From: Chloroflexota bacterium
GTDB lineage: Bacteria > Chloroflexota > Anaerolineae > Aggregatilineales > Phototrophicaceae
NCBI GenBank assembly: GCA_028873975.1
Contig: JAPPMO010000036.1
Span: 44,209 to 108,208 of the forward strand
Direction: 5' to 3'
DNA length: 64,000 bases
Shown here: positions 1-64,000 of the stretch, in pieces
Layout of the letters: each line of letters opens with the position of its first letter
Numbering within the stretch: position 1 is the stretch's first letter
Position numbers and translations under genes: made by a program
Notes under the pieces: generated by a model
What the model saw: only the letters and a program-made list of their open reading frames with translations
The model's database searches: none
What the model was told of the DNA's origin: nothing

Positions 1-125
1 CTGAATTCATTTTTTCCAGTCTATTCCTTCACAAGTCTTGGACAGAGCATCTTCATGCTGCAGATCATGCAAAAAGCTACGATTATTGTTTGCAGTCATG
101 CAGTCACAACGAGATGCGACATCGT

Positions 126-1250
126 CTAGATAGCGACGTCGTTCTCCGGGACTTTCAGTATGATGACGGAGATATTGTCCGTTCCCCCGCGCTCATTGGC
201 AAGGCTTACCAGCCGATCACAGGCTTCTTGCGGGCTTGATGATTCGAGCGTCACGCGCTTCATCGTTTCGTCGTCCACCAGGTCCCATAAACCATCACTG
301 CAGATTATCATTTGCGCCGCTGAGGGCAAATTGCGAATCAACCTTTCCACTTTTAGGCTCTCATCCTGTCCGATCGCTCGGTATAGCACATTCTTCTGCG
401 GGTAATACTCGGCTTCTTCGGGCGTGAGTTCTTTCATCTCAACCAAGCGCTGCACCAAGGTGTGGTCGGTTGTCAACTGCTCGATTTCATCATTGTGGAT
501 CAGATAGGCGCGACTGTCGCCCACATGCGCGAGATAGGCAAGATTGCCCACAATTGCAACAGTGGACAAGGTCGTGCCGCCGCCCGGCACTGCGTCAATG
601 ACCGCTGAATTGGCTTTTTCCGACGCGGCGACCAAGGCTTCAAGGATTGTAGTCTTTTCCGCGGCTCTGAAGTTCCGCAGCAAGGGCATATAGACGCTTT
701 GCAGCATCTCTGAGGCGAGCGTCTGCACGGCGATGCCCGCCGCCCTTTCGCCATCGAGATGCCCACCCATGCCATCCGCAACAACAAAGAAACCAAAGTC
801 CGGGCGATTTTCCACAGTCATCGTATGCCACTGCATGGCGAAACAGGCATCTTCGTTGTTGTCACGCAGTTTGCCAACATCTGTCGCGATGCCATAGGTC
901 AAAGCGCGCTTGGGCTTATACTCCCGAGGCGGCTCGCGACGCGGCGGCGCAGGTTCCGCGCGTGGCCACCGTTGAATTTTGGCTTGCCTTTGTAGCGGCT
1001 GTACTTGTGGCTCTTCGCCGGATTCGGTTTCTGGATCCGCTCTATCCTCGTCCGCCAGCGGAGGCTGCTCGGGCGGCAATTCTTCTAAATCAAATTTGTC
1101 GTACACTAGCTGGGTTTCGGTGTCGACCGCGCTTGGTATGGGCGCTGCTGGCGCGTCCCGGCTGCGTGTAACATGCGCCACACGACGAGTCGTCCCATCC
1201 CTTCCCATGTGGTCAGGAGACATGCCAAGTAGACGCCGCAAAAAATTCAT
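126..1250 (-). CDS. PP2C-family Ser/Thr protein phosphatase
   Basis: Metal-dependent protein phosphatase (PPM/PP2C, Stp/PrpC type) of 374 aa that removes phosphate from Ser/Thr of proteins in the cytoplasm. The first ~110 residues are a Pro/Glu/Arg-rich, probably disordered leader. The catalytic domain follows with the family motifs in order: DNNED (130-134), VADGMGGHLDGE (157-168), GGGTTLS, AHVGDSRAYL, LTTDHT, ICSDGLWDLV and GGTDNISVI, which carry the metal-binding Asp residues. AGGGA lies just upstream of the ATG at 1250. No cognate kinase gene is present in the window, so the target is unknown. The family call is secure; the disordered leader is unusual compared with ~240-residue bacterial relatives. 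Confidence 0.93.
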   Translation of the reverse strand: MNFLRRLLGMSPDHMGRDGTTRRVAHVTRSRDAPAAPIPSAVDTETQLVYDKFDLEELPPEQPPLADEDRADPETESGEEPQVQPLQRQAKIQRWPRAEPAPPRREPPREYKPKRALTYGIATDVGKLRDNNEDACFAMQWHTMTVENRPDFGFFVVADGMGGHLDGERAAGIAVQTLASEMLQSVYMPLLRNFRAAEKTTILEALVAASEKANSAVIDAVPGGGTTLSTVAIVGNLAYLAHVGDSRAYLIHNDEIEQLTTDHTLVQRLVEMKELTPEEAEYYPQKNVLYRAIGQDESLKVERLIRNLPSAAQMIICSDGLWDLVDDETMKRVTLESSSPQEACDRLVSLANERGGTDNISVIILKVPENDVAI

Positions 1251-1662
1251 CGCGTTTCCCTAATGCCGGAGGTCATGGCTTTTGCAAATAGAAACACTTG
1301 CCGCGTCCATACCCGTGGATTCGGCTCCGCTGATTGTTCGGATTCGACTGCTTCGGGCTTGCACAACATCCTGCCTGCTAGCTTGTGGAGTTGCCGACCC
1401 GACCAGACTCTCTAGCGAATATGTCTGGGAACGTTGACTTGCATAATTATATTTTAGCAATAACATTGGCGCAATCTCTGGCTTGCGTTGGGCTGCATTT
1501 CAGATTATTGGCAAGTCAAGCGATTTTTCCCGGTCGAAAGCATGGCCAACCACAGGTCGCGTAGACACTGACCGTCAAGACACGAAGAACACAAAGTAAA
1601 TGAGGCATTTCTCTGTACGCTCTGTGGACATCTGCCAACCTTGCGTTGAAACCGCCGCGATC
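1251..1662. other. Intergenic region between PP2C and hemW
   Basis: About 410 bases without a convincing gene. It separates divergent genes, so it should hold promoters for both, and there is an AT-rich patch near 1438-1465, but no clear -35/-10 pair could be assigned. A 68-codon minus-strand open frame here has no recognisable features and was not called. Confidence 0.5.
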
Positions 1663-2835
1663 ATGAGCTCACAAGCGCCATATTCCGCGTACATCCACAT
1701 ACCCTTTTGCGAGACGCGTTGCAGCTACTGCGCCTTCAACATCTACACCGATCTTGCGTCTCTGGTTCCGGCGTATATTCGCGCGCTTCTCCGTGAGATC
1801 AAGTTTGCCTCCGCGGACAATCCGCATCGGGAGATTCATACCGTCTACTTCGGAGGCGGCACCCCGTCCCTGCTCGCGGCGCGCTACTATCGGGACATCC
1901 TGCATTGCTTGGCGGAGCGCTTCTCCCTGGCTGTCGATCTTGAAGTCTCAATGGAGACCAATCCCAATGACATATCGACTTCGTATTTGCGCGAATTGCG
2001 CGAGATCGGCATCAACCGGTTAAGCATTGGCATGCAGTCCGCATCGAAAAGAGTCCTTCGTCTATTCGAGCGCCGCCATGACCTCGATGCCGTCGAACGC
2101 GCCCTGCGCTGCGCGCGACAGGCGGGCTTCGAAAATGTGAACCTGGACGTCATATTTGGCTCGCCTGGCGAGACCCTCGATGAATGGAAGCGTACTGTTG
2201 ACGCTATCCTCCGTTATGCGCCGGAACATGTTTCGATGTACGGTCTGGAGCTGAAAGGCGGAACAGCTTTACGCGCGCAAGTCGACGCCGGCGCATTGCC
2301 ACGGCCCGACGACGATATTTTCGCGGATATGTACGAATATGCGTCGCGCAGCCTGGAAGGCGACGGTTACGCGCAATACGAGATTAGCAATTGGACGCGC
2401 CCGCAGTTCGAATGTCGCCATAACTTGCAGTATTGGCGCAACTTGCCCTACCTTGGGCTCGGCGCGGGCGCGCACGGTTTCGCAGGCGGTTTTCGATATT
2501 CCAACATAGCCAATCCCATACGCTATGTCGAGTCGCTCAACGAGCGCCCAGCCGCGAAATATGATTTTCCTCTTACGCCGGCCGTCGCGAAATCGACAAC
2601 AGTCAACAGCGAGGAAGACCTTTATGAGACTGTCATGATGAGCATAAGGTTAACCCGCGAGGGGATACATCGTCCGACATTCCGAAGGCGTTTCGGCGTG
2701 GACATCGCCGACAAGTTCCCTGACGGCATCCGTAAAATGAAGACCTTGGGCTTGATTCATGTGGAAAGCGACCGCGTCCGCTTGAGCGAGCGGGGTCGGC
2801 TGCTTAGCAACGCGGTTATCCGAGAACTGGTCTAA
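1663..2835 (+). CDS. hemW: HemW-like radical SAM protein (heme chaperone)
   Basis: Radical SAM protein of the HemN/HemW family, 390 aa from the chosen start. The SAM cluster motif CETRCSYC gives Cys16, Cys20 and Cys23. It is followed by YFGGGTPS, METNPND, GVQS-like IGMQSAS, and HNLQYW, which matches the HNxxYW heme-binding signature of HemW rather than true coproporphyrinogen dehydrogenase. HemW is thought to bind heme and deliver it to respiratory enzymes. An in-frame ATG exists at 1600, but the family begins only a few residues before YIHIPFC, so ATG 1663 is preferred; neither start has a strong ribosome site. It converges with fni, leaving only five bases between stops. Confidence 0.9.
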   Translation: MSSQAPYSAYIHIPFCETRCSYCAFNIYTDLASLVPAYIRALLREIKFASADNPHREIHTVYFGGGTPSLLAARYYRDILHCLAERFSLAVDLEVSMETNPNDISTSYLRELREIGINRLSIGMQSASKRVLRLFERRHDLDAVERALRCARQAGFENVNLDVIFGSPGETLDEWKRTVDAILRYAPEHVSMYGLELKGGTALRAQVDAGALPRPDDDIFADMYEYASRSLEGDGYAQYEISNWTRPQFECRHNLQYWRNLPYLGLGAGAHGFAGGFRYSNIANPIRYVESLNERPAAKYDFPLTPAVAKSTTVNSEEDLYETVMMSIRLTREGIHRPTFRRRFGVDIADKFPDGIRKMKTLGLIHVESDRVRLSERGRLLSNAVIRELV

Positions 2836-2840
2836 GCAAT

Positions 2841-3884
2841 TCAATCAATTGATTTGATCTCCGCATTGCGCAGTTGGGCGATATCTTGCGAAGCCGTGCA
2901 TAACATGGCGATGCGCAATTGAGCGTTCAATTCGGCAATTAATAAAGCAACCGCTTCGGCGGATTCGTCCGCCGCGCTTAGGAACGGGCTGGCTAAGCCG
3001 GCAAGACAAGCGCCCAATGCGATACATTTGGCAATATCGACGCCGTCGCGCAAGCCCCCGCTGGCGAAGACCGGCAAATCCGCCGCCGCCGCCCGCGCGT
3101 AAGTTAGCGCCTCAGCGGTGGGGATTCCCCAGTCAGCGAAGCTGCGGGCCACGCGCGCGTGGAAGGGCGTCGGCGCGCGGTGATACTCCACTTCGCTCCA
3201 AGACGTGCCACCTGAACCAGCCACGTCAATTGCCGAGACGCCTGCGTTGGCCAAATCGCGCGCGTTTCTGTGGGAAAAGCCCCAGCCAACTTCTTTGGCG
3301 ATAACCGGTACAGTGAGATGCCTGCATATTGTCTCTACTTTTTTAAGGAGACCGGAAAAATCGACATCGCCCTCGGCTTGAACCGCTTCTTGCAAAACAT
3401 TGAAATGAAGAATCAAGGCGTCGGCGGCTACCATGTCGACCGCTTTGCGACATTCTTCAATGCCGTAGCCATAATTGAGCTGCACGGCGCCGAGGTTGGC
3501 GAAAAGCAGAATGTCCGGCGCGAGTTCGCGGATTTGAAAGGAGCTTCCCAAGGATTCATCTTCTATCGCGGCTCGCTGCGAGCCCAAACCCATTGCGATA
3601 GCATGTTCCTGAGCAGCCGCCGCAAGATGTCTGTTGATGCGTCTCGCGGCGTCGGTCCCGCCTGTCATCGATGATATCATGATCGGCGACCCCAGTTGCT
3701 TGCCAAATACTTGAACTGAGGTATCGATATCGTGCAGGCTTAACTCGGGAAGCGCCTGGTGAGTCAATCGATAGCGTTCAAGCCCGGTGCTAATGCGGGG
3801 AAATTGAACATCCTCTTGCAGGTTGATCCGGATATGGTCCAGTTTGCGGCTTTCGGTTGAGGGGGTTTCCGTGACTTTTGGCAT
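2841..3884 (-). CDS. fni: Type 2 isopentenyl-diphosphate delta-isomerase
   Basis: FMN- and NADPH-dependent isomerase (347 aa) that interconverts isopentenyl and dimethylallyl diphosphate, the last step of the mevalonate route. Visible motifs: RKLDHI near the N-terminus, SSMTGGTD (FMN phosphate region), HFNVLQE (family HxNxxQE with the catalytic Gln and Mg-binding Glu), [18 protein letters not shown] and ASGGLRDG. Its length is typical. It stands apart from the two mevalonate clusters at 38-42 and 53-57 kb but completes them functionally. The assignment is secure. Confidence 0.95.
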
Positions 3885-3986
3885 AACGAAGTGTTCCCTT
3901 TATTGAGGCGGTAATCCAGGTCGCCGCCGAATTATCGTACTGTCGAAGTTTTCAGGTGTCAATTATGCGCGTCGCCACCATACAGG

Positions 3987-4015
3987 CTGGCATGGAAAGT
4001 GATTAACGGTATAAT
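3987..4015 (+). promoter_or_regulatory. Predicted sigma70-type promoter of acpP
   Basis: CTGGCA at 3987-3992 and a perfect TATAAT at 4010-4015, separated by 17 bases, about 48 bases upstream of the acpP ATG. Confidence 0.65.
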
Positions 4016-4063
4016 TGGCGCTTATGCGAGTTCTAAAGATTCCGTTGGGGAGGAGTGACCAAG

Positions 4064-4300
4064 ATGGCATCTATTGAAGATCGGGTCAAAGGAATCGTGG
4101 TCGAGTTGCTTGGTGTGGAAGAAGAACGCGTCGTCAGTACCGCGAGTTTCCGCGAAGATCTGGAAGCCGACTCGCTCGACCTCGTCGAATTGATTATGGC
4201 ATTTGAGGAAGAATTCGGCGGCGAAATCAGCGATGAGGACGCTCAGCGAATCGAAACTGTTGGTCAAGCCGTGGAGTACATTCAATCCAACATGGAATAA
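4064..4300 (+). CDS. acpP: Acyl carrier protein
   Basis: Acyl carrier protein of 78 aa, the soluble acidic carrier of growing chains in type II fatty acid synthesis. The phosphopantetheine site is Ser37 in [10 protein letters not shown]. The strong GGGGAGGAG ribosome site (4047-4055) is spaced correctly for ATG 4064; the in-frame GTG at 4055 overlaps that site and is unlikely. The gene is isolated from plsX and fabF (19-21.5 kb), with its own promoter and terminator, so it is a single-gene transcription unit. Confidence 0.96.
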
Positions 4301-4339
4301 TCAATCCAATAGGCAACGGGCATTTTCTAAACTGAACGG

Positions 4340-4368
4340 GGCGGCAACTGCCGTCTCTTTTCATTTTT
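4340..4368 (+). terminator. Rho-independent terminator after acpP
   Basis: A 6-bp stem at 4340-4355 (GGCGGC / GCCGTC with one G-T pair, loop AACT) is followed by a T-rich tract at 4356-4368. Confidence 0.6.
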
Positions 4369-4376
4369 CGCTCGCT

Positions 4377-4988
4377 TCAGCGGCGGTTTCGGAAGTTGGG
4401 CAGCGCATAAAAAATGAAAGCGGCATAAGCCCCTGTGGTTAGCCACAAGCCGCCGCCTGTCGCGCCTTGCTCCAGCGTAACTTGATACAACCCAATCGCT
4501 TGCGACTGTCCCACGAGTGATGTGACGATTCCTGAAACCGCAAGGAAAATAATGACAAGGGGCTGAAACTGCGCCGGCAGAATGAAGCCCAGACCTGTTG
4601 ACAAGAGGATTGTCGCTATGGCGAGAAACAGCAGTTGCCGGTAATTTGGATCGGCGACGTTGCTCAGGAACTCCAGCGGAGGGAGTTGTGAAACCGAGAG
4701 CAAGGCAACGAATAGAAAAGCCAGAAAACGCTCCTTTCGGCCCGTCGACCAAAGCGTGATTAAAGCCGCTAGAATCGACAGTTGCGCGCGCAGCAGCAAT
4801 GGCGCAATCAATGGCGGCGTCGCTTGCTGCTGCAATGGATGCAAGCTCGTCCATTCGGCCAAATCGAATGCGTTGAGTGTCATAGCTGCATTCGGGGCTG
4901 TTATCCAAGGCAACAGATAACCTGCCAGCGCCAACAGCAAGAGAACAAGTACCTCGTTCCCGCCAGAGTTTTTTTCACTATTCGCCAT
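4377..4988 (-). CDS. Hypothetical polytopic membrane protein
   Basis: Unrecognised 203-aa integral membrane protein with about six hydrophobic segments: near residues 10-30, 65-85, 90-105, 120-140, 145-160 and 180-195. ATG 4988 is preferred over the GTG two codons upstream. It is the last gene of the minus-strand glycan locus, downstream of the GT4 gene, so a role in cell-surface polysaccharide synthesis or export is possible but unproven. A 193-codon frame on the same strand (4327-4908) overlaps it but lacks the regular hydrophobic pattern, so this frame was chosen. Confidence 0.65.
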   Translation of the reverse strand: MANSEKNSGGNEVLVLLLLALAGYLLPWITAPNAAMTLNAFDLAEWTSLHPLQQQATPPLIAPLLLRAQLSILAALITLWSTGRKERFLAFLFVALLSVSQLPPLEFLSNVADPNYRQLLFLAIATILLSTGLGFILPAQFQPLVIIFLAVSGIVTSLVGQSQAIGLYQVTLEQGATGGGLWLTTGAYAAFIFYALPNFRNRR

Positions 4989-5016
4989 GTTCACACGCCT
5001 TGGGCGCCTCGATTCT

Positions 5017-6177
5017 TTACCGGATTATGGTATTAGATGACCCGTCAAGCATTGCGTCGTAGATGGCCTTAAGCTGGCTCGCCGCGCTCGCCCAAGAGAA
5101 ACGTTTAACGCGCTCAAAGCCCGCAGCAACTAGCTGCTGTCGCAAGGCCGCGTCGGTCAAGGTCTTCATTATCGCATCGCTGATTGCCTCGCTATCCAGC
5201 GGGTTGACCAGAATACCCGCGTCGCCGGCAACTTCTGGCAGCGACGACAAATTGCTCGTGATCACCGGTGTTCCACAGGCCATAGCCTCCAGAACCGGCA
5301 GTCCGAAGCCCTCGTATAAAGAGAGAGCAAGAAGCGCGCGCGCGCCTGAATAGAGCGCGGGCAGATCCTCATCAGGGACGAAACCAAGTATATGAACGCG
5401 ATCCTCCATGGCAGTTTCCCTGATGCTGCGATACATCTCGTCTTCGAGCCAGCCAGGGCCGCCTGCAACGACATAATGCAAGTCTATGCCGTGATCCCGT
5501 ATTCTTGATAATGCGCGGATTGCTCCACTATAGTTTTTGCGTGGCTGGACGGTACCGACGGACAGGACATATTTTTTATCTCTCAAATTGTGCTTATCCA
5601 ATACTGCTTTTAATGTCATCTGGTCCGTCACCGGACCGAAACGGGCATCCACCCCGGAATACAAAACGCTGATCTTGTCGGCAGGCGTCCGGTAGATTTC
5701 TATGAGATCGTCTTTAGTCGCTTGAGAGTCCGCCAATACGTGATCCGCCCGCTCAACAGAACGCGGCGCCACGGCTTCCAGGTATCGTCTTAGAGAGGGG
5801 CTGGCGGCATCTGGCACGCGAAGGAAGGAAAGGTCATGCACTGTCAGCAGGCTGCGCGTCCGGGGCAAAGTCGGCGGCAAGACGAAGTCGGTAGCATGGA
5901 ATAAATCCACAGGACCCGTGATAATTTCGACGGGCAACGGAAGTTGAGCGCGCTGCCAGATTCTTGCCAGCCACCGTGGTGTCAAGATTGTCGTCCGCCA
6001 GTCAAAGTTGGGTCCGGGCGGATGCGGGAGTTGCTCGCGTTTTGCGCCCGCGACGAAGAGCCGGTAGTCCGTCACAGGATCTTCCGTGGCAAGCGCTGCC
6101 GTCAACTCGCGAACGTAGCGCCCAATACCGCCACCCTGTTCGTAAGCCGGTGTGTAGTCGATGGCAATACGGGACAC
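5017..6177 (-). CDS. Glycosyltransferase family 4 (GT-B)
   Basis: GT-B fold glycosyltransferase (386 aa), retaining type, that transfers a sugar from a nucleotide donor to a lipid- or glycan-linked acceptor. The N-terminal YEQGGGIGRYVREL loop, SVGTVQPRKN at the domain junction and the E-x7-E signature EGFGLPVLEAMACGTPV are typical of GT4 mannosyl- or rhamnosyl-transferases. It starts with GTG one base after the gtrA stop codon, so the two are probably translationally coupled. Donor and acceptor cannot be told from the sequence. Confidence 0.9.
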   Translation of the reverse strand: MSRIAIDYTPAYEQGGGIGRYVRELTAALATEDPVTDYRLFVAGAKREQLPHPPGPNFDWRTTILTPRWLARIWQRAQLPLPVEIITGPVDLFHATDFVLPPTLPRTRSLLTVHDLSFLRVPDAASPSLRRYLEAVAPRSVERADHVLADSQATKDDLIEIYRTPADKISVLYSGVDARFGPVTDQMTLKAVLDKHNLRDKKYVLSVGTVQPRKNYSGAIRALSRIRDHGIDLHYVVAGGPGWLEDEMYRSIRETAMEDRVHILGFVPDEDLPALYSGARALLALSLYEGFGLPVLEAMACGTPVITSNLSSLPEVAGDAGILVNPLDSEAISDAIMKTLTDAALRQQLVAAGFERVKRFSWASAASQLKAIYDAMLDGSSNTIIR

Positions 6178-6178
6178 G

Positions 6179-6784
6179 TTATTCGACGTCGTTAAAGGTC
6201 CAGTAGCGGTTGGCGAGGAAATTCCAAATCATCACAACAATGACGCCAATGAACTGCGAGATCATCGTGCCTAATTTTAACTCGTCTTGTAGAACGGGAT
6301 GGTAACTCGAAAAAATGTTTTGAATCGCGGCGGTCGACCAGATGCCAAAGAAGGCAAAGGAACTTGTAATCCAGATGGTGCGACCGATCCAGCCGATCGC
6401 GCTGACTATGGCGAATTGCGTCAATTGGCGACGAACTGAATATGATCTTGAATCCGGGTACGTCCAAAGACGATTCCAAGTGAAATTGCTGCTAACAGCC
6501 AATGTAAAGCTGATGGTAGTGGCGAGCGCCACGTTGAGCGGCAAAGCCATGTTTTGCTCGTCCGCCGCTGGCAAGACAGTCGACTGCAGAAGAAACAGAA
6601 GTCCAAAGTCGATGACAAAGCCCAGTAAACCGATGAATGCGAATTTGATGAAGCGCTCGACTTCTTTCGCTCGTCTGCCGCCGACCCGGCTTGCTAGGGC
6701 AATGATGAAACGATCAATAGGTGTGGATAGCCCTCGGTAACCTTCGCCTTTAGACGCGACATCCGGCGTAATCGCTTGGGACAT
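6179..6784 (-). CDS. GtrA-family membrane protein
   Basis: Small four-helix membrane protein (201 aa) of the GtrA/DPMS family, which is linked to flipping or supplying polyprenyl-phosphate-linked sugars. FIKFAFIGLLGFVIDFG starts the domain at about residue 46. The family's N-x3-NR-x-WTF pattern appears twice (NFTWNRLWTY and NFLANRYWTF). It lies between the O-antigen ligase gene and the GT4 gene with gaps of only 1-2 bases, in one operon. Confidence 0.88.
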   Translation of the reverse strand: MSQAITPDVASKGEGYRGLSTPIDRFIIALASRVGGRRAKEVERFIKFAFIGLLGFVIDFGLLFLLQSTVLPAADEQNMALPLNVALATTISFTLAVSSNFTWNRLWTYPDSRSYSVRRQLTQFAIVSAIGWIGRTIWITSSFAFFGIWSTAAIQNIFSSYHPVLQDELKLGTMISQFIGVIVVMIWNFLANRYWTFNDVE

Positions 6785-6786
6785 AG

Positions 6787-8247
6787 TTAATCCATAATCA
6801 GCTTGTGATTAAGTTGCCAATACAAAATCGCAAGTATACCTAATAATACACCAATATGCAGAAAGAGATTGTTTACGATGAGGTTGTCAAAAATGCTATG
6901 GACCGCCAGGTACGTCCAACTGCCAAGCAGAGCGATCGCTGTCGCTCGAGCAAAAGAATCCGGATGGGCGCGGGCGCGCCAGGTGACAAGAAAAATCACG
7001 AGCCAGAAAGCCAGATAGGCGGCCAATCCAACCAGGCCGGTTTCCGCAAGCGTATTTAGATAAAAATTATGCGCATGCCCTAAGGGCTCCTTCCAGTTAA
7101 TGAGTCGATACCGGTCATAGACGATTTCGTAGTTTCCCAGCCCGACTCCCAGAATTGGGTTGGATTGCGCCATATTAAGCGCCGCCTGCCAATGGGCGAT
7201 TCTCTCGATCACCGCGTAGTTTATCGGGCTGACATCAACCCCCCGAACATCTTCCATCGCGAGAAAATCGTCAGCGGAAGCCGTCAACCGGTTGATAACG
7301 GATCGCGGCAACAATCCTCCCAACCATAGCCCCGCAAACAGAAATGCTAGACCGAGAGCGGCGGCGACCCCGGTTGTCGCGCGTTTGGGCAGTGCGAAGA
7401 GCATAACTGCCGCTGCAACTGCCGTGCCGAGCCAGGCGCCGCGACTCCAGGATGCCAGCAGCGCGGCCGAAATCAACGCTGCTGACAGCCCGAAGCAGAT
7501 AAGAAGCCCCAGGGAATACCAGTGAACCCGGCGTTTCTTTCGGTATTCAGAAAGAATCGACGCAGCCTGAACATAGGCGCCCATTAAAGCGAGCGGCAGC
7601 ATCAGCCCCATGAATCCGGCAAAGGGATTCGGCTGCCCAAACGTGCCAAAGGCGCGGTAAAACCGTCCCAAAATCGCAAGATGATCTGCGCCGCTTCCAC
7701 CAAAGAATATGTACAACCCGACAAGCGCATTTGCTGTAGCGGCGACGAGCAGCGCGAATACCAGCCAAGGCCAATAGCTATGTTCCGAGATCGTTATTTG
7801 CCATACGAAAACCGCCATCAAGATCCATTTGAGCCACTCGCGCAGCCAGGCGGACTGCGAGGCGCTTGTCCAAGACCCGAGAGCGAAAACGGCGCAAAGG
7901 CACAAGATTGCGGACAATACGATGTTGCGATGTAACGCAACTACAGGTTTGCGAAGCGCGATTCGATGCGCCACCCAAACTCCAAAATAAACAATGAAAA
8001 GGATCTGACCAATATCCAGCGGGAGGTCAATACTTGATTCTGTCGCAATCAGCACTCGCAAGGGCGCGAGAACCAATAAAACGACAAGCATTGCCGTTGG
8101 AGAGGCCAGCGCTGCGATCAAACAGAAGCTCCCAAGGCTGAGCCCAAGGATTTCGGGTCTCGGAATAAAGAGATTGGCAATCGCGGCGGCGCCTGCGATG
8201 ACAAGCCAGAAGATTCGACCAGGCAAAAGGTTCTGGAACCCATGCAT
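6787..8247 (-). CDS. O-antigen ligase/polymerase (Wzy_C) family protein
   Basis: Polytopic membrane protein (486 aa) of the O-antigen ligase/polymerase family, which joins glycan units on undecaprenyl carriers at the outer face of the membrane. About ten or more hydrophobic segments are visible. The large periplasmic loop region holds GVGLGNYEIVYDRY and the signature GHAHNFYLNTLAETGLVG. The frame is open further upstream, but ATG 8247 lies just after the UDP-glucuronate decarboxylase stop and directly before the first hydrophobic region, so it was chosen. Whether it acts as ligase or polymerase is not decidable. Confidence 0.85.
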   Translation of the reverse strand: MHGFQNLLPGRIFWLVIAGAAAIANLFIPRPEILGLSLGSFCLIAALASPTAMLVVLLVLAPLRVLIATESSIDLPLDIGQILFIVYFGVWVAHRIALRKPVVALHRNIVLSAILCLCAVFALGSWTSASQSAWLREWLKWILMAVFVWQITISEHSYWPWLVFALLVAATANALVGLYIFFGGSGADHLAILGRFYRAFGTFGQPNPFAGFMGLMLPLALMGAYVQAASILSEYRKKRRVHWYSLGLLICFGLSAALISAALLASWSRGAWLGTAVAAAVMLFALPKRATTGVAAALGLAFLFAGLWLGGLLPRSVINRLTASADDFLAMEDVRGVDVSPINYAVIERIAHWQAALNMAQSNPILGVGLGNYEIVYDRYRLINWKEPLGHAHNFYLNTLAETGLVGLAAYLAFWLVIFLVTWRARAHPDSFARATAIALLGSWTYLAVHSIFDNLIVNNLFLHIGVLLGILAILYWQLNHKLIMD

Positions 8248-8248
8248 C

Positions 8249-9196
8249 TCAAGAGGCGGCGGCGATAACTTGACGGAAATAGGCGATTGTGCGCGCGAGG
8301 CCGTCTTCCAGCGCGACCTGCGGACGCCAATCGAGCAGATTATGCGCGCGGCTCGCATCCGGTTTGCGCGTTTGAGGATCGCCATCAATCCGAAGTCTGT
8401 CGTCAAAGACGATGCCAGCCGGGTTGGCTGAGACGCGATTGACGACATTCGCAAAATCAAGGATGCTCACTTCGCGAGTCGTGCCGATATTGACCGGCTC
8501 GACGAAATCGCTGTCAAGCAAACGCACAACGCCCTCCACCAGGTCGTCAATGTATTGAAAGCATCGCGTTTGACTGCCGTCGCCATAGACCGTCAGCGCC
8601 TCGCCACGGATCGCCTGGCCAACAAAATTGGGGACGACCCGTCCATCGTCCAGGCGCATTCGCGGCCCGTAGGTGTTGAATATGCGTACGATGCGGGTGT
8701 CCATACCGTGTTGACGATGATAAGCCATCACCAGCGCTTCCGCATAACGTTTTGCTTCGTCGTATACGCCGCGCGGACCAACCGGGTCAACATTGCCCGC
8801 ATAGTCCTCATTCTGTGGATGCACCTGCGGATCGCCGTAGACCTCGGATGTAGAGGCGAGCAAAAAGCGCGCGCGCTTTGCCCGGGCCAAACCCAGCGCG
8901 TTGTGCGTGCCCAGCGCCCCGACTTTCAAGGTCTGTATGGGATACTTGAGATAGTCAATCGGGCTGGCAGGGGAGGCAAAATGCAAAACGGCGTCGATCT
9001 GACCGGGAAGGTGGATGAAGTTGCTGACATCGTGATGCACAAATTCGAAATGACGATTGCCAGCCAGGTGCGAGATGTTGTCCTGGGTGCCCGTGATGAG
9101 ATTGTCAACCGCCACCACCCGATGACCATCGCCCAAGAATCGATCGCACAAATGCGATCCTATGAAGCCGGCGCCGCCTGTGATTAGTACACGCAA
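8249..9196 (-). CDS. UDP-glucuronate decarboxylase-like SDR (UDP-xylose synthase)
   Basis: Extended short-chain dehydrogenase (315 aa) that decarboxylates UDP-glucuronate to UDP-xylose using bound NAD. Evidence: Rossmann motif [32 protein letters not shown] with HPQNEDY, and the YDEAKRYAE catalytic Tyr/Lys. These are features of UXS rather than of GalE. A GAGGA ribosome site stands eight bases before the TTG at 9196, and [12 protein letters not shown] begins at once after it, so a TTG start is preferred over an upstream ATG at 9283 that would add a 29-residue non-family leader. It probably feeds xylose units to the surrounding glycan locus. Confidence 0.9.
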
Positions 9197-9228
9197 GTCT
9201 TGATTCCTCAATTTGATTGGCTGAGCAA

Positions 9229-9237
9229 AGTGTACCA
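9229..9237 (-). promoter_or_regulatory. Possible extended -10 promoter for the UXS-to-GT4 operon
   Basis: On the minus strand TGG-TACACT forms an extended -10 about 33 bases upstream of the TTG start. There is no good -35 element. Confidence 0.35.
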
Positions 9238-9285
9238 CAGCCGCTCGAAGCGTAACCGGCGAATTTGGGGAAATCGCGCTCACAG

Positions 9286-9328
9286 AAAATAATAAACCGG
9301 CTCGGCTGCCGCAGATCGCGGTTTATTA
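9286..9328 (-). terminator. Terminator after the glycosidase/O-antigen-ligase fusion gene
   Basis: A perfect 10-bp inverted repeat, TAATAAACCG (9290-9299) and CGGTTTATTA (9319-9328), encloses a GC-rich 19-base loop. Read on the minus strand it is followed by TTTTC. It sits 16 bases below the stop codon of the upstream gene. Confidence 0.6.
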
Positions 9329-9343
9329 GAAAAGGCGGAAAAC

Positions 9344-12300
9344 CTAAGGCACGGCATGGCTTCGCTCGTGATCGGAATCGGAAACGGATTCTGTAGCTGG
9401 CGCCAGTTCACTTAGCCGCATGGTTGCAGCCAACTGGAACATGAATATGAAGGCCAAGTCGATGACAAAGACGCTGTTGTCAATTAAGCCATGACCCAAT
9501 AGCGCGGCCATGCTTCCCATCAAACCCAGCATGATCGCGAAACCGTCTCTGTCCCTGTTTCTCATTCTGCTCAGGGCGACAAGGGCGTATCGCCAAAATG
9601 CAAACTGCAAGAGCAGAAAGATAATCAGCCCGGCAATACCCAGGCGCGTCCAAAAATCCAGTAAAAAATTGTGCGGGTGCGACAGGTTCAGATCCCAGAT
9701 CGCGTCCGGCCGAACATATTCTCCGCTGTAATAATATAGGAACTGATCCAATCCGATACCGAAAACAGGATGATCGCGAATGATTTCGATGGCGCTTTCC
9801 CATAGCCGCAGACGGAGAAAACTGGTGCCGCTTGTGAAGTCAAGTATATTGGCAAAACGCGCCGAAACCTGCGTCAAAACGGCCAATCCAGCCGCTAGCG
9901 CAGCCGCGATGCCCAAGATCGGGACGAATGCTCTTCGTTGAGCGTAACCGATCAGCGCTACGGCAATTCCCATGGGGATTCCGAGAAGTATCGCGCCCAC
10001 ACTCTGCGTCAAGAGCGCGGTTATGCCCATGAGGACCAGCGCCGCTGCCCAGCTTAAACGCATGCGCGCGCTATGCCCGACCAGCAGCAGCGCCAGCGCG
10101 AAAGGCAGCGACCGGCCAAGCAAAAGGCCAACGTTGTTGGGAGAGCCATAGACCGAAATGAGACGACGCGCGCCCTCTTCCGCGACTATGACATCGTTTC
10201 CCAAAATGTATCTTAACAGTCCGATGACGCAGACCAATATGGAAGCAAGGACAAGCCCGTAGACGCAATGCAAAACAGTTCGCTTGGATGGACGCAGGGC
10301 TCTGAATATCACATAGAAGAGCAATGGCTCCAGAACGAGCGTGCGCAGTTCTGTCGCCGCTGCATCGGCATGGCGCGCCCAGCTGAGCGATAGGATGGCG
10401 ACAAGCGCGATCCCGGCCACCCCGATGTCAATAAACTTTATCTGCGAAAATAGCGACTGAAGTTTTAACGGATAGCTGCTGTTTGCCATTTGATACTGCT
10501 CGCTTAGCCAGACGAAGAATCGAAAGATTGCTGCGATTGAGGTGATCAGTATCAGGATTTCCGCCATTGGAAAGGCAAACCGGTACAACTCGACTGGACT
10601 TAGGAAGAAGGGCGCCCAGAACAAGGTCAAGATCAAGCCCGTTTCCAGACGATGGAAGATCAATACGAATAGAACCAGGCCCGAAACAATTGTCAATAAG
10701 AATGAAGGTGACAGGTAAAGGACGCCGCCAGTTGCCATAGCGATCAGGATATTGATCTCGTCGCGGGCGAACAGGGCGGGTCTGTGACTTGTCCATGTCC
10801 AGATCATGGCAAAGAGCAGTGCCAAGGACGCGACGCTGCTAATCGCCAGGTGCGCCGCCGCGGACAGACCGGCAAACACCAGCCCGACAGGAGGAATCCA
10901 GCGGCGCCATGGCGAGGTCGCAAAGGTCAACAATACGATGAACAGCGACAAGAGCGTCGCGAAAGCGCCGAGGGCAATCTGCCGATCGAAGGCGAATGAT
11001 AAATTGCCTGAACTGACGGCGTATCCGGCGACCGCCCAACGATCCCATCCGCGATCCGCCACAGCGCGTAGCGTATGTTGACCCAGGGGCAAGTCGCGCG
11101 CTACCGGAACCAGATTCTGTTCCGGACCGTGCGTGTCGCTTCGGAGAAAGATATAGCTGTTCCCATCCGAGTCATGGGCTGTCGCATTTGCTGGGCTGCC
11201 GTCGACAGTCGGATACAGGAAGGCTATATAGTCATCCTCCCGCAAGAGCATGGCGAGATCGGTACCGTAGAAGTCGAATTCGAGCTGACTGTCGCTCGTT
11301 TCCAGCCAGCCGATGTCCGCTCCTAACTCGCTGAATTGCCAGACGCCGCTGTAACGGGCATGCTCTGTGCGCGCATGAAATAGGCCGTTCTGCGCCAGCA
11401 CGGGAAAATCATAATTCTGCACTGCATGCAACAGTGGTGACGGCTGATCGTCCGGTCCAATCAGCGCGAAGCCCCACTGGGCGCTGGCGTTTTCTGCATT
11501 GGGCTGCCAATGGTGCAAGAACATGGCGCCTAGCCAGGGAAACTCGCGGTGGGCGCGGTCGAATGCTTGTAGCGTATACATGATCTGCTCGTTCGGAGTA
11601 ACGCTTCCCCAAATGGATGGGGCGCCGGCCCATTCGCCGGGCAATGCGTTCCAGCCCCAATGGCTCGCCCAAAGCGGCTTGCGGCCATCATTATGCGCCA
11701 GCATCACTTCGCGCAGGGCAACAATCCGGGAAAAGTTCAGGATGCTGTCATCAACGCGACGATCCAATGGAGATGTTGAGAATCCGTAAGGCTTTCCAGC
11801 CACGATGTCCATCAGCTCCGCCCCGCCAAGTTGATACATCGCGTCAAGATAAAGCAGGTCGCTGATATTCTGACCGCCAGCCTCGGTGGTGGGAGCCAAA
11901 GCCGCTGCGATGATCTTTGCGCTTGGGTCCTCGGCGCGGATTGCCCCCCCGCCCGCGGCGAGCAGAGCCAGATAATCAGCTGGCCTGGGCTGAAGCGATC
12001 CCCAGGCGTCGTCGAGATTCGGCTCGTCCCAAATCTGATAATAATTCACGGAGTCGCCATAGCGCCGCGCGAAGCGGCCCGCAAAGCGCGCGAAGTCATC
12101 AAGGGACTGGGGCGGCGCCGTCTCCGTCGCCTCTATCCCCGGCGGCGATACGCGCGCCCATTGGGGGGAGTGCATGAGCACGACTACAGGTTCCAAACGC
12201 GGGTACTCGCGCAGAACAGTAAAGATCTCGTCCCACTGCGCCCAATCGTACTGGTCTTTGCTAGGCTCAATTTCATCCCAATAGACGAATTGTCGCAGCC

Positions 12301-12535
12301 ATACAAAACCCGTTTCGCTGATAAGGGCGAGATTTGCGTGCAGGCTGTCAAGCTCATACTGACGCAAGTCAACATTTACGCCAGGCCGAGGCGTCAGGAA
12401 GGGGAGATTCTGATCCACCGTTGGATCAACATAGCCGCGCAGCTCGAAATCCCGAAAATGAATGGTGCCGAGTGTGGCTATCAAGCTGCCCGAAAGCAGC
12501 AGCAAACTGATAAGGACCAGTATCAACTGTCGCAT
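9344..12535 (-). CDS. Glycoside-hydrolase-like domain fused to O-antigen ligase family membrane domain
   Basis: Large 1063-aa fusion. Residues 5-25 form a signal anchor. Residues ~30-400 resemble a clan-A (GH5/GH39-like) TIM barrel: GFVWLRQFVYWDEIEP, VVLMHSPQWA and YYQIWDEPNL, with the putative acid/base Glu at 171. The usual TE of the nucleophile strand is replaced by Ser-His in PLWASHWGW (291-292), so hydrolase activity is doubtful. A beta-rich region follows. From ~515 there are many membrane segments, ending in the O-antigen ligase/polymerase signature HPHNFLLDFWTRLGIAG (from 953). The start ATG shares its A with the TAA stop of the upstream lipoprotein gene (TAATG), so the two are co-translated. 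It is likely a surface-glycan enzyme with a glycan-binding ectodomain; the exact role is unknown. Confidence 0.85.
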   Translation of the reverse strand: MRQLILVLISLLLLSGSLIATLGTIHFRDFELRGYVDPTVDQNLPFLTPRPGVNVDLRQYELDSLHANLALISETGFVWLRQFVYWDEIEPSKDQYDWAQWDEIFTVLREYPRLEPVVVLMHSPQWARVSPPGIEATETAPPQSLDDFARFAGRFARRYGDSVNYYQIWDEPNLDDAWGSLQPRPADYLALLAAGGGAIRAEDPSAKIIAAALAPTTEAGGQNISDLLYLDAMYQLGGAELMDIVAGKPYGFSTSPLDRRVDDSILNFSRIVALREVMLAHNDGRKPLWASHWGWNALPGEWAGAPSIWGSVTPNEQIMYTLQAFDRAHREFPWLGAMFLHHWQPNAENASAQWGFALIGPDDQPSPLLHAVQNYDFPVLAQNGLFHARTEHARYSGVWQFSELGADIGWLETSDSQLEFDFYGTDLAMLLREDDYIAFLYPTVDGSPANATAHDSDGNSYIFLRSDTHGPEQNLVPVARDLPLGQHTLRAVADRGWDRWAVAGYAVSSGNLSFAFDRQIALGAFATLLSLFIVLLTFATSPWRRWIPPVGLVFAGLSAAAHLAISSVASLALLFAMIWTWTSHRPALFARDEINILIAMATGGVLYLSPSFLLTIVSGLVLFVLIFHRLETGLILTLFWAPFFLSPVELYRFAFPMAEILILITSIAAIFRFFVWLSEQYQMANSSYPLKLQSLFSQIKFIDIGVAGIALVAILSLSWARHADAAATELRTLVLEPLLFYVIFRALRPSKRTVLHCVYGLVLASILVCVIGLLRYILGNDVIVAEEGARRLISVYGSPNNVGLLLGRSLPFALALLLVGHSARMRLSWAAALVLMGITALLTQSVGAILLGIPMGIAVALIGYAQRRAFVPILGIAAALAAGLAVLTQVSARFANILDFTSGTSFLRLRLWESAIEIIRDHPVFGIGLDQFLYYYSGEYVRPDAIWDLNLSHPHNFLLDFWTRLGIAGLIIFLLLQFAFWRYALVALSRMRNRDRDGFAIMLGLMGSMAALLGHGLIDNSVFVIDLAFIFMFQLAATMRLSELAPATESVSDSDHERSHAVP

Positions 12536-14127
12536 TATCGCGTCCAAATCGGGTTGCTTGCGCCACCGTCAAAACTTATCTGGCGGCTTTCGCCTGATTC
12601 TATGTCGACCAACCAAATGTCCCCCAGGTATACGACAGCGATGTGACGCGAATCCGGACTCCAGCTCATGTCGGTGGCGGTCAGACCGAAGTCGCTTTTG
12701 CGAATGCCGGGTTGATCGGCGTCGGGAAAGATTACTTTCTGGTTGCTGCCGTCGCGATCCGCGACAACGAGGTCGTACTCGCTGTAAATGCTATTGTAGG
12801 GTTCGCGGGCCTGCAACCAGGCCAGATAGCCTTCAGAGCCTTCGGCGCCCGGCAATTCAATGCGCGGTGAAAAATTCGAAGCCGCCCACATCCCGACAGC
12901 CCGTCTCATTGTCGCCTTAAATCCGCCATTGGCGTCAAGAATCGCGAGATCAAATACCGGACTGGTCGTGGCGGGTTCGCTGGCCAGCGGGCCGCCATGC
13001 GCTGTGGCGGAAATAAAGTCCCCGCCGGGGGACCAAGACACCTGCGAGAGCCAGACCCAGGACCCGGAGGTGTTAAACTCCGGATACTCAAGCAAAGTAT
13101 GAACTTGTTTGCCTTCAACCTCAACCACTCCCACACTGTCGGCTTTCACCCAGGCGAGCTTGTCCCCGCGCGGCGCCCAGGCAAAGTTGGTCCCCCACCA
13201 TCCAAATGGTCCTCCTGCATCTTCCTCAATGATCTCCTGGATGGAAAGCGTACGACCCGTTTGACGGTCGATCTGCATCAGCCATAGGTTGTTAAGAGAT
13301 TTCCACGGCGCCCGTCCCTGGCCTCGTTCGCCGGTCGAATAGGCAATTGTATTGCTGGATCTTGGCCGCCATTCCGCAAAGAGGACGTCGGTTGGCGCTA
13401 ACTTGACGGGCTCGTCGTCGTCATCGAGGGATACCATCCAGAGTTCGTTAAAAAACTTGTCTGTTGCGCTACTCGCCACGGTGTAAAGCAGAACCGATCC
13501 GTCAGGGCTGGCGGCAAATACCAACGAGTCCAGATTCTCGCTATTGCGCAAGGCGCGCTTATTCACGGTGTTGCCATGAATGCTCCAGGCTGTCCCGTTG
13601 TTAATGTAGCTTAGCCTTCCCGCAAGCGCGAAGGGTTCGACCGAACGCGAGGGACCTACGAGCACGATTTCGTCCCGTGGTTCGGTGAGGATAGTCGCTT
13701 GCCCAATCAGGCTCCGGCTGGACTCGACATCGTCTTCAACAAGGACGCGGTAGCAGGCTTCCTGCAGGCCGGTCCTCCCGACCTGGCTCAATCTTTCTTG
13801 CCCGGGGGCGATGCCCTCGTATGGAATCCGCTGACGCTGGAAGGGCAGGGTTTCGCGCTGGCAGACTTGCTCTTCCCGTACTCGGCGCACGGTGACATGC
13901 ATTCCGTCCGCGAGTTGCAGGTTTAGAGGATGACTGACTCGATCCAGTTCACCCAGAACGATTTTGGCGTTCGCCAGCAGCTCTTCGACAGATACCCGAG
14001 AAGCGTAAGTAAAGGTCTGCGTTTTGCCATCAGCAAGCAAGGAAACGTTCACCGTTACTTCTTCAACTGGCGCTCGACACGCGACCAGGACAAGCAAGAT
14101 GAAGGCCAGCGAGCAAAAGCGGATCAA
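12535..14127 (-). CDS. Lipoprotein with DUF348, G5 and WD40-like (PD40) propeller
   Basis: Predicted lipoprotein (530 aa): a hydrophobic signal ending LVLVAC makes Cys17 the lipidation site. Residues ~24-85 look like a DUF348 ubiquitin-like domain (VNVSLLADGKTQTF to DGMHVTVRRV). Residues ~86-160 look like a G5 domain (QRETLPFQRQRIPYEG to EPRDEIVLVG), the pair found in Rpf-type cell-wall proteins. The rest is a beta-propeller with TolB/PD40-type blades such as SWSPDSRHIAVVY and DIWLVDIESGE. G5 domains bind peptidoglycan or N-acetylglucosamine. It is translationally coupled to the glycosidase-like/ligase fusion downstream, so it may sense or organise the glycan made there. The domain calls are by eye. 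Confidence 0.78.
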   Translation of the reverse strand: MIRFCSLAFILLVLVACRAPVEEVTVNVSLLADGKTQTFTYASRVSVEELLANAKIVLGELDRVSHPLNLQLADGMHVTVRRVREEQVCQRETLPFQRQRIPYEGIAPGQERLSQVGRTGLQEACYRVLVEDDVESSRSLIGQATILTEPRDEIVLVGPSRSVEPFALAGRLSYINNGTAWSIHGNTVNKRALRNSENLDSLVFAASPDGSVLLYTVASSATDKFFNELWMVSLDDDDEPVKLAPTDVLFAEWRPRSSNTIAYSTGERGQGRAPWKSLNNLWLMQIDRQTGRTLSIQEIIEEDAGGPFGWWGTNFAWAPRGDKLAWVKADSVGVVEVEGKQVHTLLEYPEFNTSGSWVWLSQVSWSPGGDFISATAHGGPLASEPATTSPVFDLAILDANGGFKATMRRAVGMWAASNFSPRIELPGAEGSEGYLAWLQAREPYNSIYSEYDLVVADRDGSNQKVIFPDADQPGIRKSDFGLTATDMSWSPDSRHIAVVYLGDIWLVDIESGESRQISFDGGASNPIWTR

Positions 14128-14157
14128 GATTCCGGTCCTCTTGGAGTCCTTTGATAA

Positions 14158-15213
14158 TTACATATATATCGTAGTCGATTTTGCTTTGAGGACAAATAAC
14201 CGTGGGTGCAAGCCGCTGAGAGTTATCTTGGTTTCCGAAATCGTTCGCCAGTTGGATTGGGCGATACAGTTGCGAAGTAAATTAACCTCATGTGTCAGTA
14301 GAATCAGTACTGCGTCCGGCTTGGCAATCCGGTAGGCTTCTCGCAGCAAAGCTGGATACAGCCGGAGATTGTCGGCATGTGAACCGACCTGTCCGCCAAA
14401 GGGCAAATCAGCGTAGATACGATCAATAGCGCGTGAAGGCAGAGGTGTGCGCCCCGCGTCAGCATGCAATAGAATCACGCGATGCTTCGTGTCGGATGCG
14501 CGCAGATTGCGCTCGGCCGCGCTTAGCATGTTGGCGCTGTTATCGACCGCGAGCAATTGATCCGAGGTTTTGTTATGGGCATGTTCCACGAGAATGGTTC
14601 CGGAACCGCAGCACAAGTTAAGGACTCTATCCTGCGCGTCTCGTGATTGGATCTGGGTCATGGCGTAAGCGACTGTCGCGTTCAGCGCGCCGGGCACATT
14701 GATTATCCGCCAATCGCGCTTCGACAGCGGACGCGGTCCGAGGCGAACGAGAACTTCCCAAGCCGACCGATCAATTGGCCTTGCCAGGCGCAGATAGAGT
14801 TCGCCTTTGTTTTCCTCCGCCAATTCAACATCGAGTGACCTGGCCAATTCTTCCTTCAGACGCATTATCACTTGCGAGTTCGCTCCTGCGGCGCCAAGAC
14901 CCAGTCTGGGATTTTGCAAAGTCCAGTCGCGCATGACTGCCCGCAAGATACCGATCAATCGCGTGAGATGCTGATGGCCCAATAAAGCTTTTGGGCGCGG
15001 GACCTCGAAGCGATGTACGCTGTAGATCGCAATTGCTGATCGAAGCGTTAAGAGCGGTCGAGAGTCCCCGGCGAATCGAAAGCGGAGGAATCCCGGTCTA
15101 AGGGTCTCCAAGCTGCGAGCGTCACAGGAATTAAGTTCGTCCATTGCGAAGGCCTCCAAACCGGGAATGCACTCCACCTCGTATTCCTTGGAACGGCTTG
15201 CCCGCTTGCGCAT
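14158..15213 (-). CDS. THUMP/UPF0020-type RNA methyltransferase (TrmN-like)
   Basis: Predicted SAM-dependent RNA methyltransferase (351 aa). The N-terminal ~150 residues (EYEVECIPGLEAFAMDEL onward) fit a THUMP-containing region. The C-terminal Rossmann domain has motif I VLNLCCGSGTILVEH, an acidic residue in LLAVDNSANML, and motif IV ADLPFGGQ, the place of the usual D/N-P-P-F/Y-G of guanine-N2 methyltransferases. The closest functional class is tRNA (guanine-N2) methyltransferase of the TrmN/Trm14 type. ATG 15213 with GGGGAAG upstream is preferred over the TTG at 15246. The substrate is inferred only from family. Confidence 0.75.
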   Translation of the reverse strand: MRKRASRSKEYEVECIPGLEAFAMDELNSCDARSLETLRPGFLRFRFAGDSRPLLTLRSAIAIYSVHRFEVPRPKALLGHQHLTRLIGILRAVMRDWTLQNPRLGLGAAGANSQVIMRLKEELARSLDVELAEENKGELYLRLARPIDRSAWEVLVRLGPRPLSKRDWRIINVPGALNATVAYAMTQIQSRDAQDRVLNLCCGSGTILVEHAHNKTSDQLLAVDNSANMLSAAERNLRASDTKHRVILLHADAGRTPLPSRAIDRIYADLPFGGQVGSHADNLRLYPALLREAYRIAKPDAVLILLTHEVNLLRNCIAQSNWRTISETKITLSGLHPRLFVLKAKSTTIYM

Positions 15214-15545
15214 TTGTGCTTGCTTCCCCGTTTCAACGTTCTGCAAATAACCTGCAAATGCCTGGCGTCTCCGCCGAGGCCGCCCAGATTGACCTCGCCA
15301 ACTGGCCGGCGAGACTATTATAGCGCAGCGCCCGACCGGTGGCGGGAACGCCGCGCTATCGTATTTCCAGGATACGGCTGTGAGCTAGTTGCCGGGCAGC
15401 GCGTGTAGTAGAATAAGGCGCAGTCATCCGAACGAGGGCAAAATAATAAGCCTTCTCGTCGGATGAGCGACGCGGTTTGCATAACAGCTCAAGCGCGCAA
15501 TCGTTCTGCTCTCACTGTTTCTGGAACTAATCGGCTGGGGTGTCA
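15214..15545. other. Intergenic region with a long hairpin
   Basis: About 330 bases between divergent genes. Apart from the imperfect inverted repeat at 15424-15466 (listed separately), no small gene, known riboswitch motif or clear promoter was recognised. Confidence 0.5.
15424..15466. repeat. Imperfect inverted repeat / hairpin
   Basis: TCATCCG (15424-15430) pairs with CGGATGA (15460-15466). ACGAG (15432-15436) pairs with CTCGT (15455-15459). GGC (15437-15439) pairs with GCC (15450-15452). The loop AAAATAATAA is ten bases and there are two small bulges. No T tract follows, so it is not a standard terminator. It lies ~80 bases upstream of the secreted propeller gene. Confidence 0.6.
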
Positions 15546-16511
15546 ATGAAGCTCGCTATACTCACGTTCTTGGCAGTGATTGCCACTGTCGCCAGCGCCC
15601 AAGATAGCGCGCCTTCGGATTCAAACGACACAGATGCCTCAATCGTCGAAACTGCTGTCCCGGGCATGAATGATGCGGATGAGAGTGGCGTTGTCGCGCT
15701 GGCGTCTCCGCTTTTGCAGGATGATCTGCAATTGCTGGTGGGCAACGTGCAGCGACCAAATGCCATGGTCTGGTTTGAGGATCACCTCTACACCGTCTGC
15801 AACGGAGACTGGACGATTTACCAGATTGATGATCGGAATGGCGATACGATCACATACGTTTTTGGCGTCAAGAATGGCCACAGCATGCTCATGGAGAGCA
15901 CTAATGAGGGCTTCGACCTGTGGGTTCCGGATCCCGAAAGTGAGACGCTGTGGAAGGTCAACCAAGACCGGCTTGCTCCAGAAAGCGTGTTCGACCAACT
16001 TGCAGCGCCTTGGGGTATAGCTCGTATTGACGAGGACTCGCTTCTGGTGTCTGACACCAAGGAAAACGCCATTTTTCAAGTAAGCGAGGCGGGTGAAGCG
16101 ATTACCATCGCCTCAGGGCTACGGGCGCCAACCGGCATCGCCATCGACGACTCCCGGATCTATTTCGCAAACGGCGGCAGCGCGCGTCGCGGGATAGAGT
16201 GGATGCGGGTAGAAGAAAATGGCGCGATCTCCGGGCCGAAACCCTTGGTGAAGGGCTTGCAAAACACAACTAACATCATCCTCGGTGATGACGGGCTACT
16301 GTATTTCGGTTACGCGCTGGGCACGCGCGCGGTTGTTGGGCGCGTCGATCCTGATCATTGTCTGGAGGATGGCTGTAGCGGGGACGAGACAGAAATGCTT
16401 GTCTTCTCGGATATACCGGCGCCTGTATCACTGGCGCTCTCGTCTGACCTGCGGCTGTTCTTGCACAGCCGCTTCCGCCCGGAAGTCTATTGGGCGCAGT
16501 TGCCAGCCTGA
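15546..16511 (+). CDS. Secreted NHL/SMP-30-like beta-propeller protein
   Basis: Exported 321-aa protein: MKLAILTFLAVIATVASAQ is a clear signal peptide with cleavage after ASA. An acidic Ser/Asp-rich linker (to ~55) is followed by about six short beta repeats of the NHL/gluconolactonase kind (NAMVWFEDHLYTV, GFDLWVPDPE, PWGIARIDEDSLLVSD, APTGIAIDDSRIYFANGG). No catalytic metal site could be identified. Start ATG 15546 has GGGG five bases upstream; an in-frame GTG lies at 15540. Convergent with hflX. Function unknown; it is probably a binding protein outside the cell. Confidence 0.75.
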   Translation: MKLAILTFLAVIATVASAQDSAPSDSNDTDASIVETAVPGMNDADESGVVALASPLLQDDLQLLVGNVQRPNAMVWFEDHLYTVCNGDWTIYQIDDRNGDTITYVFGVKNGHSMLMESTNEGFDLWVPDPESETLWKVNQDRLAPESVFDQLAAPWGIARIDEDSLLVSDTKENAIFQVSEAGEAITIASGLRAPTGIAIDDSRIYFANGGSARRGIEWMRVEENGAISGPKPLVKGLQNTTNIILGDDGLLYFGYALGTRAVVGRVDPDHCLEDGCSGDETEMLVFSDIPAPVSLALSSDLRLFLHSRFRPEVYWAQLPA

Positions 16512-16531
16512 CAATCATAAGGACGGCTTGT

Positions 16532-17860
16532 TTAAGTTGACTCCGTGCTGTCGATAGCAAACTTCAGATAATAGTTGCTGACTTGCTTGGGCATGGACAG
16601 AGTCAAGAGCCAACCATTCTCTTTCGTAGACTGACGGCGAATATATCCTCGCTCGTACAGTTTTGAATACTCGCTCCCGGCGTGATAGGGGAGCAGCACC
16701 TCAAGCGTTGTATCCCGCTCGGCCAAGACGTCTCGCATAGTAGCCAGCAAGTCGGCAATGCCGCTGCCGTCCAAGGCGGAGGTAGCGACGACGCTGCGAT
16801 AATTGTCGACGAGCGGCAACTGTGGAAGCGGCCCGTCCAGCAGGTCAATCTTGTTCAATACCAAGAGCCGGGGCATGCCGGCGGCATCAATTTCCGCCAA
16901 TGTATCTTCCACCGCGTCGATATGTTGCAAGGCGTTTGGATGACTAACATCGACAATGTGCAAGAGCAGATCAGCTTCTGCGACCTCTTCAAGAGTCGCG
17001 CGGAAGGCGGCAATCAGCGTGGTGGGCAGCTTCTGGATAAAGCCGACGGTATCGGTGAGCAGGATATCCGAGTGATTGGGCAAAGCAATGCGCCTCGTCG
17101 TGGGATCGAGCGTCGCAAAAAGTTGATCGGCGGCGTAGACGTCGGAACCCGCCAGGGCATTCAGCAGGCTCGATTTTCCGGCGTTGGTATAACCCACCAG
17201 CGCTGCCAATGGCAACCCGGATCCCCGGCGCCGACTTCGATGCAGACTGCGGTGCGAGCGGACTTGTTCGAGCGCGGCTTTCAGCTTGGTGATCTTCCGG
17301 GTAATCTCGCGCCGGTCGACTTCGAGCTGGGTTTCGCCTGGACCGCGCAAACCGACGCCGCCCGAGCCGCCACGCGCGCCTCCGCCCCCGGCCTGTCTGG
17401 CGAGGTGCGTCCATTGCCGCGTCAAACGCGGCAAACGGTACTCATATTGCGCCAGTTCAACCTGCAGCGCTCCTTCGCTGGTTCGCGCGTGCCGCGCAAA
17501 TATATCCAGGATCAATGCCGAACGATCCAGCAGCCTAATCGTCTCGCCAAACTGTTTTTCCAGTTCGCGCTGGTGACGTGGAGAGAGTTCTTCGTCGAAT
17601 ACGATGACATTCACGTCGAGTAATGAAATCTCGTCTATGATTTGCTCAAGCTTGCCGGAGCCTATGAAAGTCTTGGCATTTATCTTCCGCAGGCGCTGAA
17701 AGGTTTGCCCGACGACCTCAAGACCGGCGGTTTCGGCGAGGAGCGCAAGCTCACTTAAGGAATCAGCTACTGAAAAAGGCGCAGACTCCTGCTGCACCTC
17801 GATTCCAACCAAATAGGCTCGTTCGGCATGATCGTTTGCAATTAGCTCAGGTTTCGACAT
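16532..17860 (-). CDS. hflX: GTPase HflX
   Basis: Ribosome-associated GTPase (442 aa) that splits stalled 70S ribosomes under stress. The N-terminal HflX domain has [16 protein letters not shown] and the Gly-rich [19 protein letters not shown] linker followed by [11 protein letters not shown] motifs: GYTNAGKSS (G1), DPTTRR (G2 region), [10 protein letters not shown] (G3), NKID (G4) and TSALDGSG (G5). A short C-terminal domain follows. It overlaps the end of trmFO by 14 bases, in the run plsX-fabF-trmFO-hflX. Confidence 0.96.
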
Positions 17861-19229
17861 GTTGATCCAACTCGCTGTTTTCGAGATTTGCTTGAATCAC
17901 CTGATCATCTAATTCCAGAAGCGCGGCCAACATCGCCTTGCGCGCGCGCTCGGAGTACGCTTGTCTGCGCTGCGCCTTGTTTTTGATCTTGACCGCCAGC
18001 GGCGGCAATATACCCAGGTTCGCTTTCATGGGTTGGAATTCTTTTGGCGGGCAATTCGTCACGTAGTGACACAGGGCGCCCAACATTGTCTCTTGCGGCG
18101 GCGTCCATTCGCGCAAGCCATTCAGTTGTCGCGACAGATTGAGCGCGGCGATGTAGCCGGTGGCTGTATTGCCGACATAACCTTCGACGCCGGTGATTTG
18201 ACCGGCAAAATACAGATTTGGATTCTGACGAAACTGCATGGTCGCATGCAGGAGCGCCGGCGCATTCAAAAAAGTGTTGCGGTGCATTTGCCCCATGCGA
18301 ATAAACTCGGCATTTTCCAGCCCGGGAATGAGCCTGAGTATCTCTTTTTGCTGTTTCCAGCGGATGTTGGTTTGGAAACCAACGAGATTGTAAAGGGTGC
18401 CAGCGAGGTTGTCTTGCCGCAATTGCACGACCGCATAGGGGCGACGGTCCGTGTGCGGATCGGTCAAGCCGACCGGGCGCATCGGACCAAAAGCCAGCGT
18501 ATCGTCGCCGCGCTTTGCTAATTGCTCAATGGGAACACAGCCCTCGAAAAAATTCGTGTCTTCACGCTCGAAGTCGCGCAGCTCTATCGTCTCGGCGCTT
18601 TGCAGGGCGCGGACGAAGCGCAGATACTGATCTTTGTCCATGGGGCAGTTGATGTAGTCGCCGCTGGCATCGTCGCCTCTTCCGTAGCGATTGGCCGAGA
18701 AAGCTCGCGCCATGTTGATGCTGCCGGCCTCTACAATAGGGGAGATGGCGTCATAAAAGTAAAGGTAGTCTTCACCGGTATACCGCGCGATCTCTTTGGT
18801 CATCGCGGGCGAGGTCAGCGGACCCGTCGCGACAATCGCGGGCGCGTCCCCGGGCAATTCGGTAACTTCCTCTCGTATCACCTCAATGTTGGGATGACAA
18901 TTCAATGTTTCAGTGACGCGTTCGGCGAAGCGAAGCCGGTCTACCGCCAAGGCGCCGCCAGCCGGCACGGAAGCCGCTTCGGCACAACGCATGAGCAGCG
19001 AACCCAGCATTTTCATTTCCGCCTGCAAGATACCTGTCGCGCGATCGGGCAACTTGGAACCAAGGGAGTTGCTGCAAACCAATTCCGCCAACCGATCACT
19101 CACATGAGCGCCGGTCGATCGCTGGGGGCGCATTTCGTATAACCGGGTGGGGCGCCCGCGTTCCGCCAACTGCCAAGCGGCTTCGCAACCTGCCAATCCG
19201 CCGCCGATCACTGTCACGTCATGGTTCAT
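17847..19229 (-). CDS. trmFO: Folate-dependent tRNA (uracil-54-C5) methyltransferase TrmFO
   Basis: Flavoprotein (460 aa) that makes 5-methyluridine at tRNA position 54 using methylenetetrahydrofolate and FAD. The FAD-binding motif [14 protein letters not shown] is at residues 5-18. [35 protein letters not shown] and the C-terminal HYVTN region are family hallmarks. Its length is typical. AAGGA lies upstream of ATG 19229, and it overlaps hflX by 14 bases, so the two are likely co-translated. Confidence 0.96.
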
Positions 19230-19244
19230 TGAGGCTGCCGTCCT

Positions 19245-20507
19245 TTAGAGTCGCCGGATGATAATTGAGGCGTTTTGCCCGCCCAAGCCGAAGCTGTTGG
19301 ACATAACGGTATTGATGCCCGGGACTTCGCGCGCATGGTTGGGTACATAATCAAGATCGCACTCGGGATCCGGACTGTCGTAGTTTATGGTCGGGTGCAA
19401 GAGCTCGCGCTCGAGCGTCATCAAGCAGGCCGACAATTCCAGGGAACCGCATCCGGCCATGGCATGCCCGATCATGCTTTTAGTCGAGCTAACAGGGATG
19501 CCGTAGGCGGATTCGCCAAAGACCTGCTTTATCGCCTTCGTTTCGATCAAATCGTTGGCAGCTGTCGATGAACCATGCGCATTGATGTATTCGATCTCCG
19601 TCGGCTCAACCCGGGCGTCGTCCAAAGCCCACTGCATGGCGCGCTGGGCGCCTGCGCCCTCAGGATTGGGCGCGGCAACATGGTAGGCGTCGGACGAGGA
19701 TGAATATCCCAGGACCTCGGCATAAATCGGCGCGTCGCGCGCTAGCGCGTGTTCCAGGCTTTCGACAAGAAAGACGGCGCCGCCTTCCCCCAGCACAAAG
19801 CCGGAGCGATCGGCATCAAAAGGACGGCTGGCTGCCGCTGGATTTTCGTTGTACTCCCGGGTCAGGGCGCGGGTGGCGCTAAAGCCGGCGAGAATATAAT
19901 CAAACATAACGGCGTCAACCGCGCCCGCAATCGCGACATCGCATCTGCCAAATTGAATCAGATCTGTCGCGGTTCCCACAGCTTGAACGCCTGTGGCGCA
20001 AGCCACCGATGGCGTTATCAAGGGACCGACAGCGCCCATCATGCGGCTAACATAGTGGGAGGGCATATTGGGCAGGGCGTTGATAATGCTCATCGGATTG
20101 GCGCGCTTGTAATCGGAGCCGCGCCAGTCGCGGATGCCAGATTCGCCGATTTCGTAACTGCCGAGCGTTGTGCCTAGTATGGTCGCTACCCGGTTTCCTA
20201 TCTCGACAATATCCTCTACCTGGAATCCAGCGTCTTCTATCGCCTGGACAGCCGCCACAATGGCAAACTGCGACGCGCGGCCCATGCGACGCGCTTGCTT
20301 GGGAGGGATGTACTGCGACGAATCAAAGTTTAGAACTTCGGCGCCGATCTTGACATTCAGGTGTTCTGTCTCAACGTTTTGCAGGCGGCGTACACCGGAT
20401 TGACCCTGCGCGATCGCTTCCCAGAACTCGTTTTTTGCCCCCAAGGGAGAAACGACGCCCAGTCCAGTGATGACGACCCGCCTGCGGTCATGTCGCGTCA
20501 ATTGCAT
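19245..20507 (-). CDS. fabF: 3-oxoacyl-[ACP] synthase II
   Basis: Beta-ketoacyl-ACP synthase (420 aa), the elongating condensing enzyme of type II fatty acid synthesis. RRVVITGLGVVSPLG opens the protein. The catalytic Cys is in TPSVACATGVQAVG, and the two His residues are in NAHGSSTAAND and GHAMAGCGSLE. The frame is open upstream to 20738, but ATG 20507, with GGAG nine bases before it, matches the family N-terminus. It overlaps the end of plsX by 20 bases. It works with acpP at 4.1 kb. Confidence 0.95.
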   Translation of the reverse strand: MQLTRHDRRRVVITGLGVVSPLGAKNEFWEAIAQGQSGVRRLQNVETEHLNVKIGAEVLNFDSSQYIPPKQARRMGRASQFAIVAAVQAIEDAGFQVEDIVEIGNRVATILGTTLGSYEIGESGIRDWRGSDYKRANPMSIINALPNMPSHYVSRMMGAVGPLITPSVACATGVQAVGTATDLIQFGRCDVAIAGAVDAVMFDYILAGFSATRALTREYNENPAAASRPFDADRSGFVLGEGGAVFLVESLEHALARDAPIYAEVLGYSSSSDAYHVAAPNPEGAGAQRAMQWALDDARVEPTEIEYINAHGSSTAANDLIETKAIKQVFGESAYGIPVSSTKSMIGHAMAGCGSLELSACLMTLERELLHPTINYDSPDPECDLDYVPNHAREVPGINTVMSNSFGLGGQNASIIIRRL

Positions 20508-21513
20508 TTTGCGAGGCTCCGGTAGACTGCGAGATGCCGCTGCGGATTGCGCCAATGACGTTTTCTTGCACAGCAGTGCGCGCTTGCCTGATCGCGTTTT
20601 TGATGCCGGTCGCGGAGTTCTGCCCGTGTCCAATAATGACAACACCATTGACACCCAAAAGGGGCGCCCCTCCGATTTCGGAAGTATCGACCCGGCGGCG
20701 GATGCGGTTGAAGGCTGGCCGCGCCAGCGCGCCGCCAAGCAAGGAAATCACGTCGCCGCGGATCTCCTGGCGAATCAATGTTGTGACATAGTGCGTCGTC
20801 GCTTCAAACATCTTTAGCACGATGTTGCCGACGAACCCGTCCATCACGATGACGTCGGCGACGGAACCCATGAGCTGAACCGGTTCGACGTTGCCAACGA
20901 AGTTCAGTTGGCTTCGCGTCAGGATATCCGAGGCTTCACGAATGAGCAGGTTGCCCTTGGTATCTTCCGCTCCATTGGACAATAAGGCTATTCGCGGCTG
21001 CGGGTAATCGAGCACGCGCTGCGCATAGATGCTGCCCATCATGGCGAACTGCGTGACCCACTCGGGTTTGACATCGGTATTGGCTCCGACATCGAGAAAA
21101 ATCATCCGATGATCGCTGATAGTAAACAGTGCCGACAGCACCGGTCTTTTAACACCCGGGATCCGGCGCAAGGTTTTCAAAGTCGCGATCGCATGCACCG
21201 CGCCGGTATTGCCCATCGTAACAAAGGCATCGGCATCGCCTGTTTTGACAGCGTCAAGCGCAACGTGAATCGAAGACCGCGCTTTGGACTTCAGCACATC
21301 CGCCGGTTTCTCGTCCATAGCGATGTCCTTGGGCGCATGCAGGATCTCTATATTGCCGGCGCTGATATCGTGCTTTTTTAGCTCGGCTTCGACTGTGGTC
21401 TTGTCACCCACGAGGACAATCGTATCGCCAAACTCGTTCGCGGCCATCACGCCCCCGGCGACATCCGCAATTGGACGAGTGTCCGTACCCATCGCATCCA
21501 CTGCAATGCGCAT
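20488..21513 (-). CDS. plsX: Phosphate acyltransferase PlsX
   Basis: Acyl-ACP:phosphate acyltransferase (341 aa), which makes acyl-phosphate for phospholipid synthesis. The N-terminal MRIAVDAMGTDTRP fits the family opening. ALFTISDHRMIFLDVGANTDVKPEW, ALLSNGAEDTKGN and VMDGFVGNIVLKMFE are family segments. The start is taken at ATG 21513 because the family begins there; a TTG at 21552 would add 13 residues. It is the first gene of plsX-fabF-trmFO-hflX. Confidence 0.94.
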   Translation of the reverse strand: MRIAVDAMGTDTRPIADVAGGVMAANEFGDTIVLVGDKTTVEAELKKHDISAGNIEILHAPKDIAMDEKPADVLKSKARSSIHVALDAVKTGDADAFVTMGNTGAVHAIATLKTLRRIPGVKRPVLSALFTISDHRMIFLDVGANTDVKPEWVTQFAMMGSIYAQRVLDYPQPRIALLSNGAEDTKGNLLIREASDILTRSQLNFVGNVEPVQLMGSVADVIVMDGFVGNIVLKMFEATTHYVTTLIRQEIRGDVISLLGGALARPAFNRIRRRVDTSEIGGAPLLGVNGVVIIGHGQNSATGIKNAIRQARTAVQENVIGAIRSGISQSTGASQNAIDAT

Positions 21514-21624
21514 GTATCCAAGACTTTCTTTGGAATCAGCCAAATTCGACAAGTGCTAATAATAGGACAGGAAGGGGGCTTGCTCAAGATTCGATTAAGG
21601 ATAATGGGGGAACTATGCAGAGGA

Positions 21625-21652
21625 TTGACATTAAGGGCGAAAACCATATACT
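21625..21652 (+). promoter_or_regulatory. Promoter of tRNA-Leu
   Basis: A perfect -35 TTGACA (21625-21630) and -10 TATACT (21647-21652), 16 bases apart, ending 14 bases before the tRNA. Confidence 0.7.
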
Positions 21653-21666
21653 ATTCGCTACAGCTT

Positions 21667-21748
21667 GCCCTGATGGCGGAACTGGCAGACGCGCACGGTT
21701 GAGGGCCGTGTCCTTAACGGGGTGGAGGTTCGAGTCCTCTTCAGGGCA
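21667..21748 (+). tRNA. tRNA-Leu (anticodon GAG)
   Basis: Acceptor stem GCCCTGA/TCAGGGC, D stem GCG/CGC, anticodon stem CACGG/CCGTG with loop TTGAGGG, a short variable arm, T stem GGAGG/CCTCT with loop TTCGAGT, and discriminator A. CCA is not encoded. Confidence 0.95.
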
Positions 21749-21851
21749 TCTCAAATGGCTTGCCGCCGTTGGCGAGCTTTTTTGTTGCGCTCAATATGAA
21801 GCAGATGTAAACTTCCTGTGGAGAATCTGGCTCTCGACTAAGGACACTTGC

Positions 21852-23096
21852 ATGAGTGAATCCACCGATGCCATATTGCGCCGCGCGCACGAGTTGATCG
21901 AAAACGATCAGCTTGAGCAAGCGGAAGAACTGTTGGCGCCGTTGCTGGAGACCGAGGGTAATAATCCAGCGCTCTGGTGGGTATACGCTCATGCCGTCTC
22001 TGACAGCGTAATCGGTGTTGCCGCGCTTGATCGTGTGTTGCAGCTCGATCCAGCGTATCCCGGGGCGCGTGAATTAAAAGCGGAGGCGCTTTCAGCGCAA
22101 GGCGCGCTGGCCGGCAATCTGGATTCTGAACCGGATTTGGCAAGCGCGCAAACATCACTTGTTGACGAAGCCGACATTGATGACTGGGAATCGATAAAAC
22201 CCGCGATAGAAGACGCCTCTACGAATCCGCGCGCGGGTCGTGGTTTCGTGCTGATTATCGTGGCGCTTCTGATATTGGCATCTGGCGCCGTGCTCGTTCT
22301 TTCAGGAGCGATTGATATTGATGAGATCCTGTCGCTGTTTACCCAACCGACGAACGAGCCAATCATTGTCGTAGTCGCGCCCACCGTTGAAGCATCCGAG
22401 ACTGATTTGCCCCCGCAGCCTGAATCGACTGACGAGGCGACGGTTGCGGCGTCTGTGATATCGCCAACCGCGACCGGCGGTCTCACATCGGAACCTACAG
22501 CCGAAACCGTTGCGGAGACGAAACCCACGGTAGTTGCCATGCTGTCCGCCACTACAGCACCCACGTTGTCCGCCACTGCAGCGCCCACGTTGTCCGCCAC
22601 GTCAGCGCCTGCGTTGTCCGCCACGTCAGCGCCTGCGTTGTCCGCCACGTCAGCGCCCGCCTTGTCCGCCACGGTAGCGCCTGCGTTGTCAACAACCGCA
22701 GCGCCCGCGTTGTCAACAACCTCAGCACCCACGTTGCCCGCTGCCGAAGTGGAAAGGCTTATTGATCTTGTCGGCGAGCAGATCACCGATTTTTCGATAG
22801 ATGCGTCTCGGAGCGCCGCGAGACAGTCTGAACTCGGCATGACCTTTGATATTCTAGTTTGCGCGGAGCCGGGTCCGGAATTCAATGTTCGTCTCCAAGC
22901 GGTCATGAATGCGGCAGCGAGCGTGTCTGACAGCATCCCCGCGCAGATTGAAGCCTTCGCCGTGAGCCTGCTGAATTGCGCAGATCCTAAGGCCAGCGTG
23001 CGGACTATTGGCGTGGCGCGCAGCGTCCTCAATGATTTCGCCGCGGAAGCGATCGACGAAAAGGCATTCCAGAGAGCTTGGCGCACCTTGGCATAA
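21852..23096 (+). CDS. Membrane-anchored TPR-like protein with 8-residue repeat linker
   Basis: Unrecognised 414-aa protein. Residues 1-75 look like helical tetratricopeptide-type repeats (AILRRAHELIENDQLEQAEE, ALDRVLQLDPAYPGA). An acidic stretch follows, then one membrane helix (GFVLIIVALLILASGAVLVL, ~133-152). A long Thr/Ala/Pro-rich linker contains eight tandem copies of an 8-residue unit (LSATxAPx). The last ~110 residues are a folded alpha-rich domain with two Cys. AGGA is seven bases before ATG 21852; the frame is open further upstream, but that part runs through tRNA-Leu and is not coding. It is probably a cytoplasmic TPR sensor with an external domain. Confidence 0.75.
   Translation: MSESTDAILRRAHELIENDQLEQAEELLAPLLETEGNNPALWWVYAHAVSDSVIGVAALDRVLQLDPAYPGARELKAEALSAQGALAGNLDSEPDLASAQTSLVDEADIDDWESIKPAIEDASTNPRAGRGFVLIIVALLILASGAVLVLSGAIDIDEILSLFTQPTNEPIIVVVAPTVEASETDLPPQPESTDEATVAASVISPTATGGLTSEPTAETVAETKPTVVAMLSATTAPTLSATAAPTLSATSAPALSATSAPALSATSAPALSATVAPALSTTAAPALSTTSAPTLPAAEVERLIDLVGEQITDFSIDASRSAARQSELGMTFDILVCAEPGPEFNVRLQAVMNAAASVSDSIPAQIEAFAVSLLNCADPKASVRTIGVARSVLNDFAAEAIDEKAFQRAWRTLA
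22542..22733 (+). repeat. 24-bp tandem repeat array (8 copies) inside a gene
   Basis: Eight in-frame 24-base units encode LSAT(T/A/S/V)AP(T/A) or LSTTxAPx. Three central units are nearly identical at the DNA level, which suggests recent slippage or duplication. Confidence 0.85.
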
Positions 23097-23264
23097 GCGC
23101 GTTTCCATCCGTACAGGGTGTAGGCGACGCCTTGCATCGCGACTATCCTATTGCCCGCCACTGATTACAATATCCAGTAGGCGGCTATCAGTGTTTTCTA
23201 TGCTAGAGTTGGCGGATTCGCTGGCCCGCCGCTATACATGCCTTCAAATGATCACGAGAAGCCC

Positions 23265-23735
23265 ATGACCGACGGACGAAAAGTCATCACTAAGAATCGC
23301 AAGGCGCATCGAGATTACTTGATCAACGATCGCTACGATGCCGGTTTAGTGCTTCTGGGATCGGAGATCAAATCGATTCGGGCGCATCGCATCAACATTG
23401 GCGACGGATTCGTGCAAGAGAAGGACCGCGAACTTTGGCTGATGAATGCGCATATCGCGCCATACGAGCAGGCGCGACATTTCGGCCATACCGATCCGCG
23501 GAGACCTCGCAAGCTCCTGCTGCACCGACGCGAGATCAACCGGATCATCACGCGCATTCGGGAGAACGGCATGACCGCCATTCCGCTGCAAGTCTACCTG
23601 GAGCGCGGCCGGGCAAAAGTGGAGATCGGCATTGCAAAAGGCAAGAAGCGGTACGACAAGCGCGCCGACTTGGCAAAGCGCGACGCCAATCGGCAAATCG
23701 CAAGGGCGCTAAAAGAGCGCTACTCGGACGACTGA
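23265..23735 (+). CDS. smpB: SsrA-binding protein SmpB
   Basis: tmRNA-binding protein (156 aa) needed for trans-translation and rescue of stalled ribosomes. KVITKNRKAHRDYLI, GLVLLGSEIKSIR, NIGDGFV, LWLMNAHIAPY and the basic C-terminal tail GKKRYDKRADLAKRDANRQI are diagnostic. ATG 23265 fits the family length better than the ATG at 23238. The tmRNA gene itself was not found in the window. Confidence 0.96.
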   Translation: MTDGRKVITKNRKAHRDYLINDRYDAGLVLLGSEIKSIRAHRINIGDGFVQEKDRELWLMNAHIAPYEQARHFGHTDPRRPRKLLLHRREINRIITRIRENGMTAIPLQVYLERGRAKVEIGIAKGKKRYDKRADLAKRDANRQIARALKERYSDD

Positions 23736-23817
23736 GTTACACGACGGTTGAATGGCGTCTTGGGGGATGTTAGAATCGCCGCACTTGAGAGAGCTGTCCA
23801 GAGACTAAGACTAAACT

Positions 23818-24837
23818 ATGGAAAATACCAATAACAACAAGCCCCGCGTATTGTCCGGGATTCAGCCATCCGGCAACTTGACCATCGGCAACTTCCTGGG
23901 CGCGTTAAAGCAATGGGTGCAAGTGCAGCGGGACTATGACTGCTTTTACTGCGTGGTGGATCTCCACGCCATAACTGCTGGGCAGGATCCTGTCGAACTG
24001 CGGCAGAAAACCCGTGAAAGCGCGGCGATGTACATTGCGGCCGGGATCGATCCGGAAGTCTCCACGATCTTCGTACAGTCGCATATACCCGCGCACTCCG
24101 AATTGGCATGGATGTTGACCTGCATGGCGCCCCTGGGATGGCTGCAGCGCATGACGCAGTTCAAGGACAAGGCGGGGAAGCAGAACCAGGAGTCGATTGG
24201 CGCCGGGCTGCTCAATTATCCTTCGCTGATGGCCGCGGATATTCTGCTTTATCACGCCGATCTGGTGCCGGTGGGCGATGATCAAAACCAGCACCTGGAA
24301 TTCACGCGCGATCTGGCGCAGCGTTTTAACCATCTCTATGGCGAGACTTTCACCTTGCCCTCGGTGATGAATCCGCAAGCCGGCGCCCGCATCATGGGCT
24401 TGGACAACCCGCGAGCCAAAATGTCCAAGAGCGAAGACTCGGAAAATCATGCCGTCTTTCTGCTCGATGATTTGTCCCGCGCCCGCAAGAAGATCATGCG
24501 CGCGGTGACTGATTCTTATCGCGACATACGCTTCAGCGACGAACCGGAACGCGCCGGCGTCAATAATTTGCTGACCATATATCAGGCGATCAGCGACGAA
24601 TCGCGCGAAGCGATCGAAGAAAGATTTGCCGACAAGGGCTATGGCGACTTGAAGAAGGCTGTCGCGGAGGCTGTTGTGTCAACGCTCGAACCCTTGCAAG
24701 CGCGCTACAATGAACTCATGGACGAGGCGGGTTATCTGGATTCCGTGCTGAAGCTGGGGCGGGAGAAGGCCAGCGCCGTCGCCGAACCGACGTTGAAGCT
24801 GGCGCAGGATCGCATGGGATTCCTGGCGCCGTCTTGA
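23818..24837 (+). CDS. trpS: Tryptophanyl-tRNA synthetase
   Basis: Class I aminoacyl-tRNA synthetase (339 aa) charging tRNA-Trp. The HIGH-like motif lies in PSGNLTIGNFLGAL, the KMSKS motif in AKMSKSED, with VGDDQNQHLEFTRDLA and MAADILLYHADLVPVG between them. Its length is typical. The promoter of the following tRNA-Glu overlaps its stop codon. Confidence 0.97.
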   Translation: MENTNNNKPRVLSGIQPSGNLTIGNFLGALKQWVQVQRDYDCFYCVVDLHAITAGQDPVELRQKTRESAAMYIAAGIDPEVSTIFVQSHIPAHSELAWMLTCMAPLGWLQRMTQFKDKAGKQNQESIGAGLLNYPSLMAADILLYHADLVPVGDDQNQHLEFTRDLAQRFNHLYGETFTLPSVMNPQAGARIMGLDNPRAKMSKSEDSENHAVFLLDDLSRARKKIMRAVTDSYRDIRFSDEPERAGVNNLLTIYQAISDESREAIEERFADKGYGDLKKAVAEAVVSTLEPLQARYNELMDEAGYLDSVLKLGREKASAVAEPTLKLAQDRMGFLAPS

Positions 24838-24862
24838 CCATGACCGCAAGCTGGTTTAGAAT
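24834..24862 (+). promoter_or_regulatory. Promoter of tRNA-Glu overlapping the trpS stop
   Basis: -35 TTGACC (24834-24839) and -10 TAGAAT (24857-24862) with exact 17-base spacing, ending ten bases before the tRNA. The -35 lies across the trpS TGA. Confidence 0.75.
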
Positions 24863-24872
24863 CGTCACTCAA

Positions 24873-24945
24873 GCCCCATTCGTCTAGTGGCCTAGGACGT
24901 GGCCCTCTCAAGGCCAAAACAGGAGTTCGAGTCTCCTATGGGGCA
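24873..24945 (+). tRNA. tRNA-Glu (anticodon CUC)
   Basis: Acceptor stem GCCCCAT/ATGGGGC, anticodon stem TGGCC/GGCCA with loop CTCTCAA, T arm AGGAG-TTCGAGT-CTCCT, and discriminator A. CCA is not encoded. Confidence 0.95.
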
Positions 24946-25016
24946 TGTTATTCGCCATTCCCCTCATTGTAGTCATCCGCTATGTACAGTCGAATTTGAT
25001 TTCAGAGGGATTCCTT

Positions 25017-28000
25017 ATGCCCATAGACTACTGTTTGATTCGTCAAGAAAACATTAAGAAATATGGTACTGATATTGGCCAATATGGACCTGTATTGCTA
25101 GAGAATCTATACAGCGATCAGACCCACTTCATCTTTGAGTTGCTTCAGAATGCTGAAGATGCTGAGGCGACTCAAGTGCAATTCAGACTTTACCCTGATC
25201 GCCTTGAACTCGAACACGACGGGCGCCCTTTCAACGAAGCCGATGTTCGAGGCATTTGCGGACTCGTAATCGGCACGAAGCGAGACGATATCAACAAGAT
25301 AGGGAAGTTTGGAATCGGCTTTAAGTCTGTATATGCCCATACGTCGTCGCCAGAAATTCATTCGGAAGATGAACACTTCGCCATCGACAATTACGTGCAA
25401 CCACGCTCGACAGGTGCGCGTTCAATTACAACGCGAACGCTATTTGTCTTTCCTTTCAATCATGCGAACAAATCTGGAGAAGAATCGCATCACGTGATTG
25501 CCGAAGGGCTGCAAGACCTGGGCGCTCGTACATTGTTATTCCTAAGAAATATCGACGAAGTCTCGTACAGAATTGAAGATGGCAACAGTGAAACTTACCT
25601 CAGGCAAAGAGCTGATTTCCTTGAACTGGATTTCATCAAGCAGGTTGCGGTAATCGACGAACGTTCTGGTGAGCAAACCGAAGAGAAGTGGCTGGTCTTC
25701 GAGAGGAACATTGCTCATCCGGTAGGTGATAATCACCAGTTTGCAGATAATTCTAGCCTCACAGTACAGATTGCCTTTCTGGTTTCGGAATATGAGCAGA
25801 ATGGCCGGCCCAATATCATCAAATTGTCGCAATCATGCGTTAATGTATTTTTTCCTACTGAGCGGGAAACTCATCTGGGTTTTTTGGTGCAGGGTCCCTA
25901 CATGACGAATTCCGCTCGTGACGATATCCCGAAGGACAATAAAGGCTTCAACATCTCGCTAGTCGAAGAAACCGGTGAACTGGTCGTGGAGGCGCTGCGG
26001 TGGCTGCGCGATCGGGATTGGCTAACCGTCAATATATTGAATACGATGCCGCTAGAATACGACAAATTCCGCGACTATAAGTCTTACAGATATGTTGAAA
26101 CTATTTTCACCCCCATTTATGACAGATTTCTAGCAGCCATAAAGGAAGAACCACTTATACCTGCATACGACGGTCATTACGTGTCAGGACAAGAGGCAGT
26201 CTTAGGGGGAAGCGAAGCGTTACGCAAACTACTGGATGACGAGCAATTGCCACGGATTCTCGATTCAAAGGAGGCATCTCGGTGGGTATCTGCTGAAATA
26301 ACAACAGCACAGCGAACTCAAGAGCTTTGGACATATCTCAGGGATAAGGTCGAAATTGAGGAACTTGATCCAGAAAAACTCGCAAGAAGAATTGATGAAG
26401 ATTTTTTATCCCGTCAATCCGACGACTGGATTCGCGACTTCTATGAATACGCCTCCACATTTGACAGCCGATCATATTTCTCTTCCAGTCCATTCAACAT
26501 ATTGAAGCAAAAGTCCATTATCCGTCTGGTAGATGGCAAGCATGTCAAGCCGTTGCATGGCGACGATCCCCAAGCTTACTTGCCTTCAGAACACGAAAGT
26601 CGCTTTCCAACAGTCAAGCGCGAAGTCTGCGACAGCGATAAATCGCTCGGGTTCCTCAAGAATCTTGGGCTTAAGAAACCAGATATAACTGACGAAGTTA
26701 TTGATTTTCTCCTTCCGAAATACACGGCATCAGTAGAAATCGATGACGCTGAACATTGGGAAGACATCAAGTTAATTGTAAAAGCGCTAGGCGACGACTC
26801 GCAACAGCGGCAGACAAAGCTAATAGACTTATTGACAAAAACCCCGTTTCTTTGGGCGAAAAACGCGGTGGGTGACTCCGCTTTTCGCAAACCGGGCGAT
26901 AATTTATATATCCGCAATTCGCAACTGGAAATGTATTTTGAAGGAAATCCTGACGCTTGGTTTATTTCTGAGTGTTATGATCCGTATGTCAGTGTTCGAC
27001 ATCTTGAGCAACTAGATATCTCCAAAGATGTGAGGCAATGGCTACAACAAGCAAGCTACTTCGGACATGTAACGATTTGCAGACCGCATTATGGAAGTCT
27101 TTCTAATCCACATAAGCGCGGATTGAATGGATTTGATCCCGACTTCAAAATTGACGGACTTGAGTTTGCATTGAGGCGTCCCACCATTGAACGGTCTAAA
27201 TTCATTTGGAATGAGCTGCTATTGCCGAACAAAAATTGCATTTCAGGTGAGGTCGAGTCTTCTACAAGACAGTATTTTGATGGATTCACAGAGATTAATG
27301 AGCAAGTCTCAATCGTGGGGAAACTCGTCCGCGAAAAAGCCTGGTTGCCGGACTGTAATGGGAACTTCGTAAAGCCATCGGAGCTTTCGCTAGAAGACTT
27401 ACCAGACGATCTTTACAAAGACGATAAGCTAGCGAATGCGCTTGGCATGCGCACAGCAAATAAAAGCATCCAGGATCTGCTTGAGCGCGACGACACTCCC
27501 AGCAGCGAACGACGAAAGCTTGAACTAATTGACGGGCGTTCACCCGAAGCGATCGCAGAGGCGCTTCGGTTATATGACGAAAAGAAAGAAAAGGAGCGAG
27601 AAACCGTCCAGACATTGGAGCCCGACGAATACTCGTCCGAACTTGGGAGCGGCTTTAACCGGAGTGGGTCGCCGCCAATCCCTAGACCACCGGATTACGA
27701 CCATTTTGAGGATACTTTCGAGGACAAGCGGGTCAAAGCCGAGCTCGAAATCGGCAACGAACCCGATCCAGAAGACCGATATGAATTAAGAATCAAAAGA
27801 AGCTGGAAACCTAAAAACCCCGAGACACGAAAGTTTCTGAAAGAAAAGTATCCCGGAGGTTGCCAGATTCATGGCTGTGGACATTCATTCCTCAAAAGGG
27901 ACGGTTCGCCATATTTTGAGGCCGTTCACATCATCCCGCGCACAAGCGCGCAGTGGTTGGATCATCCGAGAAACGCAGTATGCCTGTGCGCCCATCATGC

Positions 28001-28187
28001 GGCTCAATGGAAGCATGGTGAACGAAGCACGCCAGATTTGGACATTCTCGACCAGATTAGATCATCGGAAGAAGGTCAAGGGCACGATATCTCTGTGGAG
28101 CTTTGTGGAAAATCATTACTTGTCACATTCACTGCCAATCACATTGATGAGTTTAGGATCGCTCTCGAAGTGACTGAATACGTGTAA
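25017..28187 (+). CDS. Sacsin/Hsp90-like GHKL ATPase fused to a C-terminal HNH nuclease
   Basis: Large 1056-aa protein. The N-terminal GHKL ATP-binding module has ELLQNAEDAE (41-50, metal/ATP Asn45), HDGRPF (67-72) and the flexible-lid motif GKFGIGFKSVY (96-106), as in sacsin-type and MORC-like bacterial proteins. The ~750-residue middle is not recognised. At the C-terminus a treble-clef HNH-type module begins at Cys949: CQIHGC, EAVHIIPR, then HPRNAVCLCAHHAAQWKHG. Such ATPase-plus-nuclease designs occur in anti-phage and restriction-related proteins, but this role is inferred. ATG 25017 after AGAGGGA is preferred; the upstream in-frame ATG at 24945 is the last base of tRNA-Glu. The gene is clearly AT-richer than its neighbours and abuts a tRNA, which suggests transfer. 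No integrase or partner gene is seen. Confidence 0.82.
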   Translation: MPIDYCLIRQENIKKYGTDIGQYGPVLLENLYSDQTHFIFELLQNAEDAEATQVQFRLYPDRLELEHDGRPFNEADVRGICGLVIGTKRDDINKIGKFGIGFKSVYAHTSSPEIHSEDEHFAIDNYVQPRSTGARSITTRTLFVFPFNHANKSGEESHHVIAEGLQDLGARTLLFLRNIDEVSYRIEDGNSETYLRQRADFLELDFIKQVAVIDERSGEQTEEKWLVFERNIAHPVGDNHQFADNSSLTVQIAFLVSEYEQNGRPNIIKLSQSCVNVFFPTERETHLGFLVQGPYMTNSARDDIPKDNKGFNISLVEETGELVVEALRWLRDRDWLTVNILNTMPLEYDKFRDYKSYRYVETIFTPIYDRFLAAIKEEPLIPAYDGHYVSGQEAVLGGSEALRKLLDDEQLPRILDSKEASRWVSAEITTAQRTQELWTYLRDKVEIEELDPEKLARRIDEDFLSRQSDDWIRDFYEYASTFDSRSYFSSSPFNILKQKSIIRLVDGKHVKPLHGDDPQAYLPSEHESRFPTVKREVCDSDKSLGFLKNLGLKKPDITDEVIDFLLPKYTASVEIDDAEHWEDIKLIVKALGDDSQQRQTKLIDLLTKTPFLWAKNAVGDSAFRKPGDNLYIRNSQLEMYFEGNPDAWFISECYDPYVSVRHLEQLDISKDVRQWLQQASYFGHVTICRPHYGSLSNPHKRGLNGFDPDFKIDGLEFALRRPTIERSKFIWNELLLPNKNCISGEVESSTRQYFDGFTEINEQVSIVGKLVREKAWLPDCNGNFVKPSELSLEDLPDDLYKDDKLANALGMRTANKSIQDLLERDDTPSSERRKLELIDGRSPEAIAEALRLYDEKKEKERETVQTLEPDEYSSELGSGFNRSGSPPIPRPPDYDHFEDTFEDKRVKAELEIGNEPDPEDRYELRIKRSWKPKNPETRKFLKEKYPGGCQIHGCGHSFLKRDGSPYFEAVHIIPRTSAQWLDHPRNAVCLCAHHAAQWKHGERSTPDLDILDQIRSSEEGQGHDISVELCGKSLLVTFTANHIDEFRIALEVTEYV

Positions 28188-28309
28188 ACGACTATAGTGA
28201 AATAACCCTATAGAAACAGATGTATAAAGAGTTAAATATGCGTCGCAGTTCCGATCCATCAGTCCGATACACCTGGAGATCCTAAATCGACAACGAAAGA
28301 CAATCGCGG

Positions 28310-28921
28310 ATGCCCTCCAGCTATTTGATCCCGGCCGCGCAGGTTCGAACAGAAATCGTCATCAAAAAATCGCGATTCATTTCCACCGCGCAACTGGCGG
28401 CTTCTGTGCCGGAGGCTCGTGCTGTCATCGCCCGCCTGCGCGAGGAAATGCCGGATGCGAACCACCATGTTTACGCTTTTCGCGTCGGCTTCGGGAAGTC
28501 GGTGACGGAAGGCATGAGCGACGATGGCGAACCGACGGGCACCTCGGGCCCGCCTACGCTGGCGGTGCTACGCGGTTCGGGGGTCGGGGACATCGCCTTG
28601 GTGACGGCGCGCTACTTTGGCGGTACCAAGCTGGGGACTGGCGGATTGGTGCGTGCCTATACCGAGTCGGCGCAAGCAGCGCTGTCAATCCTGAAAACGG
28701 AGCTGAAAGTCGAGAAGCGAGTGATTGGTCTCGAGATGCCCTATTCGCTATACAATGTTGTCAAGCGGCTAATCGCGACCTACCGTGGAGAAATCCAGGA
28801 GGAAGAATTTGCGGCGCAGGTTCTGATTATAGCGAGATTCGCCACGGATGATTTGGCGGCTTTTTCCGTGGATCTGCAAGAGCGTACTTCCGCCCAGGTT
28901 TCTTTGGTCAATCTGTCCTAA
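28310..28921 (+). CDS. IMPACT/YigZ family protein (UPF0029)
   Basis: IMPACT-family protein (203 aa), related to YigZ/YvyE, with an N-terminal UPF0029 domain and a C-terminal DUF1949-like domain. Diagnostic motifs are DDGEPTGTSGPPTLAVLRG and RYFGGTKLGTGGLVRAYTE. The biochemical role of bacterial members is poorly known; eukaryotic IMPACT regulates GCN2. The start ATG 28310 lacks a strong ribosome site. It stands alone on the plus strand and converges with the TPR gene, one base apart. Confidence 0.9.
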   Translation: MPSSYLIPAAQVRTEIVIKKSRFISTAQLAASVPEARAVIARLREEMPDANHHVYAFRVGFGKSVTEGMSDDGEPTGTSGPPTLAVLRGSGVGDIALVTARYFGGTKLGTGGLVRAYTESAQAALSILKTELKVEKRVIGLEMPYSLYNVVKRLIATYRGEIQEEEFAAQVLIIARFATDDLAAFSVDLQERTSAQVSLVNLS

Positions 28922-28922
28922 G

Positions 28923-30920
28923 CTAGTCCGATATGCTCTCGGCAATAAAGCGCCTCAATTGCATTAGCGCGCCATGCGATGGCGCGATGCTTTCCGCCCG
29001 CTCGACAAACTGTTTCGCATCGTCTGGCTGGCCATTCTCTATCAGATAGCTGGCAGTCTGCGCCAACAGGGAAACATCGTTTGGGAATTCGGCGATTCCG
29101 GCGTTCAGCGTCAAGATAGCTTCGTCGCGCATCATGCTTGTCCACTGGATCTGCGCCATGCCCAAGACGATCCGAGGATGATTTCCGGCTCGATTCTTTG
29201 CTTCGGTCAGTACCTCAATAGCGCTGTCAGTATCTTGCCAGTGCAAATAGCAGCGCGACAATGTGACATAAAGGTCTATCATTCTCGGCGCGATTTCAAT
29301 GGCTTCTTCCAGCAGTTCCACGTCGCTTTCGCGAATGGACCGCTTCGCGTTCAGCAATACTTTGATCTCGGCGAAACTTTGTTCAAAACCCGGCCGTTCG
29401 GCAGAAAGTTCCAGCCTCTGCAATTCCAGTTCCAATTCCTCATCAACAGTTTCTGTAACGCGCCGGCATTCTTGCAGTTGTTGCTTGGCCATTTGGGACT
29501 TGCCGTCGACGATGGCTAGCCGCGCCAAATTAGCATATAAGTATGGATTTCCAGCGGGCTCGGCAATCGCGTTCTGCAAGATCTGATATGCCGGCGTCAA
29601 TGATTCGGTATCAGCCAACCTTTCGATGATCTCGCCCAGGTATGCAGAATGCTCATCACGATTGACCAAATGCTCGAAGTAGTCCCACAATTCAAGGTCT
29701 TCGACATCAATCATGTACATCAGCGCCAGTTGCAGCGCCCCTAGATTGTTTGGCTGCGACTTCAACAATGTCTTTAACGCGGCAATAATTTCGCCGGGAA
29801 TCTGTTCGCTTTCGTCGATGTCGTCGGGGTCAATCAGCAGCACATCTTCGATTAACCAGTTGTTCGTCTCGGATATAATTAAAAGCTCGGCATATTTCCA
29901 GTACAGCGCAGGATGCTCAAGGCCGGTTTCCAGCGCTCTTTGGCAAGCGTCGATCGCCTCCGACGCGCGCCCGGCGTCGAGGAAAATCTCGATCAATGTA
30001 TACCATAGGCTTGGTTCCGGGCTGTTTGCCGCCAGCTCCTCGAGCGTCGTCAGCGCGGGATCGACGTGGCCCAACCTGCTTAAGCCCAGCGTTGCCAGCG
30101 CCCGGCCCCTCGCGGCTGCGCTGGCCTCCCCAAAGGCGCGGTCGACAAGCGGGACGATCACCTCTCCCACCCCCTCCAGACCTAATTGCATTATCTGTTG
30201 GCAGGTCATTCCGAGGCACCAAAAAGCGAAAACGCTTCCGATTTCGCGGCAGATCTCGGCGAGAGACAGGAATTGCGATTCGATTTCATCAGCCGGCCAC
30301 TCGACGCCCCAATGGCTCAGATAAAGGTCCAGATTCCAGGCGAACAGGTCTTCGAGCATGCTTTGAAGAACAACGGAGTTCTGTTCAAACTTGGGATAAT
30401 CAATCACCAGATGAAGCGGCTCTTGATCAAACAGATTCAACACAAGTTCCGCGGCAACTGTCGGCAAAGCCTCTATGAGTTCCGGAACGCTCTGATAATC
30501 GAATGTAAGAATAGGGTCTATTTCCGCATTGACCATGCTCGCGTCGAAGTGGAGTTGGAGTTGCGCTGCCCCCTCATGAAAAGTTGCGGATCCATGCAGC
30601 AGCAAATTGTCGTCAAGCCCATCCAGTTCCCAGTCAGCCGGTGAGAACTGGTAATCGTCGCTGGTGATGTCGCTGTCATCTTCCTCCGCTTCTATCTTGA
30701 CAAAACAACGATATACCTTGACGCCCGGCCACTGCTCCAGCAAGTAGCAGAGGCAGGATGCGATCCCCATCGCGAGCTCGGGCATCGTATCGCTGATAAT
30801 CGGATAGACAGCGATGCGAAAAGGATCTTCTGTATTGAGGGTGTCGGACAAGATGGCAGTGCTGCCAAATATCGAGGAGGCTGAGGGACCGGGGGCGGCG
30901 CGCCGGCCTATTGATTTCAT
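28923..30920 (-). CDS. Tetratricopeptide-repeat protein
   Basis: Cytoplasmic acidic 665-aa protein with no signal peptide. The N-terminal ~220 residues form an unrecognised globular region; from ~250 onward helical TPR-like repeats follow (LWYTLIEIFLDAGRASEAIDACQRALE, PRMIDLYVTLSRCYLHWQDTDSAIEVLTEA, NDVSLLAQTASYLIENGQPDDAKQ). It probably serves as a protein-interaction scaffold. GCGGAG directly before ATG 30920 supports this start; in-frame GTG (30965) and ATG (30941) starts are possible. No specific function can be assigned. Confidence 0.75.
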   Translation of the reverse strand: MKSIGRRAAPGPSASSIFGSTAILSDTLNTEDPFRIAVYPIISDTMPELAMGIASCLCYLLEQWPGVKVYRCFVKIEAEEDDSDITSDDYQFSPADWELDGLDDNLLLHGSATFHEGAAQLQLHFDASMVNAEIDPILTFDYQSVPELIEALPTVAAELVLNLFDQEPLHLVIDYPKFEQNSVVLQSMLEDLFAWNLDLYLSHWGVEWPADEIESQFLSLAEICREIGSVFAFWCLGMTCQQIMQLGLEGVGEVIVPLVDRAFGEASAAARGRALATLGLSRLGHVDPALTTLEELAANSPEPSLWYTLIEIFLDAGRASEAIDACQRALETGLEHPALYWKYAELLIISETNNWLIEDVLLIDPDDIDESEQIPGEIIAALKTLLKSQPNNLGALQLALMYMIDVEDLELWDYFEHLVNRDEHSAYLGEIIERLADTESLTPAYQILQNAIAEPAGNPYLYANLARLAIVDGKSQMAKQQLQECRRVTETVDEELELELQRLELSAERPGFEQSFAEIKVLLNAKRSIRESDVELLEEAIEIAPRMIDLYVTLSRCYLHWQDTDSAIEVLTEAKNRAGNHPRIVLGMAQIQWTSMMRDEAILTLNAGIAEFPNDVSLLAQTASYLIENGQPDDAKQFVERAESIAPSHGALMQLRRFIAESISD

Positions 30921-31024
30921 TCTCTCCGCTGCGTTTAACATTATGTTATGCCCAAAGAAATACACCCCACCGGATGATGGGGCGCATTCTACGCTTAGTC
31001 GTATAGTTCAACCGGAACCCTCAG

Positions 31025-31852
31025 CTACTGGACTACAGATACCCGGCTGAAGTCGCCACGGAATACTACGAAATCGTTATTGAGCCAGCCTTGACCAAAA
31101 CTGCCTTCGACCAGGTACCAGCCCCGCCCGCGTGAAAGTCCCAAAACCGCCAGATGCGATCCGCCGGGAACACTGGTGATGATGTCGTAATTGGCGCCGG
31201 GGCCAGTGCGAATGTTAAGCCGATGTGTGTTCACCACAGCGCGCGGCGTCGGTCCGGACAGCGCCGGCGTCGGCGGGTCATTCAAGGTGCGGGTATGCAA
31301 ACTTGCGAAACTGCCGCGGGTCACCGTGTAATACGAATTGACCCAGCCCGGACCTGCTGGAGAATTCACTTGATACCACAGGTTGTCGCTGCCAATCGAG
31401 ATGACCGGCAGTTTGGTACCTCCAGCCACTGTCATAATGATGCTATGGCTAACGCCCGGACCACTCCTGACATTCAGGTAACCGGTATTCACAACCAAAT
31501 GAGGCGTGCCGGGAGCGATCGTTGGCTGGTCGGTTGGCCTGCCAATTCTCGGTATGCCAGAGAAAGCGCCGCGCGGGATGGTATAACTGGAGTTGACCCA
31601 GCCGCTTGCCAAGGGGCTATCAACCTGATACCACAGCCCGCCGCTGTCAATTGCGATCACCGGCAGCTCGGTGCCCCCTGGAACCGAAGTAATGATGTGA
31701 TGGCCGACTCCCGGACCGTTACGAACATTCAGGCGGTGCGTGTTGACCACCAAATGTGGTGATTGCGCAAAGCCCGTTATTGGAAATGTCGCTAGCAAAA
31801 GCAAAACGACTAACAAGACCAAACCTAAACGACAACTATAGCAGGATTTCAT
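31025..31852 (-). CDS. Secreted protein with three bacterial SH3 domains
   Basis: Exported 275-aa protein. A strong signal peptide (LGLVLLVVLLLLATFPITGFAQ) is followed by three ~65-residue SH3_3 repeats, each with the hallmark RLNVRNGPG, YLNVRSGPG or RLNIRTGPG, then GG(T/S)xLPV and a GWVN / GWLN ending. Such repeats bind cell-wall peptides. ATG 31852 is preferred because it directly follows the signal boundary and an eight-G tract that acts as the ribosome site; an upstream start at 31912 would add 20 non-signal residues. Confidence 0.82.
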   Translation of the reverse strand: MKSCYSCRLGLVLLVVLLLLATFPITGFAQSPHLVVNTHRLNVRNGPGVGHHIITSVPGGTELPVIAIDSGGLWYQVDSPLASGWVNSSYTIPRGAFSGIPRIGRPTDQPTIAPGTPHLVVNTGYLNVRSGPGVSHSIIMTVAGGTKLPVISIGSDNLWYQVNSPAGPGWVNSYYTVTRGSFASLHTRTLNDPPTPALSGPTPRAVVNTHRLNIRTGPGANYDIITSVPGGSHLAVLGLSRGRGWYLVEGSFGQGWLNNDFVVFRGDFSRVSVVQ

Positions 31853-32188
31853 ATCCCCCCCCACATATTCAATATATTGTCCCAATTGGACAAGATTGGC
31901 GAAACATTTCAACGTGTTAGCGATTTCAGTATATGTTCAGGGTTAATTTCGCGCAAATCAATAAACACTGAATTAAGGGGCAATCCCTCATGGCGTTGAC
32001 TTTGGCGGCAGGAGTGTCGAAAAAAACTTAAACTCTGTGTCGGCGGGCTGTATCTACGCGCCCCTCGGCGTCCTCGGTGGTTAAGAAAAACCTGGCGCGA
32101 TTGCCCTGGGATAGGCTTATGCGAAATTGACATCTTGTGTGACCTATGTTAAACTGACGGCTGATCTGATACAGGGAGAGGAAAGACC
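31853..32188. other. Intergenic region upstream of the SH3 and HesB genes
   Basis: About 335 bases between divergent genes. It holds the G8 tract by the SH3 start (31855-31862 as C8 on the plus strand) and the HesB promoter at 32127-32155. Nothing else was recognised. Confidence 0.5.
32127..32155 (+). promoter_or_regulatory. Promoter of the HesB/IscA-family gene
   Basis: Perfect TTGACA (32127-32132), 17-base spacer, TAAACT (32150-32155), 33 bases before the ATG. Confidence 0.65.
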
Positions 32189-32614
32189 ATGGCGCTCGCT
32201 CAGCAAATGCAGACAGCAGTTCAAGTGGATAGTTCCGTATTGACCGTAACGCCGGCGGCCGTCGCCATCATCAAGGATTTGCTGGATCAGCGCGAGATTC
32301 CCGAGCATGCACTGCGCGTCTTCGTGACAGGCGGCGGTTGCTCGGGCATGCAATACGGCATGGCGTTTCAGGAATCTGCCGAGGCTGGTGATACTGTGGT
32401 ATCAGCCGATAGTGTACGCCTGCTAGTGGATCCAACCAGTATGATGTATCTGCGCGGAGCGACGATCGATTACGTCGATACCCTCATCGGCGGAGGCTTT
32501 CGCATCGACAATCCTAACGCCGTTTCCAGTTGCGGCTGCGGACACTCCTTTAAGTCCTCTGATGACCAAAGTGGCGCAGCCACCGAAGGTTGCGGCACCT
32601 GTAGCAGCTACTAG
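32189..32614 (+). CDS. HesB/IscA/ErpA-type iron-sulfur carrier
   Basis: A-type Fe-S carrier (141 aa) that receives clusters from the assembly scaffold and delivers them to apo-proteins. The three conserved Cys are in GGGCSGMQYG and SCGCGHSF. Start ATG 32189 has GGGAGAGGAAAG upstream. Beyond the usual end (CGCGHSF) there is a ~20-residue tail with a further Cys pair (GCGTCSSY), an unusual addition. An N-terminal Gln-rich extension of ~18 residues is also present. No suf or isc genes are nearby. Confidence 0.93.
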   Translation: MALAQQMQTAVQVDSSVLTVTPAAVAIIKDLLDQREIPEHALRVFVTGGGCSGMQYGMAFQESAEAGDTVVSADSVRLLVDPTSMMYLRGATIDYVDTLIGGGFRIDNPNAVSSCGCGHSFKSSDDQSGAATEGCGTCSSY

Positions 32615-32693
32615 AATAGCCATTGATTTCGCAATACTCCGCAAGACTTGCCCGCCACTCGGCGGTTAGGTATCGGTTGGCTGCAACTGAGAT

Positions 32694-33461
32694 TCACTGA
32701 CGGATCAAGTTGATCAGCAGGCCGACAAGGCCGAATCCAGCGAGCATTACGATCGGAAACAAAGGCGGGAGTTGCGAGCGGCGGTCGGGATCAGTGCGGG
32801 CTTCATTTTGAGTCGGCGCGTCAATGTTGCCGGTCGGAATAATAGCTGGCAAATCTGGAGGACGCGTAAAGGTTGGCAAGGGAGACGCCATTCTTTCGGC
32901 TTCTGAGCGTCCTGCCGCCCCATCTTCCGTGGAGATAACTAAAACGCGCGAATCGTCGTCCGATTCCGCGGCTGCGACCCCGTCCTCCGCTTCAAGGCTG
33001 TTACCGTCACTTGGAATAACGCTGATATCCGCAAAATTGTCCACAACTTGAATGTTATCTAAATCACCTGTTACCTCTACCAGTTCTCCGTAGACCCACG
33101 CTCTGCCATTTGGAGAGGGCTCGTAGCGCAATTCGTACCACTGAAAGTAACGGCGCAGGGCTGGATAGAGGGCGCCGAAGGAAATCGTCCCCAGAACCTC
33201 GCTATCCAGATTGGGAGCAGCGCGAACGTTGATATTGCCGGCGGTCACGGGGGCCTGGAGGAAGGCTGGACCCGGCAAAGTCGCTGTAGGCAGGCTAGTA
33301 ACTGTTGGAGGGAACGGCTGGGCGCCTGGCGGTGTTGCGGTCACAAGCCGGACGGTAATGGCTGTGGCGGTTCGTTGCGCCTGCGCTCCCACGACAACGT
33401 TCGGCGCCGCCAGTATCCAGATCAGCGCTGTCGAGCTCAGGAACCAAAGCAATTCATACAT
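32694..33461 (-). CDS. Bitopic SH3-domain membrane protein
   Basis: Unrecognised 255-aa envelope protein. The N-terminal signal/anchor (LLWFLSSTALIWILAAPNVVVGA) is followed by a Thr/Pro-rich linker and one SH3_3 domain (~73-130; AGNINVRAAPNLDSEVLGTI, WVYGELVEVTG). Then comes an acidic linker and a C-terminal membrane helix (FPIVMLAGFGLVGLLINLI). It lies immediately downstream of the LysM-M23 lipoprotein gene on the same strand (16-base gap), so the two may act together on the cell wall. Confidence 0.72.
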   Translation of the reverse strand: MYELLWFLSSTALIWILAAPNVVVGAQAQRTATAITVRLVTATPPGAQPFPPTVTSLPTATLPGPAFLQAPVTAGNINVRAAPNLDSEVLGTISFGALYPALRRYFQWYELRYEPSPNGRAWVYGELVEVTGDLDNIQVVDNFADISVIPSDGNSLEAEDGVAAAESDDDSRVLVISTEDGAAGRSEAERMASPLPTFTRPPDLPAIIPTGNIDAPTQNEARTDPDRRSQLPPLFPIVMLAGFGLVGLLINLIRQ

Positions 33462-33477
33462 CTTGGATATTAGCTTG

Positions 33478-35154
33478 TTACCATGATATTTGATTTATAG
33501 TCGTGTTTCTACCCTGCTCGGCAATCACACTGCGGTTATCCGCCGAGTTGACCATAAAACCCTGATATGCTTGATTTTTCAATCCGACCACTTGCCAATC
33601 GCTCATTGTAAAAGGCGGTATACGCAGCGAAACCGGGCAATTGACACAGTCGGCCGGTATCCATTCGCCATTGTAGCGGCGGGCAATATGTAGATGAGTC
33701 GCTGTTGAATAGCCGCCTTGGCACGATGGGTAACCCAAGACCTCGCCCGCTTCCACAATCTGCCCCAATTCCAATGACTCCGCATGGGTGGTGTGCAAAT
33801 ACAAGATTGTCCAGCCACTTCCCTCATCCCCGTCCAGATCGAGATCCAGAATAACAGCGCCTTCGGACAGCCTGGCAATTTTGCCGCGCGCGACCGCGGT
33901 AACCGGAAAACTGCTCGTATAACAATGGGGCGCCGGACCCGCCTCTTTGGGCGGGGCGAAATCGATCGAAGCCCAAGCGCTGCCATTTCCCCAGCCGCCA
34001 TGATGCCCGCCCGTAAATCGCCAAACCTCGCCCGGTCGAAACGGCAGGCTCAGCTTGGGCTGTCTTAACTCGCTGGCATCCTCCTGCTCATAATCTGCAA
34101 AAGGGTCGCCAAACAGGCTGCGATATACGAGATAGAAGCCTCCGTCCCCGACATCATGCGCCCAACTCGCTCCGGAGCTTGTTCTGGCGAAAACACGTTG
34201 AATCGCGGCGCTACCGGGGTTTAGATCATCATGATAAAGCAAGCGGCTGCCATCGGCGAAATCAATAATTGCGTCGCCGCGATATTTTTTGCCGTAATAT
34301 CCATAGTTGAGCTGGTCAGCTAACCAGCTCAACTGGGCATATAGCCCGGGCCGGTTAATGCCGCCTAGCGCTTCTGGCGAGAATAAGGGATAAAGCAACT
34401 GCCCGCCTTCGACGTCAAGATTTGAAAGCAGCCCGGCCCGGTATTCCAGGAAGGCCAGCAAGACACGCGGATCGACGCTGTACTCCAGGGAGACCCGTTG
34501 CACGGTTTCGCTAGCCGACAGGGCGATATTGACGGTCCTGCCGTCCGCTTGACGCGACACAGCGGTGCTGCCCATTTTCCGCAATATGCCGGGTTGCCCG
34601 TGAACATATTCCTGGACATCAAACGATTGAGCCCCATAGGAACGCACTAGCCTCGTATCCGGCAGAATATGAAACGACGATCCATTTGCTTCGGGCGGCC
34701 TCGGCAGCTTGATGATTTGTCCAACCTTTAGCAAGTCGGGGTTCTGCAAGTCGTTTATTGCCACCAGTGATTCTATTGACAGCCCGTGAATTGAGGCGAT
34801 CCTTGACAAGGTATCGCCCCAGGCCACGACATACTCTGAAACATTGTTCAAGGATTGCGAGTGGTCTGTCGCGGTGCCGGCGTCCCCGGTCGCGTCGGCA
34901 AAACGGGATGCCAATTGCGGGGGGAGCGTCGCGGTAGCGCGCCTTTCTGTTTGCCGCGAAGTGCCGGTGGGCGAAAGCTTTATCTGCGGTATTTGCGGCG
35001 TTGCAGTTGCCAATGGCGCGCTCGCCGCTGTAGTTCCCTCTTCAGAAACAACTGTCGCGGCTTGCGCGGAAACTGATTTTTCTGTTGCGTCAGGAAACGC
35101 GCATCCTGACGCAACAACGAGAAGTAGCAAACTGGAAATGATGGGCAGTCGCAT
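33478..35154 (-). CDS. LysM lipoprotein with M23 (LasA/beta-lytic-like) metallopeptidase domain
   Basis: Predicted lipoprotein (558 aa): lipobox VASGC gives Cys18. After a Thr/Ala/Pro linker, LysM spans ~107-152 (YVVAWGDTLSRIASIHGLS to VGQIIKLP). The middle is unrecognised. The C-terminal peptidase has GGHHGGWGNGSAWASIDFAPP, LYLHTTH and THLHIARR. The long spacing between the first His and SxDF is like M23A (LasA, beta-lytic protease) rather than the HxGxD of LytM enzymes. It should cut peptide cross-links in or around the wall. The metal ligands appear to be present, so activity is plausible. Confidence 0.86.
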   Translation of the reverse strand: MRLPIISSLLLLVVASGCAFPDATEKSVSAQAATVVSEEGTTAASAPLATATPQIPQIKLSPTGTSRQTERRATATLPPQLASRFADATGDAGTATDHSQSLNNVSEYVVAWGDTLSRIASIHGLSIESLVAINDLQNPDLLKVGQIIKLPRPPEANGSSFHILPDTRLVRSYGAQSFDVQEYVHGQPGILRKMGSTAVSRQADGRTVNIALSASETVQRVSLEYSVDPRVLLAFLEYRAGLLSNLDVEGGQLLYPLFSPEALGGINRPGLYAQLSWLADQLNYGYYGKKYRGDAIIDFADGSRLLYHDDLNPGSAAIQRVFARTSSGASWAHDVGDGGFYLVYRSLFGDPFADYEQEDASELRQPKLSLPFRPGEVWRFTGGHHGGWGNGSAWASIDFAPPKEAGPAPHCYTSSFPVTAVARGKIARLSEGAVILDLDLDGDEGSGWTILYLHTTHAESLELGQIVEAGEVLGYPSCQGGYSTATHLHIARRYNGEWIPADCVNCPVSLRIPPFTMSDWQVVGLKNQAYQGFMVNSADNRSVIAEQGRNTTINQISW

Positions 35155-35192
35155 TGCTTATGTTCGTCTGATACGGTTAGCCTAAGCTGCTC

Positions 35193-35221
35193 TTGGGCGG
35201 TTGCGGCAACAAATGTATACT
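35193..35221 (+). promoter_or_regulatory. Possible promoter of the SCP2 gene
   Basis: TTGGGC (35193-35198), 17 bases, TATACT (35216-35221), 44 bases before the ATG; the -35 is weak. Confidence 0.45.
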
Positions 35222-35264
35222 AATCCAGGATTGCAATACGCGAAACGAGTCCAAGGAGTTTCTT

Positions 35265-35594
35265 ATGGTTGCTGCCGACGAAGTCAAGAACATATTTCCA
35301 AACATGGTCAAGCGATTCCGGCCGGAAAAGGCCGATGGCATAGATGCAACCATCCTCTTTGATCTTAGCGGGGACAATGGAGGCATGTTTTGGCTCAAGA
35401 TTAGCAGTGGATCGATCGAACACGGCGAAGGCGAAATCAGCCAGCCGGCGATGACTTTGAAAGCCAGCGCTGACGACTGGTACGCGGTCTCCACCGGCCA
35501 ACAGAATGCGATGCAGGCATTCATGACCGGCAAGCTCAAGATTGTTGGCGATATGAGCCTGGCGATGAAATTGCAAATGATATTTGCCCAATGA
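35265..35594 (+). CDS. SCP2 sterol-binding domain protein
   Basis: Small single-domain protein (109 aa) of the SCP2 family, which forms a hydrophobic pocket for lipids or acyl-CoA. ATILFDLSGDNGGMFWLKI, QPAMTLKASADDW and the C-terminal FMTGKLKIVGDMSLAMKLQ match the family (typical GKLKI-GD-MxLA pattern). AAGGAG eight bases upstream fixes ATG 35265. It is alone on the plus strand between minus-strand genes. The ligand is unknown. Confidence 0.9.
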   Translation: MVAADEVKNIFPNMVKRFRPEKADGIDATILFDLSGDNGGMFWLKISSGSIEHGEGEISQPAMTLKASADDWYAVSTGQQNAMQAFMTGKLKIVGDMSLAMKLQMIFAQ

Positions 35595-35686
35595 CCTGTT
35601 GTCGGTCTGATCTGCTGCGAGGACCCTGAGCGAGCCATACCCGCTTGATGAGCGCCGCAGCGAGTTTCAAGTTCGACATAATAAAC

Positions 35687-36679
35687 CTAGATCTGGTCGA
35701 ACTCGAAGTCCAGCGCTGACATGCTCAGGCTGAAACTTGCGGCGTCGACGGCGTCTTCAACGGCTCCCAGGATTTCCCGGTCTTCAAGGGTCTCCTCCAG
35801 ATGGCATAAGATTTCGAATGCGCCTCTTCCACCGATCTCTCCCAGAGCCCATATAGCCATTAACTGAATCTCTCGGTCGTCGCCGGCGACCAAGTCCCCG
35901 ATCAATCGAATGCTTTCTTCCAGCTGCAAGGCGCCACAGGCTTGAACCGATTCGTATACGATCTGGTTGTCGCCGCTTTCTAATTCTTCGAGGACGGTAT
36001 CGCGCCACCGCTTGTCGCAGGTTCGGCCCATGGCATAAATCGCGCTCACTTTCAGCAAGTGATTGCCATCATCATAGGCTTCTTGGATCAATGCCGCCGC
36101 TTCCGGATGGCTTGAATTGGCAATTGCCTCCAGCGCCCGGCAGCGGATCTCTATCGACGCATGATGATCCTTGACCGAAATGAGCGCCAACTCCTGCGCC
36201 TCGCGCGCGTCATTGGGCGGGATGTCCCCGTATTCTCCCAAAAGAATAAACCGACCTAAACCCGAAAACGCTTGGGCGCGCACATCATCAGACCTGTCGC
36301 TGCGAGCCAGGTCCATCAACTTCCGCATTGTCGCAACGGACTCATCGGACCAAAGCAACTCAATGGCCGCCGACCGAACCAGACTGCTTTTGTCTGTCAG
36401 GTTCATGTGAGCAAACGCACCGAAATCCAATTCAAATACCGTTTCGCTGGTCTCTACCAATTGCTTGAGGATTCGGTGCTTGTAGGTCGCGGGCAAGCCA
36501 GCCCAAACTGGGACCAACCGATCCAATTCAAGTTTGGACAAATCGGATAATCCATAGATCACCGCAGGCGAATGAGTTGATGAATCCGAACGGGCTTCGC
36601 TTTGCAATGCCTTGATAACTTCAGTCAACTCAGGCTTTCTTAAGCCCGATTCTTCCAACGCGATCTCCGACTTGGTCAT
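35687..36679 (-). CDS. HEAT-repeat protein
   Basis: Cytoplasmic 330-aa protein built of HEAT/PBS-lyase-type helical repeats: SLVRSAAIELLWSDE, DVRAQAFSGLGRFILLGEYG, IEIRCRALEAIANSSHPEAAALIQEAYDDG, LLKVSAIYAMGRTCD and REIQLMAIWALGEIGGRGAFEILCHLEE. It is probably a scaffold. GAGGCAGAGGA precedes ATG 36679; a TTG lies five codons upstream. It is 17 bases downstream of rseP on the same strand, so probably in the same transcript. No enzyme motif is seen. Confidence 0.8.
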   Translation of the reverse strand: MTKSEIALEESGLRKPELTEVIKALQSEARSDSSTHSPAVIYGLSDLSKLELDRLVPVWAGLPATYKHRILKQLVETSETVFELDFGAFAHMNLTDKSSLVRSAAIELLWSDESVATMRKLMDLARSDRSDDVRAQAFSGLGRFILLGEYGDIPPNDAREAQELALISVKDHHASIEIRCRALEAIANSSHPEAAALIQEAYDDGNHLLKVSAIYAMGRTCDKRWRDTVLEELESGDNQIVYESVQACGALQLEESIRLIGDLVAGDDREIQLMAIWALGEIGGRGAFEILCHLEETLEDREILGAVEDAVDAASFSLSMSALDFEFDQI

Positions 36680-36696
36680 TCCTCTGCCTCGCAACG

Positions 36697-38199
36697 CTAA
36701 GTTATGCTGGGCGGATCCAACAGATCGATCACCATGATGATCACTCCCAGCACCAGCAAAAGCAGGATCCCGATCTGATGAATACGCGCTTCAATCCTGG
36801 GATTGATTGGCTTGCCACGCAGTATCTCTAGCAAGACAAATACGATGCGGCCGCCATCCAGCGCCGGTATCGGCAGCAGATTGCTGATTCCCAGGAATAT
36901 ACTGATGAGCGCAATGAAATTGAGCATTAACCCCGGACCTTCTTCCAAGCTGCGCTGGAGAAATTCGCCGCCGATCTTGCTAATGCCAATAATGCTAATT
37001 GGACGCGCATCCCTGCCGCTCAGTGATCCATCAAGGAGATCCCCCGGGATCGAAGCGATAAGCTCGAAGGTAGTGCGGGTCGTTTGAAGGCTGTGAGAAA
37101 TAGCTGCCGAAATGCTTTGAGGAATCAACTCCGTCTTGTAACCGGCATTTGCGAAACGCGTCTCGTCATGCAAACCGAACTGGGATCGTATTGCGACGCC
37201 GAGCCGGCCTTCGCCGGCCGGCGGGTTGACGCGAGGCACAACTCGAATCTCTATTTCACGCCGCTCGCGATCATCCAGGTCGCGCAAGAACGTCAAACTC
37301 ATGACGCGGCCTTCGTATTCGCGCGTTATTTCCCGGAGGACTGCCACTGCGTCGCCTGTCGCCGGAATCAGCGCTGAATTAATGTGGGTAAGCAGGTCGC
37401 CTGGTTGGATGCCCGCTTGGAAGGCGGGCGATTCCTCTTGCACACCAACGACCTGTACAAACGCGCGTCGCTGTTCGAAACCCGGCTTGAGCGTAACCGT
37501 GTACGGCTCGCCTGTCTCTTGCCGCAGCAGTGAAAACGTAATCGAATCTTTATCATACGATTCCAGGATCTCGTAAAACGCTTCGAAATTATCAAAGCGC
37601 TGGCCATTTACCATTTCAATAGCGTCGCCGACCTTTGCAGGACTGTCAGCAAACAGCGAGCCATCCGGGATTGCCGCCAATTGCGCCAAACCACCAACTT
37701 CAGTCGGCAAGCCAATCAATGCGACAATGAAGAAGAGGATCATGGCCGTGGCGAAATTGGCAAGCGCGCCCGCTGCCATAAAGAATATGCGCGCCAGCGG
37801 CGGCGCCTCGTTTACCGACATCATTCGCTGTTCATTGACGCCGCGCAAACGCAATTGTTCTCGCTCGGTCAAGCGTCCGCCATAATGGTCAAACCGCTCT
37901 TCCAGGGTTTCGCGATCCCGCTTCACTTTGTCGTCGGCGACCGGACCGATCATATCCTCGCCCAGCGGACGCACAAACCCGCCAATAGGAAGCAAGTTGA
38001 TGGTGAATTCGGTTTCGCCCCACATAAACAATTTTCCCAAACGAGGCGGGAATCCAATACCGAATTCCAAAACATTGATGCCGACCAGCCTGGCGGCAAA
38101 GAAGTGCCCCAATTCGTGAATGATGATGGCGGGGATCAAGATGATTCCAAAGGCCAATACCGCCAATATGATGTCGTTACCTGCAGCGGGGAAGATCAT
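36697..38199 (-). CDS. rseP: RseP-type site-2 metalloprotease (M50) with PDZ domains
   Basis: Intramembrane zinc protease (500 aa) that cuts membrane-bound substrates such as anti-sigma factors. The zinc site HELGH (29-33) is in the first helix. Further helices lie at ~140-160 and near the C-terminus, where LPIPALDGGRIVFVLLE supplies the third ligand Asp. Two PDZ-like modules lie between (PAKVGDAIEMVNGQRF and AGIQPGDLLTHINSALI). A ~60-residue charged insert (DDKVKRDRETLEERFDHYGG) follows the first helix, longer than in RseP of Escherichia coli. AAGGTGA precedes ATG 38199. Confidence 0.93.
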   Translation of the reverse strand: MIFPAAGNDIILAVLAFGIILIPAIIIHELGHFFAARLVGINVLEFGIGFPPRLGKLFMWGETEFTINLLPIGGFVRPLGEDMIGPVADDKVKRDRETLEERFDHYGGRLTEREQLRLRGVNEQRMMSVNEAPPLARIFFMAAGALANFATAMILFFIVALIGLPTEVGGLAQLAAIPDGSLFADSPAKVGDAIEMVNGQRFDNFEAFYEILESYDKDSITFSLLRQETGEPYTVTLKPGFEQRRAFVQVVGVQEESPAFQAGIQPGDLLTHINSALIPATGDAVAVLREITREYEGRVMSLTFLRDLDDRERREIEIRVVPRVNPPAGEGRLGVAIRSQFGLHDETRFANAGYKTELIPQSISAAISHSLQTTRTTFELIASIPGDLLDGSLSGRDARPISIIGISKIGGEFLQRSLEEGPGLMLNFIALISIFLGISNLLPIPALDGGRIVFVLLEILRGKPINPRIEARIHQIGILLLLVLGVIIMVIDLLDPPSIT

Positions 38200-38270
38200 G
38201 AATTGTCACCTTGTTCTGGCTTCAACTAATCTACATTATAGGACTTAGGCGTGAAATCGCGCAAGCAAAA

Positions 38271-39269
38271 CTAACCTATCCGGTCATTCACGTTCATTAT
38301 CTGCGCGCCCCCGCCAACGGATGAACGAATGACTTCGATATCCGAATCAAGTTCTTTCACGCGGGCTGCGACTGCGGCTGCGTCCTCGGCGCCACAAATG
38401 CAATGAACATTTGGGCCGGCATCCAGTGTATAACACACTTGTAGACCTTGATGACGCCACTCTCGAACAGCGAGCATGATTCGCAGAGATTTCGGCAACC
38501 AATAGAATAGCGAAGGCTTGCTGGTCATCATGACAGCGTGCATCAAATTGCTATCTTCTTCTACTACGGGCGCCAAAGCCTCAAAGTCGCGCGCTAGAAC
38601 GGACTGTTTCGCGCTCTCGAGCCGGTCGGCTGCGCTTTCGACCCGCGCCCTTTGCAAGATACTGGTATTGGCACTGGCATGACCCGCTGTTGAACCGACA
38701 TGTTTATGATCTGGGCTGATAACCGCGATCACGTCTTCAAGCGGCCAATAATCTGGACTTGCAATAGTCTCCGCATAGGATTCCTTGTCCGCGCCGCCGG
38801 CGCGCCATTCAACAAAACCTGCGGGAATCGAGCGAGCTGCCGAGCCGGATCCGCGCCGCGCCAAGGCGCTCAATTCACGCTCGGGAAGCCGCAGGCCGAG
38901 CGCGATTGTTGCCGCTACGGTCAGCGCGGCAAAAGCAGAGGCGGACGACGCAATACCAGCGCCCATGGGAAAGTTGTTCTTCGAAGCTACATCGGCGTAT
39001 AAGGTTGATCCCAGTTCTTCGCGCAAAGTATCGAGATGCGCGCGAACTCGAAGAAACGCTGCCGGCGCCGCGGGCTGCTCGTTAATCATCAAGCTGTCTT
39101 CTGCCAGCGCCTCAGACCAGGTTACCCGGGTCGTGGAATGCAATGCGGCAAGATTCATGCTGAGCGACGAGTTCGCCGGCAGCCGGATCCCGGGCTCCCT
39201 GTTGCCCCAATACTTGATAAACGCGATATTTGAATGCGCCCTGGCCGTTGCAGTATATTCAGTGACCAT
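38271..39269 (-). CDS. Mevalonate (di)phosphate decarboxylase family (GHMP), probably phosphomevalonate decarboxylase
   Basis: GHMP-fold decarboxylase (332 aa) of the lower mevalonate pathway. AHSNIAFIKYWGN and PANSSLSMNL open the protein, the phosphate loop is PMGAGIASSASAFAALT, and LDAGPNVHCIC carries the conserved catalytic Asp. The classical enzyme turns mevalonate 5-diphosphate into IPP. In Roseiflexus (Chloroflexota) the homologue acts on mevalonate 5-phosphate to give isopentenyl phosphate. The divergent neighbours encode mevalonate kinase and isopentenyl phosphate kinase, and no phosphomevalonate kinase is seen, so the second activity is more likely here. ATG 39269 is preferred to an upstream start at 39317. 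Confidence 0.88.
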   Translation of the reverse strand: MVTEYTATARAHSNIAFIKYWGNREPGIRLPANSSLSMNLAALHSTTRVTWSEALAEDSLMINEQPAAPAAFLRVRAHLDTLREELGSTLYADVASKNNFPMGAGIASSASAFAALTVAATIALGLRLPERELSALARRGSGSAARSIPAGFVEWRAGGADKESYAETIASPDYWPLEDVIAVISPDHKHVGSTAGHASANTSILQRARVESAADRLESAKQSVLARDFEALAPVVEEDSNLMHAVMMTSKPSLFYWLPKSLRIMLAVREWRHQGLQVCYTLDAGPNVHCICGAEDAAAVAARVKELDSDIEVIRSSVGGGAQIMNVNDRIG

Positions 39270-39310
39270 AATTCCAATTCGCGGACCAAGCTGTGCTGTG
39301 GCAAATGCAT

Positions 39311-39339
39311 CTGGCAAAGCTGGACGATAACACTAAACT
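39311..39339 (+). promoter_or_regulatory. Promoter of the UbiA-mevalonate kinase-IPK operon
   Basis: CTGGCA (39311-39316), 17-base spacer, TAAACT (39334-39339), 37 bases before the TTG start of the first gene. Confidence 0.5.
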
Positions 39340-39376
39340 AATAAACCTGTCTACTGTCTAAGCAGCGAGGCACAGC

Positions 39377-40258
39377 TTGAGTACGGTTCGCGCGCTAATC
39401 CGATCCATGCGCCCTCAGCAATGGACAAAAAACATTCTTTTCGTTTTCCCCGCGATCGTGTTCGACGCCAAACTGCTGGAATTCGATTTGTTGCTTCGGG
39501 TAATCGCGGTCGCTGGATTGCTCGTTCTTGCGTCGGGCAGTGTCTACATCATCAACGACCTGATGGACCGGGATCAGGACCGGGCGCACCCCAATAAACG
39601 CCATCGTCCAATCGCCTCTGGCGCGCTCTCTGCGGCGGTCGCGAAGCTGGCGTCAGTCATACTCGCCCTTGTCAGCTTGGGGCTCGCTTATAGCTTGGAC
39701 TTCGAGCTATTCCTTCTGCTCGCCTTATATCTGCTTATTCAGCTGGCGTATTCGCTTCGTCTGAAGCACATCGCCTTGCTGGATGTACTCATCGTAGCTG
39801 CGGGCTTTGTCATTCGAGTTATGGTCGGCGGCGTCGTCATCGATGTCGAAGTTTCGCCCTGGTTATATGCCTTTACCGGCTTGCTCGCGATGTTCCTGGT
39901 GGTTGGCAAGCGTCGGCAAGAGCTCGTTATGCTTGGCGATCAAGCCGAGGGCACGCGCCTAACATTCCGGCAATACAATCTTCCCCTGCTGGACGATATG
40001 CTGAGGATCGTCACTACTTCCACGCTCATTACCTATATTCTGTATACGATAGAAGTGGAAACGATGACCAAGCACGGAGCGAACTGGGGGCTGATTACGG
40101 TTCCATTTGTGCTTTATGGCTTGTTGCGCTACTTATACTTGCTGCATGTGGAAGAAACCGCCAGCGCGCCTGAAGAAATTTTACTCTCTGACCGGCCGAT
40201 CCAGATTACGGTCATGTTGGCTGGTATTGCCTATTTCATAATTCTCTATGCCTTGTAA
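39377..40258 (+). CDS. UbiA-family prenyltransferase, decaprenyl-phosphate phosphoribosyltransferase-like
   Basis: Integral membrane transferase (293 aa) with ~8-9 helices. The aspartate motif NDLMDRDQDRAHPNKRHRPIASG (residues ~54-76) and the N-terminal MRPQQWTKN resemble bacterial 5-phosphoribosyl-1-diphosphate:decaprenyl-phosphate transferases more than menaquinone or heme UbiA enzymes. It would attach a group to a polyprenyl chain in the membrane. The start is TTG 39377 with GAGG upstream. Its end overlaps the mevalonate kinase start by 11 bases, linking isoprenoid supply to use. The substrate is inferred. Confidence 0.85.
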   Translation: MSTVRALIRSMRPQQWTKNILFVFPAIVFDAKLLEFDLLLRVIAVAGLLVLASGSVYIINDLMDRDQDRAHPNKRHRPIASGALSAAVAKLASVILALVSLGLAYSLDFELFLLLALYLLIQLAYSLRLKHIALLDVLIVAAGFVIRVMVGGVVIDVEVSPWLYAFTGLLAMFLVVGKRRQELVMLGDQAEGTRLTFRQYNLPLLDDMLRIVTTSTLITYILYTIEVETMTKHGANWGLITVPFVLYGLLRYLYLLHVEETASAPEEILLSDRPIQITVMLAGIAYFIILYAL

Positions 40259-41195
40259 CAGACACCCGTTCAAGTCAAGCGCCCCGGCGAAGATCATTCT
40301 CTTGGGAGAACATGCTGTTGTATATGGAATGCCGGCGATTGCCGCGCCGATACAGTCTTTGCGCGCTTATGCTTGCGCCCAGCCCTCTGATACGATGCTC
40401 AGCATCCGGTCTGTCGAGCTCGAAAAGAGCGTCGCAATGGACGCGCCTTTACCCGATGATTCCGCGCGACCGATGCAACAGTTGCTGCAGATTGCATCTG
40501 GCCATTTCGGTGTCAGGAAACCGACCGGCAACCTGGTCATTAGATCGGATATTCCTTTCGCAGGCGGGTTGGGAAGTGGCGCAGCCGTATCTGCCGCAGC
40601 GATACGCGCTTTGGCGGCGCTGTTTGGTCGGGGAATCCCGAATGAAGACCTGAATCAACTCGTGTTCGAAATGGAGAAGATTCATCACGGTACGCCGAGT
40701 GGAATAGACAATACTGTCGTGGTATACGAACGCCCAGTCTACTTTGAACGAGGCAAAGACCTTGAACTGCTGACTGTCGAGCGTCCCTGCCACATTGTGA
40801 TCGCTGATACAGGCCGCGCCGCGATGACGCGCGAGGCGGTTGGCCGCGTCCGCCAGCGCTACGACGAACGACAATCGGAGACTGAGGAGCTATTCCTGAG
40901 AATTGGCCAAGTTGTAAGCGATGCGCGACACGCGCTTGAGTGCGGCGAGCAGGGACGATTGGGCGCCTTAATGAACGAGAACCATCGTTTGCTTCGTCAG
41001 CTTGGCATATCGTCTCCGGAATTGGACGAGCTTGTTGACGCCAGCATTGCCGCAGGAGCTATGGGCGCCAAACTCTCCGGCGGCGGAATGGGCGGCAACA
41101 TGATCGCCTTGGTGGACGGATCAACCGTCCAGGCGGTAAGGCGAGCCTTAAGTCTGGCGGGCGCCGTGAGCGTCGTCGATTTTGTATTGAACTAA
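40248..41195 (+). CDS. mvk: Mevalonate kinase
   Basis: GHMP kinase (315 aa) that phosphorylates mevalonate to mevalonate 5-phosphate with ATP. SAPAKIILLGEHAVVYGMPAI (11-31), the phosphate loop PFAGGLGSGAAVS, EKIHHGTPSGIDNTVV and KLSGGGMGGNMIAL are the archaeal/bacterial mevalonate kinase motifs. It overlaps the preceding UbiA-type gene by 11 bases and is followed 13 bases later by isopentenyl phosphate kinase, so the three are one operon. Confidence 0.95.
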   Translation: MPCNRHPFKSSAPAKIILLGEHAVVYGMPAIAAPIQSLRAYACAQPSDTMLSIRSVELEKSVAMDAPLPDDSARPMQQLLQIASGHFGVRKPTGNLVIRSDIPFAGGLGSGAAVSAAAIRALAALFGRGIPNEDLNQLVFEMEKIHHGTPSGIDNTVVVYERPVYFERGKDLELLTVERPCHIVIADTGRAAMTREAVGRVRQRYDERQSETEELFLRIGQVVSDARHALECGEQGRLGALMNENHRLLRQLGISSPELDELVDASIAAGAMGAKLSGGGMGGNMIALVDGSTVQAVRRALSLAGAVSVVDFVLN

Positions 41196-41208
41196 GACTT
41201 GGTTTCTC

Positions 41209-42000
41209 ATGACTACTCTTATCAAGCTTGGCGGCTCGCTCATCACCGACAAGGGCAAAGCGCGGGCATTTCGCCAGGAGGCCGCAAGAACAATCGCCAG
41301 CCAGATAAAGGCAGTATGGGAAGCTGAGCCCGGCTTGCGACTGGTCATTGGACACGGCAGCGGTTCATTTGGTCATTTTGCGGCGAAAATCCATCAAACA
41401 GCGGCCGGCGTAAACTCAGCGGAACAGTGGCTCGGTTTCACCAAAGTGGCTGAGGCGGCTCTGGCGCTAAGCCACCTTGTTTTGCTCGAATTGTTGGAGC
41501 AAGGCTTGCCAGCGATGCGCTTTCAGCCATCGTCCATCATCAAATCGGCTGACGGGCAAATCACCGCAATGCAAACGAGCTTGATCGCGCAAGCATTGGA
41601 ATCCGGCCTTGTTCCACTGGTGCATGGCGATGTCGTGCTTGACAGCCAAATTGGCGGCGCCATCATTTCAACGGAGCGGCTATTTGCGCATCTGGCGAAA
41701 TCGTTCCCGGTCAAGCGGATCATTCTGCTAGGCGAAGTTGATGGCGTTTTGGATGCCCGCGGACGCGTGATCCCCTCGGTCACACCATCGAGTTTCGATT
41801 CGATCAGATCTGTCATGGGGGGCTCGTCCGGTATTGACGTCACAGGCGGCATGTTGCAGAAGGTAGAAGAGATGGTGGACTTGGTTGCTGAGGTTCCGAG
41901 CCTGGAAGTCATCATTGCTAACGGCCGCAGACCGAACGTATTGACAGATTTGATGGATCAAGACCAGCGGACGGGCACTAGAATCACCCTGCGACCGTAA
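41209..42000 (+). CDS. Isopentenyl phosphate kinase
   Basis: Amino-acid-kinase-fold enzyme (263 aa) that converts isopentenyl phosphate to IPP. KLGGSLITDKG (6-16) is the ATP loop. GHGSGSFGHFAA contains the catalytic His that separates IPK from other family members. LVHGDVV, GEVDGVLD and DVTGGMLQKVEE complete the fold. With the mevalonate kinase upstream and the decarboxylase divergent, it defines the alternative lower mevalonate route. Its stop lies one base from the stop of the convergent solute-binding protein gene. Confidence 0.94.
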   Translation: MTTLIKLGGSLITDKGKARAFRQEAARTIASQIKAVWEAEPGLRLVIGHGSGSFGHFAAKIHQTAAGVNSAEQWLGFTKVAEAALALSHLVLLELLEQGLPAMRFQPSSIIKSADGQITAMQTSLIAQALESGLVPLVHGDVVLDSQIGGAIISTERLFAHLAKSFPVKRIILLGEVDGVLDARGRVIPSVTPSSFDSIRSVMGGSSGIDVTGGMLQKVEEMVDLVAEVPSLEVIIANGRRPNVLTDLMDQDQRTGTRITLRP

Positions 42001-42001
42001 A

Positions 42002-43606
42002 TCAGTTGTCGCCCAGCCGCACGTTGAATAATAACGGATAGAAACCGTAGGCGTCGAAACGCAGGTCGCGCACGTTTGATCTCGCAAGACGCAACCGCAC
42101 ATTCTCGCGGATAGGCAGGATTAGCGCATTTGCCATCAGGTATGCTTGGATTTCATAGTATTGGCTGCGCCTAGAAGACGGATCCAGTGTTTCCACCGCC
42201 TGCAGCAACAGACCGTTAAGCGCTTCGTCTTCCATTCTGGAACCCGAGTAGATCGCTTGGTTAGAGAAAATATTGCCCAGAATCGCGGGATCCAGGCCAT
42301 AACTTTCAATAGCGACCAAGTCGTTTTCACCCGCCTGGATTTTTTCGGCGAGCCGTCCGAAACCAGGTACAGAATCGATCTCAAGCTGCACGCCGATTTG
42401 CCGCCACTGTTCCCGAATGAATTCGGCAACTTCGGGCAACTGTCCCCACGGCGGAATAACAATTGAAAGTCTAAGCGGCAGGCCATCACGATCCAGGATG
42501 CCGTCCTCATCCAAGTCTTGATATCCGCTCTGCTCCAGTATTTCTTGAGCAAATCCCAGATCAAAAGCCAGTTCGTTGACAAAACCGGTGTGAGAATATC
42601 CTGTTGCTATTGATAGGGGCGCCCAGGCCACAGGCGAGTAATTGGCATATATGTTGTTCGCTATCGCTACGCGATTGGTAGCGACAAGCAATGCCCTCCT
42701 GACATCAGCCTCATTGACGTGCTCGCGCCTGGTGTTGAACAGAAGCTGAACCGTCTGCCCGGGGATCTCAATTGGCAATACCTGGATTCGGCTGTTGCCC
42801 GCGAGGTTCGTGGCTGTCTTTGGCGGGACTTCGTCGAGGATGTCAAAAGCCTCGCTCAAAACTTGTTGCGAAGTCGCGTTTTGTCCTTCCACTATGTAGA
42901 ATTCAACTCGTTGCGCCTCTCCGCCGCTCAAAGACGAATAGATTCCCGCTTTGGTTGCGTAGAGGTCGAAGCGCCGCAACACGATGCGGTCCCCGGGCAA
43001 GTACTTTTCCAGGACGAAGGGCCCGCTGCCGGACTGATGAAACTGATAGCGCAAGTTATCGTACGAAGCAAGCGCAGCTTCGCTTGCGATTCCCAGAAAA
43101 GGCTGAGCCAAGCTGTCAAGCAATGGAGCGAACGGCGAATGCAAGTACAGACGAATCCTGCGCGGGTCGAGGATTTCATAGTGGCTAAAGGGACCAAGCA
43201 GGCTCCGAGCGCGGCGGGACACAGTGGCAGGATCCACAATCCTGTCCAAATTGGCCGCCACGGAGGCCGCAGAGAAGGGTGTACCGTCATGAAAGCGAAC
43301 ATCGTCGCGTAAATGAAACGTATAGACCAGGCCATCCGGCGATATTTCCCAAGAGCGAGCCAAGCCGGGCAGAAACTCTTTTGTACGGGTATCGCGGTAT
43401 ACGAGCGTGTCATAGATCTGACGGAAGATCATGCCGGCTTCGGGAAGCTCGGCGATATGCGGATCCAGGATTGGGAAATCCGCGATCAAGGCATAACGGA
43501 CGCAGCCGTTGTCTTGACCGCAGGGTACGCGGGTTCCGCCGCCCCCGCAACCGGCGAGACTGAATGCCATGCAAATCGCCAAGGCGACAGTGCATAATCG
43601 ACGCAT
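42002..43606 (-). CDS. ABC transporter substrate-binding lipoprotein (peptide/nickel family)
   Basis: Extracytoplasmic solute-binding protein (534 aa) of family 5 (SBP_bac_5), usually for oligopeptides or nickel. The lipobox SLAGC gives Cys20. Family segments: LPEAGMIFRQIYDTLVYRD, GLARSWEISPDGLVYTFHLRDDVRFHDGTPFSA and VRRALLVATNRVAIANNIY. AAAGG upstream fixes ATG 43606 although the frame is open to 43858. No permease or ATPase gene for it is adjacent, so it is an orphan binding protein. Confidence 0.92.
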   Translation of the reverse strand: MRRLCTVALAICMAFSLAGCGGGGTRVPCGQDNGCVRYALIADFPILDPHIAELPEAGMIFRQIYDTLVYRDTRTKEFLPGLARSWEISPDGLVYTFHLRDDVRFHDGTPFSAASVAANLDRIVDPATVSRRARSLLGPFSHYEILDPRRIRLYLHSPFAPLLDSLAQPFLGIASEAALASYDNLRYQFHQSGSGPFVLEKYLPGDRIVLRRFDLYATKAGIYSSLSGGEAQRVEFYIVEGQNATSQQVLSEAFDILDEVPPKTATNLAGNSRIQVLPIEIPGQTVQLLFNTRREHVNEADVRRALLVATNRVAIANNIYANYSPVAWAPLSIATGYSHTGFVNELAFDLGFAQEILEQSGYQDLDEDGILDRDGLPLRLSIVIPPWGQLPEVAEFIREQWRQIGVQLEIDSVPGFGRLAEKIQAGENDLVAIESYGLDPAILGNIFSNQAIYSGSRMEDEALNGLLLQAVETLDPSSRRSQYYEIQAYLMANALILPIRENVRLRLARSNVRDLRFDAYGFYPLLFNVRLGDN

Positions 43607-43781
43607 ATTGCCTTTACCTTTGCTTGGAACGAGCATACCACATGCGCTGGAAAGACGTCTCAGATCTCGAATCTTGCATAGACAACTGGCGACACGCCTT
43701 TCCACTTTACAAGAGCGGCAAAGTTGCGTAGCTTTTAAGTATGATTGAACATCGGCCTTGCGCGCCATTTGCGGTGAATCT

Positions 43782-44693
43782 ATGACCGAGGCTTTCCAAG
43801 GACTGCTTGCTTCCGGCGATGGCCAGCGCCATGCGACAGTGCCTGTCTGGCGAAACATAGTGATTCAGCTTGCCATGATAATCGCGCTTTGCCTCCTGTT
43901 CCTTGTCTTGTCAGAAACATTGTCGCTGAAACCGGAAAGCGACGTCAGCCGTGTTCTCACGGCTGCCTTGCTTCTATTTGTGCCCGTTGTTTGGCTGGCA
44001 ATCGCGGTAGCGCCTGAAACTCAAAGCGCTCGGCCCAGGCGCCGCCTGTTTGGCGTCGCCGTCCTCTCCGCTTTGTCGGCCGCGGCTATCGGTCTACCGC
44101 TCGTACAGGACTTTTTTCGTTTGGAAGAATGGTTGCCTCTGGAGACGGTCTTCCGCCGGATTCTAGGCTTCGCCCTGACGGCTGGACTTGTCGATGCCGG
44201 TCTCAAGCTGCTGGTTCTTAGGTTCACCATTTATCCCGATGAACTGCGAATGCGAAGCGATGCGGTGGCTTATTGCTTGGCGAGCGCAGTCGGCTACAGC
44301 TTTTACCTCAATATAGCCATTGTCTGGCAACTCCAGCCATCCCTGGCAATTGCGGCCAACTATGTGCTTGCCAATCTTGCGATTCAGTTTGCATCGGCCA
44401 TGTTCATCGCCTTGGGCATCACAGAATCCTATTTCGGCAACGCCATGCCGCTTGTGCTGCCAACAAACGTCATCGCGGCGGCTGCCACGACCGGGCTCAT
44501 CGCGCCAGTCTTTACCGGGATAATGAGCGGACCATTAGGCACCGCCGGAAACGAAGATCGGCCCCTGTTCGGCATATTATTTCTAATTGTCGCAATCTGT
44601 TTAACAGGCGCGCTGACATTTTTCTTGTACAACGCATCCGAGAGACGAGAACGCGAAGCGTTCGCAAGCAGCAGAGACAGCGATGGAATTTGA
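43782..44693 (+). CDS. Polytopic membrane protein, possibly degenerate PrsW-like
   Basis: Unrecognised 303-aa protein with about eight membrane helices. The segment LVDAGLKLLVLRF followed by ELRMRSDAVAYCLASAVGYSFYLNI recalls the core of PrsW-type intramembrane proteases, but their catalytic EE-x3-K signature is not present (Asp-Ala-Gly-Leu-Lys instead), so protease activity is not claimed. ATG 43782 is preferred over a TTG 24 bases upstream. It overlaps the next gene by 11 bases; the three genes 43.8-47.5 kb form one overlapping set. Confidence 0.6.
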   Translation: MTEAFQGLLASGDGQRHATVPVWRNIVIQLAMIIALCLLFLVLSETLSLKPESDVSRVLTAALLLFVPVVWLAIAVAPETQSARPRRRLFGVAVLSALSAAAIGLPLVQDFFRLEEWLPLETVFRRILGFALTAGLVDAGLKLLVLRFTIYPDELRMRSDAVAYCLASAVGYSFYLNIAIVWQLQPSLAIAANYVLANLAIQFASAMFIALGITESYFGNAMPLVLPTNVIAAAATTGLIAPVFTGIMSGPLGTAGNEDRPLFGILFLIVAICLTGALTFFLYNASERREREAFASSRDSDGI

Positions 44694-45282
44694 TACAGGT
44701 CGCGCCCAAGCTGTCTTGTTGACGCCTCGGCAGCGCTGGTCGATGCTCTTCAGCTTTGTATTGATCGGGCTCGGCTTGATCGCTGGCGCCAACCTGCGCG
44801 ACAGCAGCCTCAACCGCTCCCTGATATACAATAATGTCGAAGCCGGCATCACAGCCCGCTATCCAGATCGCTGGCTGTTGAGCGAGGTCGGGGACTATGT
44901 CTTTCGTGTAGAGAACACAGCGCAACTGGGTTTCAACACACTAATTGAGGTACGCACATTGCCCGTTGGACCCGACACTACCGAGCGCAATCTTTTGGAC
45001 CGCTTGACGCTTCGGCGTTCCCAGACGCTCATTGACTATACGGTACTCGGTTATGATATCTATGTCCTGCCTGACGACACGGCAGCAGTGACGATGTCCT
45101 ATTCCTATGTTTCCCGGGACGCGAGCCCATTCCTGGAGGGCTTGTCGGCAATTGTCGCGGGCTTGGACGTGCTCACGATCAGCCGCGGCCAAGCGGTTAT
45201 CGTTTCCTTTCGCGCCGACGCGAGCATCTTTCAGCGTGAACGGGCAACCTTGGATCGATTCATCCAAAGCCTGGAGTTTTGA
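44683..45282 (+). CDS. Hypothetical membrane-anchored protein
   Basis: Unrecognised 199-aa protein with one N-terminal membrane helix (WSMLFSFVLIGLGLIAGANL, ~19-38) and a ~150-residue outer domain. YNNVEAGITARYPDRWLL resembles the opening of PsbP/DUF1795-like domains, but this is weak. It overlaps the genes on both sides by 11 and 4 bases, so it is translated together with the preceding membrane protein and the following secreted protease; a shared envelope function is likely but undefined. Confidence 0.6.
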   Translation: MEFDTGRAQAVLLTPRQRWSMLFSFVLIGLGLIAGANLRDSSLNRSLIYNNVEAGITARYPDRWLLSEVGDYVFRVENTAQLGFNTLIEVRTLPVGPDTTERNLLDRLTLRRSQTLIDYTVLGYDIYVLPDDTAAVTMSYSYVSRDASPFLEGLSAIVAGLDVLTISRGQAVIVSFRADASIFQRERATLDRFIQSLEF

Positions 45283-47507
45283 TTGTAACGGTGAATAAGC
45301 TCTCGATATATATTTTTGCCGGGCTATTGCTCTCGCTGTTTGCGCCTTCGTTTGGCGTCGCCCAAACGGATCTGGATGCCATCAAGCGGGCGACAGTCTT
45401 CATATACCAAGCGCAAAGTCTGGCCAACGATCTGGTCGTAAAATGCGTCAGTACCGGCACAATCGTCAGCGCGGACGGCTTGATCGTGACCAGCGCGCAT
45501 AGCGTAGTGCCAAGCCAAACCTGCGACGGCGAAACGCTTATCGTTTCCATGAATGTCGACCTCAACGAACCGCCAGTGCCAAAATATCGCGCCGAGATCG
45601 CCAACGCCGACCAAGGTCTGGACATCGCGGTTTTGCGCATTACGCGCGAATTGGATGGTCGCACCATTGCGGCTGGCGCGCTGCCAGTCTTGCCTTTCGT
45701 CGGGATCGGGGCATCGGCGGATATTGACATTGACGACAACATATTCGTGTCCGGATATCGGGACATAGGCAATCAAGCCGTGACGATCGCGCGAGGGACA
45801 ATCACAGCTTTCATCTCGGAGCCGCGCGGCGGGACCCGAGCCTGGTTCAAGACCAGGGCTGAACTACCGGGGACAATGTCCGGCGGAGGCGCATACGACA
45901 GTCTGGGACAATTGATTGGCATCCCTACCAGCGCGAAGTATGGCCGCCCTGTGACGGAAGATAGCTGTCGCTTCATTGAAGATACGACCGGCGATGGACT
46001 TATCAACAGCAGCGATCACTGTGTCCCCACTGGCGACTTCATCAGCACGATAAGGCCGATTCGCCTGGCGCAAAGCCTGATCAGGGGCGCCGCTCTTGAT
46101 CTGCGCGTCCAAATCCATACAGTGCCTGCGAGGATGCTGTTGTCATCTGAACCTCCCACCGTTTCCCGTCTCATTTTTTCTCCCTCGGTGGTAGATGGTT
46201 TGCCTTCGACAGTTGTTGGCGCGATGCCCGCCAACACTAACAGCCTCTATCTTTTTTTTGACTACCGCAACATGACACCCGAAACCGTATATGAGCTGAG
46301 AGTCACGCGCGACGGCATACCGGACGTCACTTTCAGCTTGCCGCCCGTGCATTGGAGCGGCGGACAGAATGGCCTCTGGTATATCGGAAGTCGAGATCAG
46401 CCCTGGCCAAATGGCGCCTATCAGTTTACGTTGCTGCTCAACGGTCTGGCCGCGGCCAGCCAGCGCATCGTCGTGGGCGGCGGAGCCGAGAATTCGGCTC
46501 GCTTCAGCAATATCGTGTTTGGGCTGCTGGATAATCAAGGCAACCTCATCGGCAACGGTTATATCTTGCCAATCGGCACAATCGCCTATGCGCGGTTTCT
46601 TTACGCTAATTTATCAGACGGAACACCCTGGAGCGCGATCTGGTACTACGGCGGCGCAGAGGTGGGCCGCACGAATGATATCTGGTCCCGAGGCGCGAAC
46701 GGGTCGGACGTTGTTCAGCTCCGCCCCTTGGGCGGATTGATACCCGGGAAGTATCGTCTGGAGCTTTATCTCGATCGTGTTCTGTCCGCTACCTCGGATT
46801 TCGTCGTCGCTGGGAGTACCGGCGGCCCGCTCCCGGCTGTATTCTCCAACGGGCGCTATGTTTCCGCGTCAAGCGTCTTTGACGCGAGAGACTCGATTGC
46901 ATCGTCAACATTTACAGAAGCTGTACCGTCGATTTTCGCTCTGTTCGATTGGCAGGCGATCGCGGGTGGCACGGACTGGACGGTCCGCTGGTTGGTTGAT
47001 GATCTGCCGTTTTTCGAATCGACTTATGCCTGGGTTACAGTAGAGAGCGGATCCGACTTTATGCTATCAGTTGACTCGCCCCCAGACGGCAAATATGAAT
47101 TGCAATTGCTCGTGAATAATTTGCAGATTTTGGCAATTGAAGGGACCGTAGGCATCGGGCAATTGCCGATTGATCGCCTGGCCGAATACGATGGCGCCTT
47201 GCTGCGCGGGACTGTGCTGGATGCCGCCACATTGACCGGAATAGCAAATGTGACAATCGTCCTGATAAGTGAAGATTATTCGGCAAGCGAGTTTGAATGG
47301 AAAGAAGAGCAAGTGTTCTCCACTTCAACGACTGACCGCAACGGCGATTTTCAATTTGCCCGGCCGCTGGCGGCGGATACGCCCTATAGCGTTATTGTCG
47401 CCGCGGACGGGTACCTGCCGCTCGCTGCCGATAGCTTTCAATTCGGGGAAGACCAACGCGCCGTGGATATCACGATGGAATTGGTGCGCGGTTACTTAAA
47501 TGATTGA
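45279..47507 (+). CDS. Secreted trypsin-like serine protease with C-terminal carboxypeptidase-regulatory-like domain
   Basis: Exported 742-aa protein. The signal segment (IYIFAGLLLSLFAPSFGVAQ) is followed by a trypsin-like domain (~30-265). The catalytic His is in VTSAHSVV, Asp in GLDIAVLRI, and Ser in ELPGTMSGGGAYD. An insert DTTGDGLINSSDHC looks like a calcium-binding dockerin-type loop. Middle repeats (~290-610) are beta-rich. The C-terminal ~85 residues (LLRGTVLDAATLTGIANVTIVL) resemble a carboxypeptidase-regulatory-like Ig fold. The start is uncertain: TTG 45279 overlaps the upstream stop, and GTG 45291 is also possible. The triad is intact, so it is likely active. Confidence 0.82.
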   Translation: MIVTVNKLSIYIFAGLLLSLFAPSFGVAQTDLDAIKRATVFIYQAQSLANDLVVKCVSTGTIVSADGLIVTSAHSVVPSQTCDGETLIVSMNVDLNEPPVPKYRAEIANADQGLDIAVLRITRELDGRTIAAGALPVLPFVGIGASADIDIDDNIFVSGYRDIGNQAVTIARGTITAFISEPRGGTRAWFKTRAELPGTMSGGGAYDSLGQLIGIPTSAKYGRPVTEDSCRFIEDTTGDGLINSSDHCVPTGDFISTIRPIRLAQSLIRGAALDLRVQIHTVPARMLLSSEPPTVSRLIFSPSVVDGLPSTVVGAMPANTNSLYLFFDYRNMTPETVYELRVTRDGIPDVTFSLPPVHWSGGQNGLWYIGSRDQPWPNGAYQFTLLLNGLAAASQRIVVGGGAENSARFSNIVFGLLDNQGNLIGNGYILPIGTIAYARFLYANLSDGTPWSAIWYYGGAEVGRTNDIWSRGANGSDVVQLRPLGGLIPGKYRLELYLDRVLSATSDFVVAGSTGGPLPAVFSNGRYVSASSVFDARDSIASSTFTEAVPSIFALFDWQAIAGGTDWTVRWLVDDLPFFESTYAWVTVESGSDFMLSVDSPPDGKYELQLLVNNLQILAIEGTVGIGQLPIDRLAEYDGALLRGTVLDAATLTGIANVTIVLISEDYSASEFEWKEEQVFSTSTTDRNGDFQFARPLAADTPYSVIVAADGYLPLAADSFQFGEDQRAVDITMELVRGYLND

Positions 47508-48291
47508 CAAGCGAAGACTGGATATGCTGCTGGTCGACCGCGCGCTGGCCGAGAGTCGCGCAAAAGCCGCCGCCATGATCATGGCCGCCGAGGTCAACGT
47601 CGATGGCAGACTCGTTGACAAACCCGGCGCCTTGGTTGCCAGCAGCGCGTGCATTCGGCTCAAGGAGAAACAGCGCTATGTCAGTCGCGCTGGGCTCAAG
47701 CTGGAAGCGGCTCTGCGCGAATTCAGAATCGACGTGGCAGGGAAAATCTGCGCTGATGTCGGCGCGAGCACGGGCGGCTTTACGGATTGCCTGCTGCAGG
47801 CGGGCGCAGCGCGCGTTCACGCTATTGATGTTGGCAGCGGCATACTCGACTTCGGATTGCGACAGGACAAGCGCGTGCGCCTGCTGGAACGGACAAATGC
47901 GCGTTATCTGGATTCGCTGGGCGAACTCGTCGGATTGCTCGCCGTCGACGTTTCATTCATCTCCCTGCGGCATATCTTGCCCCCGGCCAAGGCATGGCTG
48001 TTGCCGCAAGCCGACCTTGTTGCCCTGGTCAAACCACAGTTCGAAGCCGGCAAGTCGGATGTCGGCAAAGGCGGCATCATCAAAGATCCAGCGGTGCACA
48101 AGCGTGTCTTGCAAGAGATTGCAATGTACGCCGCCTCGCACGGCTTCTCGATCCTGGATCTGATGCGGTCGCCCATTACCGGCAAAAAAGGCAACGTCGA
48201 ATTCTTGATGTGGCTTCGCAATGGCGGGTCAAGCTGCTCGGACAGCGAGGTTCTCGCTATCATCCGGCGCCTGGTTGATTCCGCGTCGTAG
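47500..48291 (+). CDS. tlyA: TlyA-family rRNA 2'-O-methyltransferase
   Basis: S4-domain FtsJ-type methyltransferase (263 aa), known to 2'-O-methylate ribosomal RNA. The S4 domain spans residues 5-65 (RRLDMLLVDRALAESRAKAAAMI). The methyltransferase follows with YVSRAGLKLEAAL, the SAM motif ADVGASTGGFTDCLLQAGA, AIDVGSGIL and VALVKPQFEAG. It overlaps the protease gene by 8 bases. The assignment to TlyA is secure; target sites are inferred. Confidence 0.94.
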   Translation: MIDKRRLDMLLVDRALAESRAKAAAMIMAAEVNVDGRLVDKPGALVASSACIRLKEKQRYVSRAGLKLEAALREFRIDVAGKICADVGASTGGFTDCLLQAGAARVHAIDVGSGILDFGLRQDKRVRLLERTNARYLDSLGELVGLLAVDVSFISLRHILPPAKAWLLPQADLVALVKPQFEAGKSDVGKGGIIKDPAVHKRVLQEIAMYAASHGFSILDLMRSPITGKKGNVEFLMWLRNGGSSCSDSEVLAIIRRLVDSAS

Positions 48292-48357
48292 CTAGCCCTA
48301 CTCCGCCAATCGATAATCGATGATAATGACTTTCAAAGGGCTGGAACAAAGACGAAG

Positions 48358-50157
48358 ATGGAAATCGATAAAATCCGCAACTTCTGTATCATAGCCCATG
48401 TCGATCACGGCAAGAGCACCTTGGCGGATCGTTTGCTGGAACTGACCAATACAGTTGCCGCGCGCGAGATGCAAGAACAATTGCTGGACAGCATGGCGCT
48501 GGAACGCGAACGTGGCGTCACGATCAAAGCCTCCGCAGTGAGAATGCTTTACGACGCCGACGACGGCAATCAGTATACGATCAACCTGATAGACACCCCG
48601 GGACATGTCGATTTCACATACGAAGTGAGCCGAGCGCTGCAAGCCTGCGAGGGCGCGATTCTTGTCGTCGACGCCAGCCAGGGAATCGAAGCGCAGACAC
48701 TCTCCAACGTCTATTTGGCTTTGGAACAAGACCTGGAGATCATTCCGGTCATCAACAAGATTGATTTGCCCGCGGCGCAGCCGGGCGACGTGGCGGGTGA
48801 TGTTGAAGACTTGTTGGGCAGTCCAGCGAAGGAAATGCCCCGCATTTCGGCCAAGAATGGCATCGGCGTGCGCGACCTGCTGGAAAAAGTGCTTGTCGAA
48901 GTGCCGCCGCCCTCAACCGATGCCGGGGAGCCATTCCGCGCCCTCGTCTTTGATTCGCACTACGATGCCTACAAAGGCGTCATTGCATACGTGCGCGTGG
49001 TTGATGGCGCGATCAATCGGCGGCAAATGCTCAAGCTCGTGGCGACTGGCGCTCGCTTCGAGCCTGTGGAAATCGGTGTCTTCGACCCCATCATGCGCGC
49101 CGTCGACGACTTGCGCGCCGGAGAAGTAGGTTATATCGCCACGGGCCTGAAAACCGTCCAGGAATGCCGCGTCGGCGATACCGTAACCTTGGGCAACAAA
49201 GGCAGCCAGGTCCCCTTGCCCGGCTACGAAATGGTCAAGCCGATGGTCTTTGCCGGCATCTACCCAACGAAGAACGAAGACTACGCCGATTTGCGTGATG
49301 CGCTCGACAAGCTTCAGCTCAACGACGCTTCCCTGGTCTTTCAACCGGAAACATCTCAGGCGCTGAATTTCGGTTTTCGGGCGGGCTTCCTGGGATTGTT
49401 CCACATGGAGATCGTACAGGAGCGCCTGGAGCGCGAGTACGACCTGGACATCCTGGCCACGGCGCCGAGCGTCGAATACCGCGTATTGCAAAAGAATGGC
49501 AAGACAGTCCTGATAGACAGCCCGGCTTTGCTGCCTGACGAAAACGGCATAGTCGAGATCCAGGAGCCTTGGATGAAGATCCAGATTTACGCGCCGCAAA
49601 CATATATCGGAGCGATCATGGATCTGGCAATCAACAAGCGCGGGCTATACGAAACGACCGAATACCTCGACGCGTCGCGGGTCATCTTGCATTTCTCCAT
49701 ACCACTGTCGGAAATAATCATCGACTTCTATGACAAGCTCAAAAGCGTGACCCAGGGTTATGCCAGCCTCGACTATCAGTTTGAAGAATATCGTACTGGC
49801 GACCTGGTCAAGATTGATGTCTTGGTCAATGGCGAGCCGGTCGACGCGCTGGCCATGATTTGTCATCGCGACGATGCCTATCATCGTGGCCAGCGTTTGA
49901 TCACCAGGCTAAAGAAATTGATCCCGCGGCAGATGTTCACGGTGCCGGTGCAAGCCGCTGTCGGCAAACGGGTGATCTCGCGCGCAAATGTAAAAGCGCT
50001 GAGGAAAGATGTGCTGGCAAAATGTTACGGCGGAGACGTCACGCGAAAAAAGAAACTGCTGGAAAAGCAGAAAAAAGGCAAAAAGCGCATGAAGATGATC
50101 GGCTCTGTAGAGCTGCCGCAAGAAGCCTTCATGGCGCTATTGAGTCTGGACGAATGA
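48358..50157 (+). CDS. lepA: Elongation factor 4 (LepA)
   Basis: Translational GTPase (599 aa) that acts on the ribosome (back-translocation / assembly). G1 AHVDHGKSTLADRLLE, G2 RGVTIKASAV, G3 DTPGHVDFTYEVSRALQA and G4 NKIDLPAA are present. The C-terminal LepA-specific domain follows (AVGKRVISRANVKALRKDVLAKCYGGDVTRKKKLLEKQKKG region). Full length. It is 66 bases after tlyA. The ribosome site is weak (ACGAAG). Confidence 0.97.
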   Translation: MEIDKIRNFCIIAHVDHGKSTLADRLLELTNTVAAREMQEQLLDSMALERERGVTIKASAVRMLYDADDGNQYTINLIDTPGHVDFTYEVSRALQACEGAILVVDASQGIEAQTLSNVYLALEQDLEIIPVINKIDLPAAQPGDVAGDVEDLLGSPAKEMPRISAKNGIGVRDLLEKVLVEVPPPSTDAGEPFRALVFDSHYDAYKGVIAYVRVVDGAINRRQMLKLVATGARFEPVEIGVFDPIMRAVDDLRAGEVGYIATGLKTVQECRVGDTVTLGNKGSQVPLPGYEMVKPMVFAGIYPTKNEDYADLRDALDKLQLNDASLVFQPETSQALNFGFRAGFLGLFHMEIVQERLEREYDLDILATAPSVEYRVLQKNGKTVLIDSPALLPDENGIVEIQEPWMKIQIYAPQTYIGAIMDLAINKRGLYETTEYLDASRVILHFSIPLSEIIIDFYDKLKSVTQGYASLDYQFEEYRTGDLVKIDVLVNGEPVDALAMICHRDDAYHRGQRLITRLKKLIPRQMFTVPVQAAVGKRVISRANVKALRKDVLAKCYGGDVTRKKKLLEKQKKGKKRMKMIGSVELPQEAFMALLSLDE

Positions 50158-50173
50158 CCCGCTAGTCCTCCGC

Positions 50174-51394
50174 TCAATTCCCATCCTTGAGCATTCGCCA
50201 CAGGTTGGCCAGCCCCCAGCGAGACAACCAGTCCTGCGCCAGAGCCGAGCGCGCGCCGAACCCGTAGGCACGATACGCGAGCCCGTCGGCGGTTGCGATG
50301 GCGATTGCGCTACCCTGCTCGACATCCGCGTTCTCGTCCAGATCGGGATAACTCAGCGATACAACGCAGGCATCAGACCCGTTTTCTCGTCGAGAATGCT
50401 GAACCGCATCCACCGCCAACTCTCTCAGCGTAGTATCCCGCGGATCCCGCCCCAGTCTGTTGAACAAGTCACCTGGATGGGCAAGCGCCTCTGAACTAAC
50501 AAGAGACAGACCCGAATCAAGTCGCTCGCTTATGACGCCCGGCAAGCCAGCTTCCAATATATGAATCGAGAGTTGGCGCGCCCCCAGCATCTGGGAAACT
50601 ACACCCTCCAATGTCGCCTCGCCGGTCCCAAAGATATGATCCCCGACTCGGTTAAAAAGCCTCTGCTGCATCGCGTCCAACAGCGACTCCGCTTCGAATT
50701 TGCTCTTCGCCTTGGCAGTCAGACGGATATCGACGCAGCCATGATGCGCCGCCAGACCGACGCTTGGATTGCGCTCATTGAGAATCTCCGCGCCGATCAT
50801 GTCATCCAGCGAACTTTCGCCGATCCCCGCGGTCCTCAGTGTCCTGGCAACGATGATGCCCAGGTCAAACTTGCGCAGCAAATAGGGCACGACGGATTCG
50901 GTCAGCAGATATTTCATTTCTCGCGGGACCCCGGGCAGGCTGATAATAATGCCCAGGTCCGACTCGACAATGAAGGCCGGCGCTGTGCCGACGGGGTTTT
51001 CCACCAAGAGAGCCTCATGCGGCAAGTACGCTTGTTGTCGATTGTTTGCGGTCATGCGCACGCCAAATCCGCGGAATCTCTCGACAATGTTGTCATATAA
51101 CGATTGATGAAACTCGAGCGGTCTTTCCGCAGCGTCGGCAACGGCTTGCCGCGTCATATCGTCCACAGTTGGTCCCAGCCCGCCGCAAGTTATAACGATC
51201 TCCGCGCGGCCAAGAGCCGCTCTTATCGATTCGGCGATCCTGCCGAGGTTGTCGCCCACCGTCGTCATTAAGAAAATGTTGACCCCGATGTTCCGCAACT
51301 GCCTGGCCATGAAGACCGAATTTGTATCGGTAATCTCGCCCAGAAGCAATTCCGTTCCAATTGCGATGATCTCTGCGTTTGGGTTGTCAGCCAT
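50174..51394 (-). CDS. cinA: CinA-family protein with degenerate C-terminal domain
   Basis: CinA-like protein (406 aa). The N-terminal MoaB/MogA-type (COG1058) domain is intact: AEIIAIGTELLLGEITDTNS, VITCGGLGPTVDDMTRQ, PGVPREMK. The C-terminal PncC-type nicotinamide-nucleotide amidase domain is altered: where active proteins have an ESCTGG-like loop, this one reads LEAGLPGVISERL, so the deamidase is probably inactive. The N-terminal domain may still act as an ADP-ribose-type pyrophosphatase. Convergent with lepA, with 16 bases between stops. Confidence 0.88.
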   Translation of the reverse strand: MADNPNAEIIAIGTELLLGEITDTNSVFMARQLRNIGVNIFLMTTVGDNLGRIAESIRAALGRAEIVITCGGLGPTVDDMTRQAVADAAERPLEFHQSLYDNIVERFRGFGVRMTANNRQQAYLPHEALLVENPVGTAPAFIVESDLGIIISLPGVPREMKYLLTESVVPYLLRKFDLGIIVARTLRTAGIGESSLDDMIGAEILNERNPSVGLAAHHGCVDIRLTAKAKSKFEAESLLDAMQQRLFNRVGDHIFGTGEATLEGVVSQMLGARQLSIHILEAGLPGVISERLDSGLSLVSSEALAHPGDLFNRLGRDPRDTTLRELAVDAVQHSRRENGSDACVVSLSYPDLDENADVEQGSAIAIATADGLAYRAYGFGARSALAQDWLSRWGLANLWRMLKDGN

Positions 51395-51451
51395 GGTTTC
51401 TCCGCGCTCCGCCGGGAATTTACGGGAATTTTACATCAATTCGCCAAAATA

Positions 51452-51480
51452 TTTGCAAAATCAGAAAAAACCGCTATAAT
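51452..51480 (+). promoter_or_regulatory. Promoter of the ABC ATPase gene
   Basis: TTTGCA (51452-51457), 17-base AT-rich spacer, perfect TATAAT (51475-51480). The long 90-base leader to the GTG start leaves room for regulation. Confidence 0.7.
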
Positions 51481-51570
51481 TGCCACTATAAAAGCAATTC
51501 ACTGTCAAGTTAGCTCTTTGTGCAGTTTTAACAGTATTTTCGTCCATCTAGTAATTGACCGGAGGCTCTC

Positions 51571-52704
51571 GTGGCTGGTGTTACATTCAATCATGTTTCA
51601 AAGGATTTTGGCGATCAACGTGTCGTGTCGGACTTGAACATTGAGGTCGCCGACAAGGAATTTCTGGTTTTCGTCGGACCATCCGGGTGCGGTAAATCGA
51701 CGAGCTTGCGCATGCTTGCTGGTCTGGAAGAAATCACCGAGGGCGAGATTTTGATTGGCGACCGCGTTGTCAACAATGTCGCGCCTAAGGATCGCGATGT
51801 GGCTATGGTCTTCCAGAGTTACGCCCTTTATCCGCATATGACCGTGTATGATAACATGGCTTTTGGTTTGAAGCTGCGTAAAACTCCCAAGAAAATCATT
51901 GACGAGCGCGTTCGCGAAGCCGCCAATGAATTGGGTATCGGGCACTTGCTGGATCGGCGTCCGCGCCAGCTTTCCGGTGGTCAGCGTCAACGCGTCGCCG
52001 TCGGTCGCGCGATTGTGCGCGAGCCGGCTGTCTTCTTGATGGACGAGCCTCTGTCGAATCTCGATGCCAAGTTGCGCGTCGAAGCCCGCTCCTTTATCAG
52101 CCGGCTGCACCAACGTCTGGAAACGACCTTTATCTATGTAACACATGATCAGGTCGAAGCCATGACCATGGGAACGCGGATCTGTGTACTCAATGAAGGC
52201 ATGCTGCAGCAGATCGATTCCCCCTATAACCTATATCACAATCCACGCAACGTATTCGTGGCCGGTTTTATTGGCAGCCCGTCGATGAACTTCTTTGATG
52301 CGACCATCAAACCGGATGGCGACAACCTTGTCGTGGATCTGGGCTCGTTCTCCCTGCGCATGCCCGCAGACAAGGCCGATACCTACAGAAGCCATGTTGG
52401 CTCCGATGTTGTCTGCGGCATCCGTCCGGAAGACATTCATGACTCGAATTACTTGCCGCAGGGCATCATCCCGGCCAACCTCGTGTCCAATGTCGAGGTT
52501 GTTGAGCAGATGGGCAACGAAGTGATCATCTACCTCGAAAGCGGCGGCAAGAACTTCATCGCCCGCACCGATCCGCGGACCGATGCGGCGGTGGGCAACG
52601 ATATGAACGTGACATTCAATCTGGACAACATCCACATCTTTGATGCCAACAGCGAGATCTCCTTGGCATACGACGAGAAGCGGAAGGTTGCTCAGAGCGT
52701 CTAG
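51571..52704 (+). CDS. Sugar ABC transporter ATP-binding protein (UgpC/MsmX type)
   Basis: ATPase subunit (377 aa) of a CUT1-type importer for sugars or glycerol-3-phosphate. Walker [11 protein letters not shown]-loop [17 protein letters not shown], signature [16 protein letters not shown], Walker [13 protein letters not shown] and H-loop VTHDQ are all present. A TOBE/MalK-type regulatory domain fills ~240-377. The start is GTG 51571 with GGAGG five bases upstream. It has its own promoter and terminator and no permease neighbours, as for shared multitask ATPases such as MsmX. Confidence 0.95.
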
Positions 52705-52732
52705 TCAAGTTTCCCACTTCACAATAAACGCC

Positions 52733-52762
52733 AAAGCCGCTCATACGAGCGGCTTTTGTTTT
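52733..52762 (+). terminator. Rho-independent terminator after the ABC ATPase gene
   Basis: A 10-bp stem AAAGCCGCTC/GAGCGGCTTT with loop ATAC, followed by TGTTTT. Confidence 0.85.
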
Positions 52763-52790
52763 AGCCTTCCAATGTTCCGGGATGACTCCG

Positions 52791-53087
52791 CTAAAGCGCC
52801 GGACGAAACTTGTATCCGTAGACAATCATGCCTTGAGGCCCGTCAGTGGTCAGTTTGCGGGTCACCATCTCTACTCGATCCCCGATTTGCACGGATCCGT
52901 CAATGTCTGTCAATTGCGCTGTGACCAACCCGCCGTCATCCAGTTCCACCAAGGCCACGTAGTACGGCGCCTGCGATTCATAGCCCAAAGGCGGCTCCTG
53001 TAAGAGCGTGTAACTGTAAATCGTGCCGGCCATGGCGGATTGATCGCCCTTGACACGCGAATACTGCGTTTCGTCTTGGTCAAGCAT
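52791..53087 (-). CDS. DUF35-type OB-fold protein (third subunit of the thiolase/HMG-CoA synthase complex)
   Basis: Small 98-aa OB-fold protein: GTIYSYTLLQEPPLGYESQAPYYVALVELDDG and IGDRVEMVTRK are the DUF35 beta-barrel pattern. In archaea DUF35 bridges acetoacetyl-CoA thiolase and HMG-CoA synthase so that the intermediate is passed on directly. Here it follows those two genes on the same strand. Full-length DUF35 proteins (~130 aa) begin with a helix and a Cys4 zinc ribbon. This gene lacks both; the helix is in the separate small gene just upstream, whose TAA overlaps this ATG (TAATG). Confidence 0.85.
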   Translation of the reverse strand: MLDQDETQYSRVKGDQSAMAGTIYSYTLLQEPPLGYESQAPYYVALVELDDGGLVTAQLTDIDGSVQIGDRVEMVTRKLTTDGPQGMIVYGYKFRPAL

Positions 53088-53245
53088 TAAGCCGTCTCTG
53101 CCTCCAATGCTGCCTCGCGGCGCAGCGCGATTGCAGGCCTGTCTTTGGACTGGCGCTTGACTTCAGGTTTTCGGACGGCGCCTTCAGCGTTTCTGATCAA
53201 GCGATAGCGAAGTTTGTTGTTACGCCAGTATTTGGCTACCCGCAT
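53087..53245 (-). CDS. Small 52-aa protein corresponding to the DUF35 N-terminal helix
   Basis: Fifty-two-residue basic protein beginning MRVAKYWRNNKLRYRLIR. The WRxxxxRYRL run matches the N-terminal helix and strand of DUF35 proteins, which is normally followed by a Cys4 zinc ribbon; here no cysteine occurs at all and the rest (residues 19-52) is charged and Ala-rich. A near-ideal AAGGAG lies seven bases before ATG 53245, and the stop TAA shares its last base with the ATG of the OB-fold gene, so it is clearly translated and coupled. Either the ancestral DUF35 gene was split, or the two chains assemble into one subunit. It is too short for most gene finders. Confidence 0.78.
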   Translation of the reverse strand: MRVAKYWRNNKLRYRLIRNAEGAVRKPEVKRQSKDRPAIALRREAALEAETA

Positions 53246-53301
53246 CAGATCTCTCCTTGCCCCCCAACTGCAATGTTCGCCATCACTTTACGATTAGCCG
53301 C

Positions 53302-53324
53302 CTATCAAAAGCTATCGTGATAGC
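53302..53324 (-). promoter_or_regulatory. Putative operator A upstream of the DUF35 pair
   Basis: A perfect-arm palindrome GCTATC-GT-GATAGC at 53311-53324 with a flanking CTATCA (53302-53307). It shares the motif and flank with site B at 56912-56933 upstream of HMG-CoA reductase. It lies in the only substantial gap of the cluster, between the thiolase stop and the DUF35 genes, next to ATGACA-17-GATAGC as a weak promoter. Confidence 0.5.
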
Positions 53325-53345
53325 AATTGATACTGTCATAGCCTA

Positions 53346-54515
53346 TCAGGCTTCGTCCGGCTGTCTCTGCAAGATATGCGTTACCACGGTGCTTCCCGGG
53401 CCGGCGATATTTTGGACGAGCGCGCGTCGCGCGTCAGGAACTTGATTCGAGCCTGCGGACCCGCGCAATTGCAGCGTCGATTCCACGGCTTGGTAGATGC
53501 CGGTGGCGCCGCCAGGATTGCCTCGGCTCTTTAAGCCTCCGAAAGTGCTAATGGGCAGATCGCCGTCCAGAGCAATATGCGATCCCTTGTCCGAGGCCAG
53601 CGCCCAACCAGCGCCCGGAAGACAATATCCCATCGCTTCAAGCGCAAGCGCCGTCATAACTGTATAGGCGTCATGCAATTCAAATAGGTCGATATCCGCG
53701 CGCCCGAGCCCGGCTTGTTCCAGCGCGCCAAAAAACGATTTCCCGATTGCCGCGAAATGAAGTGGATCGTCGCGGTCCTGCAACATAAATCGATCCGTCG
53801 CAACCGCGCTTGCGCAGATCTGCACTGGCTGCGGCACCATATCAGCCGCAAGATCTGACTCGACCAGAACGACGGCTGCGGCGCCGTCTCCATCCGGGGC
53901 GCAGTCAAACAGGCTGACCGGGTCGGCAATCATCGGCGCTTTGGCAAATGCCCCGTCTCGCAGCCTGTTGCGATACATGGCGCAGGGATTAACAGCGCCA
54001 TTTCTATGGGCGTTGACGCTGAACCCTTCAAAGTCCGACAGAGTCAGATCGTTCTGATGCATGTACCGTCGCATCACCAGCGCGGCCAAGGCGGTCATGG
54101 TCAGCCCGTGGACCGATTCCAGGTCGGCGTCCAAGCTGATAGTTCGCGCGCCCACACGCGCGGGACCAACGATGTCTGTCGCCTTCTCGACGCCGACGAC
54201 CAGCGCCGACCTCACCAAACCGGATTCCACGGCGAGACAAGCGGTTCGCAGCGCGACGCCACCCGACGCATCGCCCGCTTCACATGTGAAAGCCTCGATA
54301 CCGTTCATCCCTAATTCGGCGCCGATCAAGCTGCCCAACTGAGTCTGTTGATTGAAAGCCGCGCCATAGGCATTGCCGACATACAAGGCATCAACATGAG
54401 CGGTTCCGGCATCTTCGAGGGCTAGTCCGGCTGCTTCCGCGGCCAGCTCGCGAATGCCTTTAGTCCAGTGCTCGCGCACCGGGATCATGCCTGCGCCGAT
54501 GATTGATACATTCAT
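53346..54515 (-). CDS. Archaeal-type acetyl-CoA C-acetyltransferase (thiolase)
   Basis: Thiolase-superfamily enzyme (389 aa) of the archaeal/SCP-x-like type that joins two acetyl-CoA to acetoacetyl-CoA. The nucleophilic Cys78 is in AFTCEAGDASGG. The His-containing motif is ELHDAYTVM, and the C-terminal SRGNPGGATGIYQ carries the last active-site loop. It starts six bases after the HMG-CoA synthase stop, as in archaea, where both proteins form one channelled complex with DUF35. Canonical bacterial thiolase motifs (GGGQG) are absent, which supports this class. Confidence 0.92.
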   Translation of the reverse strand: MNVSIIGAGMIPVREHWTKGIRELAAEAAGLALEDAGTAHVDALYVGNAYGAAFNQQTQLGSLIGAELGMNGIEAFTCEAGDASGGVALRTACLAVESGLVRSALVVGVEKATDIVGPARVGARTISLDADLESVHGLTMTALAALVMRRYMHQNDLTLSDFEGFSVNAHRNGAVNPCAMYRNRLRDGAFAKAPMIADPVSLFDCAPDGDGAAAVVLVESDLAADMVPQPVQICASAVATDRFMLQDRDDPLHFAAIGKSFFGALEQAGLGRADIDLFELHDAYTVMTALALEAMGYCLPGAGWALASDKGSHIALDGDLPISTFGGLKSRGNPGGATGIYQAVESTLQLRGSAGSNQVPDARRALVQNIAGPGSTVVTHILQRQPDEA

Positions 54516-54521
54516 GTCGGG

Positions 54522-55589
54522 CTAGTCCTTGAGTTTGTCGCGATAGCGAACATAAGTAGCGTAGTCAATTTCAATCCGGCGATGTATATAGTCCCGAGTG
54601 GAGGGCAAATCTTTCGGCTTCTCGTCGATCCTGTCGGTAACATAGAGGTCAAAGGCGTCCGATCCCGCGCCACTGCCATAGCTGACCATCAGAATCCGAT
54701 CGCCGGGTTTGGCTTGATCGAGGAGCGCGGTCAATCCGATCATGCAGGAGCCGGAGTAAACATTTCCAATATCGTTTGCGAGCAAGCCCCCCGCGATTTG
54801 TTCTGGGCTGAAGCCAAGTGACTTGGCGGCTCGTGCGGGAAACTTGACATTAGGCTGGTGAAAAACGGCATGCTGATAATCTTGAGCGCAACTGCCCATC
54901 ATATCCATCAAGGTCGATGCCGCCGCTATGGTATGGGCGAAGTAGGCTGGCTCACCGGTAAAGCGATCCCCATGACTGGGATAAATTTCCCCGGATCTGC
55001 GCCAGAAGTCAGGCGTATCCGTCACGTAACTGTAACTCCCTTGATAGACTGCGTAACTTTCCTCGGCCGGTCCTAATATGAAAGCGGCGCCGCCGGAACC
55101 GGCTGTAAACTCCAGCGCGTCGCCGGGTCTGCCTTGGGCTGTATCCATGCCGATACTTAGCGTATAGTGCGCCATACCGCTGCCGACGATCCCGATCGAG
55201 GCTTGCACGGCTTCGGTACCTGCTTTGCAGGCGAACTCCCAGTCCGCAGCCTGGATATTGGCGGAGGCGCCAATGCTTTCGGCGACGACCGTGCTTGACG
55301 GCTTTACCGCGTAGGGATGGCTCTCGCTGCCAACCCAAACCGCGCGAATATCTTCCGCGGCAATCTCGGCGCAAGCGATAGCGTTGCGCGCCGCCTCAAT
55401 CGACATCGTGATCACATCTTCGTCAATGCCCGCCACTGCCTTTTCCCGCACCGGCGCGGCGCCCTGCCCCTTCGTCCATATTCGCGATATCTCGCGGCCG
55501 GGCAATCGGTAGCATGGTATGTAGGCGCCATATCCGACGATGCCTACGCCTCGATCCGGCTTCATCAGCCAGCTTGATTCACTGTTCAT
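54522..55589 (-). CDS. Hydroxymethylglutaryl-CoA synthase (archaeal type)
   Basis: Condenses acetoacetyl-CoA and acetyl-CoA to HMG-CoA (355 aa). The catalytic triad is visible: Glu in [15 protein letters not shown] (~89), Cys121 in [11 protein letters not shown], and His in [10 protein letters not shown] (~245). [13 protein letters not shown] is the archaeal/short bacterial N-terminus. ATG 55589 overlaps the HMG-CoA reductase stop (ATGA). An inner ATG at 55565 would also fit. It is followed directly by the thiolase. Confidence 0.95.
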
Positions 55590-56878
55590 GATCGTGACTT
55601 CCGTTGCTTGACCAGTTCTCTTGCGCGTTCCAATCGAATCTTGCCCTCCGCTTCCATTTGCTGCGCTATCGCCAGGACGTCTTCAACATGGGCGCCGGCG
55701 GCAATCGCTAGCTGGCGGGCGTGCATACGCATGTGCCCGCTCTGAATGCCATCGGTGGCCAGCGCGCGCATTGCCGCCAGGTTTTGCGCCAGCCCAACCG
55801 CCGCCGCCACTTCCGCCAGTTGTCGCGCCGACCGAAGGCCAAGGATCTTGAGCGCGGTCTGCGCCAGGCGATGGACGCGCGTTGCCCCGCCGACAATGCC
55901 GACCGCCAGGGGCAATTCAATTCGCCCCCGCAAGTCGCCGCTTTCATCTTTCCACCAGCGGCTAAGGCTTGAATAACGGCCGGCGCGGGCTGCATAGGCA
56001 TGCGCGCCCGCTTCGACCGCCCGCCAGTCATTCCCGGTAGCGATCAGCAGCGCGTCAATCCCGTTCATGATGCCCTTGTTGTGTGTGGCCGCGCGGTAGG
56101 GATCCAGCTCGGCGAATACGGCAGCTTCCAGAATGCCGTCGATGACTTCCTCCCCGCTCGCGTATTCCTTGCCGAAGGCGGAGGCGGGAATACTGCCTTC
56201 GGCCCATACCCTTCTATGATCGGACAGATTGCTTAGAATCCGTAGATTTGCCCGAGCGCCGCTGATCTTTTCGATGAATGGCGAGACGTGTTCCAATGCC
56301 GTATTGACCGCGTTCGCGCCCATGGCATCACGCGCATCGTAGAGCAGGTGAACGACGATCATTTCCCCTATGCTTGTATTCTTGAAAATGCGAGTCCGCA
56401 GGTCGACGGCGCCGCCTCCGCGTTCTTTGATGCTGCCCGCTGTTTCATTCGCCTTGTCAATTATCTCCGCCTTGTGCTGCTCAATAGCCCCGACAACGCG
56501 ATCCCTGTCCTTGACATCAAGCAGTTGAATCTGCCCCGTCATCAGCGAATCGTCGCTCGCCGCCTGGAAGCCCCCACCCGCGCGAAACAGCTTGGCGGCA
56601 AAGCTGCAAGCCGCAACGACCGATGGCTCTTCAATGACCATTGGAACCAGGTAGTCGATGTCATTGATCAAGAAGTTCGTGGCGACCCCAAACGGCAAGG
56701 AATACCGTCCGATGACATTTTCAATCATCAGATCGGCCTCATGCAAAGCCAAGCCGCCTTTTTCCAGGCTTTGCAGGTCCTCGGCCGAAAGATCGGCCCA
56801 ATCGCGGGCGATCGCCTGCCTCTCGGCAAGCGGCTTTTTATACAAGCCTGATATGGTTGATCTTCGTTCTCGCGTCAT
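55586..56878 (-). CDS. mvaA: Class II hydroxymethylglutaryl-CoA reductase
   Basis: Reduces HMG-CoA to mevalonate (430 aa). Motifs: [20 protein letters not shown] (substrate loop), [14 protein letters not shown] (catalytic Glu), [12 protein letters not shown] (cofactor-binding and catalytic Asp region), [12 protein letters not shown] (catalytic Lys) and the class II ending [11 protein letters not shown] with the catalytic His. The bacterial class II form lacks a membrane anchor. It is the first gene of the upper mevalonate cluster and overlaps HMG-CoA synthase by four bases. A palindromic site lies ~40 bases upstream. Confidence 0.95.
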
Positions 56879-56911
56879 AATGCCATCTTACCCGCTAGCT
56901 GCTCGCAGAAT

Positions 56912-56938
56912 CTATCATCGCTGTCGCGATAGCTATCA
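56912..56938 (-). promoter_or_regulatory. Putative operator B upstream of HMG-CoA reductase
   Basis: GCTGTCGCGATAGC at 56920-56933 (12 of 14 bases match site A), flanked by CTATCA on both sides (56912-56917, 56933-56938). On the minus strand it reads TTGATA followed by the palindrome, so a regulator there could block a promoter. No regulator gene is adjacent. Confidence 0.5.
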
Positions 56939-56991
56939 ACTTGCGCAATGACAGAGCTTCGCCAAAGCTGCTGAAGGGCTTCTGGCTAAAT

Positions 56992-57020
56992 AAAACAAAA
57001 AAGCCCACCGTAGAGTGGAC
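56992..57020 (-). terminator. Terminator of the small membrane protein gene
   Basis: On the minus strand GTCCAC-TCTACG-GTGGGC (57020-57003) is followed by TTTTTTGTTTT. Confidence 0.75.
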
Positions 57021-57044
57021 TTCGTCGTTGAGAAATCAGGACCC

Positions 57045-57293
57045 TTAATCTGGCAAAATGCGCGTGCCCATAAAGGCATCTAGCCAGATGACGAAAACAA
57101 GACCGATTGGAATCGATGTGAAGAGATAATAGATCATCCCGTATTCTTCAATACTAACGCCCTGCGGGGTTTGTACTGCGCTGAAGAGCGGCAGCATATC
57201 GAAGCCCACTGTTATGATCCCGTAACCGACGAGGAGACCCAGCGCCATCGAGATCACCCAAACAACGATTCGGCGGATCGTAAGACTTGACAT
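57045..57293 (-). CDS. Small two-helix membrane protein
   Basis: Unrecognised 82-aa protein with two hydrophobic helices (IVVWVISMALGLLVGYGIITVGF, ~9-31; YGMIYYLFTSIPIGLVFVIWLDAFM, ~51-75) and a short loop between. GGAG six bases before ATG 57293 decides this start over upstream in-frame ones. It has its own terminator and is divergent from the SPT-like gene. No function can be given. Confidence 0.7.
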   Translation of the reverse strand: MSSLTIRRIVVWVISMALGLLVGYGIITVGFDMLPLFSAVQTPQGVSIEEYGMIYYLFTSIPIGLVFVIWLDAFMGTRILPD

Positions 57294-57402
57294 ATCTCGC
57301 TCCATATACGCGCTAGCTGAACGCTCGCTATTGTACGACGAATTGACGGTCAAGCGCAAGTGAAGGATTGCACAAGTATGTCATTTGCTTGCCGATTGAA
57401 TG

Positions 57403-57431
57403 TTGTTAATCAGTGGCCGCCCTGTTACACT
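57403..57431 (+). promoter_or_regulatory. Possible promoter of the alpha-oxoamine synthase gene
   Basis: TTGTTA (57403-57408), 17-base spacer, TACACT (57426-57431), leaving an ~80-base leader. Confidence 0.45.
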
Positions 57432-57512
57432 CTTGAAAGTTCGAACTTGCTCCCAGACGTTCGTACCCTCGATTCCACGCTTTTGTCACAAGACCGGGAG
57501 AAAGAGAATACT

Positions 57513-58712
57513 GTGGCCGATGTATACGACAAATTAGCGGGATTTACGGTCGCCAGGGAAGCCATGGAAATGGGCATTTACCCCTTCTTCCGCGCTCTGA
57601 GCGACTCCGAAGGAACGACAGCGACTTTCGAAGACAAAGACGTCGTCATGTTGGGCTCCAACAATTACCTGGGCTTGACAACCGACAGCCGCGTGCAAGA
57701 GGCGGCGATTGATGCGACCAAGCGTTATGGCACCAGCGTCACCGGATCGCGATTTCTCAATGGCACGCTCGAGTTGCACCTCGAGGCGGACCGGCGTCTG
57801 GCTCAGTTTGTGGGCAAAGAAGCGGCGCTGGTTTTTTCCACCGGGTACCAGACGAACCTTGGGACTGTCTCCGCCTTGATCGGGAAGAACGATGTGGCCA
57901 TCCTCGACAAGGACGTGCATGCCTCTGTTGTTGACGGGGTTTCCATGTCCCGCGGCATGATGAAGCGCTTCAAACACAATGATATTGTCGACCTTGAGCG
58001 CGTCTTGAGCAGGATACCGGACGAACACGGCAAAATTGTCATGGTCGATGGAGTCTATAGCATGGGCGGCGACTTCGCCCTGTTGCCACAGATTGTAGAA
58101 GTATGCAAAAAATATGAGGCGCGCATTCTCGTTGACGACGCGCATGGCATTGGCGTCGCCGGGGGCGGCCGTGGAACGGCAGCGCATTTTGGCTTAACCA
58201 ATCAGATTGACCTGATTATGGGCACATTTAGCAAGAGCTTCGCTTCTATTGGGGGCTTCATCGCCGGGTCGGCCGACGTTATTCACTATATACAGCACCA
58301 CGCCCGATCGCTGATTTTTTCGGCTGCCTTGCCCGCCCCGAACTTGGCGGCGGTCTTGGCGGCGCTGGACATCATCGAAAATGAACCGGAGCATGTCCAA
58401 CAGGTTTGGAAGAACGCGGAATACATGCGCAAGGGTTTGATCGAACTCGGCTATGATACCTTCAATAGCCAGACGCCAATCATCCCAGTCAAGATTGGCG
58501 AGCAATTTCGCACGGGCTTGACCTGGATGGCATTGATCGAAGAAGGCGTCTATACCAACCCGGTCGTGCCGCCGGCAACCCCGCCCAATCAAGCTCTCTT
58601 GCGCACAAGCTACATCGCTACCCATCGCCAGAAGCACCTCGATCGCGCCTTGGTGGCCTTCGAGAGAGTCGGCAAAAACCTCGATTTGATCCCGTCTCGC
58701 GAGACTGTGTAA
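57513..58712 (+). CDS. PLP-dependent alpha-oxoamine synthase, serine palmitoyltransferase-like
   Basis: Fold-type I PLP enzyme (399 aa) that condenses an amino acid with an acyl-CoA or acyl-ACP and releases CO2. MLGSNNYLGL, GSRFLNGTLELHLEAD, DDAHGIGVAGGGRGTAAHFG and the PLP lysine motif GTFSKSFASIGGFIAG are visible. The last is closer to serine palmitoyltransferase and related synthases than to KBL or BioF. The frame is open to 57360, but GTG 57513 after GGGAGAAAGAG fits the family start. No other sphingolipid gene is near, so KBL or BioF activity is not excluded. Confidence 0.82.
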   Translation: MADVYDKLAGFTVAREAMEMGIYPFFRALSDSEGTTATFEDKDVVMLGSNNYLGLTTDSRVQEAAIDATKRYGTSVTGSRFLNGTLELHLEADRRLAQFVGKEAALVFSTGYQTNLGTVSALIGKNDVAILDKDVHASVVDGVSMSRGMMKRFKHNDIVDLERVLSRIPDEHGKIVMVDGVYSMGGDFALLPQIVEVCKKYEARILVDDAHGIGVAGGGRGTAAHFGLTNQIDLIMGTFSKSFASIGGFIAGSADVIHYIQHHARSLIFSAALPAPNLAAVLAALDIIENEPEHVQQVWKNAEYMRKGLIELGYDTFNSQTPIIPVKIGEQFRTGLTWMALIEEGVYTNPVVPPATPPNQALLRTSYIATHRQKHLDRALVAFERVGKNLDLIPSRETV

Positions 58713-58753
58713 GCGCAAAAGCCAGCGCTTGCTTCGGGGGGTCTGGCTCCAGG

Positions 58754-59809
58754 TTAGGCGCCGTACACGATTAGATTGCCCGCCCCGTCTACTACATCCC
58801 CGATAATTGCGGCATCGTCGCCGTTGTCGCGCAAATCGTCAAGCAAGTTTGCTGCGTTTTCCGCCGCAACAGACATCAATAATCCCCCCGATGTCTGCGG
58901 ATCGAAAAGCAGCGCCTCGTTATTGGCGTCGGCGCTTTCCTGAAACGACAGCCAGCGCGAGAAGTATTCACGATTGCGTTCCATGCCACCCGGGAATATG
59001 CCGCGCTGCGCGTATGCAAATGCCCCCGGCAGCCAAGCGAGCGCTTCAAAGTTCAGGCGGAGATCAACCCCGCTTAAGCGAGCCATTTCTTGCCCATGTC
59101 CCGCCAAGCCGAATCCGGTAATGTCCGTCATCGCGCCTACCCCATGCAGTCGCGCGCATTCCGCTGCGTTGCGATTGAGCCGAGACATTACGTTGACGGC
59201 GCTCTCGATATGCGCCGACGAGGCCAGCCCGCGCTTCAACGCGGTCGTAATGACGCCCGTGCCAAGTGGCTTGCTCAGAACAAGCTTGTCGCCCGGGCGC
59301 GCGCCGGCTTTGCGAATGATATTCGCCACCGGGACCACGCCGGTCACCGACAAACCGTATTTTGGCTCATTGTCGCTTATTGAGTGCCCGCCCGCAATGA
59401 CTGCGCCGGACTCGCGCACTTTTTCCGCCCCACCCCGCAGAATCTCTTGGAGGATATCGAGCCCGAGTCCGTCGGGATAAGCTACCAGGTTAATCGCCAG
59501 CAATGGTTCGCCGCCCATCGCGTAAACATCGCTAAGCGCATTCGCCGCGGCGATCGCGCCAAATTCATAGGGAGTATCTACGACAGGCGGGAAGAAATCC
59601 GTTGTGCTTATGATCGCGCGGCCGTCATCCAATCGATAAACCGCCGCATCGTCTGGCTCGGACAAGCCCACCAGCACCTGCGGGAATTCCGAGGACTTAA
59701 AATTGTCACTGAGTGGCTGCAAGACTTGCGCCAAATCGCCCGGATTGAGCTTGGACGCTCAACCGGCGCAGGTGGCCAAGCTCGTTAGCTTGATTTCAAC
59801 TTCGCTCAT
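58754..59809 (-). CDS. selD: Selenophosphate synthetase, selenoprotein with in-frame UGA (Sec17)
   Basis: Makes selenophosphate from selenide and ATP (351 aa including Sec). From ATG 59809 the frame reads LTSLATCAG, TGA (59759-59761), ASKLNPGDLAQVL. The TGA is codon 17, the exact position of the catalytic Cys/Sec in SelD (compare CAGUAAK-type sequences), and the match to the family continues on both sides of it. Then follow LSEPDDAAVYRL, STTDFFPPVVD, GGHSISDNEPKYG and TDITGFGLAGHGQEMA. Starting after the TGA would remove the ATP-binding glycine-rich loop. A ten-bp hairpin with a one-base bulge directly follows the TGA. Conventional gene finders would truncate this gene at ~59734. Confidence 0.9.
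59728..59758 (-). promoter_or_regulatory. SECIS-like hairpin in selD
   Basis: Directly after the TGA, GCG (bulged T) CCAA pairs with TTGGCGC, then ATC pairs with GAT across a five-base bulge, closing on loop CGGGC, 16-20 bases downstream of the UGA. The Gs in the apical loop, the bulged U and the distance fit bacterial SECIS elements. Confidence 0.65.
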
Positions 59810-59824
59810 TTTCCCACACCCTCC

Positions 59825-59852
59825 AAGAAAAAAGCTCACTGCTAAAGTGAGC
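59825..59852 (-). terminator. Terminator after tRNA-Pro
   Basis: On the minus strand GCTCACT-TTAGC-AGTGAGC (59852-59834) is followed by TTTTTTCTT. It separates the tRNA from selD. Confidence 0.8.
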
Positions 59853-59863
59853 CTATTATACGC

Positions 59864-59941
59864 TGGTCGGGGTACCCGGATTCGAACCGGGGACCTCTTA
59901 CACCCCATGCAAGCGCGCTAGCCGGACTGCGCCATACCCCG
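59864..59941 (-). tRNA. tRNA-Pro (anticodon GGG)
   Basis: Acceptor stem CGGGGTA/TACCCCG, anticodon stem CTTGC/GTAAG with loop ATGGGGT, T loop TTCGAAT, and discriminator A. Unlike the two other tRNAs in the window, CCA is encoded. Confidence 0.95.
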
Positions 59942-59952
59942 AACATATATTT

Positions 59953-59981
59953 ATGATAACACAGATCTGAGAAAGCGCCAG
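59953..59981 (-). promoter_or_regulatory. Possible promoter of tRNA-Pro
   Basis: -10 TATCAT (59958-59953) at the right distance from the tRNA, 17 bases from a weak -35 CTGGCG (59981-59976). Confidence 0.4.
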
Positions 59982-60013
59982 CCGGCAATCGTTTGCGCAG
60001 GCCTGGCGGAACG

Positions 60014-61597
60014 CTATTCATCAATCGGTAAAACGCCGTATGTGCATGAATCATAATCTTGACCGACTATGACCTCATAATCATATACCCGCGCTGGATT
60101 TGCCCGAGCCTCAACCTGCTTCTTGCTCATGTTTAAGCCTTTGGTGAGACCCGGTACCAAACTTCCCTTGCTCGCGGCTACATAGTCAATCAACCTGCTC
60201 GATTCTACCATCTCGCCCTGTGCCAGGGGCCCAAGCGCCACGGCGTTGTAACCGTCCCAGCGCAATCGTTCGCTCGCGACAATGTCCCAGTCTGCGTTGC
60301 CGGAGCCGTTGTAAACGGCGATTGAAGGTCCTGATAAACCCACTTGATTCGCCGAGGGCGGCGTGTAGAAGTCTCGCATGAGCTCCGCGATAGTTTCATA
60401 AATCGGCAATAGGACAGAATCCCCGCTTGGGGTCCGCCAATTCTGTGTATGGTAAATGCGTTGAAATGTGAAATTCTGAATGCGGTCAAGATCGAGCTCG
60501 AGCAAATATGGCAACAAGCCCAGCATAGCGTTAAATGGCAAGTTAGTATCGACTATCTCTTCCAGCTCGCCCCATATCGCTGGTACCGTGTTTATCAACC
60601 CGTTGCCGCGCGCTTTGCGCCACATTGCGCGCAGCAGCAACTGCTGGCGGCGTCCCCGGTCCAGGTCGTCCGTATAACGGCGGGTACGGGCATACCACAA
60701 GGCGTCAAAGCCATCGAATGTATAATAACCGACGTTCAATGTCCGCCAGTCATAAGCGCTGCCTTCGGCAACGCCAGTTTCCGTGCGCGTGACCGGGTAG
60801 AAGTCCCGGTAGGTGCAATCGACGGCGATGTCTACGCCGCCAAGGCGATCAATGATGGACTTGAAGCCGGAAAAATTGACTAGCGCATAGTAGTGCACGT
60901 TAATCCCTAAATTGTAAAAGATGGTCTGCCGCAACAGGCCGAATCCACCGCCGGGCTGCCAGCCGATATTTTTGCCGATCCCGAAGGCTGTGTTGAGCCG
61001 TCCCATCTTTCCGCTGGGGATATAAACGAAGAGATCACGAGGCAGGTTTATCATGGAAACCGTGCCGGTTTCCGTGTTCAAAGACACGATGATCATGGTA
61101 TCAGTCCGCACGGACCGATCCTCGGTCAATTCGTCGTCGCCTCCCAAGAGTATGATATTGATCAAATCGTAGTCGCGGGGAATGAAGGGGACGCGTGTGG
61201 GCACGGCGGTTCCGGAAAGCTCAAGTCCCGCTGTTGGATCGGGGGGGAGGAAAAGTCTCGGCAGATCTACAGGTTGGGGCGTAGCGAGAACCGCAGTCGC
61301 GGTGGTTTTGGGCGAAGGCGTCTGTGGACTTGGGGTACTGGTCACGAATACCTGTTGCATCAACACAATCTGCGATTCGTCGCGCAGGCTGAGGCTGGAT
61401 GCTTCCGTTGCCAGAGCCGTGCCTGTCGCCCGATAGCCCTGTTGACGGGCATTGCTAGTCGCGCTGTATTGCCGTTGGTCACTCCAAAGACTCAGTATCC
61501 GCGTCGCCGTCCAAAGGGTCGCCAAAAGCAGAAGCGCCACTGTCAGATAAACAACGAGCTTGAGCGATAACCGCAACATTGTTTGAAGAGTACGCAT
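60014..61597 (-). CDS. LytR-CpsA-Psr (LCP) family protein
   Basis: Membrane-anchored LCP phosphotransferase (527 aa) that moves polyprenyl-linked glycans onto the cell wall. One N-terminal helix (~10-33), a Thr/Pro-rich linker, then the LCP core (~135-360): NIILLGGDDE, RTDTMIIVSLN, MINLPRDLFVYIP, RLGGVDIAVDC and ALWYARTRRYTDDLDRGRRQQ with the catalytic/pyrophosphate-binding Arg residues. A C-terminal LytR_C-like domain (~420-500; PSIAVYNGSGNADWD) follows. It likely attaches the polymer made by the 5-14 kb locus or another wall glycan. Confidence 0.92.
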   Translation of the reverse strand: MRTLQTMLRLSLKLVVYLTVALLLLATLWTATRILSLWSDQRQYSATSNARQQGYRATGTALATEASSLSLRDESQIVLMQQVFVTSTPSPQTPSPKTTATAVLATPQPVDLPRLFLPPDPTAGLELSGTAVPTRVPFIPRDYDLINIILLGGDDELTEDRSVRTDTMIIVSLNTETGTVSMINLPRDLFVYIPSGKMGRLNTAFGIGKNIGWQPGGGFGLLRQTIFYNLGINVHYYALVNFSGFKSIIDRLGGVDIAVDCTYRDFYPVTRTETGVAEGSAYDWRTLNVGYYTFDGFDALWYARTRRYTDDLDRGRRQQLLLRAMWRKARGNGLINTVPAIWGELEEIVDTNLPFNAMLGLLPYLLELDLDRIQNFTFQRIYHTQNWRTPSGDSVLLPIYETIAELMRDFYTPPSANQVGLSGPSIAVYNGSGNADWDIVASERLRWDGYNAVALGPLAQGEMVESSRLIDYVAASKGSLVPGLTKGLNMSKKQVEARANPARVYDYEVIVGQDYDSCTYGVLPIDE

Positions 61598-61670
61598 GAT
61601 GACTCCATTGCGTTGAAAGAAGGTATGCGAGCGCGATTTCAGAATTCACTTGCATCGACGAAGTATTTGA

Positions 61671-64000
61671 TCAAGGCGCCGCAAAAACGACCGGTAGGTC
61701 GCAAATTGCGCCTTTCGACATCACACCCTGTTCATCCACAATGCTCAAACGCAGCCTGTGCAACCCAATACCGAATACTTCGCTATTTATCAATCCTATG
61801 ACATCATTAGTAACGGAATCGAATCCCTCAATATACTGGGAGTATTTGTCCGACCAAGCGGGACGGACGTCAAGCCGGAACTCAAAATCGTCAGGCAAGT
61901 TAACCGAGCCGATAACCTGAATTATCCCGCGTATCTCTTGCATGGCAAGCGGCGAAACGATTCGCGACGATTCCGATTCACATCCGATTACTTTGGGCGG
62001 AACCGCGGCATCCGGGAATACCGGTACAGTTGTTGCTGGCGGCATGCTTGGTATTGCCGGCAAAAACAGGGTTTCCCCCGCCAGCACACCGCGGATCGGT
62101 TCAAAGCAATTGCCTTTCTGAATCTCGACAATACTTGTGCCGATGCTTTCCGCAATGGCAAGCAGATTGTCGCCTTCAGCAACCTGGTAAGGCTCCCAGT
62201 CAATTGCTGCTTCGCAGGATTCCATTTGCGCGACCGGGACGAATCCAAGCGCAGTAGGCGTTGGCACCAATCTGGAATAGATCAAAGGCAGCATTGACGC
62301 GGTGGCGCTTGCTTGGACCGTAGCTGTAACTGTGGGTTGATACACGGGATCGGCAACCGTTTTCGTATTCTCTGCCGAAACAGTCTTCGTCGCCGTTGCG
62401 GATTTAGTCGCGCCTTCATCAGCCGTCGGCATTGGCCCCCGGCTCACCGTCGAAACTTTCGTAGCGATCACCGGGATTCCGGTTGCGGTTTCAGAGATTG
62501 CAGTCGCTACAAACATGTCAGGAACTACCGTTGCTGTCTCCGTGATCTTGTCAGTCCCCGTCGGGCTCGGAACATCCGTCGCGGTAGCCGTCGCCGTCGC
62601 TGTCCGTTTCACCAGAGCTGTTTGGCTGGCGCGGATCTGACGCTCTGCGCTTGTCGCTGTCTCCGCAATCTTGTCAGTCGTAGTCGGGCTTGGAACATCC
62701 GTCGTGGTAGAAGTGGCGGTTGTCGTTGCCGTCCGTTTCACCAAAGCCGTTCGGCTCGCATGGATATCACGCTCTGTACTTGTCGCTGTCTCCGCGATCT
62801 TGTCAGTCGCCGTCGGGCTTGGGATATCTGTCGTAGTAGCTGCTGGCGTGGTAGTAGCAGTAGCCGTCGCAGTCCGTTTCACCAGAGCCGTTCTGCTGGC
62901 GCGGATCTGACGCTCTACGCTCGCCGCAGTCTCCGCGATCTTGTCAGCCGCGCTCGGGCTCGGAACATCCGTCGTGGTAGCCGTTGGCGTGGAAGTTGCC
63001 GTTGCTGTCCGTTTCACCAGAGCCGTTCTACTGGCGCGGATATCATGCTCTGCGCTTGTCGCAGTCTCCGCAATCTTGTCAGTCGCGGCGAGGCTCGAAA
63101 TATCCGTCGCGGAAGAAGTAGCGGTTGCCGTTGCCGCCCGCCTCACTAAAGCCGTTCGGCTCGGGCGGAGATCGCGCTCTGCGCTTGTCGCAGTCTCCGC
63201 GATCTTGTCAGTCGTCGTCGGGCTTGGGATATCTGTCGTAGTAGCTGCTGGCGTGGTAGTAGCAGTAGCCGTTGCAGTCCGTTGCACCAAGGCCGTTCGG
63301 CTCGCGCGGATGTCACGCTGAAGGCTCGCCGCAGTCTCCGCGATCTTGTCAGCCGCGGTCGGGCTTGGAACCGTCGTGGTAGCCGTTGGCGTGGAAGTTG
63401 CCGTCGCCGTCTGTTTCACCAGAGCCGTTCGACTGGCGCGGATCTGACGCCCTACGCTTGTCGCTGTCTCCGCGATCTTGTCAGGCGCCGTCGGGCTTGG
63501 AACATCCGTCGTGGTAGCGGATGGTGTGGTAGTAGCAGTAGCCGTTGCAGTCCGTTGCACCAAGGCCGTTTGGCTGGCGCGGATCTGACGCTCTACTCTT
63601 GTCGCTGTCTCCGCAATCTTGTCAGTCGCCGTCGGGCTTGGAACATCCGTCGTGGAAGTAGCCGTTGCCGTTGCCGTCCGCCTCACTAAAGCCGTTCGGC
63701 TGGCACGGATCTGACGCTCTACGCTTGTCGCTGCCTCCGCGATCCTGTCAGTCGCTGTCGGGCTCGGAACATCCGTCGTGGTAGCCGTTGGCGTGGAAGT
63801 TGCCGTTGCTGTCCGTTTCACCAGAGCCGTTCGGCTGGCACGGATATCGCGCTGAAGACTTGCCTCTGTCTCCGCCATCTTGTCAGTCGCTGCCGGGCTT
63901 GGAACATCCGTCTTTGTAGCGGATGGAGTGGCAGTAGCCGTTGCCGTCCGTTTCACCAGAGCCGTTCGACTGGCGCGGATCTGACGCTTTACGCTTGCCG
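61671..64000 (-). CDS. Partial tandem-repeat LysM protein (5' end beyond the window)
   Basis: The frame is open to the right edge, so only the C-terminal >=775 residues are seen. About eleven modules of 42-48 residues each join a Thr/Ala/Pro-rich linker (TATATATTTPSATTTDVPSPTATD) to a helical segment (DKIAETATSVERQIRAS, then RTALVKR). Then come a unique Thr-rich region, a LysM domain (YQVAEGDNLLAIAESIGTS to VLAGETLFLPA) and a ~110-residue C-terminal domain with Cys (VIGCESESSRIV to KGAICDLPV). It is probably an exported wall-bound stalk protein; function unknown. The repeats vary in length and sequence, so this is coding rather than a CRISPR-like array. Confidence 0.75.
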   Translation of the reverse strand, partial: ASVKRQIRASRTALVKRTATATATPSATKTDVPSPAATDKMAETEASLQRDIRASRTALVKRTATATSTPTATTTDVPSPTATDRIAEAATSVERQIRASRTALVRRTATATATSTTDVPSPTATDKIAETATRVERQIRASQTALVQRTATATATTTPSATTTDVPSPTAPDKIAETATSVGRQIRASRTALVKQTATATSTPTATTTVPSPTAADKIAETAASLQRDIRASRTALVQRTATATATTTPAATTTDIPSPTTTDKIAETATSAERDLRPSRTALVRRAATATATSSATDISSLAATDKIAETATSAEHDIRASRTALVKRTATATSTPTATTTDVPSPSAADKIAETAASVERQIRASRTALVKRTATATATTTPAATTTDIPSPTATDKIAETATSTERDIHASRTALVKRTATTTATSTTTDVPSPTTTDKIAETATSAERQIRASQTALVKRTATATATATDVPSPTGTDKITETATVVPDMFVATAISETATGIPVIATKVSTVSRGPMPTADEGATKSATATKTVSAENTKTVADPVYQPTVTATVQASATASMLPLIYSRLVPTPTALGFVPVAQMESCEAAIDWEPYQVAEGDNLLAIAESIGTSIVEIQKGNCFEPIRGVLAGETLFLPAIPSMPPATTVPVFPDAAVPPKVIGCESESSRIVSPLAMQEIRGIIQVIGSVNLPDDFEFRLDVRPAWSDKYSQYIEGFDSVTNDVIGLINSEVFGIGLHRLRLSIVDEQGVMSKGAICDLPVVFAAP
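62540..64000 (-). repeat. Degenerate ~126-141 bp tandem repeats in the LysM protein gene
   Basis: About eleven copies recognisable by DNA coding for DKIAETATS and RASRTALV. Copies differ mainly in the length of the Thr/Ala linker, always in multiples of three bases, and some copies share longer identical tracts, which points to recombination among copies. Confidence 0.8.

Follow-up and report, generated by a model that had tools for sequence, protein, structure and literature searches.

Selenocysteine-Type SelD and Two Constrained Hairpins After Its UGA Codon in a Chloroflexota Genus

The selenophosphate synthetase gene selD of an uncultured Chloroflexota bacterium contains an in-frame UGA at the catalytic position, codon 17, and the reading of this codon as selenocysteine (Sec) is well supported by sequence comparison. 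The gene lies in a 64,000-nucleotide stretch of DNA, referred to here in its entirety as the window. Two hairpins downstream of the UGA are constrained in Sec-type selD genes beyond what the protein code explains, and much less or not at all in genes that carry Cys at the same place. We hold with good confidence that the product is a Sec-containing SelD whose UGA is decoded via SelB and tRNA-Sec, the second hairpin most likely being the SECIS and the first an accessory element.

The selD Gene and Its In-Frame UGA Codon

The features of selD and of the region directly upstream are the following (window coordinates):
58754..59809, minus strand, selD, selenophosphate synthetase of 351 residues with Sec at 17 (TIGR00476 match)
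59759..59761, minus strand, TGA codon 17, read as selenocysteine (opposite a Cys of PDB 3u0o; kept in the genus)
59820..59824, minus strand, GGAGG, probable ribosome-binding site of selD (sequence reading)
59828..59852, minus strand, terminator-like hairpin with a T-run, between tRNA-Pro and selD (by eye; similar upstream of selD in relatives)
59864..59941, minus strand, tRNA-Pro (GGG), directly upstream of selD (ARAGORN/Rfam)

The frame opens at ATG 59809, 10 nt from the end of the GGAGG, and closes with the stop codon at 58754-58756. Its one internal TGA is codon 17, preceded by TCAG and followed by ASKLNP in the translation of the minus strand, and the rest of the frame is open. Read through, the protein scores 382.9 bits against TIGR00476 (cut-off 125), which makes it a member of the family, and residues 1-345 align with PDB 3u0o, placing the UGA opposite the Cys of an 'AGC' motif. 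This Cys we take to be the catalytic Cys17 of E. coli SelD. The motif at the UGA is of the UxxK type (U17 A S K20). A preliminary description of this DNA had proposed a frame from ATG 59809 with TGA as codon 17 and a full SelD sequence behind it, and both the translation and the alignments with TIGR00476 and 3u0o confirm this. Without readthrough, the listed open reading frame begins at TTG 59734 and encodes 326 aa, 25 residues fewer, with the catalytic position missing, exactly the loss that had been predicted of standard annotation. The Sec reading thus repairs the annotation of selD where it would otherwise be truncated.

In each of the 34 genus genomes compared, which represent one species apiece, selD codon 17 is TGA, and its place was verified from the DNA in all of them (27, window included, plus 7). 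At the level of the family, 79 of 98 genomes have a SelD match, which is near full length in 69 and partial or weak only in 10. Sixty-six of the 69 near-full-length matches, among them all 34 from the genus, contain one TGA, whose place was verified in 47; the remaining three have none, and carry a Cys codon at codon 17. One of the partial or weak matches (G040) also holds a TGA. Among 80 selD loci from named genomes, a few of which are identical over 51 bases to genomes of the G-labelled set, codon 17 is TGA in 70 and a Cys codon in 10. The alignment suggested in the preliminary description finds TGA or Cys at this codon in relatives, with the 3u0o Cys opposite the UGA. A sense codon in close relatives, which would have pointed to a sequencing error, was found in no genus genome. 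Residues ~7-25, which surround the UGA, are largely conserved among relatives. Decoding of UGA as Sec is probably common to the entire genus.

Three loci inside the family (L141, L142, and L143) carry a Cys-type selD and appear to be Sec-to-Cys switches.

Neighborhood of selD and the Rest of the Window

Among 27 genus loci (the window plus 26 from L103-L131), ARAGORN places a tRNA-Pro upstream of selD and on its strand in 22; in the remaining five the 3' end of this tRNA can still be read. L022, L023, and L128 have the tRNA-Pro in the opposite orientation. A TATAAT just after the tRNA-Pro of the window was rejected as a candidate, as it is not kept in the relatives compared. At 61671-63998 an open reading frame of at least 775 aa, still open at the end of the window, contains about ten copies of a unit of ~141 bases that is rich in Thr and Ala, and has by our own reading a LysM-like stretch near its end. 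On the minus strand at 53346-56878, three adjacent genes look from their translations like a thiolase-type enzyme, HMG-CoA synthase, and HMG-CoA reductase, and as such would look like a mevalonate-pathway cluster.

Selenocysteine Machinery and Other Uses of Selenium

The source genome (4.46 Mb, 119 contigs, 95.8% complete) contains selA (561.9 bits, cut-off 267.9), selB (336.5 bits, cut-off 242.25; 337.1 bits at the protein level), and selC, the gene for tRNA-Sec (71.5 bits, gathering score 47), which ARAGORN likewise calls tRNA-SeC. Each of the three lies on a contig other than that of selD. A second match to the tRNA-Sec family above the cut-off (50.2 bits) was discarded, being tRNA-Ser according to ARAGORN. 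The absence of this machinery had been named beforehand as evidence against Sec decoding; all three components are present above their cut-offs and, together with the retention of the UGA throughout the genus, they support the earlier claim that the organism decodes UGA as Sec. A single selD was found in the source genome, so that expression of full-length SelD should depend on the selenophosphate that SelD makes. This would close a circuit, with Sec required for SelD and SelD required for Sec.

A stricter version of this circuit, compatible with the decoding of codon 17 described above, is that SelD is the sole selenoprotein and that the Sec machinery is kept just to make it. The results for the few families searched in the source genome lean in this direction. 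The one PF04879 match has no internal stop, and no Sec-type formate dehydrogenase (FdhA) was therefore found in the source genome. YbbB had zero matches there and none above the cut-off in the 34 genus genomes, 12 of which had short matches of ~25-32 positions only, and YqeB was absent from the search of the source genome. No TGA was present in its 7 rhodanese, 2 BtuF-type, and 5 thioredoxin matches, nor among the AhpC/TSA matches listed (best 4 of 9). SelD is on record as the single selenoprotein of YbbB-bearing species in passages of PMC1794560. However, the searches took in few of the 119 selenoprotein families and subfamilies counted in the accessible text of PMC13188914, and the genome is incomplete. 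Because just these few families were covered, a second selenoprotein could still exist, and we consider it improbable that SelD stands alone. The search for other selenoproteins that the preliminary description called for has to this extent been answered, with none in the few families searched in the source genome.

Further UGA-containing genes were also sought with a codon-usage scan of the window and of the regions around selA, selB, and selC, where the candidates looked like overlapping frames and were rejected. A coarse reading past the stops at seven loci of family matches in the source genome gave no clear selenoprotein candidate.

RNA Structure Downstream of the UGA

Hairpin positions are counted from the base directly after the UGA. 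Three structures are considered:
59728..59758, minus strand, hairpin proposed in the preliminary description, +1 to +31, not supported (covariation tests)
59738..59750, minus strand, hairpin 1, +9 to +21, four pairs GCUC/GGGC with loop AAUCC (pairing in 31 sequences, synonymous-shuffle test)
59714..59733, minus strand, hairpin 2, +26 to +45, proposed SelB site (covariation, synonymous-shuffle test)

The preliminary description had drawn a ten-base-pair SECIS-like hairpin that begins at the base after the TGA. Its pairs can be written in the window (GCG/CGC and CCAA/UUGG with a bulged U), joining +1-3 and +5-8 with +25-31. Across 94 Sec-type sequences, however, 73.6% of the cells in this stem are paired vs 73.4% in shuffles, and its covariation is 0.038 vs 0.037, a value that 203 of 500 shuffles reach. 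The stem remains at the level of the shuffles in a chosen 31 of the 94 (the genus and near relatives), and having done no better than shuffled controls on two alignments it was rejected. Relatives with the UGA but no hairpin had been named in advance as evidence against the proposal; this holds for the hairpin as drawn, and does not hold for hairpins 1 and 2. What the preliminary description observed therefore stands as regards the in-frame TGA, and what it concluded stands as regards Sec decoding and a Sec-type SelD, but the hairpin falls in both. The minimum-energy fold of the window differs from that hairpin as well, and places the UGA inside a stem (z -2.36 for the 61-nt fold, with 5 of 200 shuffles as good).

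In this fold the UGA is paired in a stem at 59737-59770, GGUUGAGC/GCUCAAUCC, which would conceal the codon until the ribosome arrives. The stem shares bases with hairpin 1, and similar letters occur in relatives of the genus.

In the window, hairpin 2 consists of an inner stem GCAA/UUGC with loop GUC (59723-59725), a bulged A at 59718, and an outer stem UGGC/GCCA. Its aligned form has seven pairs, +27-33 with +37-43, and a GUN loop at a spacing of 33 nt. Over the 94 sequences, 89.4% of its cells are paired vs 81.1% in shuffles, and its covariation is 0.282 vs 0.134, a value reached by none of 500 shuffles, although tests of this kind are inflated by the relatedness of the sequences. The signal drops when the stem is slid by one to three columns. 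Changes on both sides of a pair are seen at +30/+40 (GC, AU, CG) and +33/+37 (GC, AU); five pairs in total have changed in this way, which is less striking given that 43 of 500 shuffles reach five. At least six of the seven pairs are present in 84 of 108 Sec genes vs 2 of 13 Cys genes, one Cys gene (L143) having retained all seven.

The bacterial SECIS (bSECIS) model, as given in the accessible text of PMC13188914, has a 3-9 nt loop, a G within the first two loop positions, a stem of 4-16 bp, a distance of 16-37 nt between the UGA and the loop, and an MFE of -7.5 or lower. Hairpin 2 of the window agrees with it in its 3-nt loop GUC, in its stem of four contiguous pairs, a bulge, and four more, and in its spacing of 33 nt; its energy of -7.6 kcal/mol is just past the limit. 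The loop GU itself carries no evidential weight, because a Val codon dictates these bases: positions +34-35 read GT in 104 of the 108 Sec genes and likewise in 9 of the 13 Cys genes. Our own SECIS scan, which demands a strictly contiguous stem and an energy of -4 kcal/mol or lower, is positive in 82 of 94 Sec genes vs 3 of 10 Cys genes (shuffles 37% on average), and in 70 of the 94 Sec genes a contiguous model hairpin (-4 or lower) has its loop at 32-33 nt. In the window, the bulged A kept the scan from picking up hairpin 2.

Hairpin 1 occurs in two registers. In the genus of the window it pairs +9-12 with +18-21 (94.4% of cells paired in 31 sequences), and in other lineages +12-16 with +21-25. 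Since the register differs between lineages, only 56.6% of cells over all 94 sequences are paired in one fixed register. By our scoring, one or the other register is formed in 72 of 108 Sec genes vs 2 of 13 Cys genes, and 36 of the 108 Sec genes form neither. The Cys gene L142 has four of five pairs in one register.

For 108 Sec and 13 Cys genes, constraint beyond the protein code was assessed against versions of each gene in which its own synonymous codons had been drawn anew. With the reservation that the genes do not count as independent observations and that the Cys set is small, hairpin 1 has a mean z of -2.13 in Sec genes vs 0.34 in Cys genes (p<=0.05 in 53/108 vs 0/13), and hairpin 2 a mean z of -2.17 vs -0.50 (p<=0.05 in 57/108 vs 2/13). 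In four control stretches the mean z ranges from -0.21 to 0.46. An earlier scan in 45-nt steps over 84 Sec genes, leaving out 13 minus-strand loci that the test of 108 genes includes, gave mean z of -0.51 to 0.72 in hairpin-free segments. In the source sequence, hairpin 1 has an energy of -4.2 vs a synonymous mean of -1.48 (p 0.05) and hairpin 2 of -7.6 vs -3.46 (p 0.05); taken as a whole, the 45 nt do not stand out (p 0.12). In the family's three Cys genes, hairpin 1 is no more stable than in the synonymous versions (z 0.43 to 0.67), and hairpin 2 gives z of -0.53, 1.26, and -1.62, the last being L143.

An unconstrained consensus fold gave no structure over all 94 sequences. Folded separately, a subset of 28 (the genus and near relatives) yields both hairpins (-7.3), and the remaining 66 yield the base of hairpin 2 only (-2.5). 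An Rfam search of 58700-60000 returned only the tRNA above the gathering score.

Proposed Mechanism and Alternative Readings

In the mechanism that we favor, tRNA-Sec delivered by SelB would decode UGA codon 17 and so insert Sec at the catalytic position of SelD, with recoding directed by RNA structure just 3' of the UGA. SelB with its Sec-tRNA most likely binds hairpin 2 (+27 to +43, loop GUN), which would then be the SECIS. Hairpin 1, within +9 to +25, would be near the mRNA entry of a ribosome with the UGA in its A site, and as an accessory element may slow, pause, or position that ribosome.

That the UGA is a sequencing or assembly error, or that selD is a pseudogene, might be suspected from the fragmented assembly and the single in-frame stop. 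Yet the same TGA recurs in every genome of the genus, the frame is intact after it, and the Sec machinery is present, so the comparative data already refute this reading and we give it practically no weight. It is also very improbable that the UGA is a true stop and that SelD is made from the internal start TTG 59734 without residues 1-25. The 326-aa frame does exist and scores 355.2 bits against TIGR00476, but the largely conserved residues ~7-25 and the catalytic position would be lost from such a protein, and constraint on the hairpins downstream of the codon, clear in UGA genes, is far weaker or absent in Cys genes.

A more serious question is whether the roles of the hairpins are reversed, such that SelB binds hairpin 1, or the longer hairpin of the preliminary description built on it, and hairpin 2 is the accessory. 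The constraint on hairpin 1 equals that on hairpin 2 in Sec genes, and none of the 13 Cys genes shows excess stability there. Its spacing from the UGA is also, we assume, close to that of E. coli fdhF, which would count in favor of this assignment. In the +9-12/+18-21 register, 33 of 38 sequences have G in the first two places of the loop, as the model in the accessible text of PMC13188914 has it, but the loop in that register starts 12 nt from the UGA, outside 16-37, and AAUCC in the window has no G, so that hairpin 1 of the window does not agree with the model. The other register (34 of 108 genes) starts its loop at 16 nt but has an early G in just 8 of 34; outside the window, sequences thus satisfy either the spacing or the early-G rule. 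The lower stem of the longer hairpin is without covariation. We therefore regard SelB binding at hairpin 1 as rather unlikely, and retain hairpin 2 as the preferred SECIS.

Comparison With Known Systems

Sec-containing SelD has long been known, and the present finding is thus ordinary in kind. In a reference set of 223 prokaryotes, Sec was reported in 19% of SelD genes (passages of PMC4561486, whose supplement is said to contain the SECIS of SelD), which agrees with the earlier statement that many bacteria use Sec in this protein. The UxxK motif is listed for Sec-type SelD in the available portion of PMC13188914. The selD described here shares with Sec-containing SelD (TIGR00476, UxxK) the catalytic UGA, the UASK motif, the full SelD domain, and selA, selB, and selC in the genome; nothing essential differs, and the lineage is here an uncultured Chloroflexota genus. 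If the genus is sponge-borne, as only the isolate names of relatives suggest, then Sec-type SelD would be a concrete product of its Sec machinery.

According to passages of PMC1794560, SelD may maintain the Sec trait without FdhA, and the Chloroflexi had 3 selenoproteins and no selenouridine trait in 2006 (Zhang et al., 2006). The present case resembles that SelD-without-FdhA trait in having a Sec-type SelD and no Sec-type FdhA found in the source genome. It differs in YbbB, which is present in most of the FdhA-lacking cases covered by those passages (PMC1794560), whereas none was found here.

Bacterial SECIS elements are described as a single stem-loop in the portions of reviews available to us, and our literature search found no published description of a two-hairpin bacterial SECIS, which is weak evidence of novelty. 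We tentatively propose, as a possibility that we do not yet favor, that the selD recoding element is two-part, a ribosome-entry hairpin followed at once by a SelB-binding hairpin, that Sec-type selD has retained it in Chloroflexota, Firmicutes, and other phyla, and that it is relaxed when Sec changes to Cys. The conserved second hairpin, if true, would be a new variant of the bacterial SECIS, and the two-hairpin model for Sec insertion in selD is testable. Hairpin 2 shares with the bSECIS model, as far as the accessible text of PMC13188914 sets it out, the GU-first loop of 3 nt, the spacing of 33 nt, and the stem of at least four pairs, and the selD element differs from it in the second constrained hairpin that stands between the UGA and the SECIS, and in the bulged A within the stem of the window.
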